This document shows, piece by piece, positions 1 to 64,000 of a stretch of DNA of 64,000 bases. The notes beneath the pieces are model-generated. The model did no database searches, was not told where the DNA came from, and saw only the letters and a program-made list of their open reading frames with translations. Position numbers and translations under genes: made by a program. Position 1 is the stretch's first letter; every line of letters begins with the position of its first letter. This DNA comes from Marivirga sericea (GTDB lineage Bacteria > Bacteroidota > Bacteroidia > Cytophagales > Cyclobacteriaceae): assembly GCF_900177665.1 (NCBI RefSeq), contig NZ_FXAW01000006.1, forward strand, positions 124,001 to 188,000. Reading direction: 5' to 3'.

Positions 1-1
1 T

Positions 2-838
2 CAATGGAGACCAATAGGCACTCCACATTGGGGAGGCCATATAGAGAGGCTTATTGGGTCTCTGAATGGTGTTCTTCATACGCTACCTGGTACAACCTTT
101 TCGAAGAAAGAATATAGAGAAAACTATAATTCTGAAGACAAAGCAACTTTATCGCTTATTGAATTAGAAAAATATCTGAGTATGTATATAGTGGATATTT
201 ACCATAAAAAAGTTCACAGTGGGTTGAAAGTTTCTCCTATGTTTAAATATACAGAAGGGCTACTTGGAAGTGGCTCATTTGGAGGATATGGATTACCAGC
301 AAAGGTCTCTGATGAGGATAAATTAAAGAAAGATTTTATGCCATTCTTTGAAAGAACTGTTCAAAGGTATGGAGTTAAAATTGATCAGATATATTATTAT
401 CATGATATTTTGAGACGTTGGGTGAATTCTAACGATCCTAAAATACCTTCACAAAAAAGAAAGTTTATATTTTGTAGAGACCCGAGAGATATTTCAATTA
501 TTTATTTTCTAGATCCTGAAACCAGGAATTATTATTCGATTCCTTGTAGAGATATCACTAGGCCATCAGTAAATATTTGGGAGTTTAGGGATGCAATTAA
601 ACATTTGAAAGACCAAGGAGCAAAATCAATTGATGAGGATAAAATTTTTGATGCATATGAAAGACTTAACAATCTAAAAGAAGAGTCAAAGATTAAAACT
701 AAACATAAGAAAAGAAGAACAAAAGAAGGTAGAACAAATGTCCATGAATCAATAAAGAAGATTCAAAGTGAGAATCTTGATACAATTGATGAGCTTGATA
801 TTAAACCTTTTGACGACATAGATTATGGATCATATTAA
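2..838 (+). CDS. tniA: TniA/TnsB-family DDE transposase, C-terminal part (5' end outside window)
   Basis: The frame is open from the first base and continues into the annotated ATG at 182, so the gene is cut by the window edge. The segment just after the edge reads TPHWGGHIERLIGSLNG, the stretch around the catalytic glutamate of the DDE (rve) integrase core, very close to the Tn5053-type TniA motif. It is followed by a Mu-transposase C-terminal region rich in basic residues, which in this family makes contacts with TniB. The protein cuts and joins transposon ends. The stop codon lies 14 bp inside tniB, showing translational coupling. An internal start at 182 is unlikely, because it would remove the catalytic residue. 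Confidence 0.9.
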   Translation, partial: QWRPIGTPHWGGHIERLIGSLNGVLHTLPGTTFSKKEYRENYNSEDKATLSLIELEKYLSMYIVDIYHKKVHSGLKVSPMFKYTEGLLGSGSFGGYGLPAKVSDEDKLKKDFMPFFERTVQRYGVKIDQIYYYHDILRRWVNSNDPKIPSQKRKFIFCRDPRDISIIYFLDPETRNYYSIPCRDITRPSVNIWEFRDAIKHLKDQGAKSIDEDKIFDAYERLNNLKEESKIKTKHKKRRTKEGRTNVHESIKKIQSENLDTIDELDIKPFDDIDYGSY

Positions 839-1718
839 AAGGGACCTAATACCACTACTTAATAAAAGTAAGCAAGAAAGAATAAGCTTTATTCTAAATG
901 ATCTATGGATAGGCTATCCTAGAGCTCATGAAATACTCAATAAGCTTAATTTCTTGCTACGACATCCAAGAATAAATAGAATGCCTAGTATGTTATTGGT
1001 TGGAGAAACTAATAATGGTAAAACGGTTTTACTCAAAAAATTTATAAATGAAAATAAACCATTTCTTGATGAGGATGAAGAAAGATTAACAGCGCCAGTA
1101 CTCTATATACAAGCTCCACCAGCTCCTGATGAAAAGCGATTTTATAATTCTATATTGGATGCTACTTTTACTCCTTATAGGCTTAATGATAAACTTGATA
1201 AACGTCATCAACAAGTAATCAAAGTATTGAAGCAATTGGATGTTAAGGTTCTAATAATAGACGAAATACAACACATTTTAGGAGGAACTATAAGTAAGAG
1301 AGTCTCATTTTTGAATGTGATAAAGTATATGTCAAACGAATTGAGGATATCGATTATTGGAGCTGGGATTCATGAAGCATTTAATGCTATTAGTACAGAT
1401 CCTCAACTTATTAATAGATTTGACCAACAAGTGTTGCCAAGATGGTCATATGATTCAGATTTTTTGAGATTACTTGCAAGCTATGAAACTTTACTACCTC
1501 TTAGAAAATCATCACACTTAGTTAAAGATAGTACCTTAAATAAAAAGATTTTTAATTTGAGTGAGGGTATTATTGGAGAGGTGTCTTCTATTATAAAAAA
1601 GGCTGCAACATACGCAATAGAAAATGACATAGAATGTATAAATAATGAAGTTATTAAATTAATTAAATTTGCGCCTCCCTCGTCCAGAAGACATAATTCA
1701 GCCTATATTAACTCATAG
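825..1718 (+). CDS. tniB: TniB/TnsC-like AAA+ transposition regulator
   Basis: A 297-residue AAA+ ATPase. The Walker A motif GETNNGKT is at residues 60-67 and Walker B VLIIDE at 142-147. A following GAGIHEAFNAI segment and an NRFDQQVLPRW segment match sensor and C-terminal features of Tn5053 TniB. In Tn7-like systems this protein assembles on target DNA, receives the site signal from TniQ-type proteins and activates the transposase. It starts 14 bp before the end of tniA and its 3' end overlaps the probable tniQ start by 50 bp, so the three genes form one operon. Length and motif order are normal for the family. Confidence 0.92.
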   Translation: MDHIKRDLIPLLNKSKQERISFILNDLWIGYPRAHEILNKLNFLLRHPRINRMPSMLLVGETNNGKTVLLKKFINENKPFLDEDEERLTAPVLYIQAPPAPDEKRFYNSILDATFTPYRLNDKLDKRHQQVIKVLKQLDVKVLIIDEIQHILGGTISKRVSFLNVIKYMSNELRISIIGAGIHEAFNAISTDPQLINRFDQQVLPRWSYDSDFLRLLASYETLLPLRKSSHLVKDSTLNKKIFNLSEGIIGEVSSIIKKAATYAIENDIECINNEVIKLIKFAPPSSRRHNSAYINS

Positions 1719-2694
1719 TGATTTCTTTGATTTATTGCCTTGCTTTACCAAACCAAAGGAAAATGAGTTGTTCACATGTTGGGTGTATCGTATGGCCCAC
1801 AGTCATGATTTAAAGGTTCAAACCTTTTTCAAAGTTCTTTTTGGCAATTACAATATATGGAATAGGGATATTGATCGACTTGTACCGGATGAGATCATTC
1901 ACTTTTTATCAAAAAGAAATAATATTGATTATCAAAAGGGCTTAGCGACCACCTTAAAATATTATGAAGGAAAATTATTCCCAAAGCTTAATTTTTACGG
2001 TAATTCCAAGTGGATTATGCCTTACGGTATTTACCATCGAAAACGTTTTAAATATGGGATGCAGTTTTGTCCTACTTGTCTAAATAAGGATGATACACCA
2101 TATGTAAGAGTATATTGGAGGCTTTCATTATTAACCTTCTGTGGTAATTGCCTTAAATACTTACTAAACAAATGTCCTAAATGTAATTCTCCGTTTGTTT
2201 TCTTCAGACAAGATGTTGGGTACAAGAATATTTTAGAGAAAAGTAGTATTTATAATTGCTTTAATTGCGGAATAGATTTAAGGAACTTTAGTGGAGAGGA
2301 TGTCAATCCAAGAACTTTAGAGTTACAATCTTCATTATTTTTAGAGGTCACCAAAATTACTAGTAATTCTGCCTATAGTAAAATAGGGTTTTTTGAGGTC
2401 TTACATCAATTCCTTGCAGTGCTTTCTAGCCGATACTTTAGATGTGTTCCTGTGCAGAAATTTATGGACAAGAAATTTAATGTGGCATATGAACCAAGAG
2501 AGGGAGGGATTAAGAATTCCTTTGACTTTCAAACAACTGAAATAAGAGAATTAAGACTAAATCAGGCGATCTGGTTATTATCTAATTGGCCACTAAATTT
2601 TCTCTTTGTTAACAAGCAGATTGGAAATTATAGGAGTCATTGGATAAAGGATATGCATAATCCACCTAGTTGGTTTATGAAGGTTTTTGATTAA
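1669..2694 (+). CDS. tniQ: TniQ-family target selection protein
   Basis: A 341-residue TniQ-domain protein. The N-terminal block around residues 30-44 (ENELFTCWVYRMAHS) is the TniQ signature, and four CxxC pairs (about 134-137, 158-161, 169-172, 197-200) form the expected zinc-binding region. TniQ/TnsD proteins recognise a target or bridge between a target-recognition factor and the AAA+ protein. At this length it is closer to short TniQ proteins than to long TnsD with its C-terminal DNA-binding extension. The start is uncertain: the frame opens with TTG at 1669, inside tniB, and no ATG precedes the TniQ block. Its stop codon overlaps that of the convergent TnsE-like gene. Confidence 0.9.
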   Translation: MRLPRPEDIIQPILTHSDFFDLLPCFTKPKENELFTCWVYRMAHSHDLKVQTFFKVLFGNYNIWNRDIDRLVPDEIIHFLSKRNNIDYQKGLATTLKYYEGKLFPKLNFYGNSKWIMPYGIYHRKRFKYGMQFCPTCLNKDDTPYVRVYWRLSLLTFCGNCLKYLLNKCPKCNSPFVFFRQDVGYKNILEKSSIYNCFNCGIDLRNFSGEDVNPRTLELQSSLFLEVTKITSNSAYSKIGFFEVLHQFLAVLSSRYFRCVPVQKFMDKKFNVAYEPREGGIKNSFDFQTTEIRELRLNQAIWLLSNWPLNFLFVNKQIGNYRSHWIKDMHNPPSWFMKVFD

Positions 2695-4508
2695 GTGGTT
2701 TTGCTCAACAATTCTAATCCGGCTTTTTTTATCCTTTTATATCTATTTTTAGAATGTTTACATATAATATAGTTGAATTGAAGGTTGTCCAAGGTTGCTT
2801 TATTCTTTCGCCACTTACCCTCTATAGTAGGCACTATTTTAATTAAACTCAATAATTGGTTATCGTCAATAAATTCAGAGTTTTTTGAAAAGACTAATGT
2901 GGTAAAATGTTCTGCTGACTTTTCTCTAATTCTAGGTTCTATTTCTAATATATAAAATATCTTCCCATTACTTTCAGCTTCAATTATGATAACTCCCCTT
3001 CTTCCAGACCAATTATTTCTGTTTACTTTAGTAAAGCACGCAAAGTGTTTAGCCTTTTTATCTAAACCATATAATGGAATAGTATTTAATATTTTATAAT
3101 ATTCTCTGTTAAGTACTTCGTCAGCTTCTTGATGAACAACTCTATTTGAAATTTTGAAATCATTTTCGAGTAGCTGCATTGATTCAAAGAATAGCTTTAA
3201 GTTATTAATAATTTCTCTTTCTATATTGTCATCTTTATTCTCATTATCTACGTTTGCTGCTGCAGGTCCGTCTGGATTTGATCCTTCTTTGCTTGTTGTT
3301 GTAATATCCTTCTTTTTTTCTTCTTTTATCAAAGTCTCAACCTTATACTTTTGTTTCTCTTTTGACATTCTCTCGCCTGAAGGGATGCCTAAGATTGAAT
3401 CATTGAATGAAAGCTCTTCAAAGGGGAAACTATCATCATGATCTGAAGTTGGATTCTTATTGTTACCAGGCTCATCTGGATTCCTTTTATAATTCTTACG
3501 TTTTTCTAGATTCTCATCATCCTTATTAGCTCCTTGTTCACCACTTATTAGTGAAGCAAAATTTAAGAAATCATAGGAAAACTTAATAGAGAGTTGACTT
3601 AAATCGTAAGCTAATAATCCCCAAGTATCATTTATCTGTACTTTTTTCCCGTATAAGGCAAATGACTTCACGTTTGCAGGTATATATGCAGATATTGGAT
3701 AAAATTCTTTATTAGTCTTAAAGTATTCATCTCTTAGCCTATTTTGACAATGCTTGAACATTGTTTCTACATTAGGATTTGAGAGTATATTTGCAATTAC
3801 GTGAAAATCATATGGCTTATAATTCTCTATTGTAATTAATGAAACTTCCTTTTGGCCATTATCAAAGATTTCTTCTTGATAATCAAATACTATATCGGGA
3901 TTAAATGAAAAGGAAGGGTTAAATTGGTATTCTACCATCCTTGGTGTTGAAAAAAACAGGGCTTTCAATAATGATAAAGGTGGAATCAATAAAAAACTAG
4001 GTTTAAACTTATCAGTTTCATCCTTTTTAATATAATCGAAGTTATCTTCCTTTACATAAATGAATTTAGTATCGTATAATTGACTTCTAAAAAGTTTTGT
4101 GTTTTCAGAATCACCATTTTTGCTTTCCAGAAAATCTATAAATGGCCATGAATTAGCCTCAATGATATCTCGTAGTCTGATTGATCTATTATAATTTCCA
4201 TGAAATTTAAATTTATAAGTGTGATCTTTATATTGCATTGTCCTTTCAACAGCAACACCATTATTAAATATCATTCCAATATGAAGTCTCAATAATTCTT
4301 GGATTGGAAATTGAATTACAGCATCATATCCCACTATATTTTGAGAATTAAAAAGGTTTGACTTATAAAATGGAGCATTATTAAAATCATACTCGTCTTT
4401 TAATTTTCTTAAGTAAATAAGTACCTTTTGATTATTTGGTTTGGTGATTCCTGCTAATGAGGATATATACCATAAGCCTTTAAGATTGCGGATTTCTTGA
4501 TAGATCAT
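2691..4508 (-). CDS. TnsE-like transposition protein (divergent)
   Basis: A 605-residue soluble protein encoded against the tni operon. I recognise no exact family, but the layout resembles Tn7 TnsE, which directs insertion into replicating or mobile DNA by binding DNA with 3' recessed ends and the sliding clamp. Similarities judged by eye are an IPPLSLLKALFFS helix at residues 175-187, like the IPQLELARSLFLIN region of TnsE; a long charged low-complexity linker at about 325-440; and a C-terminal domain with FYILEIEP (518-525) followed by TTLVFS (536-541), like FVLLEVD...STKVL in TnsE. The position beside tniQ fits. In Tn7 the gene is co-directional with tnsABCD, whereas here it is inverted. 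It could instead be an unrelated cargo protein; a profile search would decide. Confidence 0.5.
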   Translation of the reverse strand: MIYQEIRNLKGLWYISSLAGITKPNNQKVLIYLRKLKDEYDFNNAPFYKSNLFNSQNIVGYDAVIQFPIQELLRLHIGMIFNNGVAVERTMQYKDHTYKFKFHGNYNRSIRLRDIIEANSWPFIDFLESKNGDSENTKLFRSQLYDTKFIYVKEDNFDYIKKDETDKFKPSFLLIPPLSLLKALFFSTPRMVEYQFNPSFSFNPDIVFDYQEEIFDNGQKEVSLITIENYKPYDFHVIANILSNPNVETMFKHCQNRLRDEYFKTNKEFYPISAYIPANVKSFALYGKKVQINDTWGLLAYDLSQLSIKFSYDFLNFASLISGEQGANKDDENLEKRKNYKRNPDEPGNNKNPTSDHDDSFPFEELSFNDSILGIPSGERMSKEKQKYKVETLIKEEKKKDITTTSKEGSNPDGPAAANVDNENKDDNIEREIINNLKLFFESMQLLENDFKISNRVVHQEADEVLNREYYKILNTIPLYGLDKKAKHFACFTKVNRNNWSGRRGVIIIEAESNGKIFYILEIEPRIREKSAEHFTTLVFSKNSEFIDDNQLLSLIKIVPTIEGKWRKNKATLDNLQFNYIICKHSKNRYKRIKKAGLELLSKTT

Positions 4509-4645
4509 TAAAATTGGGGATGTGAATGATCAGGGCCATTCAATCTTAATTTGTTTACTAATTTATATAATAAAACATTAAAGTATATAAAATTTGATTT
4601 CGCAACAACTTATATCATATTTGAGAATAAAAGAATTTGAAAAAA

Positions 4646-4879
4646 ATGGATATTTTAAAGTTTAGAGGCCTCTCAATCTCGAAAGAGCAATTCGAAGAAA
4701 AGTATAGCTTAGTTTTAAGTGATATTGAATGGAAGGTCGTTGTCTCCAATGCTATGGCTAGCTGGGAAAATGATATAGATCAAATAAGGCATTTGGCAAC
4801 TAAATATGTAAGGGATTCTATGAAGGAGGCCGGCTATTCTCTTTCACTGGAGGATGGAGAGCTTAAGTTTAAAAAATAA
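4646..4879 (+). CDS. Small hypothetical protein
   Basis: A 77-residue acidic/basic mixed protein with no recognisable domain. I start it at ATG 4646 rather than at an upstream in-frame TTG (4637), because the ATG sits after an A-rich stretch, the usual translation context in this phylum. A DIEWKVVVSNAMASWENDIDQ segment suggests a helical fold. It lies alone on the plus strand between the TnsE-like gene (divergent, 137 bp away) and an XRE regulator that converges on it. Function is unknown; a small accessory or antitoxin-like protein is possible but unsupported. Confidence 0.5.
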   Translation: MDILKFRGLSISKEQFEEKYSLVLSDIEWKVVVSNAMASWENDIDQIRHLATKYVRDSMKEAGYSLSLEDGELKFKK

Positions 4880-4924
4880 AAAAACCATTGATGCCCCTTA
4901 ACTTAGCTTAAATAAATATAATAT

Positions 4925-5164
4925 TCACTCTTTTCTAAGACTTTCACTTATCGCCTTTATATAACCTTCTGGTTTTAAGTCTAAAGCTGCTGCTAACTTA
5001 AAAATTGTAACTAAAGTTGGTTGTTTATGTCCATTTTCCAATCTAGAAATATGAGTGGGGTGAGAATCTATCAAGTCTGCTAGTGCCTCTTGGGATAAGT
5101 TAAGTCTCTCCCTATATTCTTTTAGTAATTTACCATAAGCTGTAATTATTTCCTTATCCTCCAT
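4925..5164 (-). CDS. XRE-family helix-turn-helix regulator
   Basis: A 79-residue single-domain Cro/C1-type DNA-binding protein. The helix-turn-helix is clear: LNLSQEALADLIDSHPTHISRLENG, with the conserved Q-E-x-L-A and S-R-x-E-x-G positions, followed by a PTLVTIFKLAAALD helix. I start it at ATG 5164; an upstream TTG at 5218 would add 18 residues with no domain content. It is divergent from the small gene at 5265, with about 100 bp between, so it probably represses both. Such regulators are common near integrated-element cargo. Confidence 0.8.
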   Translation of the reverse strand: MEDKEIITAYGKLLKEYRERLNLSQEALADLIDSHPTHISRLENGHKQPTLVTIFKLAAALDLKPEGYIKAISESLRKE

Positions 5165-5264
5165 TAGCTCTAGCAAGCTAATTCCTTGAAGAAAAACCAA
5201 CCATAGCCTAAAGGGCAAGATGTAAAATAAATTATTTATATTCCGATGAATTTAAATTTGAGCG

Positions 5265-5501
5265 ATGAGTAAGAAACCACTAAGCCATTATTTGGAAAGC
5301 CAATTAGGGCCAGAAAACAAAGAAAGAAATAGGACTTTAAATGTACCAGAGTCCTTACATTCATTTTTTAAGAAAGCATCTTCTAATTATGATATCGGAA
5401 TTTCAACATTAATATATAATGTTCTAACAGACTGGAAAAATGAATATGAAAATGATATAATAGATGATATGCTAATAAAATTTCGCAAGAACGGCCTATA
5501 A
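5265..5501 (+). CDS. Small protein with ribbon-helix-helix-like sequence
   Basis: A 78-residue protein. The stretch RTLNVPESLHSFFKKASSN followed by GISTLIYNVLTDW has the strand-helix-helix pattern of CopG/Arc-like regulators: short beta strand, amphipathic helix, then a second helix. It is encoded divergently from the XRE gene. No enzyme motif is present. The RHH assignment rests on pattern alone and is tentative; a structure prediction would test it. Confidence 0.5.
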   Translation: MSKKPLSHYLESQLGPENKERNRTLNVPESLHSFFKKASSNYDIGISTLIYNVLTDWKNEYENDIIDDMLIKFRKNGL

Positions 5502-5539
5502 ATAAAGTCTTATGCAATTACTATTTGAAAGCTCTTAAG

Positions 5540-6046
5540 TTAAATTAATCGAAGATTGGTTAGTCTATAAGTCATAGCAATATTACTAACTTTATATTCT
5601 TTAGCTAATTCTTCAATTTGTTCCTCACCAATCTCTTTTGATTCAAAGCTAAGTATGTTCTTTTCCAAAAGAAATTTTGGCATCAATAAAGAAGCTGCAA
5701 AAGCATTCGCTTCTACCTCGTGAATACCTTTTGCATTACCTCTTGTGAATGTTATCTTTTCATCAATGAAGGTTGATTTTAATTTTCTATGTAAAATGTA
5801 ATGTCCCAACTCATGAGCAATCGTAAATCTTTCCCTTTGAGGACCTTGGGCAATGTCAATACCAATTACACTGTGATTATCACCTTTTAATACTAAAACT
5901 CCAGATAAGTCATTGCCAAGGGATTTTCTTATTATATTAATTCCGAGTCTGTTTGCAATTTCAGTCACATCGATAGATGGTTTTTCCTGTTTAGTAAGCT
6001 TTAAGAGCTTAGCAGACTCTATATCAATCTTATCAAAATTAATCAT
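5540..6046 (-). CDS. ImmA/IrrE-family metallopeptidase
   Basis: A 168-residue zinc peptidase. The diagnostic motif RFTIAHELGHYILHR carries the HExxH zinc ligands and catalytic glutamate, and a downstream EVEANAFAASLLMP segment supplies the third ligand and the typical helix. ImmA/IrrE proteins cleave or inactivate a partner XRE repressor, often on DNA damage or a host signal. ATG 6046 is chosen over the TTG at 6052. The gene follows the XRE gene at 6058-6363 with an 11-bp gap on the same strand, the standard regulator-protease operon of integrative elements. Confidence 0.92.
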   Translation of the reverse strand: MINFDKIDIESAKLLKLTKQEKPSIDVTEIANRLGINIIRKSLGNDLSGVLVLKGDNHSVIGIDIAQGPQRERFTIAHELGHYILHRKLKSTFIDEKITFTRGNAKGIHEVEANAFAASLLMPKFLLEKNILSFESKEIGEEQIEELAKEYKVSNIAMTYRLTNLRLI

Positions 6047-6057
6047 GGTCAATAAAA

Positions 6058-6363
6058 TTATGAATTCAATTCTTCCAAGAATTTAGCTACATGAGGTTTG
6101 TTAGCTTTAATTCTTTTTTCCGCTTTTATTTGTTCTAACAAGTCAAATGGGAAAATGTCTTCCATTTTGGCGTTAAAAGTTAATAAAATATTAAATATTA
6201 AATGGATGGTAGGCTTTTGTCTACCCTTTTCAATATTTGTTATTGAGACTCTACTGAGATCTAGCTTAGAACCAAAGTCTTCCTGACTTAGTTTCTTAGA
6301 ATTTCTAAATCTTCTAAGATTGTTGCCGAACTCAATGTATACCTGATCGAATGATGTTGTCAT
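6058..6363 (-). CDS. XRE-family repressor paired with ImmA-like protease
   Basis: A 101-residue protein with an N-terminal helix-turn-helix (KKLSQEDFGSKLDLSRVSITNIEKG, residues about 23-47) and a short helical tail ending in LEELNS. It is the first gene of a two-gene minus-strand operon with the ImmA-like peptidase, its probable inactivator. The upstream region holds a perfect inverted repeat TTTACAT-GT-ATGTAAA over the predicted -33 region, a probable operator for autorepression. A related half-site arrangement occurs before the ubiquitin-like operon at 6731, which suggests that this repressor also controls that operon. Confidence 0.9.
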   Translation of the reverse strand: MTTSFDQVYIEFGNNLRRFRNSKKLSQEDFGSKLDLSRVSITNIEKGRQKPTIHLIFNILLTFNAKMEDIFPFDLLEQIKAEKRIKANKPHVAKFLEELNS

Positions 6364-6445
6364 TAGATTACAAATATAATAAAAAAAAGTATGTTGGCAA
6401 TACTTATCATATAAATAAATTATAAAATATTTTTAGTAACATTTG

Positions 6446-6453
6446 CAAACATA
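6446..6453 (-). promoter_or_regulatory. Predicted -7 box of the XRE/ImmA operon
   Basis: On the minus strand this reads TATGTTTG, an exact fit to the Bacteroidota -7 consensus TAnnTTTG. It is about 85 bp upstream of the XRE start. The palindrome at 6471-6486 covers where the -33 box should fall, so a repressor bound there would block the promoter. Confidence 0.5.
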
Positions 6454-6470
6454 TAGATAAATTTTCTATC

Positions 6471-6486
6471 TTTACATGTATGTAAA
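6471..6486. promoter_or_regulatory. Palindromic operator candidate TTTACAT-GT-ATGTAAA
   Basis: Seven-base arms with a two-base centre form a perfect inverted repeat about 110 bp upstream of the XRE repressor. The size fits an XRE dimer site. Its TACAT/ATGTA half-sites recur in the repeat upstream of the ubiquitin-like operon. Confidence 0.55.
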
Positions 6487-6493
6487 TAAAAAA

Positions 6494-6509
6494 GCCAGAT
6501 TTCTCTGGC
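6494..6509 (-). terminator. Short terminator-like hairpin in the 6364-6730 intergenic region
   Basis: GCCAGA-TTTC-TCTGGC is followed on the minus strand by a run of T residues. It would stop leftward transcription before the XRE operon. No minus-strand gene lies directly upstream, so it may insulate the operon or be a remnant. The 367-bp gap before 6731 holds otherwise only the two inverted repeats and promoter elements; I see no gene in it. Confidence 0.4.
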
Positions 6510-6674
6510 CTTGATTTGATGTCAAAGGGCCTAAGACAGCCATTTTTGACTCATTTATTTGTTATTTTGCGATTCAAATATAATGAAAAATCTCATCTTG
6601 GCAAGCATTCTGCCTTTAAACTTTAAAATATAGAGCCGTCTTTTTATTGAAAAAATCAAATTCATAATTGGTTG

Positions 6675-6697
6675 AGTACATCCAAATCAAATGTACT
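6675..6697. promoter_or_regulatory. Inverted repeat AGTACAT-N9-ATGTACT before the ubiquitin-like operon
   Basis: Seven-base perfect arms with a nine-base spacer end 33 bp before the ATG of the triple-Ubl gene, where -33/-7 promoter elements would be expected. The inner TACAT/ATGTA bases match the operator candidate of the XRE/ImmA operon, though the spacing differs (9 versus 2). Likely a repressor site. Confidence 0.5.
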
Positions 6698-6730
6698 ATT
6701 TAATAAATATTGATTTTAAAAATAAAAATT

Positions 6731-7399
6731 ATGGCTTTAGAAAAAAAGCAAATAAGATTACGCTTAGTAGTCGAAGGAGAGTGGTTTGATTGGGACCAAC
6801 AATTTATTACTGGTCAAGAAATTAAGGATTTAGCTGGTATAAATACAAATAAACCGATTTATCTATCTTTAAAGGATCCTTGGGATGATGAACTTATTGA
6901 GAATGATTTAAAAGTTGATTTAGCACGTGAAGGAATAGAGTTCTTTTATGTTAAGAATCCTTTAAAATTTAAAATAGGAAATGATCAGTACGATTGGAAT
7001 AGTCAGTATATAACTGGATTGCAATTAAGGCAAGTTGGTAGATTAACTGATGATCAGGACATATTCTTAAAGATAAAAGGTGGTTTTGAGGATGAATTGG
7101 TTGAAAATAATACCAAGATAGATTTAGCTAGGCCTGGGATAGAAAATTTTGTTCTAAGTAATAGGAATTATATTTTAATTATCTCTGGCAAGGAGAGAGA
7201 GTGGACAAAAGCTGAGATTTCCTTTAAGGAGGTTATTGAGCTTCGTTTTGGGGAATGTATTGATGATGGCAAAAGGTCATATTCAGTTACTTACTCAAGA
7301 GGACCAAAAGAAAATATTTCTGGTTCTATGATTTCAGGGGATAAAGTTTTTGTTAAAAATAAAATGATATTTAATGTCACTCCTACAGATAAATCATAA
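6731..7399 (+). CDS. Multi-ubiquitin-like protein (three tandem Ub-like domains)
   Basis: A 222-residue protein built from three ubiquitin-like repeats at about residues 6-75, 77-144 and 146-222. The first two share a clear pattern: (F)DW-N-QYITG, then LKD/LKG...DELVEN, then KIDLARPGIE. This is the bacterial Multi_ubiq family, described by comparative genomics as the modifier of small operons with E1-like and DUF6527 proteins. It ends in FNVTPTDKS without a diglycine tail, as I recall is usual for this family, so conjugation chemistry is unclear. ATG 6731 is preferred to the in-frame TTG at 6710. It overlaps the next gene by 26 bp. Confidence 0.88.
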   Translation: MALEKKQIRLRLVVEGEWFDWDQQFITGQEIKDLAGINTNKPIYLSLKDPWDDELIENDLKVDLAREGIEFFYVKNPLKFKIGNDQYDWNSQYITGLQLRQVGRLTDDQDIFLKIKGGFEDELVENNTKIDLARPGIENFVLSNRNYILIISGKEREWTKAEISFKEVIELRFGECIDDGKRSYSVTYSRGPKENISGSMISGDKVFVKNKMIFNVTPTDKS

Positions 7400-8555
7400 T
7401 CCAGATTTAAAACAATTACGGAATGATGGTTATGAAATAACCATAAAAGGTGGACACTTATGTGTTCACCATATTCCTTATGTAAGTCCTAGCGGTATGA
7501 TCTTATATGGAATGATGATTTCAAAGTTAGACCTTATTTCTAACTTAAAGATTGGAAAACCTAATACACACGTAGCATACTTTTCAGGAGAAGCGCCATG
7601 TGATGGGAAGGGTTCTATCCTAAATAAGATAGTTATTGGTTCACAAAAACAAGTTTTTGATGGGATTGAAGTCAATCATACGTTGTCAAGTAAACCTGGT
7701 CCGCAAGGGTATCTTAATCAATATGAGAAGGTAGTTGCTTACGTTCGTTTAATAGAAGCTCAAGCGCAATCAATCGATCCTAAAGTTACTGCTAGAACAT
7801 TTAAGGTTATGATAGACGATGGTTCCGAGGATCAACATTTTATGTATCCTGATACTAATTCTAGTAGAGCAAACATAGAGGAGTTAAATGATAAGTTCAC
7901 CAATCAAAACATTGCAATAATAGGTTTAGGTGGTACCGGTTCATATGTTCTGGATGCTGTTTCTAAAACTAGAGTAAATAGTATTGGAATTTTTGATGGA
8001 GATCAAATGAAGGTGCACAATGCTTTTAGAAGCCCAGGTGCTTATTCGATTGATGACTTGAACATGTTCGAGAAGAAAGTAAACATCCTGTATAAAACTT
8101 ATTCTAATATTTCTAAAGTTATTCAACCTTACCCAGAATTTATTAGTGAGGATAACATTAATAAGCTTGATAGATACTCTTTTGTATTTGTCTGTGTTGA
8201 TGATGCTGACAGTAGAAAATTAATTTCAACCTACCTTATTGACAAAGGCATTCCTTTTATTGATGTTGGTATGGGTGTTTTAAAGGTAAATAATCAATTG
8301 ATAGGTATGGTTCGGACAACATTAGTAACCAGAGAGTATCATGACCATACAAAAGATAGATTGCCTCTAACCCAAGTTGATAATAATGATTATAATGATA
8401 ATATCCAGATTTGTGAATTAAATATGCTTAATGCTGCGAAAGCAGTAATTAAGTGGAAAAAGTTTTCTTTATTTTTTCAAGATTTATTATTAGAACATCA
8501 TAGTGTTTATTCAATTAACGATTCTATGCTACATAATGATGAGGTATCAACATAA
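7374..8555 (+). CDS. ThiF/E1-like adenylyltransferase with N-terminal DUF6791-type domain
   Basis: A 393-residue protein with two parts. Residues 1-165 match the domain usually fused to ThiF in multi-ubiquitin operons (GYEITIKGGHLCVHHIPYV, then a KPGPQGYLNQYEKVVAYV block), annotated in such operons as DUF6791 or E2/JAB-like. Residues 175-393 are an E1/ThiF Rossmann domain with the ATP-binding GLGGTGS at 184-190, FDGDQ at about 207-211, and a C347 in NIQICELN where E1 enzymes often have their thiol. It should adenylate the Ub-like partner encoded immediately upstream. No separate E2 gene is present. It overlaps both neighbours, so the operon is tightly coupled. Confidence 0.87.
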   Translation: MSLLQINHNPDLKQLRNDGYEITIKGGHLCVHHIPYVSPSGMILYGMMISKLDLISNLKIGKPNTHVAYFSGEAPCDGKGSILNKIVIGSQKQVFDGIEVNHTLSSKPGPQGYLNQYEKVVAYVRLIEAQAQSIDPKVTARTFKVMIDDGSEDQHFMYPDTNSSRANIEELNDKFTNQNIAIIGLGGTGSYVLDAVSKTRVNSIGIFDGDQMKVHNAFRSPGAYSIDDLNMFEKKVNILYKTYSNISKVIQPYPEFISEDNINKLDRYSFVFVCVDDADSRKLISTYLIDKGIPFIDVGMGVLKVNNQLIGMVRTTLVTREYHDHTKDRLPLTQVDNNDYNDNIQICELNMLNAAKAVIKWKKFSLFFQDLLLEHHSVYSINDSMLHNDEVST

Positions 8556-8889
8556 ATTCGTTTCACTTATTCCAGAGGACTTAGAAGAATCAGTACTATA
8601 TGTTTCTACAGAATATGCAACAGTTAGTCATCTTTGTGCCTGTGGATGTAAGGAAGAGGTTGTGACACCTTTAAGTAAAGAAGATTGGTATCTGATTTTT
8701 GATGGTGTATCTATTACCTTAAAGCCTTCGATTGGAAATTGGGATTTTGATTGTCGGTCACATTATTGGATTATCAATAATAAGGTGGTTTGGTGTCCGC
8801 CAGAGGAACCTTTATTTAAGAATTCGAAAAAGAGCAACACTAGGAAATGGTGGGATTTTTTCTCGTTTTTTACCTCATTAAAGGTATAA
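8536..8889 (+). CDS. DUF6527 family protein of the ubiquitin-like operon
   Basis: A 117-residue protein with the DUF6527 signature: HLCACGCKEEVVTPL near residues 32-46 (C34, C36, C38), then TLKPSIGNW at 61-69 and CRSHYWI at 73-79, a likely metal-binding set of Cys and His. DUF6527 proteins accompany Multi_ubiq and ThiF genes and have been proposed to act as peptidases in them; that role is inference here. I start it at ATG 8536 rather than at GTG 8503, which gives a 20-bp overlap with the ThiF gene. A strong terminator follows 42 bp downstream, closing the operon. Confidence 0.85.
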   Translation: MMRYQHKFVSLIPEDLEESVLYVSTEYATVSHLCACGCKEEVVTPLSKEDWYLIFDGVSITLKPSIGNWDFDCRSHYWIINNKVVWCPPEEPLFKNSKKSNTRKWWDFFSFFTSLKV

Positions 8890-8930
8890 TAACTTTCTCT
8901 TAGTTGGCTTTGCTTTTCTAAGGTTTTTGA

Positions 8931-8966
8931 ATAGCCGTTGGTATAAATTGCCAACGGTTATTTTTT
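8931..8966 (+). terminator. Terminator of the ubiquitin-like operon
   Basis: An 11-bp stem (ATAGCCGTTGG with CCAACGGTTAT, one G-U pair in the plus-strand RNA) with a 9-base loop, followed by six T residues. It is oriented for plus-strand transcripts, so the three-gene operon ends with the DUF6527 gene. Confidence 0.85.
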
Positions 8967-8997
8967 AAAGAAGAATTTATGCAATAAAGTCATCAAT

Positions 8998-9669
8998 TTA
9001 TCTAACTGTTGTTTTGTCTGTATGCGGATTGTATGAAATTGTCCCTATTCGAGGCTGTACAATTCTTGTTAATTCTTTGTTTGATTCTAATCCTTGATTT
9101 CTCATAAAACAGAATACTCGTATATTTAATTCTTCAGTTGTGAAGAAATCCAACAAAAGTTTTGCAGTAGAGTAACTAGTTCTACCTAGAGTTAATATAT
9201 CATCAACAATTGTAATGTTAGTAACTCCTCTTGGAATAATACCTGATACGGTCATACTTTTAATATGAGCTTTTGGAAAAACTCTATCCTTAGAATTAGC
9301 AAAATGAGAGCTTCTAGAAACTGAAGTCTGCCTTTTTACTAGGGGAGCTACTGAATGACCTAGATTAGCTTTTACTAAACTATCACACAAAATCTGAGTA
9401 TTCCATAAGGAATTTGCTCTATATTTTCTGCTACTTGGAACAGGAATTAATAATGTATCTTCATTTAAGAAATCTTTAAAGTAAGTAAGGTATTTATCTT
9501 CCGTTAATACGTCTATTATTTTTTTAATATTATTTCTCTCTCCATTTTTTATGGAATCTTTAATTGTAACACTAGTTTTTGCTTTCTTGGTTGACCCTTT
9601 AGCAGAATAATTTAAAAGGGAGCCAAATCTAAAAGGCAAATTCCTTCCTTCTGGTGAGAGCTTGTACAT
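8998..9669 (-). CDS. ComF-like phosphoribosyltransferase-domain protein
   Basis: A 223-residue type I phosphoribosyltransferase. The PRPP-binding loop ITIVDDILTLGRTS lies at residues 153-166, preceded by a LLIPVPSSRKYRA segment as in ComF and related enzymes. An N-terminal zinc-finger pair like that of ComF is not seen. It overlaps the DprA-like gene by 41 bp and follows it on the same strand, so the two are made together. Pairs of DprA-like and PRTase genes recur in mobile elements and have been suggested as defence or nucleotide-sensing modules; no activity can be read from the sequence. Confidence 0.85.
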   Translation of the reverse strand: MYKLSPEGRNLPFRFGSLLNYSAKGSTKKAKTSVTIKDSIKNGERNNIKKIIDVLTEDKYLTYFKDFLNEDTLLIPVPSSRKYRANSLWNTQILCDSLVKANLGHSVAPLVKRQTSVSRSSHFANSKDRVFPKAHIKSMTVSGIIPRGVTNITIVDDILTLGRTSYSTAKLLLDFFTTEELNIRVFCFMRNQGLESNKELTRIVQPRIGTISYNPHTDKTTVR

Positions 9670-10321
9670 TTTCTAAGTGTGTATTAAAATTATACCTATT
9701 TAAAATTTCAGCACCATAACTTATCATCTCAGTGGTCCAAGTTACCTTTGGATCATTAGTAATGTTCTCTAAAATAAATAATGATCTACCTAGCCTTAAT
9801 GCTTCCCATCCTTGATGTTTAGTCCCGCTTTTCTCTGATGCCTCAACAATAATTGTTGCATCGCTTATAAGTGCCATAGTCTTATTCCTCTGAGGAAAAT
9901 TTTTACCTTGAATAGGTATTCCTGGTCTAAATTGGCTAATTGCTAAATGATTCCTTTTTATCTCATCAAGAAGTTCCTTATTCTCAGCAGGGTAAACTTT
10001 GTCTAGAGGAGAACCTACAACAGCAATTGTTTTCCCTTTGTATTCAATTGCTGTTTTATGTGCCATTGTATCAACACCTTTTGCTAATCCACTAACAATA
10101 ATAAAGTCTAGTTCCACTAGCATTTTAACTAATGATTTAGTTCGGGCAAGACCTTCTGGAGAAACATTTCTAGAACCAACAACAGAGACTCTTCTTCCTT
10201 CAATTAATAGACTTTCATCCCCATCTATAAATAGCTCTTTAGGTGCATTTTTTGCCTCAATTTCAGTTAATTCACCCTTTAATTCTTCTAAGTTTATTTT
10301 TCTCATACAGTAATAAATCAT
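9629..10321 (-). CDS. DprA/Smf-like Rossmann-fold protein
   Basis: A 230-residue protein consisting of the DprA Rossmann-like core alone: VSVVGSRNVS at 45-54, VSGLAKGVDTMAHKTAI at 76-92, FPQRNKTMALISD at 142-154 and EASEKSGTKHQGWEALRLGR at 160-179. These are the nucleotide- or DNA-binding loops of DprA. The C-terminal winged helix and N-terminal SAM-like domains of housekeeping DprA are absent, so this is a cargo paralogue rather than the host competence protein. ATG 10306 is an alternative start. It forms an operon with the downstream phosphoribosyltransferase. Confidence 0.87.
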   Translation of the reverse strand: MIYYCMRKINLEELKGELTEIEAKNAPKELFIDGDESLLIEGRRVSVVGSRNVSPEGLARTKSLVKMLVELDFIIVSGLAKGVDTMAHKTAIEYKGKTIAVVGSPLDKVYPAENKELLDEIKRNHLAISQFRPGIPIQGKNFPQRNKTMALISDATIIVEASEKSGTKHQGWEALRLGRSLFILENITNDPKVTWTTEMISYGAEILNRYNFNTHLENVQALTRRKEFAF

Positions 10322-10323
10322 AT

Positions 10324-10352
10324 TTGTCGAAAGACAATGATTGACAAAAATA
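10324..10352 (-). promoter_or_regulatory. Promoter region of the dprA-like operon
   Basis: On the minus strand TATTTTTG (10345-10352) matches the -7 consensus TAnnTTTG. A small inverted repeat TTGTC-GAAA-GACAA (10324-10337) lies between it and the start codon, a possible operator or leader hairpin. Confidence 0.35.
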
Positions 10353-10475
10353 CCAGTAATTAAAATACATATAAATAAGCGAAAGGAAAAACTTTTTTAA
10401 AAATGAATTAAGCTGAATTCATTATGTAACAAAAAAATAAGAAAAATTAGTGTTGCCAATTAAAAAATTCCTAGA

Positions 10476-10757
10476 TTAAGAATATTCAACTGATACTTCC
10501 TCGTCTTCGCTGATATCCTCATTACTACCACTTACATTCATAGGACTCACTGTAAAATTCCAATTGTACTCCATATCACATTTATCGCAAACAATTACAT
10601 CCTCAAAATTGATGGCATCACTTTCTTTACTACTTGACATATTTGGAGAAGGGATTTCAATTTCATTAGAAGTTATATTATTTCCGCAATTAATACATGT
10701 ATAACTTAATGTCATTGAATTTTGATGTCCAAATCCGTTTTGAAAAAAATAGCCCAT
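10476..10757 (-). CDS. Small zinc-ribbon protein
   Basis: A 93-residue protein with two CxxC knuckles, CINC and CDKC, separated by about 34 residues. This is a zinc-ribbon layout, with an acidic serine-rich C-terminus (NEDISEDEEVSVEYS). No enzymatic domain is visible. It stands alone between the dprA-like operon and the M23 peptidase gene, on the same strand as both but with gaps of over 100 bp, so it probably has its own promoter. Function is unknown. Confidence 0.65.
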   Translation of the reverse strand: MGYFFQNGFGHQNSMTLSYTCINCGNNITSNEIEIPSPNMSSSKESDAINFEDVIVCDKCDMEYNWNFTVSPMNVSGSNEDISEDEEVSVEYS

Positions 10758-10873
10758 AATTAATATAATTTTATATTTAGTATATAATTAACGCTAACAA
10801 GTGTTATTAGTTCTTAAGATTAGAAAATTGTAAGTTTGTATGTTTATAATAAAGAGAATTAAATTATTCTTTA

Positions 10874-13678
10874 TTAATCAGAAATATTGCAAATTGCGGG
10901 ATTTCTAGGTTTTTGGAGTTTAATATTTATTAGACCGTTCGGAGAAATGATTTTACAATCAGGACTAATATACTCGATGTGAATATGATTTTGCATATAT
11001 CTTAAATGAGGATATAATTCTTTTACCATGTTTGTCATAGTTCCTATTTTCTGACCATAGTATACAAAATCTCCCTGTTTCACTTCTGGAAAGACATAAA
11101 AGTGCCTTGAAATATAGCCGAATTCGTTCTGAATAGAGATTATCTTCTGATTATCATATCCATTTTTGACAATTCCTATATCAATTACCTTCCCTGTCAT
11201 TGTGGAAAAAATAGGTTCACCTGGTGTTGCTAAGAAATCAGTGCCTGAATGCTTTTTATCTAACCTATCAGAAAGAAACATTCCGTGACCGTCATAGTCG
11301 TTCCGGACTATGCCAGATAAAGTAGGGGATCCAAAATTGGCAAATCCACCAATATATTTGTTAGTCGTTCCAAAATTCACATTAAATATTGAAGATTTAT
11401 CTATATTATTAACAATTGAATTATCATGTTTATTTTCATTCAGTTCTTGATCATGTTTATCTTTTTCTTCTATCAATGATAGAAAAAAGTTAATATCATT
11501 CAATTTAAACTCATAATTAAAGTATTCATTAATATCAGAAGCAGTTAAATAATAATTTTCGTATTCGTAATTAGGCCTAATTATTTCATTCCCCTGTTTA
11601 TCAACATAGGACCAACCGGAGCCTTCTTCAAATCTTCCTCCAACATAAAAATTAAAGGTGCAATTATCAGCACCTGATAGATTACAAATTTCTTCTTCAA
11701 TTTTCTCAAATACTTTACCTATATCTTCACTGAACCTATTATATAATTTATCCACTCTAAAAATATCTTTAGGAAACTTATAGGATGTATGCTCTACAGG
11801 GTATTTTACGGTGAAAGAAGTACAATAAGGATTATCCTTAACTTTTATTATTTCTCCCTTTTTACCATCATGAAAAATATAATATTCAATGTCATCCCAT
11901 GCACATAAATTTGAAATGTCTCTATTGATTACTTTTGCAACTCCATATGTATCATATAAATATGTATCACCATAAAAATGATACTCATTATTGAACTTTT
12001 TATATCCACTCTTAATTTTCTTTATTGGGCTGTCAGGATAATAACAAATGATCTCATTCTTAGCTTTATCTATGAAAAAAATATCCGAACCACTTATCGA
12101 GTACTGGTGTTCCCCCCCTACGTTTATAATGTATTCTATTGTTCCCTTTGGTTTGTTTCTCACTCCCCTTATTTTGTTATAATTATCAAATAAAGTATTG
12201 GGTCTAAAATTTTCATTAAGTGAAATTATTTCCACCTTACTAGGTGAAACATCAAATTCTCTCAAGGGTAATATTTCATCATAAATATAGTTCTTGACAC
12301 TGTCCTTTAGAATTCCATTCTCGTAATAGGCAATATATTTTACTTGGTTATTGCGAGATATTATATGTTTTCCATGTTTAACTCCATTGATGGAAATTCC
12401 TTTATAAGTATCATGTCCTATTTTTAACTCAAAAGCTCCATTTATTTTATTATTATCAAACATTCCTGCTATCCAGGCATTAGATTCAATTAAAAGATCT
12501 TTTTTATTATCAAAACTAATTGATGGTTTGTAATTCAGATATAGAATAGCATCCCCATTTATCTTACCTTCTTTGATTAGTCCCTTATACCCATAGACCT
12601 TAAACCCTTCATTTGAGAGCAGGCTCATATAAATACTATTTTTGTTTTTTTTTACTCCAATTGAATAGGTTGGATAGTCTTTTTGAAGTTTAATAATTTC
12701 ATTAAATGGATTTCTTATTTCATAGTTTTTTAAAAAAGTTGTTTCATGAACTGATTTGATTTCGGACTGTTCAACATAGGAATTGAGTGTGGTTGTCCTA
12801 TAATTTAATCCGTATACATATCTGAAAATAGATGTTTGAGGAAATATTATTCTACCAGGGCTCAAAGTAAATATTCCAAAACCAGAATCGTTAACACGTT
12901 TATTAATAGTTGAGATTACATTTATTCTTTCCGAATTAATATAATGTGGTTTAAGAAATATTTCTTTTATTTTACTTAAAATAGCTTTGTATTCAATTTC
13001 ATTTATTGATTCTTCAAAAGTTGTATAATCATCAGAATTGATAAATATTTCATTAGCAAATTCGGAATCGAGGGTTGAATATTTTGTCCAACTAGGCTTT
13101 TTATTAGGTTCGGTTATTAAGGTTTTAGTTGAATCAAAGCTCAATATTCCAAAAGCGAAATCAATGTTTAAAATATTTTTGTAATCCAAACTAGCTAAAT
13201 AATATATCACTTGTCCATCAGGTCCAAATCCTAATGATTTCACCCCTAAAAAATATTTTCTCTCTAAAAGATAATCGTAAAGGCCGATTTGATTTACTAA
13301 TGTAATCGGTTCAAAAAAGTACTCTCCTGATTTAATTATTTCCTCCGTAAATCTAGGCTCATTATAAAAGTCGATTTCGTTAAACGGTGTTCCAAATTGG
13401 AAAATAGTACTATCAGCTTTAATAGTTGTAGACTTAATTATATTTGGATCGCTTCGAATGATAGCTGTAGAAATATACCACTTATCTCGATATTTAAAGT
13501 CTTGATCAAGCTCTCTATCAGAATAACTATAATTTATTTTTATCTTTTTTTCTTGGGCGAAACAGTAACTAGGATCAAGTATTGAAAAACTTAAAAAGAG
13601 TATAGTTGTAAAAATTTTTAAAGAAGTAGGAATAATATCTTCTGTCATTAAATTGATATTTATCAATTTAATATACAA
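10874..13678 (-). CDS. Secreted MORN-repeat/M23 (LytM) metallopeptidase
   Basis: A large exported protein of 934 residues from ATG 13678; ATG 13648 would remove ten residues. A hydrophobic signal segment (KIFTTILFLSFSILDPSYCFAQ) occurs at about residues 21-42. The middle, around 355-430, carries MORN-like turns such as YKGLIKEGKINGDAILYLN. The C-terminus is an M23 peptidase domain with zinc ligands H810 and D814 (HSGTD) and the catalytic pair H898/H900 (HIHIEY). M23 enzymes cut peptidoglycan cross-bridges. It is the last cargo gene before the transposon's right end. A large M23 protein is unusual Tn7-like cargo. Confidence 0.8.
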   Translation of the reverse strand: MYIKLININLMTEDIIPTSLKIFTTILFLSFSILDPSYCFAQEKKIKINYSYSDRELDQDFKYRDKWYISTAIIRSDPNIIKSTTIKADSTIFQFGTPFNEIDFYNEPRFTEEIIKSGEYFFEPITLVNQIGLYDYLLERKYFLGVKSLGFGPDGQVIYYLASLDYKNILNIDFAFGILSFDSTKTLITEPNKKPSWTKYSTLDSEFANEIFINSDDYTTFEESINEIEYKAILSKIKEIFLKPHYINSERINVISTINKRVNDSGFGIFTLSPGRIIFPQTSIFRYVYGLNYRTTTLNSYVEQSEIKSVHETTFLKNYEIRNPFNEIIKLQKDYPTYSIGVKKNKNSIYMSLLSNEGFKVYGYKGLIKEGKINGDAILYLNYKPSISFDNKKDLLIESNAWIAGMFDNNKINGAFELKIGHDTYKGISINGVKHGKHIISRNNQVKYIAYYENGILKDSVKNYIYDEILPLREFDVSPSKVEIISLNENFRPNTLFDNYNKIRGVRNKPKGTIEYIINVGGEHQYSISGSDIFFIDKAKNEIICYYPDSPIKKIKSGYKKFNNEYHFYGDTYLYDTYGVAKVINRDISNLCAWDDIEYYIFHDGKKGEIIKVKDNPYCTSFTVKYPVEHTSYKFPKDIFRVDKLYNRFSEDIGKVFEKIEEEICNLSGADNCTFNFYVGGRFEEGSGWSYVDKQGNEIIRPNYEYENYYLTASDINEYFNYEFKLNDINFFLSLIEEKDKHDQELNENKHDNSIVNNIDKSSIFNVNFGTTNKYIGGFANFGSPTLSGIVRNDYDGHGMFLSDRLDKKHSGTDFLATPGEPIFSTMTGKVIDIGIVKNGYDNQKIISIQNEFGYISRHFYVFPEVKQGDFVYYGQKIGTMTNMVKELYPHLRYMQNHIHIEYISPDCKIISPNGLINIKLQKPRNPAICNISD

Positions 13679-13742
13679 TTCTTAGAGCAAATTATCATTA
13701 TATTTTTTATATAAATGAATTCCTTTTTAGAATCATGGTCTT

Positions 13743-13814
13743 TATCCGTTTCTTCTAAAGGTATTATTATTCGCATTTACTTCTGTAGGTTCGCAACCCC
13801 TTCTGTAAATCACA
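13743..13814. repeat. Transposon right end with three TnsB/TniA-site repeats
   Basis: Two repeats of TCGCA-N4-CTTCTGTA lie at 13771-13787 and 13791-13807, identical at all 13 fixed positions and 20 bp apart. A weaker copy, TATCC-GTTT-CTTCTAAA, lies at 13743-13759. The last repeat is followed by AATCACA, so the element ends ...ACA at 13814. Spaced binding sites just inside an ACA terminus are the hallmark of Tn7-family ends. Confidence 0.8.
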
Positions 13815-13819
13815 CCTCC
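13815..13819. other. Candidate 5-bp target duplication (CCTCC)
   Basis: The five bases next to the ACA terminus would be the host target duplicated on insertion, as Tn7-family elements make 5-bp duplications. The matching copy should lie beyond the left end, outside this window, so this is a prediction. Confidence 0.5.
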
Positions 13820-14663
13820 CCCGACAAGCGCCACATCAGAAATTGTGTGATGAGGTGCCCTGTAGGGTCTGGTCGCAATCAAAGAAGCATGAGCTCCTAA
13901 CCTTCCGGCAACAGAATGTATTTTTGTTGTTTCTAATGCTTCAGTCAAGCTCAAAGGAGGCAAAATTGATGGAAATCGTTTTGCTAACATAGTTTTTCCT
14001 GCTCCAGGAGGACCTACCATGATTACATTATGTCCACCTGCCGCTGCAATTTCAAGTGCTCTTTTAATGTTTTCTTGTCCTTGTACATCAGCAAAATCTG
14101 CCTCATAATCATTGAGATTTGTAAAGAAAATATCCCGGGTATCCATCTCCATAGGCTTGATTTCCGATCTTCCTTCCAGAACGCCTATGGCATCATTTAA
14201 ATTTGATACAGGAATAACATCAAGATTATTGACAATTGCGGCTTCGGCTGCATTTTCTTGCGGTAGAATAAACCCTTTAAAGCCTTGCTTTCTAGCTTCA
14301 ATGGCTATTGGTAAAACGCCTTTTATAGGACGGAGCGTACCATCTAAGGCTAATTCTCCCATAATCATATAGTGCCCTAATTCTTGAGTGAAGATTTGTT
14401 CTGAACCACTTAAAATTCCAAGAGCAATTGGTAAATCATAGGCAGACCCTTCCTTTTTTACATCAGCCGGAGCTAAATTGATGACTACTTTCTGCCGTGG
14501 CATTTTGTAGCCACTGTATTTGATGGCAGCATCAATACGGTGCTCACTTTCCTTGATGGCATTATCTGGCAATCCCACCATATGAAACCTAGTGCCTTGG
14601 CTTACATTCACCTCAATTGTGATAACATTTGCATCTACTCCATAAACTGAACTTCCATAAGAC

Positions 14664-15245
14664 TTAGCTAACATACCCTAATCTTTTTTCTATCAGTAAA
14701 ATAAAAATATGAATAATTTTGATGTGAATTTCTTGAATTCTGTCAGCATATCCAGTGTGAGGAACACGAATATCTACATCAGAGACTTGAGACAATTTGC
14801 CTCCATCTTTTCCTGTTAAACTAATAATTTTGATTCCTTTCGCTTTTGCTGCTTTGCAGGCTTCAAGGATATTCTCCGAATTTCCGCTTGTGCTAATGGC
14901 TAAAAGCACATCCCCTTTTCTCCCTAATGCTTCTACAGCTCTACTGAAAATAAAATTAAACCCGTAATCATTTCCGACACAAGTAATATGACTAACTTCA
15001 GATAATGCCATAGCAGCTATAGCTGGTCTTTCTTCTCTATATTTTCCACTTAATTCTTCAGCGAAATGCATGGCATCACAATGAGAACCGCCATTTCCAC
15101 AGCTCATTACTTTTCCCTCCGCTGAGAAGGAGTTCACCATTAATTCTACGGCAGCTTCAATATTAGCTAACTGCTCTGGTTGGTTCAAAAAGTCATTCAG
15201 CGTCTTTTGTGCTGAATCCAATTCATTTTTAATAAGGTTAATCAT
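14664..15245 (-). CDS. gmhA: Phosphoheptose isomerase-like SIS protein
   Basis: A 193-residue single SIS-domain protein of GmhA/DiaA size. [22 protein letters not shown] near residues 48-69 and the sugar-phosphate loop [12 protein letters not shown] match GmhA, which converts sedoheptulose 7-phosphate to heptose phosphate for LPS core or S-layer glycans. The H-x-E pair for zinc or substrate is present (HFAEE, and QEIHIKIIH near the C-terminus). The gene ends 11 bp inside comM and the two were probably co-transcribed. A DiaA-like replication role is an alternative but less likely. Confidence 0.85.
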
Positions 15246-15253
15246 TGAGCTTT

Positions 15254-15637
15254 TTAAGATTGGGGATTTGTATCTTCGGTTTTGGTTGTGTCATCTTTTT
15301 GATTGTCTTCTTCCTTTTCACTAGAAGGTTCCGTTTTTGTAGAGGCAGCGGGTGTACTTTCAGCCTCTTTTTTATCATAAAGCTTGGCCTTAAACTGATT
15401 GAGCTCCTGCTCATGTTTCTCCACTAACTTAGCCTTGGCTTTTTCTTCCTGTTTGAATAAAAATATAACCACCAGAAACAGCACAAGTCCAGCAATGGAG
15501 GTGTACTGCACTAAATCCATTTGCTTAAATAGATCAAACAGGAAATTGAGATCATTCTTTCCTATTGATATAATGACTACAGTGGCAATATGAAAGATTA
15601 GAAGCGCCACAAAGAGAATAGTTTTAAAAGTCTTCAT
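15254..15637 (-). CDS. Small two-helix membrane protein with charged tail
   Basis: A 127-residue protein with two hydrophobic segments (about residues 7-26 and 44-61) and then a long K/E/S/T-rich tail that is probably disordered and cytoplasmic or periplasmic. This resembles LapA-type small membrane proteins in layout, but no motif confirms it. It is encoded 8 bp upstream of the gmhA-like gene on the same strand, so it is likely in that operon. Function is unknown. Confidence 0.65.
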
Positions 15638-15766
15638 AAAATGATGCGGTGGTTTTGATTATGAATATAAACAAATATAGAAATTATTTAACAACTCCTA
15701 TGGTAGAATTTCATTGCTGTAGCAATTACGATCATTTTGATCTGCTCAATCAAGAAATGAAATGGC

Positions 15767-17596
15767 TCAAGAAACGGATTGTATTTCAATCAGCTTTTTA
15801 TAAACCCCTCCATTTTCCATTAGTCGTTCGTGTTTGCCTTCTTCAATGATTTCTCCCTCTTGCATAACATAAATTCTATCTGCTTCTTGAATGGTACTCA
15901 ACCTATGCGCGATCACGATGGATGTACGATTCTTCATTAATTTGGTTAAAGCATCTTGCACCAGCTTTTCAGATTCAGAATCTAAAGCAGAGGTGGCTTC
16001 GTCCAAGATCAGAATATCTGGGTTTTTTAAGATAGCTCTAGCAATGCTTACTCTTTGTCTTTGTCCGCCAGAAAGCTTAGTTCCTCTTTCTCCTATCACT
16101 GCATCATAAGCCCCATCCATTTGAGTAATAAAATCATGAGCATTAGCAACTTTAGCTGCTTGCATTACTTCTTCTAGTGTGCACTCAGGCTTTCCAAAGG
16201 CTATGTTATTAAAGATACTGTCATTAAATAATATAGATTCTTGGCTTACTATCCCCATTTTGGCCCTCAGGCTCTCAACTGTGATGTCTTTAATACAAGT
16301 ACCGTCTATTTGTACTTCACCAGCTATCGGGTCATAGAAGCGAGGAATTAAATCTGCTAAAGTTGATTTCCCTCCTCCCGATGGGCCCACTAAAGCAATT
16401 GTTTCTCCTTTTTGAATATTGATATTAATATTTTTTAATACCTTCTCTTCCCCATAGGCGAATGAGACATTCTTAAAACTAAGCACACTTTTAAATTCAT
16501 CTAACCTTTTTGAGGATTGTTTATCTTTTATGGCTGGCTCCAAGTCAATGATTCCAAAAATCCTCTCAGCAGAGGCTAAACCTCTTTGAACATTACTGAA
16601 TGCGGTAGATAAAGCTTTTGCAGGCACTAGTAATTGAGAATATATAGCAATGAAGGTAATAAAGCTCCCTGCATCTAACTCCGATTCGCCTTCCAAGATC
16701 ATAGCTCCGCCAATTAGTAAGACTCCGACCACTACAAATACGCCTAGAAATTCAGAAGTTGGCCCTGATAAGGCCTGTCTTTTTTGCATGCTGATATTAA
16801 AACCTGCATAATTATCTACTTCTTTTTGGAAACGATTCTTCGAGAAATTAATAGCATTGAACGCTTTAATAATCCGCATACCGCTTAAGGTTTCCTCCAG
16901 GATATCTGAAATTCTCCCGATGGTCTCCTGACTTTTTCGGGCCTTCTTTTTTAATGAAATTGCAATATAAGAAATGATAAAACCGGAGACAGGAAGTATG
17001 ATTAAAGTGATTAAAGTAAGCTGAACGGATATAAAAAAAAGAGCTATGAAGTATCCAATTAGCATTAAAGGCTCCTTGATAATTACTTTTAAACTATTGA
17101 CTACTGTATTCTCGACTTCCTGTACATCTGCCATCACCTTAGACATGATATTCCCTTTTCGTTCTTCAGTATAAAAGCCTATATGCATGTTTATTAACCT
17201 ATTGTAGAGCGCATTCCGTAAATTAGAAATTACGTTTGCTTTTACGACAGCAGAAATCACTGCCAGTAAGTAGCGAAATAGGTTTGAGAAAAATATGCTG
17301 ACAATCAGAATGATGCAAACAAACTGAAGTGCAAGAAACTGATCTTCCTGCATGATGGAGAGGAAGTAAAAATCAAATACTTCTTTAAAATACTGTATGC
17401 TTAAGCTGAAATCAGGTAAGACTTCAGGTATTTCATTTTGTTCCTCTTTCACCTTGAACAAAACATTCAGTACAGGCGCTAATATACCTAGGGTAATTAC
17501 ACTAAATACAGTTTGAAGTAAAGCATAAACCAGATATTGTGGAGCTAACCATCCTAAAGGTCTTGCATAAGAAAGTACTCTAAAATATGTTTTCAC
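15767..17596 (-). CDS. ABC exporter of the MsbA/lipid A flippase type
   Basis: A 609-residue half-transporter. An N-terminal type IV exporter membrane domain with about six helices (residues about 15-340) is followed by an ATPase domain with Walker A GPSGGGKST, signature LSGGQRQR and Walker B ILILDEATSALD, then the switch histidine in IVIAHRL. Its length and fusion order are those of MsbA-like lipid or drug exporters that act as homodimers. The stop overlaps no other gene and the next gene downstream is 129 bp away. MsbA is the best guess for the essential lipid A flippase, but substrate cannot be read from sequence. Confidence 0.85.
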   Translation of the reverse strand: MKTYFRVLSYARPLGWLAPQYLVYALLQTVFSVITLGILAPVLNVLFKVKEEQNEIPEVLPDFSLSIQYFKEVFDFYFLSIMQEDQFLALQFVCIILIVSIFFSNLFRYLLAVISAVVKANVISNLRNALYNRLINMHIGFYTEERKGNIMSKVMADVQEVENTVVNSLKVIIKEPLMLIGYFIALFFISVQLTLITLIILPVSGFIISYIAISLKKKARKSQETIGRISDILEETLSGMRIIKAFNAINFSKNRFQKEVDNYAGFNISMQKRQALSGPTSEFLGVFVVVGVLLIGGAMILEGESELDAGSFITFIAIYSQLLVPAKALSTAFSNVQRGLASAERIFGIIDLEPAIKDKQSSKRLDEFKSVLSFKNVSFAYGEEKVLKNININIQKGETIALVGPSGGGKSTLADLIPRFYDPIAGEVQIDGTCIKDITVESLRAKMGIVSQESILFNDSIFNNIAFGKPECTLEEVMQAAKVANAHDFITQMDGAYDAVIGERGTKLSGGQRQRVSIARAILKNPDILILDEATSALDSESEKLVQDALTKLMKNRTSIVIAHRLSTIQEADRIYVMQEGEIIEEGKHERLMENGGVYKKLIEIQSVS

Positions 17597-17720
17597 GAAT
17601 ATTGAATTGGTTTTTCAGTCAGTTTTGATTCATCCATTAAGGGATAAGACTATTTTTTTAGACTTGTTGGCAATTTACAAGATATTGTTGGTATTAAGAA
17701 CTCAGAAACACTTGTTGTAT

Positions 17721-17760
17721 AAAAACGAAAAAAGCCGATTTACATTTCAGTAAACCGGCT
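17721..17760 (-). terminator. Terminator of the atpD-atpC operon
   Basis: On the minus strand AGCCGGTTTAC pairs with GTAAATCGGCT around a short loop and is followed by TTTTTTCG and more T residues. It lies 27 bp past the atpC stop codon. Confidence 0.85.
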
Positions 17761-17786
17761 CATTCTTTTATATATATTTAACTAAA

Positions 17787-18035
17787 CTACTCTTCAATCA
17801 CTTTTTCAGCTAGAACAGTAATGTTATTATTTAAAACCTCTACTACGCCACCGTCTACCACAATAGTTTTGGTTTTACCGCCATCAGAAAATTTCAAGTC
17901 TCCTTTGTCTAATGAACTAATTAGTGGTGCGTGGTTATTCAAAACCTGAAAAGAACCATTGCTCCCCGGAAAAGTAGCAGAATCTACATTTCCTTTAAAC
18001 ACATTTTTTTCCGGTGTAATGATTTCTAAAAGCAT
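17787..18035 (-). CDS. atpC: ATP synthase F1 epsilon subunit
   Basis: An 82-residue protein with the epsilon beta-sandwich signature: LEIITPEKNVFKGNVDSATFPGSNG and then FQVLNNHAPLISSL. It lacks the long C-terminal helical hairpin of E. coli epsilon; such short forms are normal in Bacteroidota. The subunit couples the gamma shaft to proton flow and can inhibit ATP hydrolysis. It follows atpD by 10 bp and shares its promoter. The other F1Fo genes are not nearby, which is the usual split arrangement for this phylum. Confidence 0.93.
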   Translation of the reverse strand: MLLEIITPEKNVFKGNVDSATFPGSNGSFQVLNNHAPLISSLDKGDLKFSDGGKTKTIVVDGGVVEVLNNNITVLAEKVIEE

Positions 18036-18045
18036 AATTTCAATT

Positions 18046-19557
<1,512 letters not shown>

Positions 19558-19602
19558 TTAATAATTATAAATAAAATAAAATTGCTATCTTCTTTCAGGG
19601 TG

Positions 19603-19633
19603 CAAAGCTAAGGTTTAATTCAATTATAACAAA
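19603..19633 (-). promoter_or_regulatory. Promoter of atpD-atpC
   Basis: On the minus strand a -33 TTTG (19630-19633) and a -7 TAGCTTTG (19603-19610) are separated by exactly 19 bases, an ideal Bacteroidota promoter, 49 bp upstream of the atpD start. Confidence 0.7.
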
Positions 19634-19742
19634 GCATTTTTAGCTTTCGGTTTGAGTTGACTTAGAAATTCCGAAGTCAAATGCTTGATGTATTTTGAAA
19701 TTTTTATTTTTTCCTGCCTTTGTTCGCTTTTTCTAGTATTGA

Positions 19743-20999
19743 TTATAAGCCAAAAGCCTCCTTTACTTTATCAACATAATCCAATTTCTCCCAAGTGAAA
19801 AGCTCTACATCTTTCGAGAAAATATCTCCATTGCTAGCATTAAAAGTTTTCTTTTCAGTTCTTGGTTCTCTTCCCATGTGCCCATAAGCAGCAGATTCAC
19901 TGTACATTGGATTTCTTAATTTTAATCGGGTTTCGATTGCATAAGGACGCATATCGAATATTTGAGAAACTTTTTTGGCGATTTCACCATCTGTCATATC
20001 TACATTAGCGCTTCCGTACGTACTAACATAGATCCCCATAGGTTCCACAACTCCAATAGCATAAGAAACTTGTACTAATATTTCATCTGCAACACCAGCC
20101 GCTACTAAGTTTTTAGCGATATGACGAGTGGCATAAGCTGCAGATCTGTCTACTTTTGAGGGATCCTTTCCAGAAAAAGCTCCACCACCGTGAGCTCCTT
20201 TTCCACCGTAAGTATCCACTATAATTTTTCTTCCTGTTAAACCAGCATCACCATGAGGCCCACCAATTACAAACTTTCCTGTAGGATTTATATGATATTT
20301 GATATCATCATTAAAAAGCTTTTGTAATTCAGGCTTTAATTGAGCTTTCACTCTAGGAATTAAAATATTGATGATGTCATTTTTGATTTTAGTCAACATC
20401 TTTTCATCATCATTATCAAAGCCATCATGTTGAGTAGAAACCACTATAGCTTCTATTCTCTGTGGAATATTATCATCAGAATACTCAATAGTAACCTGAG
20501 ATTTAGAATCTGGCCTAAGATATTGGATTTCATTATTCTCTCTCCTTAAGTTAGCTAATTCCATTAGAATCTTATGAGAAAGATCTAAAGCTAGAGGCAT
20601 ATAATTTTCTGTCTCTTTAGTTGCATAACCAAACATCATACCTTGATCACCAGCACCCTGTTCTTCAGGATTACCTCGATCCACTCCTTGATTGATATCT
20701 TGAGATTGCTCATGAATAGTAGAAATAACTCCACAAGAGTTGCCATCAAACATATACTCGCCTTTGGTGTATCCTATTCTATTGATCACGTCTCTGGCTA
20801 CTTGCTGAACGTCTACATAAGAATTACTGCGAACCTCACCGCTCAATACTGTCAAGCCAGTTGTTACCAAGGTTTCGCAAGCCACTTTGGATTGTGGGTC
20901 AAAAGCTAAGAAATTATCTAATAATGCGTCAGAAATCTGATCGGCTACTTTATCAGGATGTCCTTCTGAAACCGACTCTGAGGTAAATAAATATGGCAT
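19743..20999 (-). CDS. metK: S-adenosylmethionine synthetase
   Basis: A 418-residue MAT enzyme that makes SAM from ATP and methionine. Conserved signatures are [18 protein letters not shown] at the N-terminus, [12 protein letters not shown] mid-protein and the P-loop-like [19 protein letters not shown]. It is slightly longer than the E. coli enzyme (384), with short extra loops. It stands in its own transcription unit: a CAAATTTA at 21022-21029 reads TAAATTTG on the minus strand, a fit to the -7 box. No SAM riboswitch structure is evident in the short leader. Confidence 0.96.
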
Positions 21000-21021
21000 A
21001 ACGTTTTAATTTTTCAGTGGG

Positions 21022-21029
21022 CAAATTTA
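21022..21029 (-). promoter_or_regulatory. Predicted -7 box of metK
   Basis: TAAATTTG on the minus strand fits TAnnTTTG, 23 bp before the start codon. No clear TTG -33 box is seen at 19 bases, so the assignment is tentative. Confidence 0.35.
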
Positions 21030-21081
21030 ATAGACTATTTATAATTATTTTAATTTATTTCTGATTTCTATAAGGCACTGA

Positions 21082-21792
21082 TCAATTGAGGCCTAAAAGA
21101 AAAATGCAAGGTACTTTATGTAATTCAGGCTTATTCTTTTTCCAGTTCTCAATGGTATCCGTCTTTATTATTTCATCCTCAGCATTAATGTTTTTTGCAA
21201 TACATAATTTCATTTGAGGGGCACAGGTCTTTAAAAGATCCTCAACCAATTGATTATTGCGATAAGGGGTTTCCATGAAAATCTGCGTTTCACTTGTTTT
21301 GAACACTTTTTGTTCGAGCTGCCGAATTACTTGCGATTTTTCTTTTTTATCGATTGGCAAATAGCCGGAAAAAGCAAAAGATTGACCACTGAAGCCTGAG
21401 GCCATTAAAGCTAAGAATATGGATGAGGGCCCAACCCAAGGTTCTACTCTTATCTCATGTTCATGAGCGTAAGAAACTGCTTTTGAACCTGGATCAGCAA
21501 TGCCGGGGCAACCAGCTTCTGACATAATACCAATAGATTTGCCTTCAAAAAGCGGTTGCATTAAACCTGCAATTTTTGATTCTTCTGTTTTCTTGCTCAA
21601 TTCATGAAAGCTGATCTCAGGTATCGGTTTACTAATATTCATTGCACTCAAACATCTTCTAGCTGTTCTGACATTCTCCACCAAGTAATAATCTAGAAGA
21701 TTACATAGTTGGATTAAGTCTGGAGACAATGCTTTTGTCTCAGAATTGGGCGCAATCACTGTGGGAATTAAATATAGAACTCCTTTTTTCAT
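21082..21792 (-). CDS. RsmI-like SAM-dependent methyltransferase (tetrapyrrole methylase fold)
   Basis: A 236-residue protein of the tetrapyrrole methylase superfamily. Seen are the N-terminal LYLIPTVIAP strand, SIGIMSEAGCPGIADPG (like the SEAG-P-I-DPG loop of RsmI) and VGPSSIFLALMASGFSGQSFAFSGYLP. RsmI 2'-O-methylates C1402 of 16S rRNA; many Bacteroidota carry this shorter paralogue besides full RsmI, so the exact substrate is uncertain. It lies 45 bp before the end of corA on the same strand. Confidence 0.8.
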   Translation of the reverse strand: MKKGVLYLIPTVIAPNSETKALSPDLIQLCNLLDYYLVENVRTARRCLSAMNISKPIPEISFHELSKKTEESKIAGLMQPLFEGKSIGIMSEAGCPGIADPGSKAVSYAHEHEIRVEPWVGPSSIFLALMASGFSGQSFAFSGYLPIDKKEKSQVIRQLEQKVFKTSETQIFMETPYRNNQLVEDLLKTCAPQMKLCIAKNINAEDEIIKTDTIENWKKNKPELHKVPCIFLLGLN

Positions 21793-21837
21793 AAGCTTAG
21801 ATACATTAAAAGGACTACCTTAGAGAGTTGTCATCTA

Positions 21838-22980
21838 TTACATCCACTTTTTATATTTGAAGATCGCCAACGTTACCACTGCCATTCCGATTATCAATGA
21901 CCAAAAGTAAGCATATCCAAATTCCCATTTAAATTCCGGGACATTTTCAAAATTGATTCCATATACTCCGGCAATGAAAGTAAGCGGGATGAAAATTACA
22001 GAGAAGATAGTAAGCGTTTTCATTACTTGATTCAGCTTATTACTGATAACTGACTGATATAAATCTCCTAAACTAGAAATGAAGTCTCGGTAGGTTTCCA
22101 CTGAATCTATTGCTTGGATGGTATGGTCGTAAACATCTCTAATAAAGAGGCGAGTTGATTTTCGGATCAACTTAATTTCGTCCCTTTCCAATTTAACAAT
22201 CACTTCCCTTAATGGCCAAACAGACCTCCGAATATGAATTAACTCTCGCTTTAAAGTGTAAAGTAGGTCAAAATCTCTTTTTTGCCCTTGGAACATTATG
22301 CGTTCTTCAATCTCTTCTAATATATCTCCGAATTTTTCCAAGACGATGAAATAATGATCGACAACAGTATCAATCAGTGCGTAAAGTAGATAATCAAGCC
22401 CTTCTCTTCTGATCCGACCTTTGCCAGCTCTCAATCTGTTTCGCACTGCTTCAAAAGTATCTCCTTTTCTTTCCTGAAAAGTGATCAGCAGATTTTTGGT
22501 CAAGACAAAGCTGACCTGCTCATTAAGGGTTTTCTTTTTCTTTTCATCAAATTGCAACATTTTTAGCGCTACAAAGAGATAGTTTTCGGTATCATCAATC
22601 TGTGGTCGCTGGCCAACAGATAAAATATCTTCCATCGTTAATGGATGGATTTGAAAAGCATCACAAATTTCTTTCACCTTTTCAGAATGGTGAATACCTT
22701 CAATGTTTACCCAGTAGAATTTACCATCTTGGGGAATGTTAATCACTTCCTCTAAAGAAATATTTGATTTTTCTTCTAGGTGATTTTCACTAAATTCAAA
22801 AAGGTCAATGTTAAAAGGAGTATCCTTTCGAAAGCCGGTGTAAATTGCACTCCCAGGCGGAAGGCCAGCAGTCTTTGCACTTTCTCCGAACATCCCACGG
22901 ATGCCAGAATATAAGTTAAGCGGCTCCTCAACAAGGAGCCGCTTAGGTAAGTTTATTATTTTCTTTGTGAGTTTATCCAT
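21838..22980 (-). CDS. corA: CorA-family Mg2+/Co2+ transporter
   Basis: A 380-residue CorA protein: a long cytoplasmic funnel domain, then two C-terminal membrane helices with the selectivity motif [10 protein letters not shown] between them and a basic tail KYKKWM. The family forms pentameric channels gated by cytosolic Mg2+. The annotated ATG at 22980 overlaps rho by 8 bp, but the first 29 residues are encoded over a perfect 11-bp hairpin. The downstream ATG at 22893 ([20 protein letters not shown]) would give a more typical CorA start and place the hairpin in the leader. The start is therefore uncertain. Confidence 0.9.
22918..22944 (-). terminator. Strong hairpin at the rho-corA junction
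   Basis: AAGCGGCTCCT and AGGAGCCGCTT are perfect 11-base arms around a five-base loop, 29 bp past the rho stop and inside the first codons of the longest corA frame. Only a weak U-rich tail follows. It may be a rho terminator, an attenuator, or a translation-control element for corA. Confidence 0.6.
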
Positions 22981-24580
22981 TCATGGAAATCAAAAACTCA
23001 TCATTATCCACAGTGCCTTTCATTTTCGTCAATAAAAGATCCATTGCTTCACCTGAGTTCATGTCTGCCATGAATTTACGTAATATCCAAACTCTTTGCA
23101 ATTCTTCTTTGCTCATTAATAGATCTTCTCTTCTAGTACCAGAAGCAGGGACATCAATGGCAGGGAAAATTCGCTTATTAGCTAATTTTCTATCTAAAAC
23201 TAATTCCATATTACCTGTACCTTTGAATTCCTCGAAGATCACTTCATCCATTTTAGAACCGGTTTCAATTAGAGCAGTTGCTAAAATGGTTAATGATCCA
23301 CCATTTTCTAAGTTACGTGCTGCTCCAAAGAATCTTTTAGGCTTATGTAATGCATTAGCATCCACACCACCAGATAGAATCTTACCAGAAGATGGGATGA
23401 CAGTGTTGTATGCTCTTGCTAGTCGTGTAATAGAATCTAAAAGAATCACAACATCGTGACCACACTCCACCATTCTTTTGGCTTTTTCTAATACCATGCT
23501 CGCCACCTTCACATGTCGGTCAGCTTGTTCATCAAAAGTAGAACTTACCACTTCTGCTTTTACAGAACGTGCCATATCAGTAACCTCCTCAGGTCGCTCA
23601 TCGATTAGTAAAATTAATAAATAAGCTTCTGGATGATTTTCAGCCATCGCATTTGCCACTTCTTTCAATAGCTCTGTTTTACCTGTTTTAGGCTGAGCAA
23701 CAATCATTCCTCTTTGACCTTTACCGATTGGCGCAAATAAATCTAATATACGAGTAGAATATTTGTTCGGCTTAGTGCTTAGGTTGAATTTTTCTTCCGG
23801 GAAAAGTGGAGTTAAGTATTCAAAAGGAACTCTGTCTCTGATTTCTTCAGTAGTTTTTCCATTGACAGAAGATACCCTTAATAAAGCAAAATACTTTTCA
23901 CCTTCTTTTGGGGGTCTAATTTGTCCTTTAACTGTGTCTCCGGTTTTTAAACCAAATAATTTGATTTGAGATGGAGAAACGTAGATGTCATCTGGGCTTG
24001 CAAGATAATTGTAATCAGAAGAACGCAAGAACCCGTATCCGTCTTGCATCATTTCCAATACGCCTTCATTTTCAATGATACCATCGAAATCTTTAATGTC
24101 TGCTTTTTTCGAACGATTTTCGTTCCTTTCCTGTCTAGGGGGTCTATCACCTTTGTCATTTGAACGTTCCGTTCTCTCAGGCCTTGGTCTTTTATCTTTT
24201 GGCGCTGGTCTAGGCTTGCGTTCCTGCTTATCATCTGCATCAGATGACTGATCAGCTGGAGTTTGCTCCGGTTTTTTCTCAGGCTTAGCTTCGGCTTTTT
24301 CTTCCTTTTTAGGCGCTTTAGCTTGTGGTTTTTCCTCCTTCTTCTCTGGAGATTTTGCTCTCGGAGCTGCTTCTTTTTTATGGGCCGGAGCTGCTTTTGG
24401 AGCTGATTTTTCCTCTTCTTTTTTTGGTAAATCACTTTCAGGTAAAAGTGCTTGTTGATCCAAAATTTTGTAAATCAATTCTTTCTTCGGCAATTTCTTG
24501 TACTGAGATACTCCCAGTTTTTCTGCTATTTCTTTAAGTTCAGAAAGTAGCTTTAAGTTTAATTCTTCAATGTTATACAT
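22973..24580 (-). CDS. rho: Transcription termination factor Rho
   Basis: A 535-residue Rho hexameric helicase. An N-terminal SAP-like Rho_N segment ([20 protein letters not shown]) is followed by a K/E/P/R-rich insertion at about residues 48-165, the RNA-binding cold-shock-like domain ([19 protein letters not shown]) and the ATPase with Walker [18 protein letters not shown] and [12 protein letters not shown]. The charged insertion, typical of Bacteroidota Rho, accounts for most of the excess over E. coli Rho (419). It stops transcripts by threading RNA through the ring. It precedes corA, with an 8-bp overlap in the long frame. Confidence 0.97.
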
Positions 24581-24832
24581 AAAGGGACTTTTACTTGTTC
24601 AGGATTTGAGACCCTGATTTTTTGGTATGGTAAATTTGATATTATGTTTTTGGATTTTTTTGAACGAGACATTTGAACTTTGCCCCATATTCTTTTTAGA
24701 TAGTACAATGATATGCTAAGCATTTTTAATTGTCAAGCAAATTAAGAAATATAAAGTAGAAATTCTCATTTAAGATGTGTTTCTGTTTATAATACGGTTA
24801 AAAATAGCTTATTTTGCCAAAAATTTTTAAAA

Positions 24833-26107
24833 ATGTTACAAGTTGCAAATTTGCGGGAAGATAAAGCCAATGCAGTAAAAGGCTTATTAAAAAGGAATAT
24901 TGATAATGCAGAATCTTTAATCGATGGCGTAATTGCTTTAGATGACAGAAGGAAAGCGTTGCAAACTGAATTAGACTCAGTTTTGGCAGAATCAAACCAA
25001 ATTTCCAAAAGCATAGGCATTTTGATGAAAGAGGGTAAAAAGCAAGAGGCAGAAGAAGTAAAAGCCAAAACCGCTGAATTGAAGCAACGCAGTAAAATTT
25101 TGCAGGAAGAATCTCAGGAGATAGAGAAAGAATTAACGAATAGTCTTTATCAAATCCCAAATATCCCTCATGAGGATGTAAAGCAGGGGAAAGGTGAGGA
25201 TGATAACGAAATTCTTTCTGAACATGGTCAAAAACCAGATCTGTATGCTGGGAAGAAGCCCCACTGGGACCTGATTAAAGAGTATGATATCATTGATTTT
25301 GATTTAGGAATTAAAATCACAGGAGCGGGTTTTCCAGTTTACAAGGGCAAAGGAGCTAGAATGCAGCGAGCTTTATTGAATTTCTTCTTAGATGAAGCAA
25401 ATAAACAAGGCTTCAAAGAAATTCAACCCCCAGTTGTTGTGAATGAAGCATCCGGAATCGGGACTGGTCAATTGCCGGATAAGGAAGGTCAAATGTATCA
25501 TCTTGAGGATACAGATTTATACCTTATTCCTACCGCAGAAGTGCCGATTACTAATCTATTGAGAGGTGATATTATAAACGAAGAAGATTTACCCATTAAA
25601 TTAACAGCTTATACGCCCTGTTTCCGAAAAGAAGCGGGCTCTTGGGGAGCACACGTAAGGGGTTTGAATCGTCTACATCAATTTGATAAAGTAGAAATTG
25701 TGCAGGTCCAGCATCCAGACAAATCCTATGAGGCATTGGCGGAAATGAGTAATTATATCCAAAGCTTGCTAAAGAAATTAGAGTTACCGTATAGAGTTTT
25801 AAGATTATGCGGAGGAGATTTGGGTTTCACAGCAGCTTTAACTTATGATATGGAAGTTTGGTCTGCCGCACAAGAAAAGTGGCTAGAGGTTAGTTCGGTT
25901 TCTAATTTTGAAACTTATCAGTCTAACCGATTAAAATTGCGTTACAAAGATGCGGATAAGAAAAAACATTTGTTGCACACTTTAAATGGTAGTGCACTAG
26001 CCTTCCCAAGAATCTTAGCTGCCATATTGGAGAATAATCAATCAGAGAAAGGGATTCGAGTGCCTAAAATCTTACAATCTTACACGGGTTTTGAATGGAT
26101 TGATTAA
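24833..26107 (+). CDS. serS: Seryl-tRNA synthetase
   Basis: A 424-residue class II synthetase. The N-terminal coiled-coil tRNA-binding arm is at about residues 28-100 (ALDDRRKALQTELDSVLAESNQ), followed by class II motif 2 (YTPCFRKEAGSWGAHVRGLNRLHQFDKVE) and motif 3 (LNGSALAFPRILAAILEN). It charges tRNA-Ser. It is divergent from rho, with a 252-bp spacer that should hold both promoters. Length is normal and nothing is missing. Confidence 0.97.
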   Translation: MLQVANLREDKANAVKGLLKRNIDNAESLIDGVIALDDRRKALQTELDSVLAESNQISKSIGILMKEGKKQEAEEVKAKTAELKQRSKILQEESQEIEKELTNSLYQIPNIPHEDVKQGKGEDDNEILSEHGQKPDLYAGKKPHWDLIKEYDIIDFDLGIKITGAGFPVYKGKGARMQRALLNFFLDEANKQGFKEIQPPVVVNEASGIGTGQLPDKEGQMYHLEDTDLYLIPTAEVPITNLLRGDIINEEDLPIKLTAYTPCFRKEAGSWGAHVRGLNRLHQFDKVEIVQVQHPDKSYEALAEMSNYIQSLLKKLELPYRVLRLCGGDLGFTAALTYDMEVWSAAQEKWLEVSSVSNFETYQSNRLKLRYKDADKKKHLLHTLNGSALAFPRILAAILENNQSEKGIRVPKILQSYTGFEWID

Positions 26108-26294
26108 TTTAGGATTCATTCAGAAGGAACTCAGACCTTTTAGGTTTAAGCGTTTAATTCATGTCAAAAGTTTAAAATGAATTATTTAAAAGAACGTGAA
26201 ACCTTCATTTTCTAAAAACATCTAGTTTTCCTAAACCTTAGGGACACTTCACGTATTAATTAAGTATTGATTATAATTCAATTGACTAATTAAG

Positions 26295-27275
26295 ATGCAA
26301 AACGTAGATGTTCTAATAATCGGAGCGGGGCCTATCGGCTTGGCTTGCGGAATTCAAGCAGAGTCAGAAGGGCTTTCTTACTTAATAGTAGATAAAGGCA
26401 CTTTAGTCAACTCTCTGTATCATTATCCTTATGGGATGACTTTCTTCAGTACTTCTGACAAATTAGAAATTGGTGGAGTTCCTTTTATCTCGCATAATCC
26501 GAAGCCTACGAGGATGGAAGCATTGGAATATTATAGGAGAGTAGCAAGTTCACATAGACTCAATACATCTTTATATAATCCCGTTAAGAACGTGGATAAA
26601 AATGAAAACGGCTTTAGGATAAGGACTGAGAAATTCGATCTATTGGCGCAGAATATCATTGTAGCTACTGGCTTTTACGATTTACCCCATAAATTAGGAA
26701 TTCAAGGAGAAGATTTGCCAAAAGTATCACATTATTATAAAGAGGCACATCCTTATTATGACATGAGATTAGCCATTGTTGGGGCTGCTAATTCTGCGGT
26801 AGATGCTGCCTTGGAATGTTATAGAAAAGGTGCGAAAGAAGTTACTATGGTGATTAGAGAAGAAGAAATCCGTAAAACCGTCAAATATTGGGTGAAACCT
26901 GATATTGAAAATCGAATTAAAGAAGGCAGTATTAAAGCGTATTTCGAAAGTGAAATAACTTCTATTAGAGAAAATCAGATAGACATCAAAACACCTGTGG
27001 GAGATAAAACTATCGAAAATGACTTTGTATTAGCTATGACAGGCTATGAGCCCAATTATGATTTCTTAAATGAAATGGGAGTTGAGAAAATAGCGGAACC
27101 ACCTTTTGCACCAGTGTATGATGCTGAAAGTATGGAGACCAATGTGGAGGGAATTTATCTAGCCGGGGTTATCTGCGGTGGCATGGAAACCAATAAATGG
27201 TTTATCGAAAACAGCAGAGTTCACGCAGATTTGATCATGGAAGACATAAAGAGTAAACGATTTGCAGCCATCTAA
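26295..27275 (+). CDS. ypdA: YpdA-family putative bacillithiol disulfide reductase
   Basis: A 326-residue FAD/NADPH oxidoreductase of the thioredoxin reductase fold without the CxxC redox pair. The N-terminal dinucleotide motif is IIGAGPIGLACG (residues 8-19) and the second is AIVGAANSAVDAALE. YpdA reduces bacillithiol disulfide in Firmicutes and is widespread in Bacteroidota, where the thiol partner is less certain. It is preceded by a 187-bp gap in which I see no gene. Confidence 0.85.
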   Translation: MQNVDVLIIGAGPIGLACGIQAESEGLSYLIVDKGTLVNSLYHYPYGMTFFSTSDKLEIGGVPFISHNPKPTRMEALEYYRRVASSHRLNTSLYNPVKNVDKNENGFRIRTEKFDLLAQNIIVATGFYDLPHKLGIQGEDLPKVSHYYKEAHPYYDMRLAIVGAANSAVDAALECYRKGAKEVTMVIREEEIRKTVKYWVKPDIENRIKEGSIKAYFESEITSIRENQIDIKTPVGDKTIENDFVLAMTGYEPNYDFLNEMGVEKIAEPPFAPVYDAESMETNVEGIYLAGVICGGMETNKWFIENSRVHADLIMEDIKSKRFAAI

Positions 27276-27379
27276 ATCTTGAAACAGTATCTAATAACTG
27301 GTATTTTAGAACTATTTCCTAAACAGTTTTAAATGTTTATATTTACTCTATCATTTAATTCTGAGACTTTTCTAAGCAT

Positions 27380-28903
27380 ATGCCAAAATACTTCTACATC
27401 TTATTTGTCTTAATTTTTACCATCTCTTGCACAGAGATTGAAAACAAAGAAGAGAAAGGCGAGCCAACTAGGTACCAAGAAAAATATAGACCTCAATATC
27501 ATTTCACACCACCTTCCGGATGGATGAACGACCCTAACGGCATGGTGTATTATGCGGGTGAATATCATTTATTTTACCAGCATAACCCCGATTCGACTGT
27601 CTGGGGTCCGATGCACTGGGGGCATGCTGTAAGCGAGGATCTAGTGAATTGGGAACATTTACCAATCGCAATTTACCCTGATAGCTTAGGGACAATTTTT
27701 AGCGGAAGTGCGGTCCTAGATCAAAAAAATACATCAGGATTGGGGACTGAAAACAATCCGCCTTTAGTGGCCATTTATACTTATCATAATGCGGAGATGG
27801 AAAAGGCAGGTAGCGATAAATTTCAAACTCAAGGAATCGCATATAGTATTGATAGCGGAAGAAATTGGCAAAAATATGAAGGTAATCCAGTCCTGAAGAA
27901 CCCAGGTATAAAAGATTTTAGAGACCCAAAAGTAAGTTGGCACAGTGAAAGTCAAAAATGGATAATGTCGCTTGCAGTTAAGGATAAGATTAGTTTCTAC
28001 TCTTCACCTGATTTACTAAACTGGACCTTTGAGAGTGATTTTGGACAAGCATTAGGAGCACACGGTGGAGTTTGGGAATGTCCAGACCTATTCCCTCTTG
28101 ATTTTGCGGGCGAAGAAAAGTGGATATTGCTTGTGAGTATTAATCCGGGAGGTCCAAACGGTGGTTCAGCTACTCAGTACTTTATTGGAGATTTTGATGG
28201 GAAAGAATTTACCACAGAACAAGAAGAAACACTTTGGGTCGATTACGGCACTGACAATTATGCGGGGGTGACTTGGTCAAACGTAAATGATAAACAGCTA
28301 TTTTTAGGTTGGATGAGCAATTGGCAATATGCAAACATAGTACCAACTGATAACTGGAGAAGTGCGATGACAATTGCAAGAGAACTGTCTTTATCAGAAA
28401 TAGACGGTAAGCTTCGATTACTTAATAGTCCTGTAGAAAACTATAAAAACCTATTGCAAAAAAAATCCCACAATTGGGAATTGATAGGACAAGATTCTTT
28501 TCTGCTACAGCAGGCTTCAGAATGGACTGAGTTTTCTTTTAAGAACAATCGCTCTGATAATCAATTAATTAGATTCGACTTCTTCAATGACGAGGGAGAA
28601 GAATTATTGTTTAACCTTGACTTCGCAGAGAATATAGTTTCAATAGATCGGTCACTGATTGATAACCATAGTTTTTCAGAAAAATTTAAATCTGTTCAAA
28701 AAGCACCGATGAATGTCAGTTCAGATAAATTAAAAATAGAGATCTATAAAGACGCCTCCTCCGTGGAAATTTTTATTAATGAAGGAGAGTTAGTGATGTC
28801 GGCTCTCTATTTTAGCGAGAAAGACTTGAATAGGATCAGAGTAACATCAAACCATAGCATGACAGCAGATATACAAGCTGCTGATTTCCATTCAATCTGG
28901 TAA
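27380..28903 (+). CDS. Secreted GH32 beta-fructosidase lipoprotein
   Basis: A 507-residue glycoside hydrolase family 32 enzyme. Its N-terminus is a lipoprotein signal with lipobox TISC (Cys17). The catalytic set is complete: nucleophile D51 in WMNDPNG, transition-state stabiliser D182 in FRDPKV, and acid/base E233 in WECPDLF. A five-bladed propeller and a C-terminal beta-sandwich follow. It cleaves terminal or internal fructosyl bonds of sucrose, levan or inulin outside the cell or in the periplasm. No SusC/SusD pair or fructokinase lies near, so it is not in a visible utilisation locus. Confidence 0.92.
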   Translation: MPKYFYILFVLIFTISCTEIENKEEKGEPTRYQEKYRPQYHFTPPSGWMNDPNGMVYYAGEYHLFYQHNPDSTVWGPMHWGHAVSEDLVNWEHLPIAIYPDSLGTIFSGSAVLDQKNTSGLGTENNPPLVAIYTYHNAEMEKAGSDKFQTQGIAYSIDSGRNWQKYEGNPVLKNPGIKDFRDPKVSWHSESQKWIMSLAVKDKISFYSSPDLLNWTFESDFGQALGAHGGVWECPDLFPLDFAGEEKWILLVSINPGGPNGGSATQYFIGDFDGKEFTTEQEETLWVDYGTDNYAGVTWSNVNDKQLFLGWMSNWQYANIVPTDNWRSAMTIARELSLSEIDGKLRLLNSPVENYKNLLQKKSHNWELIGQDSFLLQQASEWTEFSFKNNRSDNQLIRFDFFNDEGEELLFNLDFAENIVSIDRSLIDNHSFSEKFKSVQKAPMNVSSDKLKIEIYKDASSVEIFINEGELVMSALYFSEKDLNRIRVTSNHSMTADIQAADFHSIW

Positions 28904-29280
28904 AATAAAAAGAGTAAAACAGTAATAATCTAAGCTGTAATCTTCTCTAGGTCACAACCAAAAGACAAAATAGGGCTGGCAAGGTATACGCATGAAAAGA
29001 AAATCTAATTAAACGAGCTAATCTTATTATTTGATTGATTGCCTTTTTATCATCTTAGTATGGGGCATAAATCTTCTCAAAGGATATTACTGCGTTTTAT
29101 GTTTTCGATGGAGCCGAGTGAGTTTTCTCAAATTTTTCTGTTCTTCAACGGCTAGCGCTCTTTGACTCTTCCCTCTGAATTGGTAGGGTCCCTTAGTTAA
29201 TAAGTTTCATTTTTATGTTAAACTCACTGCGTGGTTCGCAAGGGAAACAGGATTTTGAAATCAGTTTACTTCATAAAAGC
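28904..29280. other. Non-coding gap without a recognised gene
   Basis: I find no RNA gene or start-led frame here. A minus-strand open stretch at 29087-29206 encodes a basic KSQRALAVEEQKNLRKLTRLHRKHK-like segment but has no start codon, so it may be a decayed gene fragment or chance. Confidence 0.4.
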
Positions 29281-29318
29281 AAAAAGGGTTAAGAAATTAT
29301 ACTTTCTCAACCCTTTTT
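29281..29318 (-). terminator. Terminator of the S1/P1 nuclease gene
   Basis: A 16-base stem (AAAAAGGGTTGAGAAA on the minus strand with TTTCTTAACCCTTTTT, one G-U pair) and a 6-base loop sit about 30 bp after the nuclease stop codon. The G-U pairing favours the minus-strand RNA. The A/T flanks make it possibly bidirectional. Confidence 0.75.
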
Positions 29319-29349
29319 AATTACATTTTTAGGTATTTAATATTCCTGT

Positions 29350-30138
29350 TTATCCGTAAATCTCGTTCAAAAGACCTGCTAATCTAATGCCTGCCTTTTT
29401 AATTTGAACTTGTACGGTGTCCCAATTTTTATAGCTGTATTCATACCCAATATACATATCCTCTGGTAAAGCATATACTTGATCTCTCAAACCCATAGCT
29501 TCTTTGTACCAATCGTCAATCGTATTGCTTTGCAAAGCTTTTACTTCTTCTTTGGTGGTGATGTTAACCATATTGGCTAATTCGGTATAGCTAAATGCTT
29601 TCGAGTCGATCATTTCGCTGTCCCAAACGCGGTGCAGATTAGAGTTTTTACCAAACCATTTTAGTTTAATGGCATTGCCTCCCATATCTTCCCCATTTCC
29701 TACATGGCACGGCTGATGTATATCTCCCACTAGATGGATCAGCATTTTCAGCTTATTTTGCTCTTCTTGGGCACTTAAATTTCCTGCCTTCAATTCTTTG
29801 ATGATTTCTTCAATCTTCATGATGATGTCACCATCGGCACTTTTCTCTGTTTCTTCGTAAGTCATCCCATCTGGAATGGTCACATAATGCCAGGGTTTAG
29901 CATAGTCCCAGCTATCTTCTGATTTAATGTTGTCCATCCAAACACTAGCTACCGCTATGGATTCTCTATTCAATATCTCACTTACTTTCTTTTCAACTTT
30001 TCTTTTCAAATAGAAGGAAGCCACTTCACCAACAGCTCTGTGGCCTGTTTGACCCCACGCTAAAGCTTGAGACAGAGTGAAAATACATAAAATAAAAGTG
30101 CTTATAAATCTGATCTTCATATTTTTAAATTTTTGCAA
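29350..30138 (-). CDS. S1/P1-type zinc nuclease, secreted
   Basis: A 262-residue S1/P1 nuclease of the phospholipase C/P1 superfamily. A signal peptide (FISTFILCIFTLSQALAW) would be cut to leave an N-terminal tryptophan (WGQTGHRAVGEVA), whose amino group binds zinc in this family. Other ligands are in WHYVTIPDG, HLVGDIHQPCHVG and NLHRVWDSEMI. These enzymes degrade single-stranded RNA and DNA and remove 3' phosphates, probably for phosphate or nucleotide scavenging. It lies 27 bp downstream of uvrB's stop, on the same strand, so read-through is possible. Confidence 0.92.
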   Translation of the reverse strand: MQKFKNMKIRFISTFILCIFTLSQALAWGQTGHRAVGEVASFYLKRKVEKKVSEILNRESIAVASVWMDNIKSEDSWDYAKPWHYVTIPDGMTYEETEKSADGDIIMKIEEIIKELKAGNLSAQEEQNKLKMLIHLVGDIHQPCHVGNGEDMGGNAIKLKWFGKNSNLHRVWDSEMIDSKAFSYTELANMVNITTKEEVKALQSNTIDDWYKEAMGLRDQVYALPEDMYIGYEYSYKNWDTVQVQIKKAGIRLAGLLNEIYG

Positions 30139-30165
30139 ATATAGTCTTTTAGTAATACCGAAAGG

Positions 30166-32190
30166 TTATTTTTTGTCTCGTAATTTCTGGAGTTCTTGCC
30201 ATTCATCTCTTAGCCTAGCTGCTTCTATAAAATCGAGATCTTTTGCTGCTTTCTCCATTTTCTTCTTCGTTGCTGTAATCATTTTATTTAGTGCTGGCTT
30301 ATCCATATATTGAACCACAGGATCAGCAGCCACCGAGGTTTCTTCGATTCCAGCATAATATTTCTGTTGTGAGGTCTTTTTAGAATCAACTGCAACAGTT
30401 TGCCCTAAAATACTTTCTCTAGATTTAAAAACGGTTTTCGGGGTGATTCCATGTTCATCATTATACGCTTTTTGAATCGCTCTTCTACGATTCGTTTCAT
30501 CTATTGCTTGCTCCATAGAAGCCGTCATCTTATCAGCATACATGATTACTTTTCCTTTTTCATTTCTGGCAGCTCTACCAATGGTTTGAACTAATGAACG
30601 CTGGTTCCTTAAAAAGCCTTCCTTATCTGCATCTAAAATTGCCACGAGCGAAACTTCTGGTAAGTCTAAGCCTTCTCTAAGTAGATTTACTCCAACCAAC
30701 ACATCAAATTCACCTAATCTCAAATCTCTGAGAATTTCAACTCGATCTAAAGTATCTACCTCGGAATGAATGTAACGAGACTTAACGCCTGCTCTGCCCA
30801 AGAATTTGTGCAGTTCTTCTGCCATTCTTTTGGTTAAAGTAGTGCATAATACGCGCTCATTTAGCTTTACTCTTTCATCGATCTCCTCCAATAAATCATC
30901 GATTTGATTTCCACTTGGCCGAACATCAATTTCGGGGTCTAGTAAGCCTGTCGGACGAATCACTTGTTCCACTACGGTTCCTTCTGTTTTCCGCAACTCA
31001 TATTCAGCAGGAGTGGCGCTTACATAGATAGTTTGCCCTATCAAATTTTCAAATTCATCAAATTGTAATGGTCTATTATCCATTGCAGAAGGAAGCCTAT
31101 ATCCATAATCCACCAGATTGATTTTTCTAGCTCTGTCTCCACCATACATGGCTCTCACTTGCGGAACGGTGACATGACTTTCATCAATCACCATCAAATA
31201 ATCATCAGGGAAATAATCTAACAAACAGAAAGGTCTAGAGCCTGGAGTTCTTCGATCAAAGTAGCGAGAGTAATTCTCAACACCAGAACAGTACCCTAAT
31301 TCCCTCATCATTTCAATATCAAATTCAGTTCTTTCTTGAAGACGCTTGGCTTCTAAGAACCGACCATCTCTTTCAAAAAACTTGACCTGTTCTACCATAT
31401 CGTTTTGAATTTCTTTGATGGCTTGGTGCAGAACATCTTTTCCAGTCACAAAAAGGTTAGCAGGGAAAATACTTATAATTTTTTCTTCAGATATCTTTTT
31501 CCCAGACTCGGGGTCTATTCGTTGTATAGACTCTATTTCATCTCCCCAGAACATAATTCGGTAAGCAAAATCTGCATAAGCCACAAAAATATCAACTGTA
31601 TCTCCCTTTACTCTGAAAGTCCCCCTCTTGAATTCTGCTGTTGTTCTATTATAGAGAATATCCACAAAAGCAAATAAGAGTTGATTTCGAGGCACTTTAT
31701 CACCTTGTTGTAGACGAATAATATTTTTACCGAATTCTTCCGGATTTCCTATACCATAAATACATGAAACCGAGGCCACAACAATTACGTCTCTTCGACC
31801 AGATAATAAGGCAGAAGTAGCACTTAACCTTAGTTTTTCAATTTCTTCATTAATAGAGAGATCCTTTTCTATATAAACATTGCTTGAAGGAATAAATGCT
31901 TCAGGCTGATAATAATCATAGTAAGAAATAAAATATTCAACCGCATTTTCAGGAAAAAACTGCTTGAATTCACCATAAAGCTGGGCAGCAAGTGTTTTAT
32001 TGTGACTAAGAACTAGAGTAGGCTTTTGGACTCGCTCTACTAAGTTCGCTATCGTAAAAGTTTTTCCTGACCCAGTTACCCCTAAAAGTACTTGATCTTG
32101 TTCCCCTTCTTCAACTCCTTTTTGTAGTTCATTAATTGCTTTCGGTTGATCACCCGTTGGCTGGTATTCACTTATGATTTTAAAATCCAT
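30166..32190 (-). CDS. uvrB: Excinuclease ABC subunit B
   Basis: A 674-residue UvrB. Walker A GVTGSGKT is at residues about 38-45; the beta-hairpin region YYDYYQPEAFIP, the helicase motif DESH, and the C-terminal UVR motif (MEKAAKDLDFIEAARLRDEW) that contacts UvrC are all present. It loads onto damaged DNA with UvrA and positions UvrC in nucleotide excision repair. Length is normal. A TATATTTG (minus strand, 32229-32236) upstream may be its -7 box. Confidence 0.97.
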   Translation of the reverse strand: MDFKIISEYQPTGDQPKAINELQKGVEEGEQDQVLLGVTGSGKTFTIANLVERVQKPTLVLSHNKTLAAQLYGEFKQFFPENAVEYFISYYDYYQPEAFIPSSNVYIEKDLSINEEIEKLRLSATSALLSGRRDVIVVASVSCIYGIGNPEEFGKNIIRLQQGDKVPRNQLLFAFVDILYNRTTAEFKRGTFRVKGDTVDIFVAYADFAYRIMFWGDEIESIQRIDPESGKKISEEKIISIFPANLFVTGKDVLHQAIKEIQNDMVEQVKFFERDGRFLEAKRLQERTEFDIEMMRELGYCSGVENYSRYFDRRTPGSRPFCLLDYFPDDYLMVIDESHVTVPQVRAMYGGDRARKINLVDYGYRLPSAMDNRPLQFDEFENLIGQTIYVSATPAEYELRKTEGTVVEQVIRPTGLLDPEIDVRPSGNQIDDLLEEIDERVKLNERVLCTTLTKRMAEELHKFLGRAGVKSRYIHSEVDTLDRVEILRDLRLGEFDVLVGVNLLREGLDLPEVSLVAILDADKEGFLRNQRSLVQTIGRAARNEKGKVIMYADKMTASMEQAIDETNRRRAIQKAYNDEHGITPKTVFKSRESILGQTVAVDSKKTSQQKYYAGIEETSVAADPVVQYMDKPALNKMITATKKKMEKAAKDLDFIEAARLRDEWQELQKLRDKK

Positions 32191-32228
32191 ACTTACAACA
32201 AACGATTAAGTTGGAAAATGTTTGAGAA

Positions 32229-32236
32229 CAAATATA
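32229..32236 (-). promoter_or_regulatory. Possible -7 box of uvrB
   Basis: TATATTTG on the minus strand fits TAnnTTTG, about 39 bp before the uvrB start. No good -33 box was found at the standard distance. Confidence 0.3.
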
Positions 32237-32394
32237 AACAGAATTCAGGGTAATAATTGCACATCCGAAATGTGATTAGAAGTAATATATGTAACTATTA
32301 TTACACATGGCTCTTGTGTTTCAGAAAATACAGTAATAACCTAATCTTACTAGATTTATAACCGTTTTAAAAAAGAAGACAAAAACAAGTAGAA

Positions 32395-32784
32395 ATGAAT
32401 TACTATCACTCTAAAATAGTTAAAGGAAAATCTTTTGAGACAGTAAGAAATGCTGTAGAAGTAGCGCTAAAAGATAATGGTTTTGGCGTCTTAACCGAAA
32501 TAGATTTTAAAGCCACAATGAAGAAGAAATTGAACAAGGACTATTTGCCTCATGTGATTTTGGGAGCGTGCAACCCCACTTATGCAGACAAAGTAGTTTC
32601 AATTGAGCCTCATATCAGCACTATGCTGCCTTGCAATGTAACAATTCGGGAAATGGAAAGTGGAGAAATCGAAGTTTCTGCTATTGATCCTGCAGCCGCT
32701 ATGGGTGTAGTGGAAAATGAGGAAATAGTGCAGCATGCTGAAGAAGTAAATGAAATGCTTAAAAATGTTTTAAAAGCAATCTGA
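32395..32784 (+). CDS. DUF302-domain protein
   Basis: A 129-residue DUF302 protein. The family pattern is clear: a helix with FETVRNAVEVALKDNGFGVLTEIDF, then a strand with HVILGACNPTYADKVVSIEPHISTMLPCNVTIRE, and a C-terminal D-P-AAAMGVVENEEI block. The fold is a small alpha/beta protein, cytoplasmic here since no signal is seen. Biochemical role is not established; cysteines C58 and C80 might bind metal or lipid. It stands alone, divergent from uvrB. Confidence 0.85.
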   Translation: MNYYHSKIVKGKSFETVRNAVEVALKDNGFGVLTEIDFKATMKKKLNKDYLPHVILGACNPTYADKVVSIEPHISTMLPCNVTIREMESGEIEVSAIDPAAAMGVVENEEIVQHAEEVNEMLKNVLKAI

Positions 32785-32817
32785 TATTATGAACTAGGGC
32801 AGCAGAAATGTTGCCCT

Positions 32818-33789
32818 TTAATCAAATTCATCTTCAATATCACCTACTATAGTTTCTACCAGATTTTCTAAGGTAATCATGCCAAGAATCTTATCATCAT
32901 TGGATTTGACCATAGAGATATGAAATCTATTCTCGTTCATTTTTTTTAAAAGCGTAATGATAGGCGTGTTTTCGTTTATAAAAATAATAGGCCTTATAAA
33001 TTCAGTAAGACGATTCTCAGAATCTTCTCTCTCATTGAGCGCAATTTCCTTAAAATTGATGTACCCATACACCTCTTCAATAGAATCAGTACGGCTTATA
33101 GGATAACGCGTGTGCTTATGTCTACTAGCTAGATTAAAGTATTTATCAAAGCTTATATTCTCCTTGAAAAAGATGATCTTTTCAACAGGTAACATGATTT
33201 CTTTTACAAATCGTTTTTTTAAAGTTGAAGTATTGATAATGATATTCTCTTGGTCAGTATCGATGATCTTCTCCATTTTTGCCATTCTTGCAATTGTTCG
33301 AATATCATCAAGGCTGTAGGGACTGCTCTTTTTTCTTTTTCCCACTAGTAGTTTAGTAAATGCCTGCGTCACTAAAATAAAAGGGTGCAGAATTTTAATA
33401 AGGAGCTGAAGAGGCCAGGCCATCTTTCTTGAGATTAAGTTGGATTTATTTACTCCAATCACTTTAGGAAGAATCTCCGTTCCAAAAAGAATGACAATCG
33501 TAAAAATTACTGAGAAAATCCAAATGTATTTTTCACCGTATAGAGCGTCAAAAGCACTACCTGCAATAGTTGCACCACCAGTATGGGCAATGGTATTTAA
33601 GATAAGAATAGCAGAGATTGGCCTATCAATATTGGATTTGAGTTTATGCATAATCCTAGCATAAGTCAAACCTTTTTCTTTATCAGTTTCTATTTTTACT
33701 TTATCTACACTGAGCAAGACTGCTTCAGCCATAGAACATAAAAAGGATACAAATACTGCTACAAATGTGCTTAATACGAAAACAAGCAT
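32818..33789 (-). CDS. CNNM/CorC-type membrane protein with CBS domains
   Basis: A 323-residue protein with a DUF21 (CNNM) membrane domain of about three to four helices at residues 1-145, followed by two CBS motifs (about 195-320, VKEIMLPVEKIIFF... and ILGMITLENLVETIVGDIEDEFD). CNNM/CorC proteins are linked to Mg2+ efflux or ion homeostasis. It lacks the C-terminal CorC_HlyC domain present in its neighbour gldE, so it is a shorter paralogue. It is 32 bp downstream of gldE on the same strand, suggesting a common operon. Confidence 0.85.
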   Translation of the reverse strand: MLVFVLSTFVAVFVSFLCSMAEAVLLSVDKVKIETDKEKGLTYARIMHKLKSNIDRPISAILILNTIAHTGGATIAGSAFDALYGEKYIWIFSVIFTIVILFGTEILPKVIGVNKSNLISRKMAWPLQLLIKILHPFILVTQAFTKLLVGKRKKSSPYSLDDIRTIARMAKMEKIIDTDQENIIINTSTLKKRFVKEIMLPVEKIIFFKENISFDKYFNLASRHKHTRYPISRTDSIEEVYGYINFKEIALNEREDSENRLTEFIRPIIFINENTPIITLLKKMNENRFHISMVKSNDDKILGMITLENLVETIVGDIEDEFD

Positions 33790-33821
33790 AGGAATCTATT
33801 TAGTTTTCAATAAGAGAATTA

Positions 33822-35144
33822 CTACTTCTTAGTAAATACTCTAACTCTTTTGATTCTTTTTTGGTCTACTGCCACTACCGTAAAAGTAAAATTGTTGAAT
33901 TTTATCTTCTCTCCAGTTCGAGGCAATTTGCTATTGATTTCTAAGATCAATCCTCCGAGGGATTCACTTTCTCCTTTTACTTCTTCAAAGGTGCTGGGTT
34001 CTTCATTAATAATTTTACAAAAATCGTTCAGGGAGGTTCTACCTTCAAAAATATAAGTGTAGTCATCTAACTTATTGTAGGCGACATCAATATCCTCATC
34101 AAACTCATCATTGATCTCTCCTACAATTTCCTCAATCACATCTTCTAAGGTAATTAGTCCTGAAGTGCCACCGTACTCATCTACTACTATAGCCATGTGA
34201 ACTCTTTTTTCTTGAAAGTCCTTTAACAAGCTATCAACTTTCTTGGATTCTGGAACAAAAAAACCAGGCCTTAAAAGTGTTTGCCATTCGAAATTATCTT
34301 CCTTCTCAATGTAGGGTAATAAATCCTTTACATAAAGAATACCTTCAATTTTGTCTATAGTATCACGGTAAACGGGAATTCTACTAAAACCATTTTTGTT
34401 GATTTGATCCATCAATTTATGGTAATCGTCTTCAATGTCGAAGGCAGTTATGTCCAAACGAGATTTCATTACCTGGCGAACAGAGAGCGTACCAAAATTT
34501 ACGATACCTTTCAAGATACCTTTTTCTTCTTCTGTAGTGTCTTTATCTGCAGTAATCTCTAAAGCATGATGTAATTCATCAATAGAGACACTGAACCCTT
34601 TTTGCTCAACTCTTTTTTCGATAATGTTACTTAAACTCATCAATGATATTGATAAGGGGCTGAAAATCTTAGCTGAGAAATTCAAAGGAAGGGCCATTCT
34701 GGAAGCAAAGCTTAAATTATTTTGATTAGCATACACTTTAGGAACAATCTCGCCATAGAAAACGATCAGGAATGTGATAATAGCGGTTAAAGTTACAACT
34801 AGTAAACCTTCCGTTTCTTTAGTACCTACGATCTCCCAGGTTACGTAAGTTGAAAGTGTTACAATTCCTACATTAATAAAATTGTTAAGGATAAGAATAG
34901 TTGCTAGCAAACGTTTGGGGTTTTTAAGCAACTCCAGAATAGTCTGCTCTTTAGGCTGGCTGCTCGTTTTGCATTTGGCTAAATCGTCATGCGATAGAGA
35001 AAAGAATGCAACTTCGGAGCCTGATACAAGTGCCGACATCAAAAGTAAAAACATCATCAATAAACTATTGATGATGTAAAACCAATGATTGCCATTTTCG
35101 GCTATGCTTGCTAATAAAAATATACTAGGGGAAGGGTCTTCCAA
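33822..35144 (-). CDS. gldE: Gliding motility-associated CNNM/CorC protein GldE
   Basis: A 440-residue protein: DUF21 membrane domain (residues about 20-195), a CBS pair (about 225-350, VVDEYGGTSGLITLEDVIEEIVGEINDEFDE) and a C-terminal CorC_HlyC domain. GldE belongs to the Bacteroidota gliding set, and its place directly after ssb and mutY supports that name. It is thought to assist GldD, possibly in ion or lipid handling at the membrane. The window contains no other gld genes. Any statement that the strain glides would be inference. Confidence 0.8.
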   Translation of the reverse strand: MEDPSPSIFLLASIAENGNHWFYIINSLLMMFLLLMSALVSGSEVAFFSLSHDDLAKCKTSSQPKEQTILELLKNPKRLLATILILNNFINVGIVTLSTYVTWEIVGTKETEGLLVVTLTAIITFLIVFYGEIVPKVYANQNNLSFASRMALPLNFSAKIFSPLSISLMSLSNIIEKRVEQKGFSVSIDELHHALEITADKDTTEEEKGILKGIVNFGTLSVRQVMKSRLDITAFDIEDDYHKLMDQINKNGFSRIPVYRDTIDKIEGILYVKDLLPYIEKEDNFEWQTLLRPGFFVPESKKVDSLLKDFQEKRVHMAIVVDEYGGTSGLITLEDVIEEIVGEINDEFDEDIDVAYNKLDDYTYIFEGRTSLNDFCKIINEEPSTFEEVKGESESLGGLILEINSKLPRTGEKIKFNNFTFTVVAVDQKRIKRVRVFTKK

Positions 35145-35161
35145 TTTTTATATTTATTTAT

Positions 35162-35614
35162 TTAAAATGGTAAATCATCCATTTCGCTATTGGTATCCGG
35201 CGTTTGACTGGCTGCCGCAGTACCTTGACTACTGGATTGATTTCCTGAGTAATTGGATGACTGACCAGCGTCATCTCCACTTTTCTTTCCACCGAGCATG
35301 GTCATTTGGTCACCTACAACTTCTGTAGTATATCGAGTTACGCCATCTTTTTCCCACGATCGGGTTCTAAGTTTTCCTTCGATGAAAACGCTATCTCCTT
35401 TTTTCAAATATTTTTCAGCTACCTCAGCCAAACCCCTCCAAAGCACAATATTGTGCCATTCCGTTTGGTCAACTCGCTCTCCTGAATTTCTGTCTTTATA
35501 GGTTTCGGTTGTGGCTATTGAAAAATTTGCAACGGATGCTCCATTGTCTAAATGTCTTACTTCTGGGTCTTTACCCAAATTTCCAATCAAAATGACTTTG
35601 TTTACTCCTGCCAT
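35162..35614 (-). CDS. ssb: Single-stranded DNA-binding protein
   Basis: A 150-residue SSB. The OB-fold begins VNKVILIGNLGKDPEVRHL and covers about residues 4-105, followed by a G/S/Q/A-rich linker and the acidic tip DDLPF, the conserved C-terminal peptide that recruits replication and repair proteins. It coats single-stranded DNA as a tetramer. It precedes gldE by 17 bp and follows mutY, and the three likely form one transcript. Confidence 0.96.
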   Translation of the reverse strand: MAGVNKVILIGNLGKDPEVRHLDNGASVANFSIATTETYKDRNSGERVDQTEWHNIVLWRGLAEVAEKYLKKGDSVFIEGKLRTRSWEKDGVTRYTTEVVGDQMTMLGGKKSGDDAGQSSNYSGNQSSSQGTAAASQTPDTNSEMDDLPF

Positions 35615-35717
35615 AAGTTAAAAAGTTTTAGTTCAAAATTACAGTTAATAGTTGAAGCAAACTGCTTTTTAGCGGGAAATATTTTCCAAGCAGTTAAATC
35701 TTCAGGTATAAATTTAC

Positions 35718-36764
35718 CTAAAAATCTTTGCTTGTCAAATAATTCTCGATCAATCTGGGCTTTGGAAGTTCTTCAACCTCTTGTTTAGTATAATACTTTA
35801 ATCTATGGTCTTCTACGGTATTCTCTTTGAATGAATTTAACTCCACAAAAACTGCTTCCAGTCGCTGATGTGAAAGTATATGTTTGATGGGCTCAGATAT
35901 TTCCGCTACTTCCGCATTAAAATATTTTTCACTAACTTTTTCAAAAATCTCTTCTGTTGATAAGGAGTTATTTGTTTCTATTAAATCAAAATCAAATAAA
36001 CCTTGCCAAATATCATTTGGGCCTCTCTTCTTCATAGCTAATTTCTCGTCCTTCTGCCATATCAAATAATAGAGATACCTGTTTTTGATCTTGATTTTCT
36101 TTTTCTTAATGGGTAATTCTGATTGCCTATGCTGTATTCTTGCTATACAATCTTCTGAAAGCGGACAATTTTCACAATCAAATTTCTTCGGAGTACAAAT
36201 TGTTGCTCCTAATTCCATTATGGCCTGATTGAAATTAGAAGCTTCATCTTTTGGAATGATTTCGCTGGCAATATTGAAAAAAGTGCCGAAGCTTTTCGGT
36301 TGAGCTATATCATCTGATATATCAAAATACCTTGCAAGGACCCTAAAAACGTTGCCGTCTACAACGGGCACTGACTCATCGAACGCAAAAGAGGCTATTG
36401 CCGCTGCCGTATATTTTCCAATACCTTTTAATTTCTGAAGTTCTTGATATGATTTTGGAAACTTTCCATCGTAGTCATTAACAATTGATTTTGCGCACTC
36501 ATGAAGATTTCTTGCACGAGAATAGTACCCCAACCCTTGCCACAATCTCATAACTTGATCTTCAGGAGCATTCGCTAAAGCATAAACAGTTGGATAATGG
36601 CTGACAAATTTATCAAAGTACGGCAATCCTTGATTAACTCTCGTTTGCTGAAGAATGATTTCTGAGAGCCATATTTTATAGGGATCCGAAGTATTTCTCC
36701 AAGGTAGGTCTCTTTTATTAATCTTGTACCATGAGATAAGTCGGTTTGAGAAGCTTTGCGTCAT
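35718..36764 (-). CDS. mutY: A/G-specific adenine glycosylase
   Basis: A 348-residue MutY. Its HhH-GPD fold has the helix-hairpin-helix LKGIGKYTAAAIASFAF with the catalytic aspartate in PVVDGNVFRVLAR, and the [4Fe-4S] cluster cysteines in CENCPLSEDC. The C-terminal NUDIX-like domain (about 230-340) reads 8-oxoG. It removes adenine opposite 8-oxoguanine. It leads the mutY-ssb-gldE cluster, an order often seen in Bacteroidota. Confidence 0.95.
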   Translation of the reverse strand: MTQSFSNRLISWYKINKRDLPWRNTSDPYKIWLSEIILQQTRVNQGLPYFDKFVSHYPTVYALANAPEDQVMRLWQGLGYYSRARNLHECAKSIVNDYDGKFPKSYQELQKLKGIGKYTAAAIASFAFDESVPVVDGNVFRVLARYFDISDDIAQPKSFGTFFNIASEIIPKDEASNFNQAIMELGATICTPKKFDCENCPLSEDCIARIQHRQSELPIKKKKIKIKNRYLYYLIWQKDEKLAMKKRGPNDIWQGLFDFDLIETNNSLSTEEIFEKVSEKYFNAEVAEISEPIKHILSHQRLEAVFVELNSFKENTVEDHRLKYYTKQEVEELPKPRLIENYLTSKDF

Positions 36765-36934
36765 ATAAATGCAAATATGGGTAATCTTAAATTAAATAAA
36801 TAAAAAATATAAAGATGAAGTTATTAATAAGTTTTTGCATAAATTGTTGATAATTAAAAAGTTAAATATGAAATATCGATTTAAAGCTTACATATCTTTA
36901 AAAGATTTTACTTTTAAATTCAAAAATGTAAGGT

Positions 36935-36942
36935 TACCTTTG
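36935..36942 (+). promoter_or_regulatory. -7 box of the HU/IHF gene
   Basis: TACCTTTG matches TAnnTTTG exactly, 53 bp before the GTG start. The 231-bp mutY-HU spacer is otherwise AT-rich with no gene. Confidence 0.55.
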
Positions 36943-36995
36943 CAGACCCAAAATGAACGGGAGAATTTTTTTAATAATTTTAAATATAAACAAGC

Positions 36996-37295
36996 GTGAC
37001 TAAAGCAGACGTTATATCAGAAATTTCTGAAAAAACAGGTATAGACAAAGCAGATGTAACCGCTACAGTAGAAGCATTCTTCTCTGTTGTGAAGGACTCA
37101 ATGGCTGATGGTGAAAATATTTATGTGAGAGGCTTTGGTAGTTTTGTGAATAAAAAGAGAGCAAAGAAAATTGCTAGAAATATTTCCAAGAATACCGCTA
37201 TCGTAATAGATGAACATTATGTACCTAGTTTTAAACCCTCAAAAGTTTTTGTGGAGAAAATCAAAACCTCAAATAAAATCACTGAAGAAGTATAA
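36996..37295 (+). CDS. HU/IHF-family DNA-bending protein
   Basis: A 99-residue histone-like protein: the N-terminal helices TKADVISEISEKTGIDKADVTATVEAFF, then the beta-arm region IYVRGFGSFVNKKRAKKIARNISKNT ending in PSFKPSKVFVEKI. It bends or constrains DNA as a dimer. Start codon is GTG at 36996, from which the frame has the canonical TKADVI start, so no earlier start is needed. Typically abundant. It is followed 8 bp later by a TPR gene, suggesting co-transcription. Confidence 0.93.
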   Translation: MTKADVISEISEKTGIDKADVTATVEAFFSVVKDSMADGENIYVRGFGSFVNKKRAKKIARNISKNTAIVIDEHYVPSFKPSKVFVEKIKTSNKITEEV

Positions 37296-37303
37296 ATCCT
37301 GGC

Positions 37304-38140
37304 ATGCTTAAGTCCCGAATCATATTAATCGTTATTGCAATTGCTCTCATAGCTGTATTTTTCAGCTTACCGAAAGTAGTAGTTGACAACGAGAACGAAA
37401 GTATTGACAAGGGGTCAGAAGCACCCGCGTTAGATTCTAGCTCAGAGCAACAAGCAAGCACTTCAGCTGATGAAATAATGTCCGAATCTCATTCAGGCAA
37501 AATCCCCGAAGAGATCAGACAAGACATTGTAAGGCTAAGAAATAGTTATGAACTAGCAAAGAATCAAGAAAATAGTGCTATATTTGCCGATTCTTTAGCA
37601 AGCGTTTATCGAAATCTAAACAGATTAGATAGTGCTGCTAAATATGTCGAGTTATCGAAAGAAGATAATGAATTAATAGGAAATGCCTATTATGAAGCTT
37701 TCAGTTTTGCCGCTGATGTTGATAAAGCAAAAAGGTTAGCAGTGAAAACCAGAGAATATTTGCAAAAAGTATTAAATGGAGATCCCGCTAACAACAGTGC
37801 TAAAATCAAATTAGCAATGACTTACGTTTCATCAGATAATCCCATGCAAGGGATTTCGATGTTGTTAGAAGTTGTAGAAGAAGACCCTAATAATGAAGAA
37901 GCACTTTTTAATTTAGGAATTCTTTCTATACAGTCAGGCCAATATAGTAAAGCGATTGAGCGGTTCGAGAAGCTACTCTTACATCATCCTGATAATATAC
38001 AGGCTGAGTTTTATTTAGCATTGAGTTTGATGAATAATGGACAAAAAGTAAAAGCCAGGAAGTTATTCACAGAAATTAAAAATAAAAGTAATGATGAACA
38101 ACTGTTAGCAGCTGTTGAAAGTTACTTGAATGAATTATAA
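37304..38140 (+). CDS. Membrane-anchored TPR protein
   Basis: A 278-residue protein with one N-terminal membrane helix (IILIVIAIALIAVFFSLP) and a serine-rich acidic spacer, then TPR units from about residue 65 to the end (for example NEEALFNLGILSIQSGQYSKAIERFEKLLLHHP). It is probably a periplasm-facing scaffold for protein assembly. Located between the HU gene and the rng cluster on the plus strand. No enzymatic domain is visible; its partner is unknown. Confidence 0.8.
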   Translation: MLKSRIILIVIAIALIAVFFSLPKVVVDNENESIDKGSEAPALDSSSEQQASTSADEIMSESHSGKIPEEIRQDIVRLRNSYELAKNQENSAIFADSLASVYRNLNRLDSAAKYVELSKEDNELIGNAYYEAFSFAADVDKAKRLAVKTREYLQKVLNGDPANNSAKIKLAMTYVSSDNPMQGISMLLEVVEEDPNNEEALFNLGILSIQSGQYSKAIERFEKLLLHHPDNIQAEFYLALSLMNNGQKVKARKLFTEIKNKSNDEQLLAAVESYLNEL

Positions 38141-38170
38141 TAAAATTGTTTAACAAAAAATTTTAAAATT

Positions 38171-38263
38171 ATGCCTTGCGGTAAAAAAAGAAAAAGACAC
38201 AAGATTTCAACTCATAAGAGAAAGAAAAGACTAAGAAAGAATAGACACAAGACCAAGAAGTAA
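38171..38263 (+). CDS. AURKAIP1/COX24-type small basic protein, 30 residues
   Basis: A 30-residue protein, more than half Lys, Arg and His, starting MPCGKKRKRHKISTHKRK. Very similar small proteins sit immediately before rng in many Bacteroidota and are annotated as AURKAIP1/COX24-domain proteins, related to mitochondrial ribosomal protein mS38; a ribosomal role is likely. The coding stretch is too short for usual gene finders. Its last codons form one arm of an 11-bp inverted repeat. Confidence 0.88.
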   Translation: MPCGKKRKRHKISTHKRKKRLRKNRHKTKK

Positions 38264-38278
38264 TTAGTACTTCTTGGT
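38252..38278 (+). promoter_or_regulatory. Hairpin across the stop codon of the 30-residue protein, leader of rng
   Basis: ACCAAGAAGTA and TACTTCTTGGT are perfect 11-base arms around ATTAG. The structure overlaps the end of the small basic gene and lies 51 bp upstream of rng. It may attenuate transcription, stabilise the upstream mRNA or serve as an autoregulatory RNase G site. Confidence 0.55.
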
Positions 38279-38328
38279 TGTCTTATATCAAGAGAATTTT
38301 TTAGTTTTTCACTTAAACTTATAGAGCT

Positions 38329-39882
38329 TTGAGCAATGAATTAATTATTAATTCAACTCAAAATGGCAGTCGTATTGCCCTTCTTAATGATAGGAATCTT
38401 ATTGAGATTCATCATGATAATGAAGAAGAGCAGTTTAGTGTAGGTGATATTTATTTAGGGAACGTCCGCAAAGTGATGCAAGGCTTAAACGCTGCATTCG
38501 TGGATGTAGGTTATGAAAAAGATGCGTTTTTGCATTATCATGATCTTGGACCGAAAATAAACTCACTTTTAAAATATACTAAATTTGCCACTACTCGTAA
38601 TAACACCTCATACAAATTAAGTAAGTTCAAATTAGAGCCGGAGATTGACAAATTAGGAAAAATCTCCCAAGTGCTCTCTAAGAACAAGCAGGTGTTGGTT
38701 CAGGTTATTAAAGAACCTATTTCTACGAAAGGGCCAAGACTATCATGCGAGTTGTCACTAGCAGGAAGGTATTTGGTATTAGTACCATTTGCCAATGGAA
38801 TAAGCATATCCAAAAAGATATCAACTAGTGAGGAACGTAAAAGACTCACCAGATTAATCTCTTCCATTAAGCCGGAAAACTTTGGCGTCATTATACGCAC
38901 TGTTGCTGAAGGAAAAGAGGTAGCAGAACTGGATACTGATCTAAGAAATTTATTAGAAACTTGGGAGAATGGAGTTAAAAAGCTTAAAGATGCCAAGCCG
39001 AAAGATAAAATTATCGGTGAAGTAGGAAGGGCTTCTTCTATTTTGAGAGATATGATGAATGAATCTTTCGACAACATCCATGTGGATGATGAAGAAACGT
39101 TCAACGAAATTCAGACTTACATTCAGAAAATAGATCCCAGTAAGGAAAAGATTTTGAAGCTTTATTCGGGAAAGAATAAAATTTTCGAACATTTCGGTAT
39201 CGAAAGGCAGCTAAAATCTTTATTTGGACAATCTGTTAATATTAAAGGTGGAGGTTACCTCATTATTGAGCATACTGAAGCATTACACGTTGTTGATGTT
39301 AATAGCGGAAACAAATCTAATAACGAAGAAAGTCAGGAGGATACAGCCTTAAATACTAATCTTGAAGCTGCAAAGGAAATTGCGAGGCAGTTACGATTAA
39401 GGGATATGGGTGGTATAATAGTGGTCGATTTTATCGACATGAAAAATCCAGACAATAAGAAACTCTTATTCAAAAAGATGAAGGATTTTATGGAAACAGA
39501 TCGCTCTAAGCATACTGTTCTGCCTTTATCGAAGTTTGGATTAATGCAGGTAACCCGACAAAGGGTAAGGCCTGAAATGAATATTGTCACTAAAGAAAAT
39601 TGCCCAACTTGTAATGGAACTGGTAAAATAACAGCTTCTATTTTGGTTACAGATAAAATAGAGCAAGATTTGGACTATTTATTGACAAAGCAAAATGAAA
39701 AATCGCTTAGTCTTGCAATTCACCCATTTTTGTATTCATACTACACGAAAGGAATTATTTCTTTACGTGTAAAATGGTTTTTCAAATACGGGAAATGGAT
39801 TAAATTGATACAAGATAGCTCGTTAGCTCTTACAGAATACCATTATATGAATGCAAATCAGGAACTTATCGAAATGGAGTAG
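38329..39882 (+). CDS. rng: Ribonuclease G/E
   Basis: A 517-residue RNase E/G family endoribonuclease. The N-terminal S1 domain (FSVGDIYLGNVRKVMQGLNAAFVDVGYEKDAFLHYHDL) is followed by the RNase H-like and DNase I-like catalytic core with the metal-binding DVNSG, MGGIIVVDFIDM, and the zinc-link pair CPTCNGTG. It processes 16S rRNA 5' ends and decays mRNA. It lacks the long C-terminal scaffold of E. coli RNase E, as expected for RNase G. The start is TTG 38329; no ATG gives a better N-terminus. Confidence 0.93.
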   Translation: MSNELIINSTQNGSRIALLNDRNLIEIHHDNEEEQFSVGDIYLGNVRKVMQGLNAAFVDVGYEKDAFLHYHDLGPKINSLLKYTKFATTRNNTSYKLSKFKLEPEIDKLGKISQVLSKNKQVLVQVIKEPISTKGPRLSCELSLAGRYLVLVPFANGISISKKISTSEERKRLTRLISSIKPENFGVIIRTVAEGKEVAELDTDLRNLLETWENGVKKLKDAKPKDKIIGEVGRASSILRDMMNESFDNIHVDDEETFNEIQTYIQKIDPSKEKILKLYSGKNKIFEHFGIERQLKSLFGQSVNIKGGGYLIIEHTEALHVVDVNSGNKSNNEESQEDTALNTNLEAAKEIARQLRLRDMGGIIVVDFIDMKNPDNKKLLFKKMKDFMETDRSKHTVLPLSKFGLMQVTRQRVRPEMNIVTKENCPTCNGTGKITASILVTDKIEQDLDYLLTKQNEKSLSLAIHPFLYSYYTKGIISLRVKWFFKYGKWIKLIQDSSLALTEYHYMNANQELIEME

Positions 39883-39905
39883 TAGATAGAAATTGTATTT
39901 TATTA

Positions 39906-39943
39906 ATAGCCCTTGTTTTAAATAAGCATGGGCTATTTTTTTT
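39906..39943 (+). terminator. Terminator after rng
   Basis: ATAGCCC and GGGCTAT form a 7-bp stem enclosing a 17-base loop, followed by a run of eight T residues. It is 23 bp past the rng stop codon and closes the HU-TPR-rng region. Confidence 0.75.
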
Positions 39944-40033
39944 ATATTATATCGAAGCCAAATAACTGTTTATCTAATATATTTTTCGAGCTGATTTTAT
40001 TTCTCTAGATTTACATTACTAGATTTACTCTAT

Positions 40034-42286
40034 ATGGTATTCCTCAAATCATTGCTTCACTCGCGAAATCGGAAAGCATGGCATTTATTTTTATTTATTA
40101 TTCTTTTTGAGCTCCCCACTCTTAATGCCGCTTCCTTTCAAAATGCTAATCCTCCTATCGAGGACCCTAAAGATTCTATAATATTTCGTGATTTTGATGG
40201 TTCCAGCTATCGCGGTAGTTCTTTTAACTATATGTCAGTGGAAGACCAAGATGGGATTATGTATTTTGGCAATGAAAACGGCTTACTGGAATTTGATGGT
40301 ACTCACTGGCAACTACATAAAACTACAAATTTCACCCCTATTGAGTATCTAAATTTAATAGATGATAAAATATATACATATGGAAATCAGGAATTAGGGT
40401 ATTTCCAACGCAATAGCTTAGGAAATATGATGTATCAATCTTTGAACGATAAGATGCAGAATGAAAAAAAAATTCCATTTGTATGGAATGTTATACAAAA
40501 TAAAGGATACACATATTTTAGTTTGGATAGTGCACTTTTGAAATGGGATGGTGAGGTGTTATCGAGGATAGAAATTGGAGCAAGCATAACATCCTATAAA
40601 GTAGGACAGGAAGTCCTTATTTCCGTTTATGGACAAGATCAAGGAGGATTAGCACTCCTTAAGGATGACTCACTCATTTACGTCAATAGGGATTTTAAAT
40701 TTGGTGATGACTATATCTGGGAAGTAGTAAAGCAAAAGAATCGTAATTGGCTTTTTTTTACGTCTGAGAACGGGATTTACAATTATAATTCTACTACGCA
40801 TGAAGTCACTCCATTTGATAGCGAGATCTCATATTTTTATAAATCAGATAGTCTATTTCTTTATTGGGCACATAAAATGTCAGACTCCTTATATATAACT
40901 TCTAGTTGGGAAAATGGGATGCAAATTTTTGATTCTGAAGGCCACATATTAAAAAACTTAAGTAGCAAAAATGGCCTATTGTCAAATTTTATTGTGCACC
41001 CTGAAAGCGATAGAAGGAGTAATTTATGGTTGACTAGCGGTTCTGGTATACAATACTTGGAATTTCGTAATCCATCGAATAAATTAAGATTTGAACCTCA
41101 AGCCAAGGTTAGATACATTAAATTAGGAGATAGTTCTGTCTTTATCAAAGGTCTCGACCATGTAGTGACTTTATCACAGGAAAACAGTAATTCTATTGAT
41201 TTTTACTTTTCAGTTCCTAGTTTTTTCAAAGAAGATTTAGAGTTCTCATATTATTTAGAGGGTTTTGACAATGACTGGTCTACTTGGTCAAATAACTCAA
41301 GAAAAGAATATACTAATTTGGCAGGAGGGGAATACATATTTCACTTAAAAGCTCGTGGTGTTCATAATCCTGAATTAAATATAAAACCATTTAACTTCAC
41401 GGTCATTGTTCCAAAGAATTGGTACGAAAGCTATGTTACCTATATACTATTTGCCTTATTGGTTGGACTACTGGTGTTTAGTTTCATTAAATATAGGACA
41501 CATCGATTAAGCATTACCAATAAAAAATTGGAGTCAATAGTTAAGGAAAGAACTTCTGAATTGCGTTTGCAGAAGGAACAATTAAAAAAGGCTAATGAAG
41601 AATTAAAAACCATTAATAATGAATTAGATAATTTCGTTTATCGTTCTTCTCATGATTTAGTGGCTCCTTTGAAATCATTAAGAGGGTTAATTGCAGTAGC
41701 AGGGATGTCAAATAATCCTGATGAGATTAAGGAGTATTTCAAGTTAATGAATATCAGTATCACTAAGCTAGAGGAGTTTATCAAGGGTATTATGGATTTC
41801 TCGACTAACACTAAAAAGCCGCTAGAGATGAAATTCGTCAGAATGGATGATATTTTGGACAGCATAGTGGAGGATTTAAAATATTATCAAAATGCAGACA
41901 GGGTTGAGCTGATTAGAGCTTATGATTCAGATTTCAAGATTAAAACAGATCCAAAAAGGATTAATATTGTAGTAAGTAATTTAGTGACTAATGCATTAAA
42001 ATATCACGATTTCAATCAAGATGACCCTCAATTCATTAAAGTTTCAGCTAAAATTGAGGATAATTCTTATGTGCTAGAGGTAAAAGACAATGGTTCTGGA
42101 ATACCTGAAGAACATCAAAGCAAAATATTTGAGATGTTTTTTAGGGCTCACCAAGGTATAGAAGGCTCAGGTTTAGGATTATATATAGTGTTAGACACTT
42201 TAAAAGTATTGAAAGGTAAAATAGAGTTTACTTCTAAGACAAGAGTAGGAACGACCTTTAGGGTGACACTCCCTCTGATAGATTAA
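40034..42286 (+). CDS. Reg_prop/Y_Y_Y sensor histidine kinase
   Basis: A 750-residue membrane kinase. After a signal-like N-terminal helix the extracytoplasmic part carries beta-propeller repeats (such as MYFGNENGLLEFDGTHWQLH) and a Y_Y_Y domain near residues 395-455. One transmembrane helix at about 470-488 leads to a coiled coil, a HisKA domain with H540 (YRSSHDLVAPL) and an HATPase with NLVTNALKYH, VKDNGSGIPEE and GSGLGLYIV. No receiver or HTH output is fused, unlike the hybrid Bacteroides forms, so an unlinked response regulator is implied. Tail-to-tail with the next gene, 4 bp apart. Confidence 0.88.
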   Translation: MVFLKSLLHSRNRKAWHLFLFIILFELPTLNAASFQNANPPIEDPKDSIIFRDFDGSSYRGSSFNYMSVEDQDGIMYFGNENGLLEFDGTHWQLHKTTNFTPIEYLNLIDDKIYTYGNQELGYFQRNSLGNMMYQSLNDKMQNEKKIPFVWNVIQNKGYTYFSLDSALLKWDGEVLSRIEIGASITSYKVGQEVLISVYGQDQGGLALLKDDSLIYVNRDFKFGDDYIWEVVKQKNRNWLFFTSENGIYNYNSTTHEVTPFDSEISYFYKSDSLFLYWAHKMSDSLYITSSWENGMQIFDSEGHILKNLSSKNGLLSNFIVHPESDRRSNLWLTSGSGIQYLEFRNPSNKLRFEPQAKVRYIKLGDSSVFIKGLDHVVTLSQENSNSIDFYFSVPSFFKEDLEFSYYLEGFDNDWSTWSNNSRKEYTNLAGGEYIFHLKARGVHNPELNIKPFNFTVIVPKNWYESYVTYILFALLVGLLVFSFIKYRTHRLSITNKKLESIVKERTSELRLQKEQLKKANEELKTINNELDNFVYRSSHDLVAPLKSLRGLIAVAGMSNNPDEIKEYFKLMNISITKLEEFIKGIMDFSTNTKKPLEMKFVRMDDILDSIVEDLKYYQNADRVELIRAYDSDFKIKTDPKRINIVVSNLVTNALKYHDFNQDDPQFIKVSAKIEDNSYVLEVKDNGSGIPEEHQSKIFEMFFRAHQGIEGSGLGLYIVLDTLKVLKGKIEFTSKTRVGTTFRVTLPLID

Positions 42287-42290
42287 CGAA

Positions 42291-43835
42291 TTATTCTTCT
42301 AGCTTTTCATCTAATTCTAAAAGATTTTTTAAGTTATAAATAACCTTGTCCAATTCTGTTGCACTAATTTTAAGGTAATTAAGTACAGCCGGGTCTATTT
42401 TTCCATCTTTTGTTAACTCTATTACATTTATAAGCCCTAATACATTGGCAACTGGCGCTCTTAATTTATGAGAATTATAATAAGTGAATTCAGCTATTTG
42501 TCTATTACGCTCATTCAACTTTTTAGTCCGTTCCATAACCCTTTCCTCCAAATTTTTATTCAAACTGTGAAGTTCCTTGTTGACTCTTGCTAAGTCTAAT
42601 GATTTAGATGATAATTTTCGCTGCTTGTCTTCTATTTCTTCTTTTTGCTGCTTAAGCTTCAGATGAGCAGTCTTGAGCTGATTACTTTTACTCCTGAGAT
42701 AAAAGACTATTACTATTGAAAAAATAAGCGCAACAGTTATTAAAATCAAAACCTCTGTTCTTTTTTCTATTTTATTGGCCAGTTTAGATTGTTCTAGTGC
42801 TAGCTTGTAACTTTCTTTTTCCCTTTGAGACAAATCATACTGAATACTTAGCTTATTGATTTCTGCTCTAGACTCTGAATTAAATATCGAGTCTTTGATT
42901 CCTAAATATTTATCAAAGTAGAATGTTAAGGAATCATTAGTTGCGGTTAGTTTGTACAAGTCAATCTTAGATTGATAAATCTTAAGCAACAAGTCTAAGG
43001 TATTTGCTTTTAGTGCTAACATCTCTGCTTCTTCTAAAAAGCGATTGGCTTTAATTAAGTCATTCTTTGCAATATAGACTCTGGCGAGTTCAATTGTGGT
43101 TTCTACCGTTCCTCTGGCGTATGCTAAGTCTGCCCAATGTTCCAGGCTTTCTTGAAGGAACAAAAGAGCAGAATCAGTTTCGCCAGTTTCCCTACTAATC
43201 ATGCCTTTATAAAGATTAGTAAACCCTTTGATTTGAGAGGTGAGACTATCTTGGCTAAGTACTTGGTCTAGGTAATATTTTGCACTATCATAGTTTTCAT
43301 TAATCATGAAAAGCTGACCTAAATTCACTAATATTAATCTGGGAGAGAGGCCTTTTACCTCTTTTGATTTAGCAAGTGCTAATTTTATGAATCTAGCTGA
43401 TTGAATATAATCTTTTTGTTTTTTATAGGTTTCCCCTATATTATTGAGCGTTTTAATGACTTCAATTGAATTGCCTTGCTCCTCAAAAATATCTAAAGCC
43501 TCAAAAAAAGCTTTTAACGAGGCGTCATATATTCCTTGCAACCAATAATATGTTCCTTTCTTAACTAGAGTGTAAGCTCTACCAGACTCGTTATTATTTC
43601 TGTTTAGTTTTTCTTCTAAAGCTATTACATAAAATAAACCTTCCGCTGGAAATTGTGAGTAAATTTGATCTGTAATTTCTAGATATTTTTTAACATCTAT
43701 TTCTTGGTCAAAAAGCTCATTCTGCAGTTTCGAATCTAGCTTATTTTTTAACGAATCATTCTTAACTGCGAATACTGAGAAAGCAATGCAAAGAAAGAAT
43801 ATTGACGATATAATAATAAACCACTGGCTTCTCAT
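42291..43835 (-). CDS. TPR protein with phosphoacceptor (HisKA-like) domain but no ATPase domain
   Basis: A 514-residue protein with a signal segment, TPR repeats over about residues 85-320 (for example TLNNIGETYKKQKDYIQSARFIKLALAKSK), one membrane helix at about 358-377, a coiled coil, and a C-terminal dimerisation/phosphoacceptor-like domain with YYNSHKLRAPVANVLGL (H456). The protein stops after this helical pair, with no HATPase domain downstream; the next plus-strand gene ends 4 bp away. TPR histidine kinases of this phylum normally have the ATPase domain, so this is a kinase-less receptor or a truncated one. It may be phosphorylated in trans by the convergent kinase. Confidence 0.8.
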   Translation of the reverse strand: MRSQWFIIISSIFFLCIAFSVFAVKNDSLKNKLDSKLQNELFDQEIDVKKYLEITDQIYSQFPAEGLFYVIALEEKLNRNNNESGRAYTLVKKGTYYWLQGIYDASLKAFFEALDIFEEQGNSIEVIKTLNNIGETYKKQKDYIQSARFIKLALAKSKEVKGLSPRLILVNLGQLFMINENYDSAKYYLDQVLSQDSLTSQIKGFTNLYKGMISRETGETDSALLFLQESLEHWADLAYARGTVETTIELARVYIAKNDLIKANRFLEEAEMLALKANTLDLLLKIYQSKIDLYKLTATNDSLTFYFDKYLGIKDSIFNSESRAEINKLSIQYDLSQREKESYKLALEQSKLANKIEKRTEVLILITVALIFSIVIVFYLRSKSNQLKTAHLKLKQQKEEIEDKQRKLSSKSLDLARVNKELHSLNKNLEERVMERTKKLNERNRQIAEFTYYNSHKLRAPVANVLGLINVIELTKDGKIDPAVLNYLKISATELDKVIYNLKNLLELDEKLEE

Positions 43836-43893
43836 AATTCAACTTGCCAATAATTTAGTTAAAAAAATCTAACGTTTCGAATGTTTATCCAAC

Positions 43894-44943
43894 CTAATTT
43901 CTAAGTACCAAAGATTTTAATGTTTCCACCCAATCCTTATTGTCATTTAAACTCTCTACTAAATCCCAACGCTCCCCTCCTGCCTCTTCGAATTCTTCCT
44001 TGAATTCTTCACCTACCTCAATAGTAGTTTCTAAACAATCGGAAACAAAAGCTGGGGAAAAAGCCAAAACTGACTTTTTCCCTTCCTTAGGTAAGTCTTT
44101 CAGCACTTCATCTGTATAAGGTTTAATCCATGGATCATTTCCTAAACGACTTTGGAATGTCACCGTATATTGATCTTCAGAAAGATTCAATTCGTTTGCA
44201 ATCAACCTCGCAGTTTGAAAGCATTGCGCCCTGTAGCAGAATCGGTTCTTGTCATGATAGACATTGCAACAGCTTCCTAATTTGCAATAGTTATCAACTG
44301 AACCTTTTCTAATTTGCCGTTCTGGCAAACCATGGAAACTAAAGATTACATGATCGTACTTATGCTTATCTAAATATTTTTTACCGAGAGAGGCAAAGGT
44401 TTTGTAGAAACCTGGCTCTTCAACAAAAGTGCTGATAAAATTTAGCTGCGGAATAATCTGCCATTCTTGTACAATTTCCATTACCTTGTCGTGCACAGAA
44501 CCACTAGTTGCTGAAGCATATTGAGGAAACAAAGGGACTACTATTATTTTAGCTACTTTATGATTCCTCAGCTCTTCCAAAGCATTTTTGATACTTGGAG
44601 ACTGATACCGCATACCTAGCGCAACCACGTAATTCTCATCTAGCTCATTTTGAAGCAATTCCTTTACATCTTCTCCATAAAACTTTAATGGAGAGCCTCT
44701 TTCTACCCATAATTTCCGATACTCTTTTGCGGATTTTGGAGCCCGGAAAGGTGCGATAATTAAGTTTACCAACATCCACCGAAGGAGAAAAGGGATGTCA
44801 ATCACTCTTTTATCCATCAAAAATTCTCTTAAATATTTCCTTACGTCTGACGTTTTTGTGGAATCTGGAGTACCCAAATTCACTAATAATACTCCCGTTT
44901 TTCCGTGATTTGATTTTTTCATATTGGCTTCAATAACCTGCAT
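43894..44943 (-). CDS. hemH: Ferrochelatase
   Basis: A 349-residue HemH that inserts Fe2+ into protoporphyrin IX. Seen are GVLLVNLGTPDSTKTSDVRKYLREFLMD at the N-terminus, the catalytic histidine in FSFHGLPERQI, and TFQSRLGNDPWIKPYTDEVL with the conserved C-terminal glutamate in FVSDCLETTIEVGEE. A cysteine-rich insert (CKLGSCCNVYHDKNRFCYRAQC) could bind a cluster, as in some bacterial forms. It is a single-gene unit on the minus strand. MKKSNHGK (residue 8) is an alternative start. Confidence 0.95.
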   Translation of the reverse strand: MQVIEANMKKSNHGKTGVLLVNLGTPDSTKTSDVRKYLREFLMDKRVIDIPFLLRWMLVNLIIAPFRAPKSAKEYRKLWVERGSPLKFYGEDVKELLQNELDENYVVALGMRYQSPSIKNALEELRNHKVAKIIVVPLFPQYASATSGSVHDKVMEIVQEWQIIPQLNFISTFVEEPGFYKTFASLGKKYLDKHKYDHVIFSFHGLPERQIRKGSVDNYCKLGSCCNVYHDKNRFCYRAQCFQTARLIANELNLSEDQYTVTFQSRLGNDPWIKPYTDEVLKDLPKEGKKSVLAFSPAFVSDCLETTIEVGEEFKEEFEEAGGERWDLVESLNDNKDWVETLKSLVLRN

Positions 44944-45037
44944 TGCAGTTATATGTTTGCTAAAACTTAGTGTTTAATGTATAGTATAATAGATTTTTGA
45001 CGTAGGAAAGCTATAATATTAAGAGTCTTAATGAATG

Positions 45038-47278
45038 TTAAGAAATCCCTAAGTCTCCCTTTTGTTTCTTAAGTGCATTTTTTAACTCTGCTTCATTTTG
45101 CTGGAGTTTCTCTACTAAAGACTTTTTCAATTGCTTTTGATAGATTTTAAGTTCATTTAACTGGCCTGGTTCAACACCTTCAATTTTCACTTCTATCTCT
45201 GATAATTGCTTAAGTAAAGTTTCCTTCTCTTGCACGAGAACTTCCAATCTTTCGTAAACTTCACTTACATCAAAAGCAAATTTTATGATTTTAGTGATTT
45301 CTCCATTCTGATTTCGTAACACAGTATAGGAGCCCTTAATATTAATCTTTCTTCCGTTTTTTCCATAACGTTCGAATACTCCACTTTGAATCTGTCCTGC
45401 TTTGAGATTATCCCAAAAAGACTGATACTCTTTAGAGTTTGCATAATCATCGCTTAGAAATATTCGATGATGCTTGCCTTTAAGCTCATCGACTGTGTTA
45501 TAACCAAATAAACTTATAAAAGTCTCGTCAGCCGTAAGAATATCTCCACTTGGGGTAAATTCAATATAAGCTAATCCGCTTTTTTCCATGGCATTCAAAC
45601 GCTCAGTGTTCTCCTTCTGCGAACGCTCCATTTCTTCTTGAGTGGCTTGCAACTCTTCCATATTCTGCCGCATTTCTTCCTCTTGAGCGCGCATTTCCTC
45701 CGTCATCTGTTGCGAATCTTCTAAAAGTCTATTGGTTCGTTCATTGATCTTAACTGACTGGACGGATGAGGCTATGTTTTCACCAACATCCTCGATAAAT
45801 TTTCTTTCATTATCTGTAAATTCAGTGAATGTCCCAATCTCGATCACTCCATAAACAGTATCATTAGCAATAAGAGGGACGATAAAAATACTCTTTGGCG
45901 TTGCTTTACCTAGACCTGAAGTAATAGTGATATAATTTTCAGGCAACTCCTTCATATAAATTGACTGCTTTTCAAGATATACTTGTCCTACCAATCCCTG
46001 ACCAGGTTGAATAGTTTTCTCGAGAAACTTCTTTCTATCATATGCATAGGTAGCAGTTAGTTGTAAATCTTCCTCTCCATTTTCATCTTCATCTACAATA
46101 AAAATGCTCCCTTGGTTAGCTTTTAAATAACTCACCATGAAGGTAATGACATGATCGCTGAGCTCGCCTATATTATTATTAAATTTTCTCAGAATATCTC
46201 CGAATTCAGCTGAACCCTTATTGGTCCAGTTCCTAATTCTAGCTTCTTCTGATACATTTTTCAAACTGTCCCTCATTTCGGCAAGTGAATTTCCTATATC
46301 CCCTTGATTATTAAATACCGAAATATCGCTATCAAAACTGCCCTTCCCTACTTCCAAAGCAAAGTTTTTGACATTTGATAAATTTCCGGAAAGTGTGTGA
46401 ATTTCTTCTAAAATGATATCAAATTCGTCATTTGTATTCGCTTTTGTTTCCGGAATATTGCCTTCGCTCAAGATTTTTACTTCAGACTGTAAAGCATCAA
46501 TACTTCCTTTAAATTGATTTCGAGCCAATCTGTAAAATAGGAAACATAGAATGATAGAGAAGATGACAATACTTGATTCAACTATTACAAATCTATCTCT
46601 TGCCGAAAAGATTTTTTCTCCTATAGCCATGGATTCTTCTTCCAGATTTGAATATAAAAGTTGTGCTTTTTCGTCAAACTCATCACTCAAGGGCTTTAAA
46701 TTCTCAGCATATAAATTTCCATTTGGGTTATTGCTCGAGCTTTGATTATTTAATTCTTCATCAATCCAGCTTTGTAAATCATTTTTATCATAAATGGTGT
46801 CGCCTTCAGAACCCATATAATTGTAAAGCGATAAACTTATATTCCCTCCACCAAATTGGGCATTGTTCAGTACCTCTTTTTGTTTTGCTTTGATTCTATT
46901 TCCTAATCTGCTTAGCTTTTCAAACAAAATGATATTCTCAGGGCTATTCCAATATATTTTTAAAGAATCTATGCTGTCATTTGCTGACTGTACTTCTTTT
47001 TCCCAAATTTCATCTATTTCTTTCTTCAATGCATCATTACCTGAAAGCAAGTAGTTTTGAAGCGTAACATTGGAATGCCGAACTCCACTTTTCATCGCAT
47101 CAACATACATTCGGGATGGTTGCTTATTTTCAAGAATATCATTCCCCATCACCATTATATTGGCAATTTGCGAAAGTGTAATAAGTACCACAATCACAAT
47201 CAATAATGCCATACTGCTATAGCCGATGATCATCCTACTTTTAATGGAATTGAAGTTTATTTTTTTCATTTTACACAC
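45038..47278 (-). CDS. GAF-PAS sensory receptor without output domain
   Basis: A 746-residue protein. The N-terminal membrane-bound sensor region (helices at about 17-40 and 233-252 flanking a four-helix-bundle-like domain) is followed by a HAMP-like linker, a GAF domain (about 380-520, ANQGSIFIVDEDENGEEDLQL), a coiled coil of repeated EEM/Q units, and a PAS domain (about 580-690, ERLNAMEKSGLAYIEFTPSGDI). It ends in a coiled coil. No kinase, methyl-accepting or cyclase domain is seen, so it must pass its signal through another protein. Confidence 0.8.
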   Translation of the reverse strand: MCKMKKINFNSIKSRMIIGYSSMALLIVIVVLITLSQIANIMVMGNDILENKQPSRMYVDAMKSGVRHSNVTLQNYLLSGNDALKKEIDEIWEKEVQSANDSIDSLKIYWNSPENIILFEKLSRLGNRIKAKQKEVLNNAQFGGGNISLSLYNYMGSEGDTIYDKNDLQSWIDEELNNQSSSNNPNGNLYAENLKPLSDEFDEKAQLLYSNLEEESMAIGEKIFSARDRFVIVESSIVIFSIILCFLFYRLARNQFKGSIDALQSEVKILSEGNIPETKANTNDEFDIILEEIHTLSGNLSNVKNFALEVGKGSFDSDISVFNNQGDIGNSLAEMRDSLKNVSEEARIRNWTNKGSAEFGDILRKFNNNIGELSDHVITFMVSYLKANQGSIFIVDEDENGEEDLQLTATYAYDRKKFLEKTIQPGQGLVGQVYLEKQSIYMKELPENYITITSGLGKATPKSIFIVPLIANDTVYGVIEIGTFTEFTDNERKFIEDVGENIASSVQSVKINERTNRLLEDSQQMTEEMRAQEEEMRQNMEELQATQEEMERSQKENTERLNAMEKSGLAYIEFTPSGDILTADETFISLFGYNTVDELKGKHHRIFLSDDYANSKEYQSFWDNLKAGQIQSGVFERYGKNGRKINIKGSYTVLRNQNGEITKIIKFAFDVSEVYERLEVLVQEKETLLKQLSEIEVKIEGVEPGQLNELKIYQKQLKKSLVEKLQQNEAELKNALKKQKGDLGIS

Positions 47279-47382
47279 TCGCTATTTCGAAAGGTCAATT
47301 TATCTTTTATCGATCTAATTAAAAAGCTTCAAACATAAATTTTGACCAATCAGTTATGATGATAGATTAAAATCCGAAGATA

Positions 47383-48810
47383 ATGGAAAAAAAGTATCAA
47401 AAGTCACTGATTTGGTTTAGAAGGAATTTAAGAGTAGAAGATAATGAAGCCCTATGGGAAGGGATCCACAATTCAGAAAAATATCTTTTCCTCTATATAT
47501 TTGACGAAAAGGAATGGGACGAAAATCCATTGGGAATTAGACGATCTTCTAGCAAGAAGCTCAGTTTCAGATGGCAATCAGTGTTGGATCTCAAGCAAAA
47601 AATTGAAGAACTAGGAGGCCAATTAATGCTTCAAAAAGGTGATTCTAAAATCATCCTTCAGTCACTTCTAACGGAGCACAAATTTGATGCACTTTATGCT
47701 CCAAAGGAGTCTGGAAGCGAGGAAGTAAGTGAAGAAAAAGCTATCCAAAAATTATTTTTAAAAGATAAGGCAGCAGTCCATTATTTTGCACAAACCACGC
47801 TTTTTCATGAAGACGATATTCCCTGGCCTATAGGAAAATTACCAAATATTTTTACTCAATTTAGGAAAGAAAACGAAAAGCAGACGGAGGTTAGAGCATT
47901 ATTTAAAGCTCCTTCGGATTTGTCTGACGCTGTGAAAATTGATAATAAATTTGAATTTTCTGATTTACAAATAGAAAATAATTGTAAGGAAGAGAAGGCT
48001 GTATTGAATTTTACAGGAGGAGAAACAAAAGCCTGGGAAAGGTTAAATTATTATCTATGGGAAACAGACCAACTTAAAGATTACAAAAATACTAGGAATG
48101 GATTATTGGGGGAGGGCTACTCTTCTAAATTTTCACCATGGCTTTCAGAAGGCTGCATTTCTGCTAAATCAATCTATTACCAAGTAAAGAGATATGAAAA
48201 AGAGAGGAAGAAAAACCAATCGACATACTGGATGGTATTTGAACTAATCTGGAGAGATTATTTCCATTTTGTACTGAAAAAATTTGGCTCTAAACTTTTC
48301 CAAAAAGAAGGCATAAAAGGAGAGAAAAGGGATTGGCAATGGAATTTAGAACTTTTTGAAAGATGGAAAAATGGTGAAACCGGAGTACCCTTTATAGATG
48401 CCAATATGCGGGAGTTGAACGCTTCAGGATTCATGAGCAACAGAGGTAGGCAAAATGTAGCCAGCTTTTTAGTAAAAGATTTAGGATTGGATTGGAGAAT
48501 GGGTGCTTGGTACTTTGAACATCAATTAATTGATTATGATGTCGCCAGTAATTGGGGTAATTGGGCTTATGTGGCGGGGGTTGGTAACGATCCCAGAGAA
48601 AATCGCTATTTTAATATTTTAAGCCAAGCCAAAAAATATGATGCTAAAGGTGAATATGTTAGATATTGGATTCCTGAATTAGCTGATATCGAAGGCTTTA
48701 ATAGCAATAGAGTGGCTTTACTGAAAAATGGAGAATTGGAAAAAGTTGATTCAATTATACCAGAAATATACCTTAAACCTATAGTGGATATTGGGAAGTG
48801 GGAGTATTAA
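47383..48810 (+). CDS. DASH-type cryptochrome/photolyase
   Basis: A 475-residue flavoprotein. The N-terminal photolyase antenna domain starts SLIWFRRNLRVEDNEALWEG, and the FAD domain shows WRDYFHFVLKKFGSKLF, PFIDANMRELNASGFMSNRGRQNVASFLVKDLGLDWRMGAWYFEHQLIDYDVASNWGNWAYVAGVG. The TLFHEDDIPWPIGKLPNIFTQFRK element is characteristic of cry-DASH proteins, which repair cyclobutane dimers mainly in single-stranded DNA. Length fits. Function in light signalling rather than repair cannot be excluded. Confidence 0.87.
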   Translation: MEKKYQKSLIWFRRNLRVEDNEALWEGIHNSEKYLFLYIFDEKEWDENPLGIRRSSSKKLSFRWQSVLDLKQKIEELGGQLMLQKGDSKIILQSLLTEHKFDALYAPKESGSEEVSEEKAIQKLFLKDKAAVHYFAQTTLFHEDDIPWPIGKLPNIFTQFRKENEKQTEVRALFKAPSDLSDAVKIDNKFEFSDLQIENNCKEEKAVLNFTGGETKAWERLNYYLWETDQLKDYKNTRNGLLGEGYSSKFSPWLSEGCISAKSIYYQVKRYEKERKKNQSTYWMVFELIWRDYFHFVLKKFGSKLFQKEGIKGEKRDWQWNLELFERWKNGETGVPFIDANMRELNASGFMSNRGRQNVASFLVKDLGLDWRMGAWYFEHQLIDYDVASNWGNWAYVAGVGNDPRENRYFNILSQAKKYDAKGEYVRYWIPELADIEGFNSNRVALLKNGELEKVDSIIPEIYLKPIVDIGKWEY

Positions 48811-48996
48811 ATTAAAGGTTTAATTTAAGGCCATTTTTTAGAAATTTGTAGCCATTAGTCTATGGGAGGTTATTAGAAGATCCCCTACAGTTCTAAAGTT
48901 TCAGGGTCAAAAATATATCTTAATCCAGCTTCCTTAGCTTTATGGTCAAATCTTCTTATTTTTGTTTTTTAGCCTATAACAAAAACTGAAAATAAG

Positions 48997-49758
48997 ATGA
49001 GACAGAAAATAGTAGCCGGAAACTGGAAAATGAATAAAACTTTGACGGAAGCTCAAGCATTAACTTCCGAAATTGCTAATATGGTAGAGGATGAAGGTCC
49101 AGCAGATGTAAAAGTGGTCATAGCACCTCCATTTCCTTTCATATATGCTGTTGAAAATTTAATCCCTGAGATTGGTAAAATAGTTTTAGCCGGACAAAAT
49201 TGTCATCAGGAAGATTCTGGGGCTTTTACAGGTGAAGTTTCAGCACCAATGTTAAAATCTTTGGGTGCTCAATATGTTATTTTGGGTCATAGTGAAAGAA
49301 GAGAGCATTTTTCAGAAACTGACGCTGATCTAGCTAAAAAGACAGATAATGCACTAAAAAGTAATCTTAAAGTGATCTTTTGCTGTGGAGAACCTTTAGA
49401 AATTAGAGAAGCGGATACACAAAATGACTACGTCACCAAGCAATTGACTAACGGCTTATTCCATTTATCTACCGAGCAGTTCAAAAATATTGTAATTGCT
49501 TACGAGCCAATATGGGCTATAGGTACAGGCAAAACAGCTAGTTCCGCTCAGGCGCAGGATATGCACAAAACCATTCGACAACATATTGCCACTAAATTTG
49601 GAGAAAATGTAGCCAATGAAACTTCTATCTTGTATGGCGGAAGTTGTAAACCAGATAATGCGAAAGAACTTTTCTCGCAACCTGATGTTGACGGGGGATT
49701 AATAGGTGGAGCTTCTTTAAAGTCAAGAGATTTTACGGATATTATTAAATCATTTTAA
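48997..49758 (+). CDS. tpiA: Triosephosphate isomerase
   Basis: A 253-residue TIM barrel. Conserved active-site elements are GNWKMNKT (N-terminal Lys), VILGHSERREHF with the catalytic histidine, AYEPIWAIGTGKTA with the catalytic glutamate, and ILYGGSCKPDNA plus GGLIGGASLK in the phosphate-binding loops. It interconverts dihydroxyacetone phosphate and glyceraldehyde 3-phosphate in glycolysis. Normal length. Confidence 0.97.
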   Translation: MRQKIVAGNWKMNKTLTEAQALTSEIANMVEDEGPADVKVVIAPPFPFIYAVENLIPEIGKIVLAGQNCHQEDSGAFTGEVSAPMLKSLGAQYVILGHSERREHFSETDADLAKKTDNALKSNLKVIFCCGEPLEIREADTQNDYVTKQLTNGLFHLSTEQFKNIVIAYEPIWAIGTGKTASSAQAQDMHKTIRQHIATKFGENVANETSILYGGSCKPDNAKELFSQPDVDGGLIGGASLKSRDFTDIIKSF

Positions 49759-49816
49759 ATAGTGCCTGTTTAGGTATTTGCTAAAGAAAATAGTTTAACT
49801 GTAAGATATACAGGCC

Positions 49817-49851
49817 CCAAATGATCGGTGGTAGAGCTATTGATCATTTGG
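49817..49851 (+). terminator. Inverted repeat after tpiA, terminator or leader hairpin
   Basis: CCAAATGATC and GATCATTTGG are perfect 10-base arms around a 15-base loop, followed by TATTAAATTAAATT. It lies 58 bp past tpiA and 78 bp before prmA, so it could end tpiA transcripts or fold in the prmA leader. Confidence 0.5.
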
Positions 49852-49928
49852 TATTAAATTAAATTACTGAGAAATTTAGCAGCTGATCCAGTGCACAAAA
49901 ATTAAAACTGTTGGAGTAAAAATAAATA

Positions 49929-50777
49929 ATGAGTTACATTTCTTTAGAAGTAAATTGCGATGAAGATTTTATTGAAATATTCATGGCGGAATTAGCAGAA
50001 ATTGGTTTCTCTACCTTTCAGGAAAAGGAAGGAGGAGATGGGCTTTTCGCTTATTCAGAAGAAAATCAAAACATAGAAACTTCTCAAATTCAAGCCCTTT
50101 TTCAGCAGTATGAAAAATTGACTTCTTTATCCTATAATTTAGGAACAGTAGAAAAAGAAAATTGGAATTCAGACTGGGAAAAGAATTATGAGCCTATCGA
50201 AGTGGAAGATAAAATTTTGGTGCGCGCTCATTTCCATCCTTCGAAACCGCAGTTTCCTATTGAAATTATAGTAACTCCGAAAATGTCTTTTGGGACTGGC
50301 CATCATGAAACAACCTATCAAATGCTGAATCAGATGTACGACATGGATTTAGAAGATAAGATGGTGTTGGATGCAGGCTGCGGAACTGGAATTTTAGCAA
50401 TCTTTGCTGCCTTAAGAGGAGCTACTAAAGTTGATGCCTACGATATAGATGAATGGGCTGTAGAAAATACTGTAGAGAATTTTTCGTTAAATTCGATTAT
50501 AGCTTCGAAGCACAAGGTCTGGCAAGGAGAGGTTCAAAGCATTCCCAAAAAAGAAACTTATGATTTGGTGTTAGCTAACATTAACAAAAACATATTATTG
50601 TCAGATATTCAGCATCTTAATAAACATATTAAGAAGGGAGGATTTTTGATGCTAAGCGGTTTTTATGAAAATGATATTCCAGACATTTTAAATGAATGCA
50701 GTAAATTTTCGTTAGAACTAATCAATCAATCTGTAAGGAACCAATGGTCAGCCATTTTGCTTAAAAACAATAAATGA
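49929..50777 (+). CDS. prmA: Ribosomal protein L11 methyltransferase
   Basis: A 282-residue PrmA. The SAM-binding motif is VLDAGCGTGILAIFAA, preceded by VTPKMSFGTGHHETTYQML, the conserved PrmA loop, and followed by LANINKNIL where the NPPY-like catalytic segment lies. It trimethylates lysines and the N-terminus of L11. The stop codon overlaps the start of the following 1600-residue gene by 4 bp (ATGA), so the two are coupled although their functions look unrelated. Confidence 0.93.
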   Translation: MSYISLEVNCDEDFIEIFMAELAEIGFSTFQEKEGGDGLFAYSEENQNIETSQIQALFQQYEKLTSLSYNLGTVEKENWNSDWEKNYEPIEVEDKILVRAHFHPSKPQFPIEIIVTPKMSFGTGHHETTYQMLNQMYDMDLEDKMVLDAGCGTGILAIFAALRGATKVDAYDIDEWAVENTVENFSLNSIIASKHKVWQGEVQSIPKKETYDLVLANINKNILLSDIQHLNKHIKKGGFLMLSGFYENDIPDILNECSKFSLELINQSVRNQWSAILLKNNK

Positions 50778-53700
50778 GAGGTTTTTTTATCGTCATATTA
50801 ATTTTTTCGACTTTCTTTTGGGCTGGTGCTCAAGATGAAGTGGCAACTGATAAAGCATCTGCTCCAGATTTTTTAAAGTCCGTGCAGTTGGATTTAGCGC
50901 AGCTAAACTCCGAAAAGGGAGAGAGCGTCTCCTTGTTTTTTCAGAATTACTGGAATAAGGAGAATTCCTTAAGTCAACAGAACAAGTTGCTTATTGAAGA
51001 GATTTACAATAAGATGAAATCCGATAACCTTTCGGTACGGGATTTTAGATTACCCTTTATAAGTACACTTTCGGGAGCATCATCTAATCTGGAAGATCCA
51101 GCAAAAGCTATAAATACGTTTTTGGAAATAACCGAAAGAGCTTACGAAGAACTGGAAAACAATCAGTTTAAGTCATTACTAAGAACAACTGAACAGATTT
51201 TAGAAAAGAAAGCCATTTTTTACAGTCGCTACTATCAAGTGGCATTCTCTGGAGGAAGCGTCAGTTTTGAATGGCCTACAGAACCTGAAGTAACGGTTGA
51301 AGTTGAGAATGAAACAGCAGCAGAAGAAGAAGTTGAAGACGCTTGGGGTAGCGAAGCAGATAATGCTTGGGGAGCTGAAGAAGATGATGCTTGGAGTGAC
51401 AGTGATGATTCCTGGGGTAGCGAAGATGGATGGGCTGCAGAAGAGTCTGCTCCAAAAGAAACTGCGAGTAACTCCCCGGTAGATTTATCCGCTTTTAGTG
51501 AGCCAATGCCCATTTTAGAAGGGCCTATCGTTATATTGAAAAATATAAATCTGAAATTCCTGAATGCCTCTGATTCTATAAAAATAAATGATGTTACAGG
51601 CAAGCTTGAATTAATCGGAAATACTTTCGTTGCTGAAAATGGTATTTTGACTTGGGAGCATTTAGGAAAATCAACAGAAGAGCTCAATGCAGAGTTCTCA
51701 GATTTTACATTTGAAGTAAATGAAAAACAGTTCTCTGCTGAACAAGTCACTTTAAATTACCCAGATATTATAAAAGAACCTGTGAAAGGATTTATTGACT
51801 TTAAAGTAGATAATACTGAAAAAGGAAAAGCAAAATATCCTTTTTTCCAGTCATATAAGTCTGGTTATGATCTAAATTTTGTGAAGGTGGAAGGCCTATA
51901 TTTAGTTGGAGGAGTTACTCTTAAAGGAACTACATTGGGCACTGCCGCAATGGATAATAGTTTTAGCAGCTTGGAGCTACAGGGCTCTGCTGTAAAAAAA
52001 TTCAGGGCAGAGTCTCGCGAATTCATTTATGAAGACAGCACCTTTGTCTCAGATCTTAGTAGTGTTTCAATTTATCAAAGAAAAGATTCTATATACCACC
52101 CCGGCCTCAGTCTTGATTATAGAGTAAATGAGAATTCCCTTAACCTATTGAAAAATAAAGGTAATTTTAAGAACACTCCCTTCTATGCGAGCTATTTTAA
52201 CATGGATTTTACAGCAGATAAGCTTAGCTGGGATATGGATTCATCTGTTGTTGAAATTTCTATCTTAATCGCTGGTAATAGGGTTCCGGCACTATTTGAA
52301 TCTGCAGAATATTTTAATGAATACAGATACAATAGTCTTTCTGGTTTATATAAATTTCATGCTTTACAAGTAGTAGTCAATTACAGCAGGACTGCAAACC
52401 AAAAGTCATTTTATACTAATGAAGTAGCTGAAAAGACAAGAATTGATGAAAGTAAATTGCGATCAGGAATGAAATTACTGATGCAAAATGGCTTTATTAA
52501 ATATGATGTCGTTAGTGGCAAAATTAACATGCTCGATAAAGCTTTTCACTATGTGGATTCCCGATGGGGACGAAAAGATTATGATAATGTTCAAATTTCA
52601 TCGGTTTCATCTGGGAAGCCAAATGGGAAATTGAATCTGGATCAAGGTACATTAGATATTTTCGGTGTAGAAGAGTTTATTATCAACGATAAGTTAGGAA
52701 TCAGCGTAGAGCCTGATAGTGGTCGAGTAGTTTTACGTAAAAATCGTGATGTTCAATTTGACGGAACAGTCTATGCAGGAAATTACCAATATATAGGAGA
52801 GGAATTTAAAATGGACTATGATAGTTTTCTGATATCTATGCCTAAAATTGATAATATTAAATTCAATTTAAACACTGGGGATAACAGCAAGCAGTCCAAT
52901 AAAGAGCAGATACAAAATCAATTAGTTGAAACTGCAGGAGTATTATACATTAACGAACCTAATAATAAATCTGCTCAAAAAGAGTTTCCAAAGTATCCGA
53001 TTTTTAATGCAACCAAGGGAGCTACAGTATATTTTCTAGGTGAAGAAATTCTAGATGGTGTTTACGACCAAAGTCTTTATTTTATAATTCCACCTTTTGA
53101 AATTGACTCTGTAAGTAGTTCTGATCCTAATTCAATAGCCTTTGACGGAGTTTTTCATTCAGGAGATATTTTTCCTGAATTTGAAGAAAAACTGAGGGTA
53201 ATGCCTGATAAATCTTTAGGTTTCAATCATCCATTACCAGAAGAAGGTATAAGCTTATTAGCAGGTGAGGCTCAATTTTATGGTACTATAAAATTAGATA
53301 ACAAAGGATTAAGAGGAGGTGATAAGATCGAATATTTAAGCTCAACAATTAAATCTGAAAACTTTACTTTCTTTAAGGATTCTATTACAGCAATTGGTAC
53401 TTATGCAACCATCGAACCTGGCGATTGGGATGGAATTTCCTATCCGCAAATGGAGATTTTAAATTTCGATATGCGATGGCTAACGGCAAAAGATAGCCTC
53501 TATATGAGCAATCGCTCGGAGCCTTTTAAAATGTACAATGAAACTGCATCATTAGAAGGGAAAACCATTATCTCGAAAAAAGGTCTTTTTGGTTTGGGAG
53601 AAATGACAACTAGGGGGTCTAATACTTCATCAAAAGAGTTTAGCTTCGAAGAACAGAGTTTTTCTGCAAGACATGCGGATTTCCGAATTGAATCTACCGA

Positions 53701-55576
53701 TACAATTCCTGCCTTGTCAGCCGATGACGTACGGCTCGATTTCGATTTTCAAGCAAATACTGCAACCGTAAACCCTGAGATAGAGGGTGATGCTGCATTG
53801 GATTTCCCATATGCCAGCTACAAAACGTCCATTCCTTCTGCATTATGGAAGCTAGATGAAAAAATTGTAGAAATGACAAAACCTGCAGATATCAATATTA
53901 GAAATTCTTACTTCTACTCTACAAATCCCGATCAAGATTCATTGGTTTTTAACGCAACAAAAGCAGTGTACGATATCGAGAGTCAGGCACTTAATGTATC
54001 AGGCATTCCTTTTATTACAGTTGCAGATGCTCAAGTTACACCAAGTGGCGGTGAAGTAATAATTGGAGAGAATGGCAAAATTAATAAGCTTTATAATGCC
54101 ACACTTACTTTGGATACGCTAACAGGATACCATAATTTATATGATGCAGAAATTGATATTGTTTCCCGAAATAAGTTTTTAGGAAATGCTACCTATCGAT
54201 ATGTGAATTCTATTGGGGATACCTTCTCCATCAAAATGGGAGAATTTAGTTTAGAGCCTATTCCAAGTGAAGAAAACAGTAATAGGACTTTAAGAACCGT
54301 ATCTTCTGGAAGCGTTCGTAAGGAAGATCGAATGCTGATTAGCCCAGGCATGTATTACAAAGGAGATGTAACAATGTATGCCAACAAACCTGCTTTAGAA
54401 TTGCAGGGCTACATTCAACCTGATCTACAAGATATTCCAAATTATGATACTTGGATTGGCTATAAGAGCGATGGAAGTGCAAAAGAGGTTGTAATTGATT
54501 TTGGAAATAGTACTACCGAAATGGGAGAGCCCCTACAAGCAGGAATCCATTTCGACAATGCTAATAATCAGCTTTACGCAACCTTTATGAATGAAAAGAG
54601 AGATTTTTCAGATGAGGACTTTTTCAAGCCTAGTGGCTTATTGACCTACAGCGCTACCAAAAATCAATTTGTTATTGAAAACAGGGAAAGAAAAACCGGA
54701 ACCTCATATGCAGGTAAATACTTTGCCTACAATGAGAAGGAGCAAAAATTGGAATTTGAGGGACCATTTCAATTCATGAAAAGCAGAAAAGAAGCTAGCT
54801 TTAAGTCTGCAGGATCAGGTTCTGGGGATTTGTTGAGTCAGCAGTTTATTTTCAATTTAATGATGACCGTAGAATTCGATTTACCCAATGCCTTTACTCC
54901 CATTATAGGTACTGACATGTTAGAAGTAGTGCAGCGTCTAGGCTTGCCAGAGTCCACTAAGGATCTAGATAGATTATTGCCTAAACTAGCAGAAATAGCA
55001 GGTAATTCAGTAGCAAAGCGCTATGAAGAGAATTTTTTTAATGAATATATTCCATTGCATACCCTTACATCTGATTTCACAAAAACTTTAGTCTTAAACA
55101 ACATTGATATGAAATGGTCGGACGAAAACCATTCTTGGTACAGCGTAGGGAAAATCGGATTGTCAAATACAGGCTCTCAAGATATCAATGCAAATATTGA
55201 CGGCTTCATCGAAATTCAAAAGTTAGAGATGGGATCCGCTATTAAGGTATTCTTGCAAGTTTCGCCATCTTGCTGGTATTTCTTTCATTATGAGGAAGAC
55301 CGATTAATATTTTTCTCCTCAAATAAAGAGGCTAATGAGCTTATAGATAATAAATCAAAAGCAGAGAAAGCTAAGTTCGGAGATTTTGTCTTTTTAACGG
55401 GAGATAAGTTGGAAGCTACTAACTTTATCGAGGATTATCGTAAGAGGTATTTTGATATTGATGCTCCTTATTATTTAGAAATGGCAAGTGAGGCAGGAGC
55501 TGCAGCTGCTCCAGCTAATAATATGCCAATTCCTACACAAGATGCACCAGCTGAAGATGATGATGATGGTTTTTAA
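50774..55576 (+). CDS. Large exported protein of unknown function (1600 residues)
   Basis: The protein begins with a signal peptide (GFFIVILIFSTFFWAGAQ). Residues about 178-235 form an acidic low-complexity repeat of DAWG/DSWG units. The rest is predominantly short beta-rich segments without transmembrane helices, broken by glycine and aspartate turns, and ends in an acidic Asp-rich tip. No catalytic motif is recognised. This pattern resembles very large periplasmic or outer-surface proteins of Cytophagales of the kind involved in envelope assembly, but I cannot assign a family. It follows prmA with a 4-bp overlap and is 35 bp before an M20 peptidase gene. Confidence 0.75.
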   Translation: MRGFFIVILIFSTFFWAGAQDEVATDKASAPDFLKSVQLDLAQLNSEKGESVSLFFQNYWNKENSLSQQNKLLIEEIYNKMKSDNLSVRDFRLPFISTLSGASSNLEDPAKAINTFLEITERAYEELENNQFKSLLRTTEQILEKKAIFYSRYYQVAFSGGSVSFEWPTEPEVTVEVENETAAEEEVEDAWGSEADNAWGAEEDDAWSDSDDSWGSEDGWAAEESAPKETASNSPVDLSAFSEPMPILEGPIVILKNINLKFLNASDSIKINDVTGKLELIGNTFVAENGILTWEHLGKSTEELNAEFSDFTFEVNEKQFSAEQVTLNYPDIIKEPVKGFIDFKVDNTEKGKAKYPFFQSYKSGYDLNFVKVEGLYLVGGVTLKGTTLGTAAMDNSFSSLELQGSAVKKFRAESREFIYEDSTFVSDLSSVSIYQRKDSIYHPGLSLDYRVNENSLNLLKNKGNFKNTPFYASYFNMDFTADKLSWDMDSSVVEISILIAGNRVPALFESAEYFNEYRYNSLSGLYKFHALQVVVNYSRTANQKSFYTNEVAEKTRIDESKLRSGMKLLMQNGFIKYDVVSGKINMLDKAFHYVDSRWGRKDYDNVQISSVSSGKPNGKLNLDQGTLDIFGVEEFIINDKLGISVEPDSGRVVLRKNRDVQFDGTVYAGNYQYIGEEFKMDYDSFLISMPKIDNIKFNLNTGDNSKQSNKEQIQNQLVETAGVLYINEPNNKSAQKEFPKYPIFNATKGATVYFLGEEILDGVYDQSLYFIIPPFEIDSVSSSDPNSIAFDGVFHSGDIFPEFEEKLRVMPDKSLGFNHPLPEEGISLLAGEAQFYGTIKLDNKGLRGGDKIEYLSSTIKSENFTFFKDSITAIGTYATIEPGDWDGISYPQMEILNFDMRWLTAKDSLYMSNRSEPFKMYNETASLEGKTIISKKGLFGLGEMTTRGSNTSSKEFSFEEQSFSARHADFRIESTDTIPALSADDVRLDFDFQANTATVNPEIEGDAALDFPYASYKTSIPSALWKLDEKIVEMTKPADINIRNSYFYSTNPDQDSLVFNATKAVYDIESQALNVSGIPFITVADAQVTPSGGEVIIGENGKINKLYNATLTLDTLTGYHNLYDAEIDIVSRNKFLGNATYRYVNSIGDTFSIKMGEFSLEPIPSEENSNRTLRTVSSGSVRKEDRMLISPGMYYKGDVTMYANKPALELQGYIQPDLQDIPNYDTWIGYKSDGSAKEVVIDFGNSTTEMGEPLQAGIHFDNANNQLYATFMNEKRDFSDEDFFKPSGLLTYSATKNQFVIENRERKTGTSYAGKYFAYNEKEQKLEFEGPFQFMKSRKEASFKSAGSGSGDLLSQQFIFNLMMTVEFDLPNAFTPIIGTDMLEVVQRLGLPESTKDLDRLLPKLAEIAGNSVAKRYEENFFNEYIPLHTLTSDFTKTLVLNNIDMKWSDENHSWYSVGKIGLSNTGSQDINANIDGFIEIQKLEMGSAIKVFLQVSPSCWYFFHYEEDRLIFFSSNKEANELIDNKSKAEKAKFGDFVFLTGDKLEATNFIEDYRKRYFDIDAPYYLEMASEAGAAAAPANNMPIPTQDAPAEDDDDGF

Positions 55577-55611
55577 TTTAAATTTAAGTTAACACTCATA
55601 AATAGTAATAG

Positions 55612-56991
55612 ATGATCACTAAAGAAGAAACAGGAAAATATTTAGACGAAAACAAACAAAGATTTTTAGATGAGCTTTTTGATCTACTAAGGATTCCAAG
55701 CGTGAGCGCAGATCCGAAATTTAAGGGGGATGTAAAGAAAGCTGCTGAATTTATGAAGGCTAAATTTGAAGAAGCTGGAGCCGATAATGTGGAGGTTTGT
55801 GAAACAGCCGGGCACCCAATAGTGTATGCTGATAAACTTATTGATCCAAAATTACCAACAGTGTTGGTATATGGACATTATGACGTTCAACCAGCCGATC
55901 CGTATGAGCTTTGGGATTCAGAACCTTTTAATCCTGTAATTAAAGATGGGAAAATTGTAGCTAGAGGCTCTGCAGATGATAAAGGTCAAATGTATATTCA
56001 TGTTAAGGCCTTCGAAATGATGATGCAAAATGGAGGCGTTCCCTGCAATGTAAAATTCATGATCGAGGGTGAGGAAGAAGTTGGATCTGAAAATTTAGAA
56101 ATTTTCATTGCTGAAAATAAAGAAAAATTGAAATCAGATGTGATTGTAATATCGGATACATCAATGATTGCAAATGAGCACCCCTCGATGGCAGTGAGCT
56201 TGAAAGGAATAAGTTATCTGGAAATTGAAGTGACGGGACCCAATAGAGATCTACACTCCGGAGTTTATGGTGGTGCGGTTGCTAACCCAATTAATGTATT
56301 GGCTAGAATGATTGCTTCTCTTCAAGATGAAAATAGGAAGGTAACTGTCCCAGGGTTTTACGACAAAGTGTTAGAACTTACGCAAGCAGAAAGAGATGAA
56401 ATGAATAAAGCTCCCTTCAATTTAGATGTTTACAAGAGAGACTTAAAAATTGAAGATGTTGAAGGGGAAGCTACTTATAATACTTTAGAAAGAATGGGAA
56501 TTCGTCCAACTCTTGATGTAAATGGTATTTGGGGCGGCTACATAGGTGAAGGTGCAAAAACGGTACTTCCATCTAAAGCCAATGCAAAAATTTCTATGCG
56601 TCTAGTACCAAATCAAAATCACCATGAGATCACGGAGTTATTCCAGAAGCATTTGGAAAGCATAGCGCCTAAAAGTGTCAAGGTCAAGGTGATCCCACAT
56701 CACGGTGGTATGCCATATGTTACACCAACAGATACTGATTCTTACAAAGCAGCAGAGAAAGCTTTTGAAAAAGTATGGGGTAAAAAGCCAATTCCAACAA
56801 GAGAAGGAGGAAGTATTCCAATCGTCTCTTTATTTAAAGATATTTTAGGTCTTGATAGTATTTTAATGGGATTTGGACTGAATTCGGATGCTATTCACTC
56901 ACCCAATGAAAGTTTTGGAGTTGAAAACTATCTAAAAGGAATTGAAACTGTAGCTTTGTTCCATCAATATTTTGCTGAGTTAGATAAATAA
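55612..56991 (+). CDS. M20-family dipeptidase
   Basis: A 459-residue M20 metallopeptidase of the CNDP/dipeptidase group. The first zinc motif is VLVYGHYDVQPADP, the catalytic glutamates are in MIEGEEEVGSENLE, and the dimerisation/Lid domain contains DLHSGVYGGAVANPI. A later GFGLNSDAIHSPNE has the C-terminal zinc-ligand histidine. It cleaves dipeptides or acylated amino acids in the cytoplasm. No signal peptide is seen. A terminator follows it. Confidence 0.93.
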   Translation: MITKEETGKYLDENKQRFLDELFDLLRIPSVSADPKFKGDVKKAAEFMKAKFEEAGADNVEVCETAGHPIVYADKLIDPKLPTVLVYGHYDVQPADPYELWDSEPFNPVIKDGKIVARGSADDKGQMYIHVKAFEMMMQNGGVPCNVKFMIEGEEEVGSENLEIFIAENKEKLKSDVIVISDTSMIANEHPSMAVSLKGISYLEIEVTGPNRDLHSGVYGGAVANPINVLARMIASLQDENRKVTVPGFYDKVLELTQAERDEMNKAPFNLDVYKRDLKIEDVEGEATYNTLERMGIRPTLDVNGIWGGYIGEGAKTVLPSKANAKISMRLVPNQNHHEITELFQKHLESIAPKSVKVKVIPHHGGMPYVTPTDTDSYKAAEKAFEKVWGKKPIPTREGGSIPIVSLFKDILGLDSILMGFGLNSDAIHSPNESFGVENYLKGIETVALFHQYFAELDK

Positions 56992-57009
56992 TACGGTACG
57001 ATAAAACTA

Positions 57010-57052
57010 GAGGTTAGCCTGTTTTTCTTCGGAGAAACAGGCCTCTTTATTT
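57010..57052. terminator. Terminator shared by the dipeptidase and antiporter genes
   Basis: GCCTGTTTTTC-TTCG-GAGAAACAGGC (57017-57042) is an 11-base stem (with one T/G mismatch or wobble) with a UUCG tetraloop, followed by CTCTTTATTT on the plus strand. It lies between convergent genes and could serve both. Confidence 0.75.
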
Positions 57053-58099
57053 GATGACAATAGAGGATATCCCGAGAGTCTCCAAAACCATCCAAACCAC
57101 AAAAAGAACGTAAAGAATTAAAAGTACTATCCCTTCCCACCGCACCAGCGCTAAGTTTGTTCGCAGGAAAATAAACATGATAATGGTGATCAAAGCAAGA
57201 AACAACATAAGCGGTGCTGCCATTGTAAAGTTGACTACTGCGGAACCCGCTATCAAAACCCCTACAGGAACAGCAACCAAAAGGTCGAAGATATTACTAC
57301 CAATCACATTACCTAAACTAATTGAGCCTTTAAATTTTCGTGCAATTTTAATACTTACCACCGCATCAGGAATACTAGTAGCACCTGCAACAATAGTGAT
57401 CCCCCATATGAAATCTGGAGTATTGAAAAATTCTCCCAAGAAAATTGCCCCGCTTACTAAGCCTTCCACACTGGCAACAATTAATACTAGACTAACAATT
57501 AGCTTTATCCAATCTTTTCTAATGTTTACGCTTCCTTTATCAACGCCCAGCACTGCTCTTTTCCCATGATCTCTTCTGTAATCCCTCGTTTCCATTCCTT
57601 GTATAAAAAGGTAAAGACCATAAAAAACGATAGGAATAAAGGCAATCCATCGTGTCATTGTACCTTCCATATTGTTTGGCGTAACTACGATTGGATAATA
57701 AATATAAGCTAGCGCAAAAGATATGAACAATATAAAAACTGAAATTATGTAATACTGGGTATCCTTGTAAATTAAGCTTAAATCTGCAGGCATTCTTTTC
57801 ACTAAGACAGCAGAAATCCCTGGTATGACTAATATATTGAAGATGGCTGAACCTACAATAGCAGAAACACCTAAGTCAAACTTTCCATGAAGTAGAGTGG
57901 ATAAAACAGTAGCCGCTAATTCTGGAAAACTTGAACCTACAGCTGTGATAATTGTTCCTTGGATCAAGGGGGGTAATCGGTAATAATCTGAAAGTTTTTC
58001 AGATGATTCTTCTAGGAGGCTCCCTCCTTTCCATACAGCAAAAGTAGAAATTAAGATAATTCCTATATATAGTAAAAGTTCTCCCATATTCAGATTCAA
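57047..58099 (-). CDS. Na+/Ca2+ antiporter of the YrbG/CaCA type
   Basis: A 350-residue polytopic membrane protein with two inverted repeats each carrying the family's alpha motif. The first is GTIITAVGSSFPELAATVLSTLLHGKFDLGVSAIVGSAIFNILVIPG, the second TIVAGATSIPDAVVSIKIARKFKGSISLGNVIGSNIFDLLVAVPVG. It has about ten helices in total, an odd break near residue 170 with a charged loop, and no signal peptide. It exports Ca2+ or other divalent ions in exchange for Na+ or H+. Confidence 0.92.
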   Translation of the reverse strand: MNLNMGELLLYIGIILISTFAVWKGGSLLEESSEKLSDYYRLPPLIQGTIITAVGSSFPELAATVLSTLLHGKFDLGVSAIVGSAIFNILVIPGISAVLVKRMPADLSLIYKDTQYYIISVFILFISFALAYIYYPIVVTPNNMEGTMTRWIAFIPIVFYGLYLFIQGMETRDYRRDHGKRAVLGVDKGSVNIRKDWIKLIVSLVLIVASVEGLVSGAIFLGEFFNTPDFIWGITIVAGATSIPDAVVSIKIARKFKGSISLGNVIGSNIFDLLVAVPVGVLIAGSAVVNFTMAAPLMLFLALITIIMFIFLRTNLALVRWEGIVLLILYVLFVVWMVLETLGISSIVIK

Positions 58100-58201
58100 A
58101 TATGGGTAAAATCGAAATGTAAAACAACATTACATATTAAAATCATACGTAATTTTCTATCCAGTACGGCTGTACCATATATATCATACTTTTTTAACTA
58201 T

Positions 58202-59650
58202 TTATTCTGTTAAATTAGCGTTATTCCTTACATACAAAAGTTCGCTTTTCTGTTGGTAATCTTCTTTTAAAACAGCTAACTCGACTTTGCCTTTTTTAAG
58301 CAAGCCTAAAAAATCTATAATAACCTCAGGCTGATATTGTTGGATATCGTCATACAAAACGATCATTTGTTCTTTTTTGCTCATATCATTGAGAATTGAT
58401 TCGCTTAATTTAGGGTGATAGAATCGCGTAGCAATTCTAGTGGCAGATTGATACATATCTGTATGTCCTCCTAAAATTATTGCAGATTTCTCCCGAATCA
58501 ATTCAGTATAGAGGGACTCTCCACTTACCAATTTATTGAAATTTCCGATATCATGTATACGAGTATTCTGATAGAATATACTGAAGTTAATAGTTACTAA
58601 TAGAGCTGTTAAAGTAATTGCAAATGCTTCTGCTATAATTTTTCTTTTAAATTGAAAAACAAAATGCACGATGAAAAAGGCAAAAGAAGGAACAAAAAGT
58701 AGCAATTCAAAAGGCGCCTGTTGCTCTGAAATCCACCAACTTCCAAAGGCTGCTAAAAACATAATAAACATTACTTGCTGTACCCGTAATTGATAATTGG
58801 TAAACCGTGTCGCGGTAAACGTCTTGTAAAGCGCAAACAGAAAGATAATGACAGGGAAAACTGAAATAATTAAAATTGACTGTAGATCAATGACTGGTTC
58901 TGCTTTATCAAAAATGTTGAATAGTATCCATTGATTATAAAGGGCCTCAAGGCCACCCTTCCAGTAGAAAAAAATTGAAACTATTAGCGCTGGGAATATA
59001 AAGCCATATAGGAACAACAAATACCTTCGTAAGACTAGGCTAGTAAGCAATGCAAATGATAAAATCGTTGCAATTAAAAAAAAAATCGAAGGGAGATAAA
59101 AAAGAACCGCAAAACCCATGAAAATACCAGTTTTTAGAATTGTGGCATCTTGGAGTTTGTTCTCTATCCTAAGATAAATGTTATCCAATACTAAAAGTAT
59201 AAATGTAAGACTGATCAGTGCAGGTGATAAGGTGAAAAAATCGTAGAAAATGGACATCATCAAAGCATAGATCAGCGCAGGAATATACGAGTTTTCATTA
59301 TATGCTTTATTTCTCAACATGATATTATTGAAGAGCGAAAACTGATAGGTGACTAACAGAATCGATAAAATATGCAATACCAAAACGGATTTTCCAAATA
59401 AGAATTCTACCATCATATAGATCCCTGCAGCTAAAGGAGCAATTGGAGTGATTATATCTTTGTAGAGAATATTCCCGGAGTTCAGTGCTTCTCCAATCAA
59501 AAGCCAATTTGTTTCGTACACTAAAGCATCCGATCCTATCATATAGGGTAAACGCAAAAGAAGCACCGCCAAGAAGAGGATCAGTAATCGATAAGGGTCG
59601 TTAATTCGGAAAAAACCTAACAATAGTCTTTGGTTTTGTTTAAAATTCAA
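58202..59650 (-). CDS. Polytopic membrane protein of unknown function
   Basis: A 482-residue protein with about ten hydrophobic helices and a short C-terminal soluble tail (about 400-482). The N-terminal segment FRINDPYRLLILFLAVLLLRLPY and a following DALVYETNWLLIGEALNSG loop resemble Bacteroidota membrane proteins annotated as DUF6427-type or glycosyltransferase-39-like, but no catalytic acidic motif is obvious. It stands alone on the minus strand, divergent from rbfA. Enzyme, flippase or structural role cannot be decided. Confidence 0.7.
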   Translation of the reverse strand: MNFKQNQRLLLGFFRINDPYRLLILFLAVLLLRLPYMIGSDALVYETNWLLIGEALNSGNILYKDIITPIAPLAAGIYMMVEFLFGKSVLVLHILSILLVTYQFSLFNNIMLRNKAYNENSYIPALIYALMMSIFYDFFTLSPALISLTFILLVLDNIYLRIENKLQDATILKTGIFMGFAVLFYLPSIFFLIATILSFALLTSLVLRRYLLFLYGFIFPALIVSIFFYWKGGLEALYNQWILFNIFDKAEPVIDLQSILIISVFPVIIFLFALYKTFTATRFTNYQLRVQQVMFIMFLAAFGSWWISEQQAPFELLLFVPSFAFFIVHFVFQFKRKIIAEAFAITLTALLVTINFSIFYQNTRIHDIGNFNKLVSGESLYTELIREKSAIILGGHTDMYQSATRIATRFYHPKLSESILNDMSKKEQMIVLYDDIQQYQPEVIIDFLGLLKKGKVELAVLKEDYQQKSELLYVRNNANLTE

Positions 59651-59722
59651 TTGCTAAATTAGGCGATAAAGCACAAATTGTATAAAATATCGTGCATATT
59701 TGTAAAGAAATTATAGAATACT

Positions 59723-60118
59723 ATGGCTGCAGGTTCAAGACAGAAAAAATATTCCAGTTTATTACAAAAAGATTTAAGCGAGATTTTCCAAAAACAGATG
59801 GCTAATGCTTTTGGTAAGGCATTTATAACAATCACGGATGTAGAGGTATCTCCAGATTTAAGTTTTGCTAAAATATATCTAAGCTTGATGCTTTCCGATA
59901 AACCAAGCGAAACTTTAGAGATGATTAGAGAAAGAAAAAGTGAGATTAGGAAGCATCTAGGAAATAGAATCGGTAAACAAGTTAGAATTGTACCTGAAAT
60001 AGCGTTCTTCATAGATGATACCTTAGAGAAAGCTAGTCGAATGGAGGATATTTTGTCAAAACTCGAAATTCCACCAGAGGAAGAGGAGGAGGAAGATGAC
60101 GAAAACAATGAGGATTAA
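59723..60118 (+). CDS. rbfA: 30S ribosome-binding factor A
   Basis: A 131-residue RbfA. A single KH-like domain starts SRQKKYSSLLQKDLSEIFQKQM with ITDVEVSPDLSFAKIYLSLM in the core strand, and a lysine/arginine helix GNRIGKQVRIVPEIAFFIDDTL, followed by an acidic low-complexity tail (EEEEEDDENNED). It helps mature the 30S subunit 5' end and cold adaptation. It is 18 bp before the next gene on the same strand. Confidence 0.92.
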   Translation: MAAGSRQKKYSSLLQKDLSEIFQKQMANAFGKAFITITDVEVSPDLSFAKIYLSLMLSDKPSETLEMIRERKSEIRKHLGNRIGKQVRIVPEIAFFIDDTLEKASRMEDILSKLEIPPEEEEEEDDENNED

Positions 60119-60136
60119 AAATTCAGTTGTAGAATA

Positions 60137-61363
60137 TTGAAGAACCTATCATTTTTTATAGCGAGAAGATATTTCCTATCTAAAAAGAAAAAGGGATTTA
60201 TAAATGTACTTTCCATAATTGCAATGGTGGGTGTTGCTATTGGAACAACTGCATTGGTTATTGTACTTTCTGTTTTCAACGGACTTGAAGACTTAATTCG
60301 TTCCCTGTATAGTTCATTTGATGCTGACATAAAAATAAGTTTGAAGGAAGGTAAATTCTTTGAATATGATGAAGAGCTTCAGACTAAAATAAAACAGCAC
60401 AAAGGCCTAGCTACTATTGTACAGGTGGTAGAAGATAATGCGTTGGTCCGATACAATGACGGAGAATCAGTTGTCAGAATGAAAGGTGTTAGTTCTGATT
60501 TTGTTCAAAATAGCCAACTGAAAAAACACATAACAGAAGGACAGTTAAAACTCACTGAAAAGGAACAGAATTTTGCTGTGGTAGGTCAAGGTATTCGATA
60601 CAATTTATCGATCAATTCGCGCAATGACTTTTTAGCTTTACAGTTTTACTATCCCAAAAATATTAGTCCGGGTAGGACAAATCCATCGAGTATGTACAAT
60701 TCAGGGATATTAATGCCCGCTGGAGTTTTTGCCATTGAGAAACAATATGATGAAAAATATATATTTGTTCCAATTCGTTTTGCAAGAAAACTAATTGGAA
60801 AACAAAACCAATGTACTTCAATCGAGATCAATTTAGAAGAAGGCCTTTCAGTTAGAACTATACAAGAATCTCTTCAGGAGAAACTAGGAGATCAATTTGA
60901 AGTCTTAAATTCAGACGAACAACATGCCTCCTTACTAAAAGCCATTAAAATCGAGAAATTATTTATTTACCTTACTTTTAGTTTCATTCTAGCAGTGGCT
61001 TCTTTCAATATCTTTTTTGCGCTTACTATGTTAGCACTTGACAAAAAGAGAGATATCAGCATTTTATATGCTATGGGAACACCCGTAAAAACAATCCGCA
61101 ATATTTTCCTAAAAGAGGGCGCCATTATTTCACTTTCTGGAGCATTAACTGGCGGGCTTTTGGGGTTCATTATTTGCCTACTACAGCAAGAATACGGACT
61201 AATCTCTATGAATATGGCTTCAGCTGTTCAGGAGGCTTATCCAGTGAAAATGATACCTTCAGATTTTATATTCACAATGCTCACAATTTCAGTAATCACT
61301 ATTTTGGCATCTTTCAAACCTGCCCAAGTAGCTGCGAAATCTGTTGAAATACAGAGATTATAG
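60137..61363 (+). CDS. FtsX-like permease of the LolC/LolE type
   Basis: A 408-residue ABC transporter permease: helix 1 with ARRYFLSKKKKGFINVLSIIAMVGVAIGTTALVIVLSVFNGLEDL, a large periplasmic MacB-PCD domain, and three C-terminal helices (about 275-300, 320-345, 370-395). This is the layout of lipoprotein-releasing LolC/E. The start is TTG 60137, 18 bp after rbfA, since the sequence LKNLSFFIARRYF is the usual N-terminus of the family. The partner LolD ATPase is not in the window. Alternative: another FtsX-type exporter. Confidence 0.85.
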   Translation: MKNLSFFIARRYFLSKKKKGFINVLSIIAMVGVAIGTTALVIVLSVFNGLEDLIRSLYSSFDADIKISLKEGKFFEYDEELQTKIKQHKGLATIVQVVEDNALVRYNDGESVVRMKGVSSDFVQNSQLKKHITEGQLKLTEKEQNFAVVGQGIRYNLSINSRNDFLALQFYYPKNISPGRTNPSSMYNSGILMPAGVFAIEKQYDEKYIFVPIRFARKLIGKQNQCTSIEINLEEGLSVRTIQESLQEKLGDQFEVLNSDEQHASLLKAIKIEKLFIYLTFSFILAVASFNIFFALTMLALDKKRDISILYAMGTPVKTIRNIFLKEGAIISLSGALTGGLLGFIICLLQQEYGLISMNMASAVQEAYPVKMIPSDFIFTMLTISVITILASFKPAQVAAKSVEIQRL

Positions 61364-61468
61364 TAAAATATTCAAAAAAACAATACGAGTTCCATCCTAA
61401 TTCCTTAAATTTCAATTCTGATTTCTTCAAAAAATTGACAAAAACTGTTTGATTGATAAGTTTTATCT

Positions 61469-64000
61469 ATGAAGGTATTTACCACTCAACCATTTCAACT
61501 GATTTATTCATTATTCGAACACGAATATTTGGGGTACACATTCGAGTCGTTTGTGGTGCAAAAAAATAGTCGTGGAGAATTGACCTTTTCTCATCAAAAT
61601 ATTTCTTCTAAGAATGCCAAGGAGTTCGGTAAAGGACTTGATGAAGTGGATTATGAGCTGATCGAGTTGATGGATGAAATGCAACAGGATGTGGTAGTAA
61701 GGAAGTTTGCCAAGAAGAAAATGAAGCCAACCGAATTTTTTGATAAGTTCTATAATACCGATGGTGGGAATGACTTAGTCAAAGGAGAAATAGAGCGCTA
61801 TATGGAGAAAAGGCGTTCTGAGATTCTCAGTCGGATAAAAGGAAAAATGCTTTTTGAAATGGGAAATGACGGAGAACCTGCATGGCGTCAAATAGAAATC
61901 ATGCAGGAAAAAGCCACTATCCTTTTTCATTTCGTTAAAAATGAAGATAATACGCACTATTTCCCTACTATTAAGCACGATGGTGAAAAACTAGAATTTC
62001 AGTACAAAGGGGCTTATTTAATTTGCAATGAGCCTGCATGGCTTGTCGTTGACCAAAAGCTTTATTCTTTTGAGAAAGATCCTGAAGGAAAGAAAATAAA
62101 GCCATTCCTTAACAAAAAATTTATAGCGATTCCTCAAAAAGTAGAGGAAACCTATTTCAAAAAGTTTGTTGCTCCATTAGTAGCCTCTTTTGATGTTTTT
62201 GCTAGAGGTTTTAAAATAAAAACTTTTAGAGAAGAGCCATATCCTAAACTGAAGATTTCTGAATTAACCTCCACTTCAGGGAAAAACCTTGATTTATTTT
62301 CCAATGGCAATAAAGATCTGGAGGATGAAGGCAAATTATTGATGGAACTGAAATTCAAATATGGAGAACATACCTTTCCTCTAGGAAAAGGAGAAGGCGT
62401 TTCAGTAAAAGTGGAAAAAGAAGATGGTCAATTTGTTTTCAAACGACTAGTGAGGAATCTACTAAAAGAGAAAAGCTTGAGAGATGCTATGGTAGAAAGA
62501 GGCCTGAACATCTTGAAGGGAAAATTGACAGTTCCAAAAACACTAGCTTTCAGCTGGATTTCAAAAAATGTCGATTGGCTTGATGAAAATCAGGTAGAGA
62601 TCCAACAAGAAAAGCTTAATAATGATAAAAGCTATTTTGTAGGTAAATCTACCATTGAAATTGATATATCTGAGGGTATTGACTGGTTTGATATCAATGC
62701 AATCGTAATGTTCGGAGATTATGAGATTCCTTTTAAAGAGCTTAGGAAACATATCTTGAACAATCAAACTGAGTTTCAACTGCCTAATAACCAAACAGCT
62801 GTAATTCCTTCTCATTGGTTTGAAGACTATTCCGAATTATTTAGTTTTATGGAGAATGCCAATGAAGATGCCATGAAAATGAGAAAGCATCATCTGTCTC
62901 TAGTCAATGAAATGGAAAAGAGTAATTTGGCTAAGGTGCAAATGGATAGGAAGTTGGCAAAGCTGGAAGACTTCACTCAGATAGATGACCATCCACTTCC
63001 TGCAGATTTTTCAGGAGAATTAAGACCCTATCAAAAGGAAGGATTTAACTGGCTGCAGTTTTTAAACCAATATAATTTTGGCGGATGCTTGGCAGATGAT
63101 ATGGGATTGGGAAAAACCGTCCAGACGCTTGCTATGCTACAATCTGAGAAAGAAAATGGTAGAACTGCGGCAAGTCTTCTAATTATGCCCACTTCTTTGG
63201 TTTATAATTGGCAGTCTGAAGCAGAAAAATTCACACCCGAATTGAAAATATTTGTTTACACTGGAACCAACCGGATTAAAAGCAGTAAGCAATTTGAAGA
63301 GTACGATTTGGTCTTAACCTCCTATGGCATCACTCGGTTAGATATTGATATTCTATCAGAATTTTTATTTAATTATATTATTTTAGATGAGTCTCAGGCC
63401 ATCAAAAATCCCGATTCGCATATTGCCAAAGCAGTAAAGAAACTAAAATCTCGCAGAAAGCTGGTGCTCACGGGTACGCCAGTTGAGAACAGCACTATGG
63501 ATTTATGGTCACAAATGTCATTCGTCAATCCAGGTCTTTTGGGTAATAAGAAATTTTTTAAGGATGAATTTGTAACACCGATTGAGAAAAAGCGAGATGA
63601 ACAAAAATCTCAGAAATTGGCGACTTTGATAAAGCCCTTCATTTTGAGGCGACATAAATCGCAAGTGGCCACGGAATTACCTGACAAAATCGAAAATGTT
63701 CATTACTCTGGTATGACCACCATGCAGGAAGAAAAATATGACGAAGTAAAAAACTATTTCCGGGATATGATCTTGGATGAGATTGAGAAAAAAGGAATTC
63801 GAAGTTCGCAGATGATTTTATTACAAGGCTTAACTCAATTGCGGCAAATAGCTAACCACCCGAAAATGGTCGATCCCGAGTATCAAGGAGATTCTGGCAA
63901 GATGGAAGACGTAACTCATATGTTAAGTTCTATTATTTCCGAAGGGCATAAGATCTTAGTTTTTAGTCAGTTTGTAAAGCACTTGAGCTTATTTAAAGAT
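61469..64000 (+). CDS. SNF2-family helicase, cut by the window end
   Basis: At least 844 residues are in view, with no stop before the end. An N-terminal region of about 510 residues (family-variable, with no clear SWIM zinc finger) precedes the SF2 ATPase core. Motif I is DDMGLGKT, motif II is DESQ in the place of DEGH/DEAH, motif III is VLTGTPVENSTMDLW, and the following FILRRHKSQVATELPDK is the SNF2 helical linker. The last residues begin the second RecA lobe (ILVFSQFVKHL). Bacterial SNF2 proteins of this kind remodel RNA polymerase or DNA-protein complexes. Start at ATG 61469. Confidence 0.9.
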   Translation, partial: MKVFTTQPFQLIYSLFEHEYLGYTFESFVVQKNSRGELTFSHQNISSKNAKEFGKGLDEVDYELIELMDEMQQDVVVRKFAKKKMKPTEFFDKFYNTDGGNDLVKGEIERYMEKRRSEILSRIKGKMLFEMGNDGEPAWRQIEIMQEKATILFHFVKNEDNTHYFPTIKHDGEKLEFQYKGAYLICNEPAWLVVDQKLYSFEKDPEGKKIKPFLNKKFIAIPQKVEETYFKKFVAPLVASFDVFARGFKIKTFREEPYPKLKISELTSTSGKNLDLFSNGNKDLEDEGKLLMELKFKYGEHTFPLGKGEGVSVKVEKEDGQFVFKRLVRNLLKEKSLRDAMVERGLNILKGKLTVPKTLAFSWISKNVDWLDENQVEIQQEKLNNDKSYFVGKSTIEIDISEGIDWFDINAIVMFGDYEIPFKELRKHILNNQTEFQLPNNQTAVIPSHWFEDYSELFSFMENANEDAMKMRKHHLSLVNEMEKSNLAKVQMDRKLAKLEDFTQIDDHPLPADFSGELRPYQKEGFNWLQFLNQYNFGGCLADDMGLGKTVQTLAMLQSEKENGRTAASLLIMPTSLVYNWQSEAEKFTPELKIFVYTGTNRIKSSKQFEEYDLVLTSYGITRLDIDILSEFLFNYIILDESQAIKNPDSHIAKAVKKLKSRRKLVLTGTPVENSTMDLWSQMSFVNPGLLGNKKFFKDEFVTPIEKKRDEQKSQKLATLIKPFILRRHKSQVATELPDKIENVHYSGMTTMQEEKYDEVKNYFRDMILDEIEKKGIRSSQMILLQGLTQLRQIANHPKMVDPEYQGDSGKMEDVTHMLSSIISEGHKILVFSQFVKHLSLFKD

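Follow-up and report, generated by a model that had tools for sequence, protein, structure and literature searches.

A putative TnsE homologue adjoining tniQ in a comM-inserted Tn7-like transposon of Marivirga sericea

The locus considered here raises the question of what a 605-residue protein encoded next to tniQ contributes to a transposon that interrupts comM. The window, i.e., the whole stretch of DNA analysed, covers 64,000 nucleotides of Marivirga sericea (Bacteroidota; contig NZ_FXAW01000006.1, positions 124,001 to 188,000), whose genome measures 4.74 Mb. A preliminary description of this window had proposed a TnsE-like protein accompanying TniA, TniB and TniQ in a comM-inserted element, and with it a second, replication-guided targeting route. 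Our results suggest that the protein is likely the TnsE that selects targets for a Tn7-like, cut-and-paste transposon of 15.6 kb in Bacteroidota, most likely acting as the TnsE of Tn7 does. Three other explanations compete with this one, the four being mutually exclusive.

The insertion into comM and the nature of the neighbouring genes are both confirmed. The transposon spans 15,599 bp, from position 14217 of the stretch adjoining the window on its left (L014) to window position 13814, and comprises tnsA, tniA, tniB, tniQ, tnsE and cargo genes. The 3' part of comM, a gene for a TnsA-like endonuclease (PF08722, E 1.1e-7) and the rest of tniA lie left of the window. The full tniA (L014:14995-16839, 614 aa), encoding a TnsB-like DDE transposase, starts there, and the part coding for its C-terminus occupies 2-838 (+) of the window, matching PF09299 (Mu-transpos_C, E 1.7e-8; encoded at 182-835). 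It is followed by tniB (825-1718, +), for a TnsC-like AAA+ ATPase (PF05621 TniB, E 3.9e-68), and by a short form of tniQ (1669-2694, +; 341 aa; PF06527 TniQ, E 2.1e-15), behind which no same-strand gene of at least 150 aa was found within 2.5 kb. The junctions read comM-CCTCC-TGTAATTTAC...GTAAATCACA-CCTCC-comM, with TGT...ACA ends and a 5-bp target-site duplication, CCTCC, present at 13815-13819 and again at L014:14212-14216. Over their outermost 35 bases, the two ends form an inverted repeat, the reverse complement of the right end (...GTAAATCACA, 13780-13814) agreeing with the left end (TGTAATTTAC..., from L014:14217) at 27/35 positions. The 5' part of the interrupted comM lies at 13815-14674 (-) and its 3' part at L014:13533-14159. 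Excising the element with one CCTCC restores, around the junction, the residues found in the intact comM of the congener G699 (the 5' parts being 93% identical); comM is likewise intact in the congener G746 and is interrupted in G734. The element is inserted within a glycine run of ComM, some 14 residues ahead of LFLDEL, which we take to be the Walker B motif. The 5-bp repeat accgc reported for AbaR25 in Acinetobacter comM (PMC3691203) would lie in the same glycine run.

The gene under study (2691-4508, -) is an uninterrupted open reading frame of 605 codons starting with ATG. It is convergent with tniQ, their two TAA stop codons sharing two bases. The three features by which the protein had been recognised by eye are also present: a helix segment, IPPLSLLKALFF, at residues 175-186, a charged linker of low complexity spanning roughly residues 322-426 (with pLDDT values below 50 in the model described below), and LEIE...TTLVF around residues 520-541. 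When profiles were aligned with each other without supervision, IPPLSLLKALFF paired with LPKFELARKMFF of Tn7-type TnsE and LEIE...TTLVF with LEIDTSDNRKTMSTRIM. The likeness of these motifs to Tn7 TnsE exceeds chance, reversed and column-shuffled profiles reaching at most 0.3% probability.

Searches with the window protein alone retrieved nothing in Pfam or NCBIfam, including PF18623 (TnsE_C) at E up to 1, no TnsE among the PDB sequences, and no match in viral contigs. Among 395 genomes of the phylum it found itself alone. In 390 genomes of the order it gave 12 weak matches besides itself, of which the one followed up (G524, E 0.001) is a genuine tnsE by context. PF18623 itself matches in 17 of these 390 genomes, once above the cut-off; among the four whose surroundings were inspected, the matches in G746 and G449 are TnsE by context, and those in G651 and G479 were set aside, no transposon genes being seen by eye among nearby open reading frames of at least 150 aa. 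Because the window protein alone gives no direct match, its link to TnsE needs intermediates. When 2,561 open reading frames were searched with a profile built from three initial sequences, one of them the window protein, the search yielded 12 distinct proteins no shorter than 400 aa, and then 28. Of these, 27 were aligned (A4), excluding L078, a near-copy of L076; a C-terminal alignment (A5) omitted L065, L075 and L095, whose C-terminal parts are short. The reference set consisted of four plasmid records annotated as TnsE and a fifth sequence, L036, from a same-genus genome (PF18623 E 2.8e-9, above the cut-off), and its profile recovers the PDB entries 5d17, 5d16 and 9d5l.

The direct search for TnsE_C was negative and the search through intermediates was significant. 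The window protein alone aligns with a profile built from 20 family members of other phyla at a hhalign probability of 97.4 (E 1.5e-11, 515 columns), and these 20 relatives align with the five Tn7-type TnsE at 98.1 (E 9.5e-14), or 96.5 without L036. All 27 members reach 98.9 against the same reference (E 3.5e-17, 491 columns), and the seven members from Bacteroidota 96.9, or 91.6 without L036. All controls remained at or below 0.3, comprising TniA, TniB, TniQ and TnsA profiles, reversed alignments and column shuffles (30 for each of two alignments). Compared directly with Tn7-type TnsE, the window protein scores 4.3 (0.2 once L036 is removed) and the profile of the first three seeds 44.9 (1.1 after the same removal), weak values that were not taken as proof. 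Since the profile that gathered the 20 intermediates had itself started from three sequences, the window protein among them, this split test falls short of full independence; the genomic context of the 20 does not depend on the seed profile, as the loci were found through TniB. The profile evidence thus indicates that the 605-residue protein is a remote TnsE homologue over both its N- and C-terminal regions, as had been proposed. The divergence is strong, with 11% aligned identity to Tn7-type TnsE and 11-19% to the other 26 members of the family. No relative closer than 19% identity was found. PF18623 is matched by 7/27 members at E up to 1 (best 1.8e-6), the window protein not being among them. 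Weak Pfam matches of the family to YobI-ATPase and WH_MCM2 were set aside. A 607-aa protein near comM in L053 was not counted as TnsE; it resembles part of the N-terminal half only, scoring 89.6 (E 1.9e-6) against the 27 members and 13.0 against the seven from Bacteroidota.

The predicted structure points the same way. The AlphaFold model of the full protein (27 rows) is mediocre, with a pLDDT of 62.5 and a pTM of 0.52; that of the C-terminal domain (24 rows; residues 424-605, encoded at 2694-3239, -) has a pLDDT of 75.7 and a pTM of 0.76. Among 350,542 PDB chains, TnsE C-terminal structures occupy Foldseek ranks 1-6 for the full model (probability 0.97-1.00) and ranks 1-7 for the C-terminal model (0.98-1.00), the top entries being again 5d17, 5d16 and 9d5l. 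The highest probability of any other structure is 0.13 among the best 50 of 83 rows for the full model and 0.08 among 41/41 rows for the C-terminal one. The E-values range from 0.0048 to 0.1, none being below 0.001, and the C-terminal model superposes on the TnsE structures with an rmsd of 6.8-8.6 Å and TM-scores of 0.42-0.58; we ascribe these modest E-values and TM-scores to sequence divergence and to the imperfect model. The TnsE C-terminal fold is the best structural match of the predicted domain. Instead of a lack of profile matches together with a different fold, a significant profile match and a TnsE-like prediction were found. The N-terminal half of the full model contains many strands, and no PriB entry appears among the best 50 of 83 Foldseek rows; the corresponding half of TnsE has been described as two SSB/PriB-like domains (PMC10293859). 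Against viral models, Foldseek retrieved nothing at E up to 0.001.

Related loci were collected by scanning genome contigs with a three-row TniB alignment (54 loci) and by a TniB search of the 390 order genomes (13 matches in 12 genomes). The 67 loci with a tniB match reduce to 62 distinct ones, of which 31 contain a tnsE, called at E up to 1e-4 and in some cases only as a fragment where the stretch ends. Since the stretches extend beyond tniB by no more than some 10 kb (contig scan) or 14 kb (relatives), the count of 31 is a minimum. The named hosts of these tnsE loci include members of Bacteroidota, Pseudomonadota, Acidobacteriota (L091) and Campylobacterota (L109). In 29/31 loci tnsE and tniB are encoded on opposite strands. 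The gene tnsE converges on tniQ and abuts it in the window, L038, L114 and L097, converges on it at a distance of 244 bp in L056, and abuts tniQ on the same strand in L095. Within the order of the host, L038 (genome G449) was found with PF18623 at E 0.038, and L015 (G524) is an element of the same kind with tnsE 2.3 kb from tniQ. The gene lipA lies 64-144 bp from tnsE in 14/31 loci, and comM was found in seven, including the window, being uninterrupted in L061. A TniB tree of 58 rows leaves the placement of the window's TniB unsettled.

Tn6022 requires TnsF (PMC10293859). In the window there is no room for such a gene between tniQ and tnsE, whose stop codons overlap, and 15 of the 17 open reading frames of at least 80 aa in the part of the element within the window have no recombinase-like Pfam match, the remaining two being antisense to tnsE and dprA; this was judged by Pfam, a search that could miss a very divergent TnsF. 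Across 19 comM-associated loci, no TnsF-like family is found among those common to at least three loci, which are TnsA, TniA, TniB, TniQ, comM, TnsE (five loci), and host genes or antisense frames. Most of these stretches are incomplete, and an equally divergent TnsF would be missed, because the clustering failed to join the window's own tnsE to the others. It is simplest to suppose that comM is recognised by the short TniQ, either by itself or together with a partner that escaped recognition.

A first alternative is that the protein studied here descends from TnsE but has lost the replication-guided function and now serves another purpose, for example helping the short TniQ to choose comM in place of TnsF, or regulating transposition. 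Such a role would supply the specificity factor that comM recognition otherwise lacks when no TnsF is recognisable, and it would fit the abutment of tnsE and tniQ in four loci, the low identity within the family and the absence of a strict or conserved clamp-binding motif (see below). Nevertheless, tnsE also occurs beside lipA and in the G524 and G449 elements, whose genomes have an intact comM, and no tnsE was detected in L054, a comM-inserted element of which both comM parts are seen. As lipA-adjacent elements and elements in genomes with intact comM possess tnsE, the gene does not track comM, and we regard this alternative as improbable.

The segment IPPLSLLKALFF is the window protein's form of a P..E..R..FF segment found in 5/5 reference TnsE and 26/27 family members, counts that are descriptive, the pattern having been written after the alignment was viewed. 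In the TnsE of Tn7 (L121, whose C-terminal part aligns with 5d17) the equivalent segment is IPQLELARSLFL, at residues 120-131, and we take the clamp-interaction motif of this protein to lie at residues 121-131. If this position is right, the segment singled out by eye would be the equivalent of that motif. The glutamine after the conserved proline is present in 2/5 reference TnsE and in 0/27 family members, and the window protein contains no strict clamp-binding pentamer, Q[LM]xL[FL]; the search for a sliding-clamp peptide, proposed as a check, showed none in strict form. The three loose hexamer matches in the window protein were dismissed as chance, at least one match arising in 1279/2000 shuffles. 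The sole candidate segment has no Q. Mutation of the clamp-interaction motif in Tn7 TnsE reduces transposition (PMC5371812).

The same segment is relevant to a second alternative, slightly less probable than the loss of function just discussed, namely that tnsE is a degenerate, non-functional gene: its product has S and K in place of the E and R of the P..E..R segment, and its identity to the family is as low as 11-19%. However, the 605-aa reading frame is free of stops, and the target-site duplication and the recognisable ends of the element are intact. Finally, a cargo gene unrelated to TnsE (e.g., for defence) standing beside tniQ by chance would agree with the varied cargo and the missing direct TnsE_C match, but is very improbable given the profile chain with clean controls, the Foldseek ranking of TnsE structures and the presence of the family in half of the distinct related tniB loci across phyla.

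We therefore return to the TnsE target selector as the preferred explanation. The gene would be active and its product would guide the element to replicating DNA, by recognising lagging-strand or recessed-3'-end structures, contacting the replication machinery, and recruiting TniB and, with it, the TnsA/TniA transposase. The replicating DNA would probably be that of incoming plasmids, and the element would gain a means of spreading in addition to the TniQ-dependent route that presumably placed it in comM. The pointers to plasmids as targets are indirect and thin: the window protein has no match in 72,556 plasmid records, and the Chromobacterium member matches six of them, none of the matches covering 80% of the protein. 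It is also conceivable, though rather doubtful, that in one branch of Bacteroidota Tn7-like transposons comM is reached with neither TnsF nor a CRISPR guide, the short TniQ (or TniQ together with TnsE) reading the site and TnsE keeping the targeting of replication structures without the known clamp peptide.

The combination of TnsE with TniA, TniB and TniQ in an inverted orientation is not new, contrary to what had been suggested, as the comM-inserted Tn6022 is described with a divergent TnsE on the opposite strand (PMC10293859), and TnsE homologues are reported as almost universal in glmS- and comM-targeting elements (PMC11406308). Compared through its published description rather than its sequence, Tn6022 shares with the window element, which we do not file under that name, the comM insertion with a 5-bp duplication, the set of TnsA, TnsB, TnsC and TniQ with an opposite-strand tnsE, and a TnsE of very low identity to that of Tn7, recognised by remote homology and fold. 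In contrast, Tn6022 encodes TnsF along with TniQ, and in Tn6022 tnsE is found close to the left end, at a distance from the core genes, instead of abutting tniQ. With Tn7 TnsE (PDB 5d17, 5d16 and 9d5l) the family shares the 491 aligned profile columns and the best C-terminal fold match, whereas Tn7-type tnsE follows tnsD on the same strand. The lipA-adjacent elements (Neisseria, Chromobacterium, Xanthomonas, Colwelliaceae and others) fall in the TniB group of the window, to whose TniB theirs is 45-52% identical, and have a short TniQ and a homologous TnsE on the opposite strand, but their tnsE ends 64-144 bp from lipA without abutting tniQ, and no comM was found in these loci.

Published work describes two TnsE branches with less than 10% identity between them (PMC10293859), places tnsE homologues in clades 1 and 3 only, clade 3 including Bacteroidetes hosts (PMC8649781), and attributes the mechanistic data on TnsE solely to prototypic Tn7 (PMC11406308). 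No description of a Bacteroidota TnsE was found in the open-access literature, supplements aside. The Bacteroidota branch, the position of tnsE abutting tniQ, and a comM insertion without recognisable TnsF are apparently undescribed. The novelty is modest, as the known range of TnsE in such transposons is widened and no new kind of system is added. Nevertheless, 27 aligned and very divergent members from four phyla retain the C-terminal domain together with the P..E..R..FF segment but not the clamp-type glutamine, so that the way in which TnsE locates replicating DNA can be tested by comparison, and comM insertions without a recognised TnsF raise the testable question of what recognises comM. 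Elements with TnsE could also serve as genetic tools in Bacteroidota.

The cargo of the window element, annotated by Pfam, includes two HTH_3 regulators (4925-5218 and 6058-6363, -) and an M78/IrrE-like peptidase (5540-6052, -). Further on, a protein without Pfam match at E up to 1 (8998-9669, -), a DprA-family protein (9629-10321, -; PF02481, 3.4e-54) and a 934-aa protein with a C-terminal M23 peptidase domain (10874-13678, -; PF01551, 6.2e-12) are encoded. Between these groups, at 6710-8889 (+), lie genes for a multi-ubiquitin protein (PF14452, 2.9e-27), a DUF6791-ThiF (E1-like) protein (PF20590, 4.5e-45, with PF00899, 3.8e-15) and a DUF6527 protein (PF20137, 2.9e-24), which, judging from these domains, resemble a bacterial ubiquitin-conjugation-like set; the ThiF and DUF6527 genes are also matched in the L015 element.

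The gene lipA, encoding lipoyl synthase, neighbours Tn7-like elements of Pseudomonadota in 15 of the 62 distinct loci with a tniB match related to the window's TniB. Fourteen of these lipA-adjacent loci carry tnsE (L065, L067, L068, L070, L071, L076, L077, L080, L081, L085, L086, L092, L093, and L111), which lies 64–144 bp from lipA, and one (L113) is without it. The identity of lipA was assessed in three of the 15, all of which presented the Pfam LIAS_N and Radical_SAM domains. By this position, lipA is probably an attachment site for the Pseudomonadota elements of this TniB group; our literature search found no report of such a site among the 10 of 519 matches listed.

Another genome of the host genus (G746) contains a Tn7-type row of tnsB, tnsC, tnsD, and tnsE, all on one strand (L036:12416-18923), in which tnsD matches PF15978 (E 3.5e-62) and tnsE matches PF18623 (E 2.8e-9). 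Therefore, both TnsE branches, the Tn7-type and the divergent opposite-strand type of the window protein, are present in one Bacteroidota genus. A TnsE-like protein of about 600 aa is also encoded on a conjugative Pseudomonas plasmid (L131:13863-15665), with no annotated tni genes within 14 kb on each side of its gene.

Regarding comM, another genome of the genus (G734) shows the 5' part of this gene adjoining the tnsA end of an element (L056:17327-18921); this end is on the comM strand, and the orientation is reversed relative to the window element. At locus L053, a short element near comM encodes a 607-aa protein (7638-9458) that matches part of the TnsE N-terminal half (hhalign 89.6, E 1.9e-6) and is possibly a TnsE with a different C-terminal domain. 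The comM break in this locus is further downstream than in the window.

The cargo of the window element includes multi-ubiquitin, ThiF/E1-like, and DUF6527 proteins (6710-8889), and a related set, with additional E2 and JAB domains, is found in the L015 element (L015:8389-10983). Two further cargo genes (8998-10321) encode a member of the DprA family and a protein that matches nothing in Pfam; comM, the gene split by this element, is a competence gene in its own right. The cargo of the L094 element presents competence-related CoiA_N domains, one above and one slightly below the Pfam cut-off.
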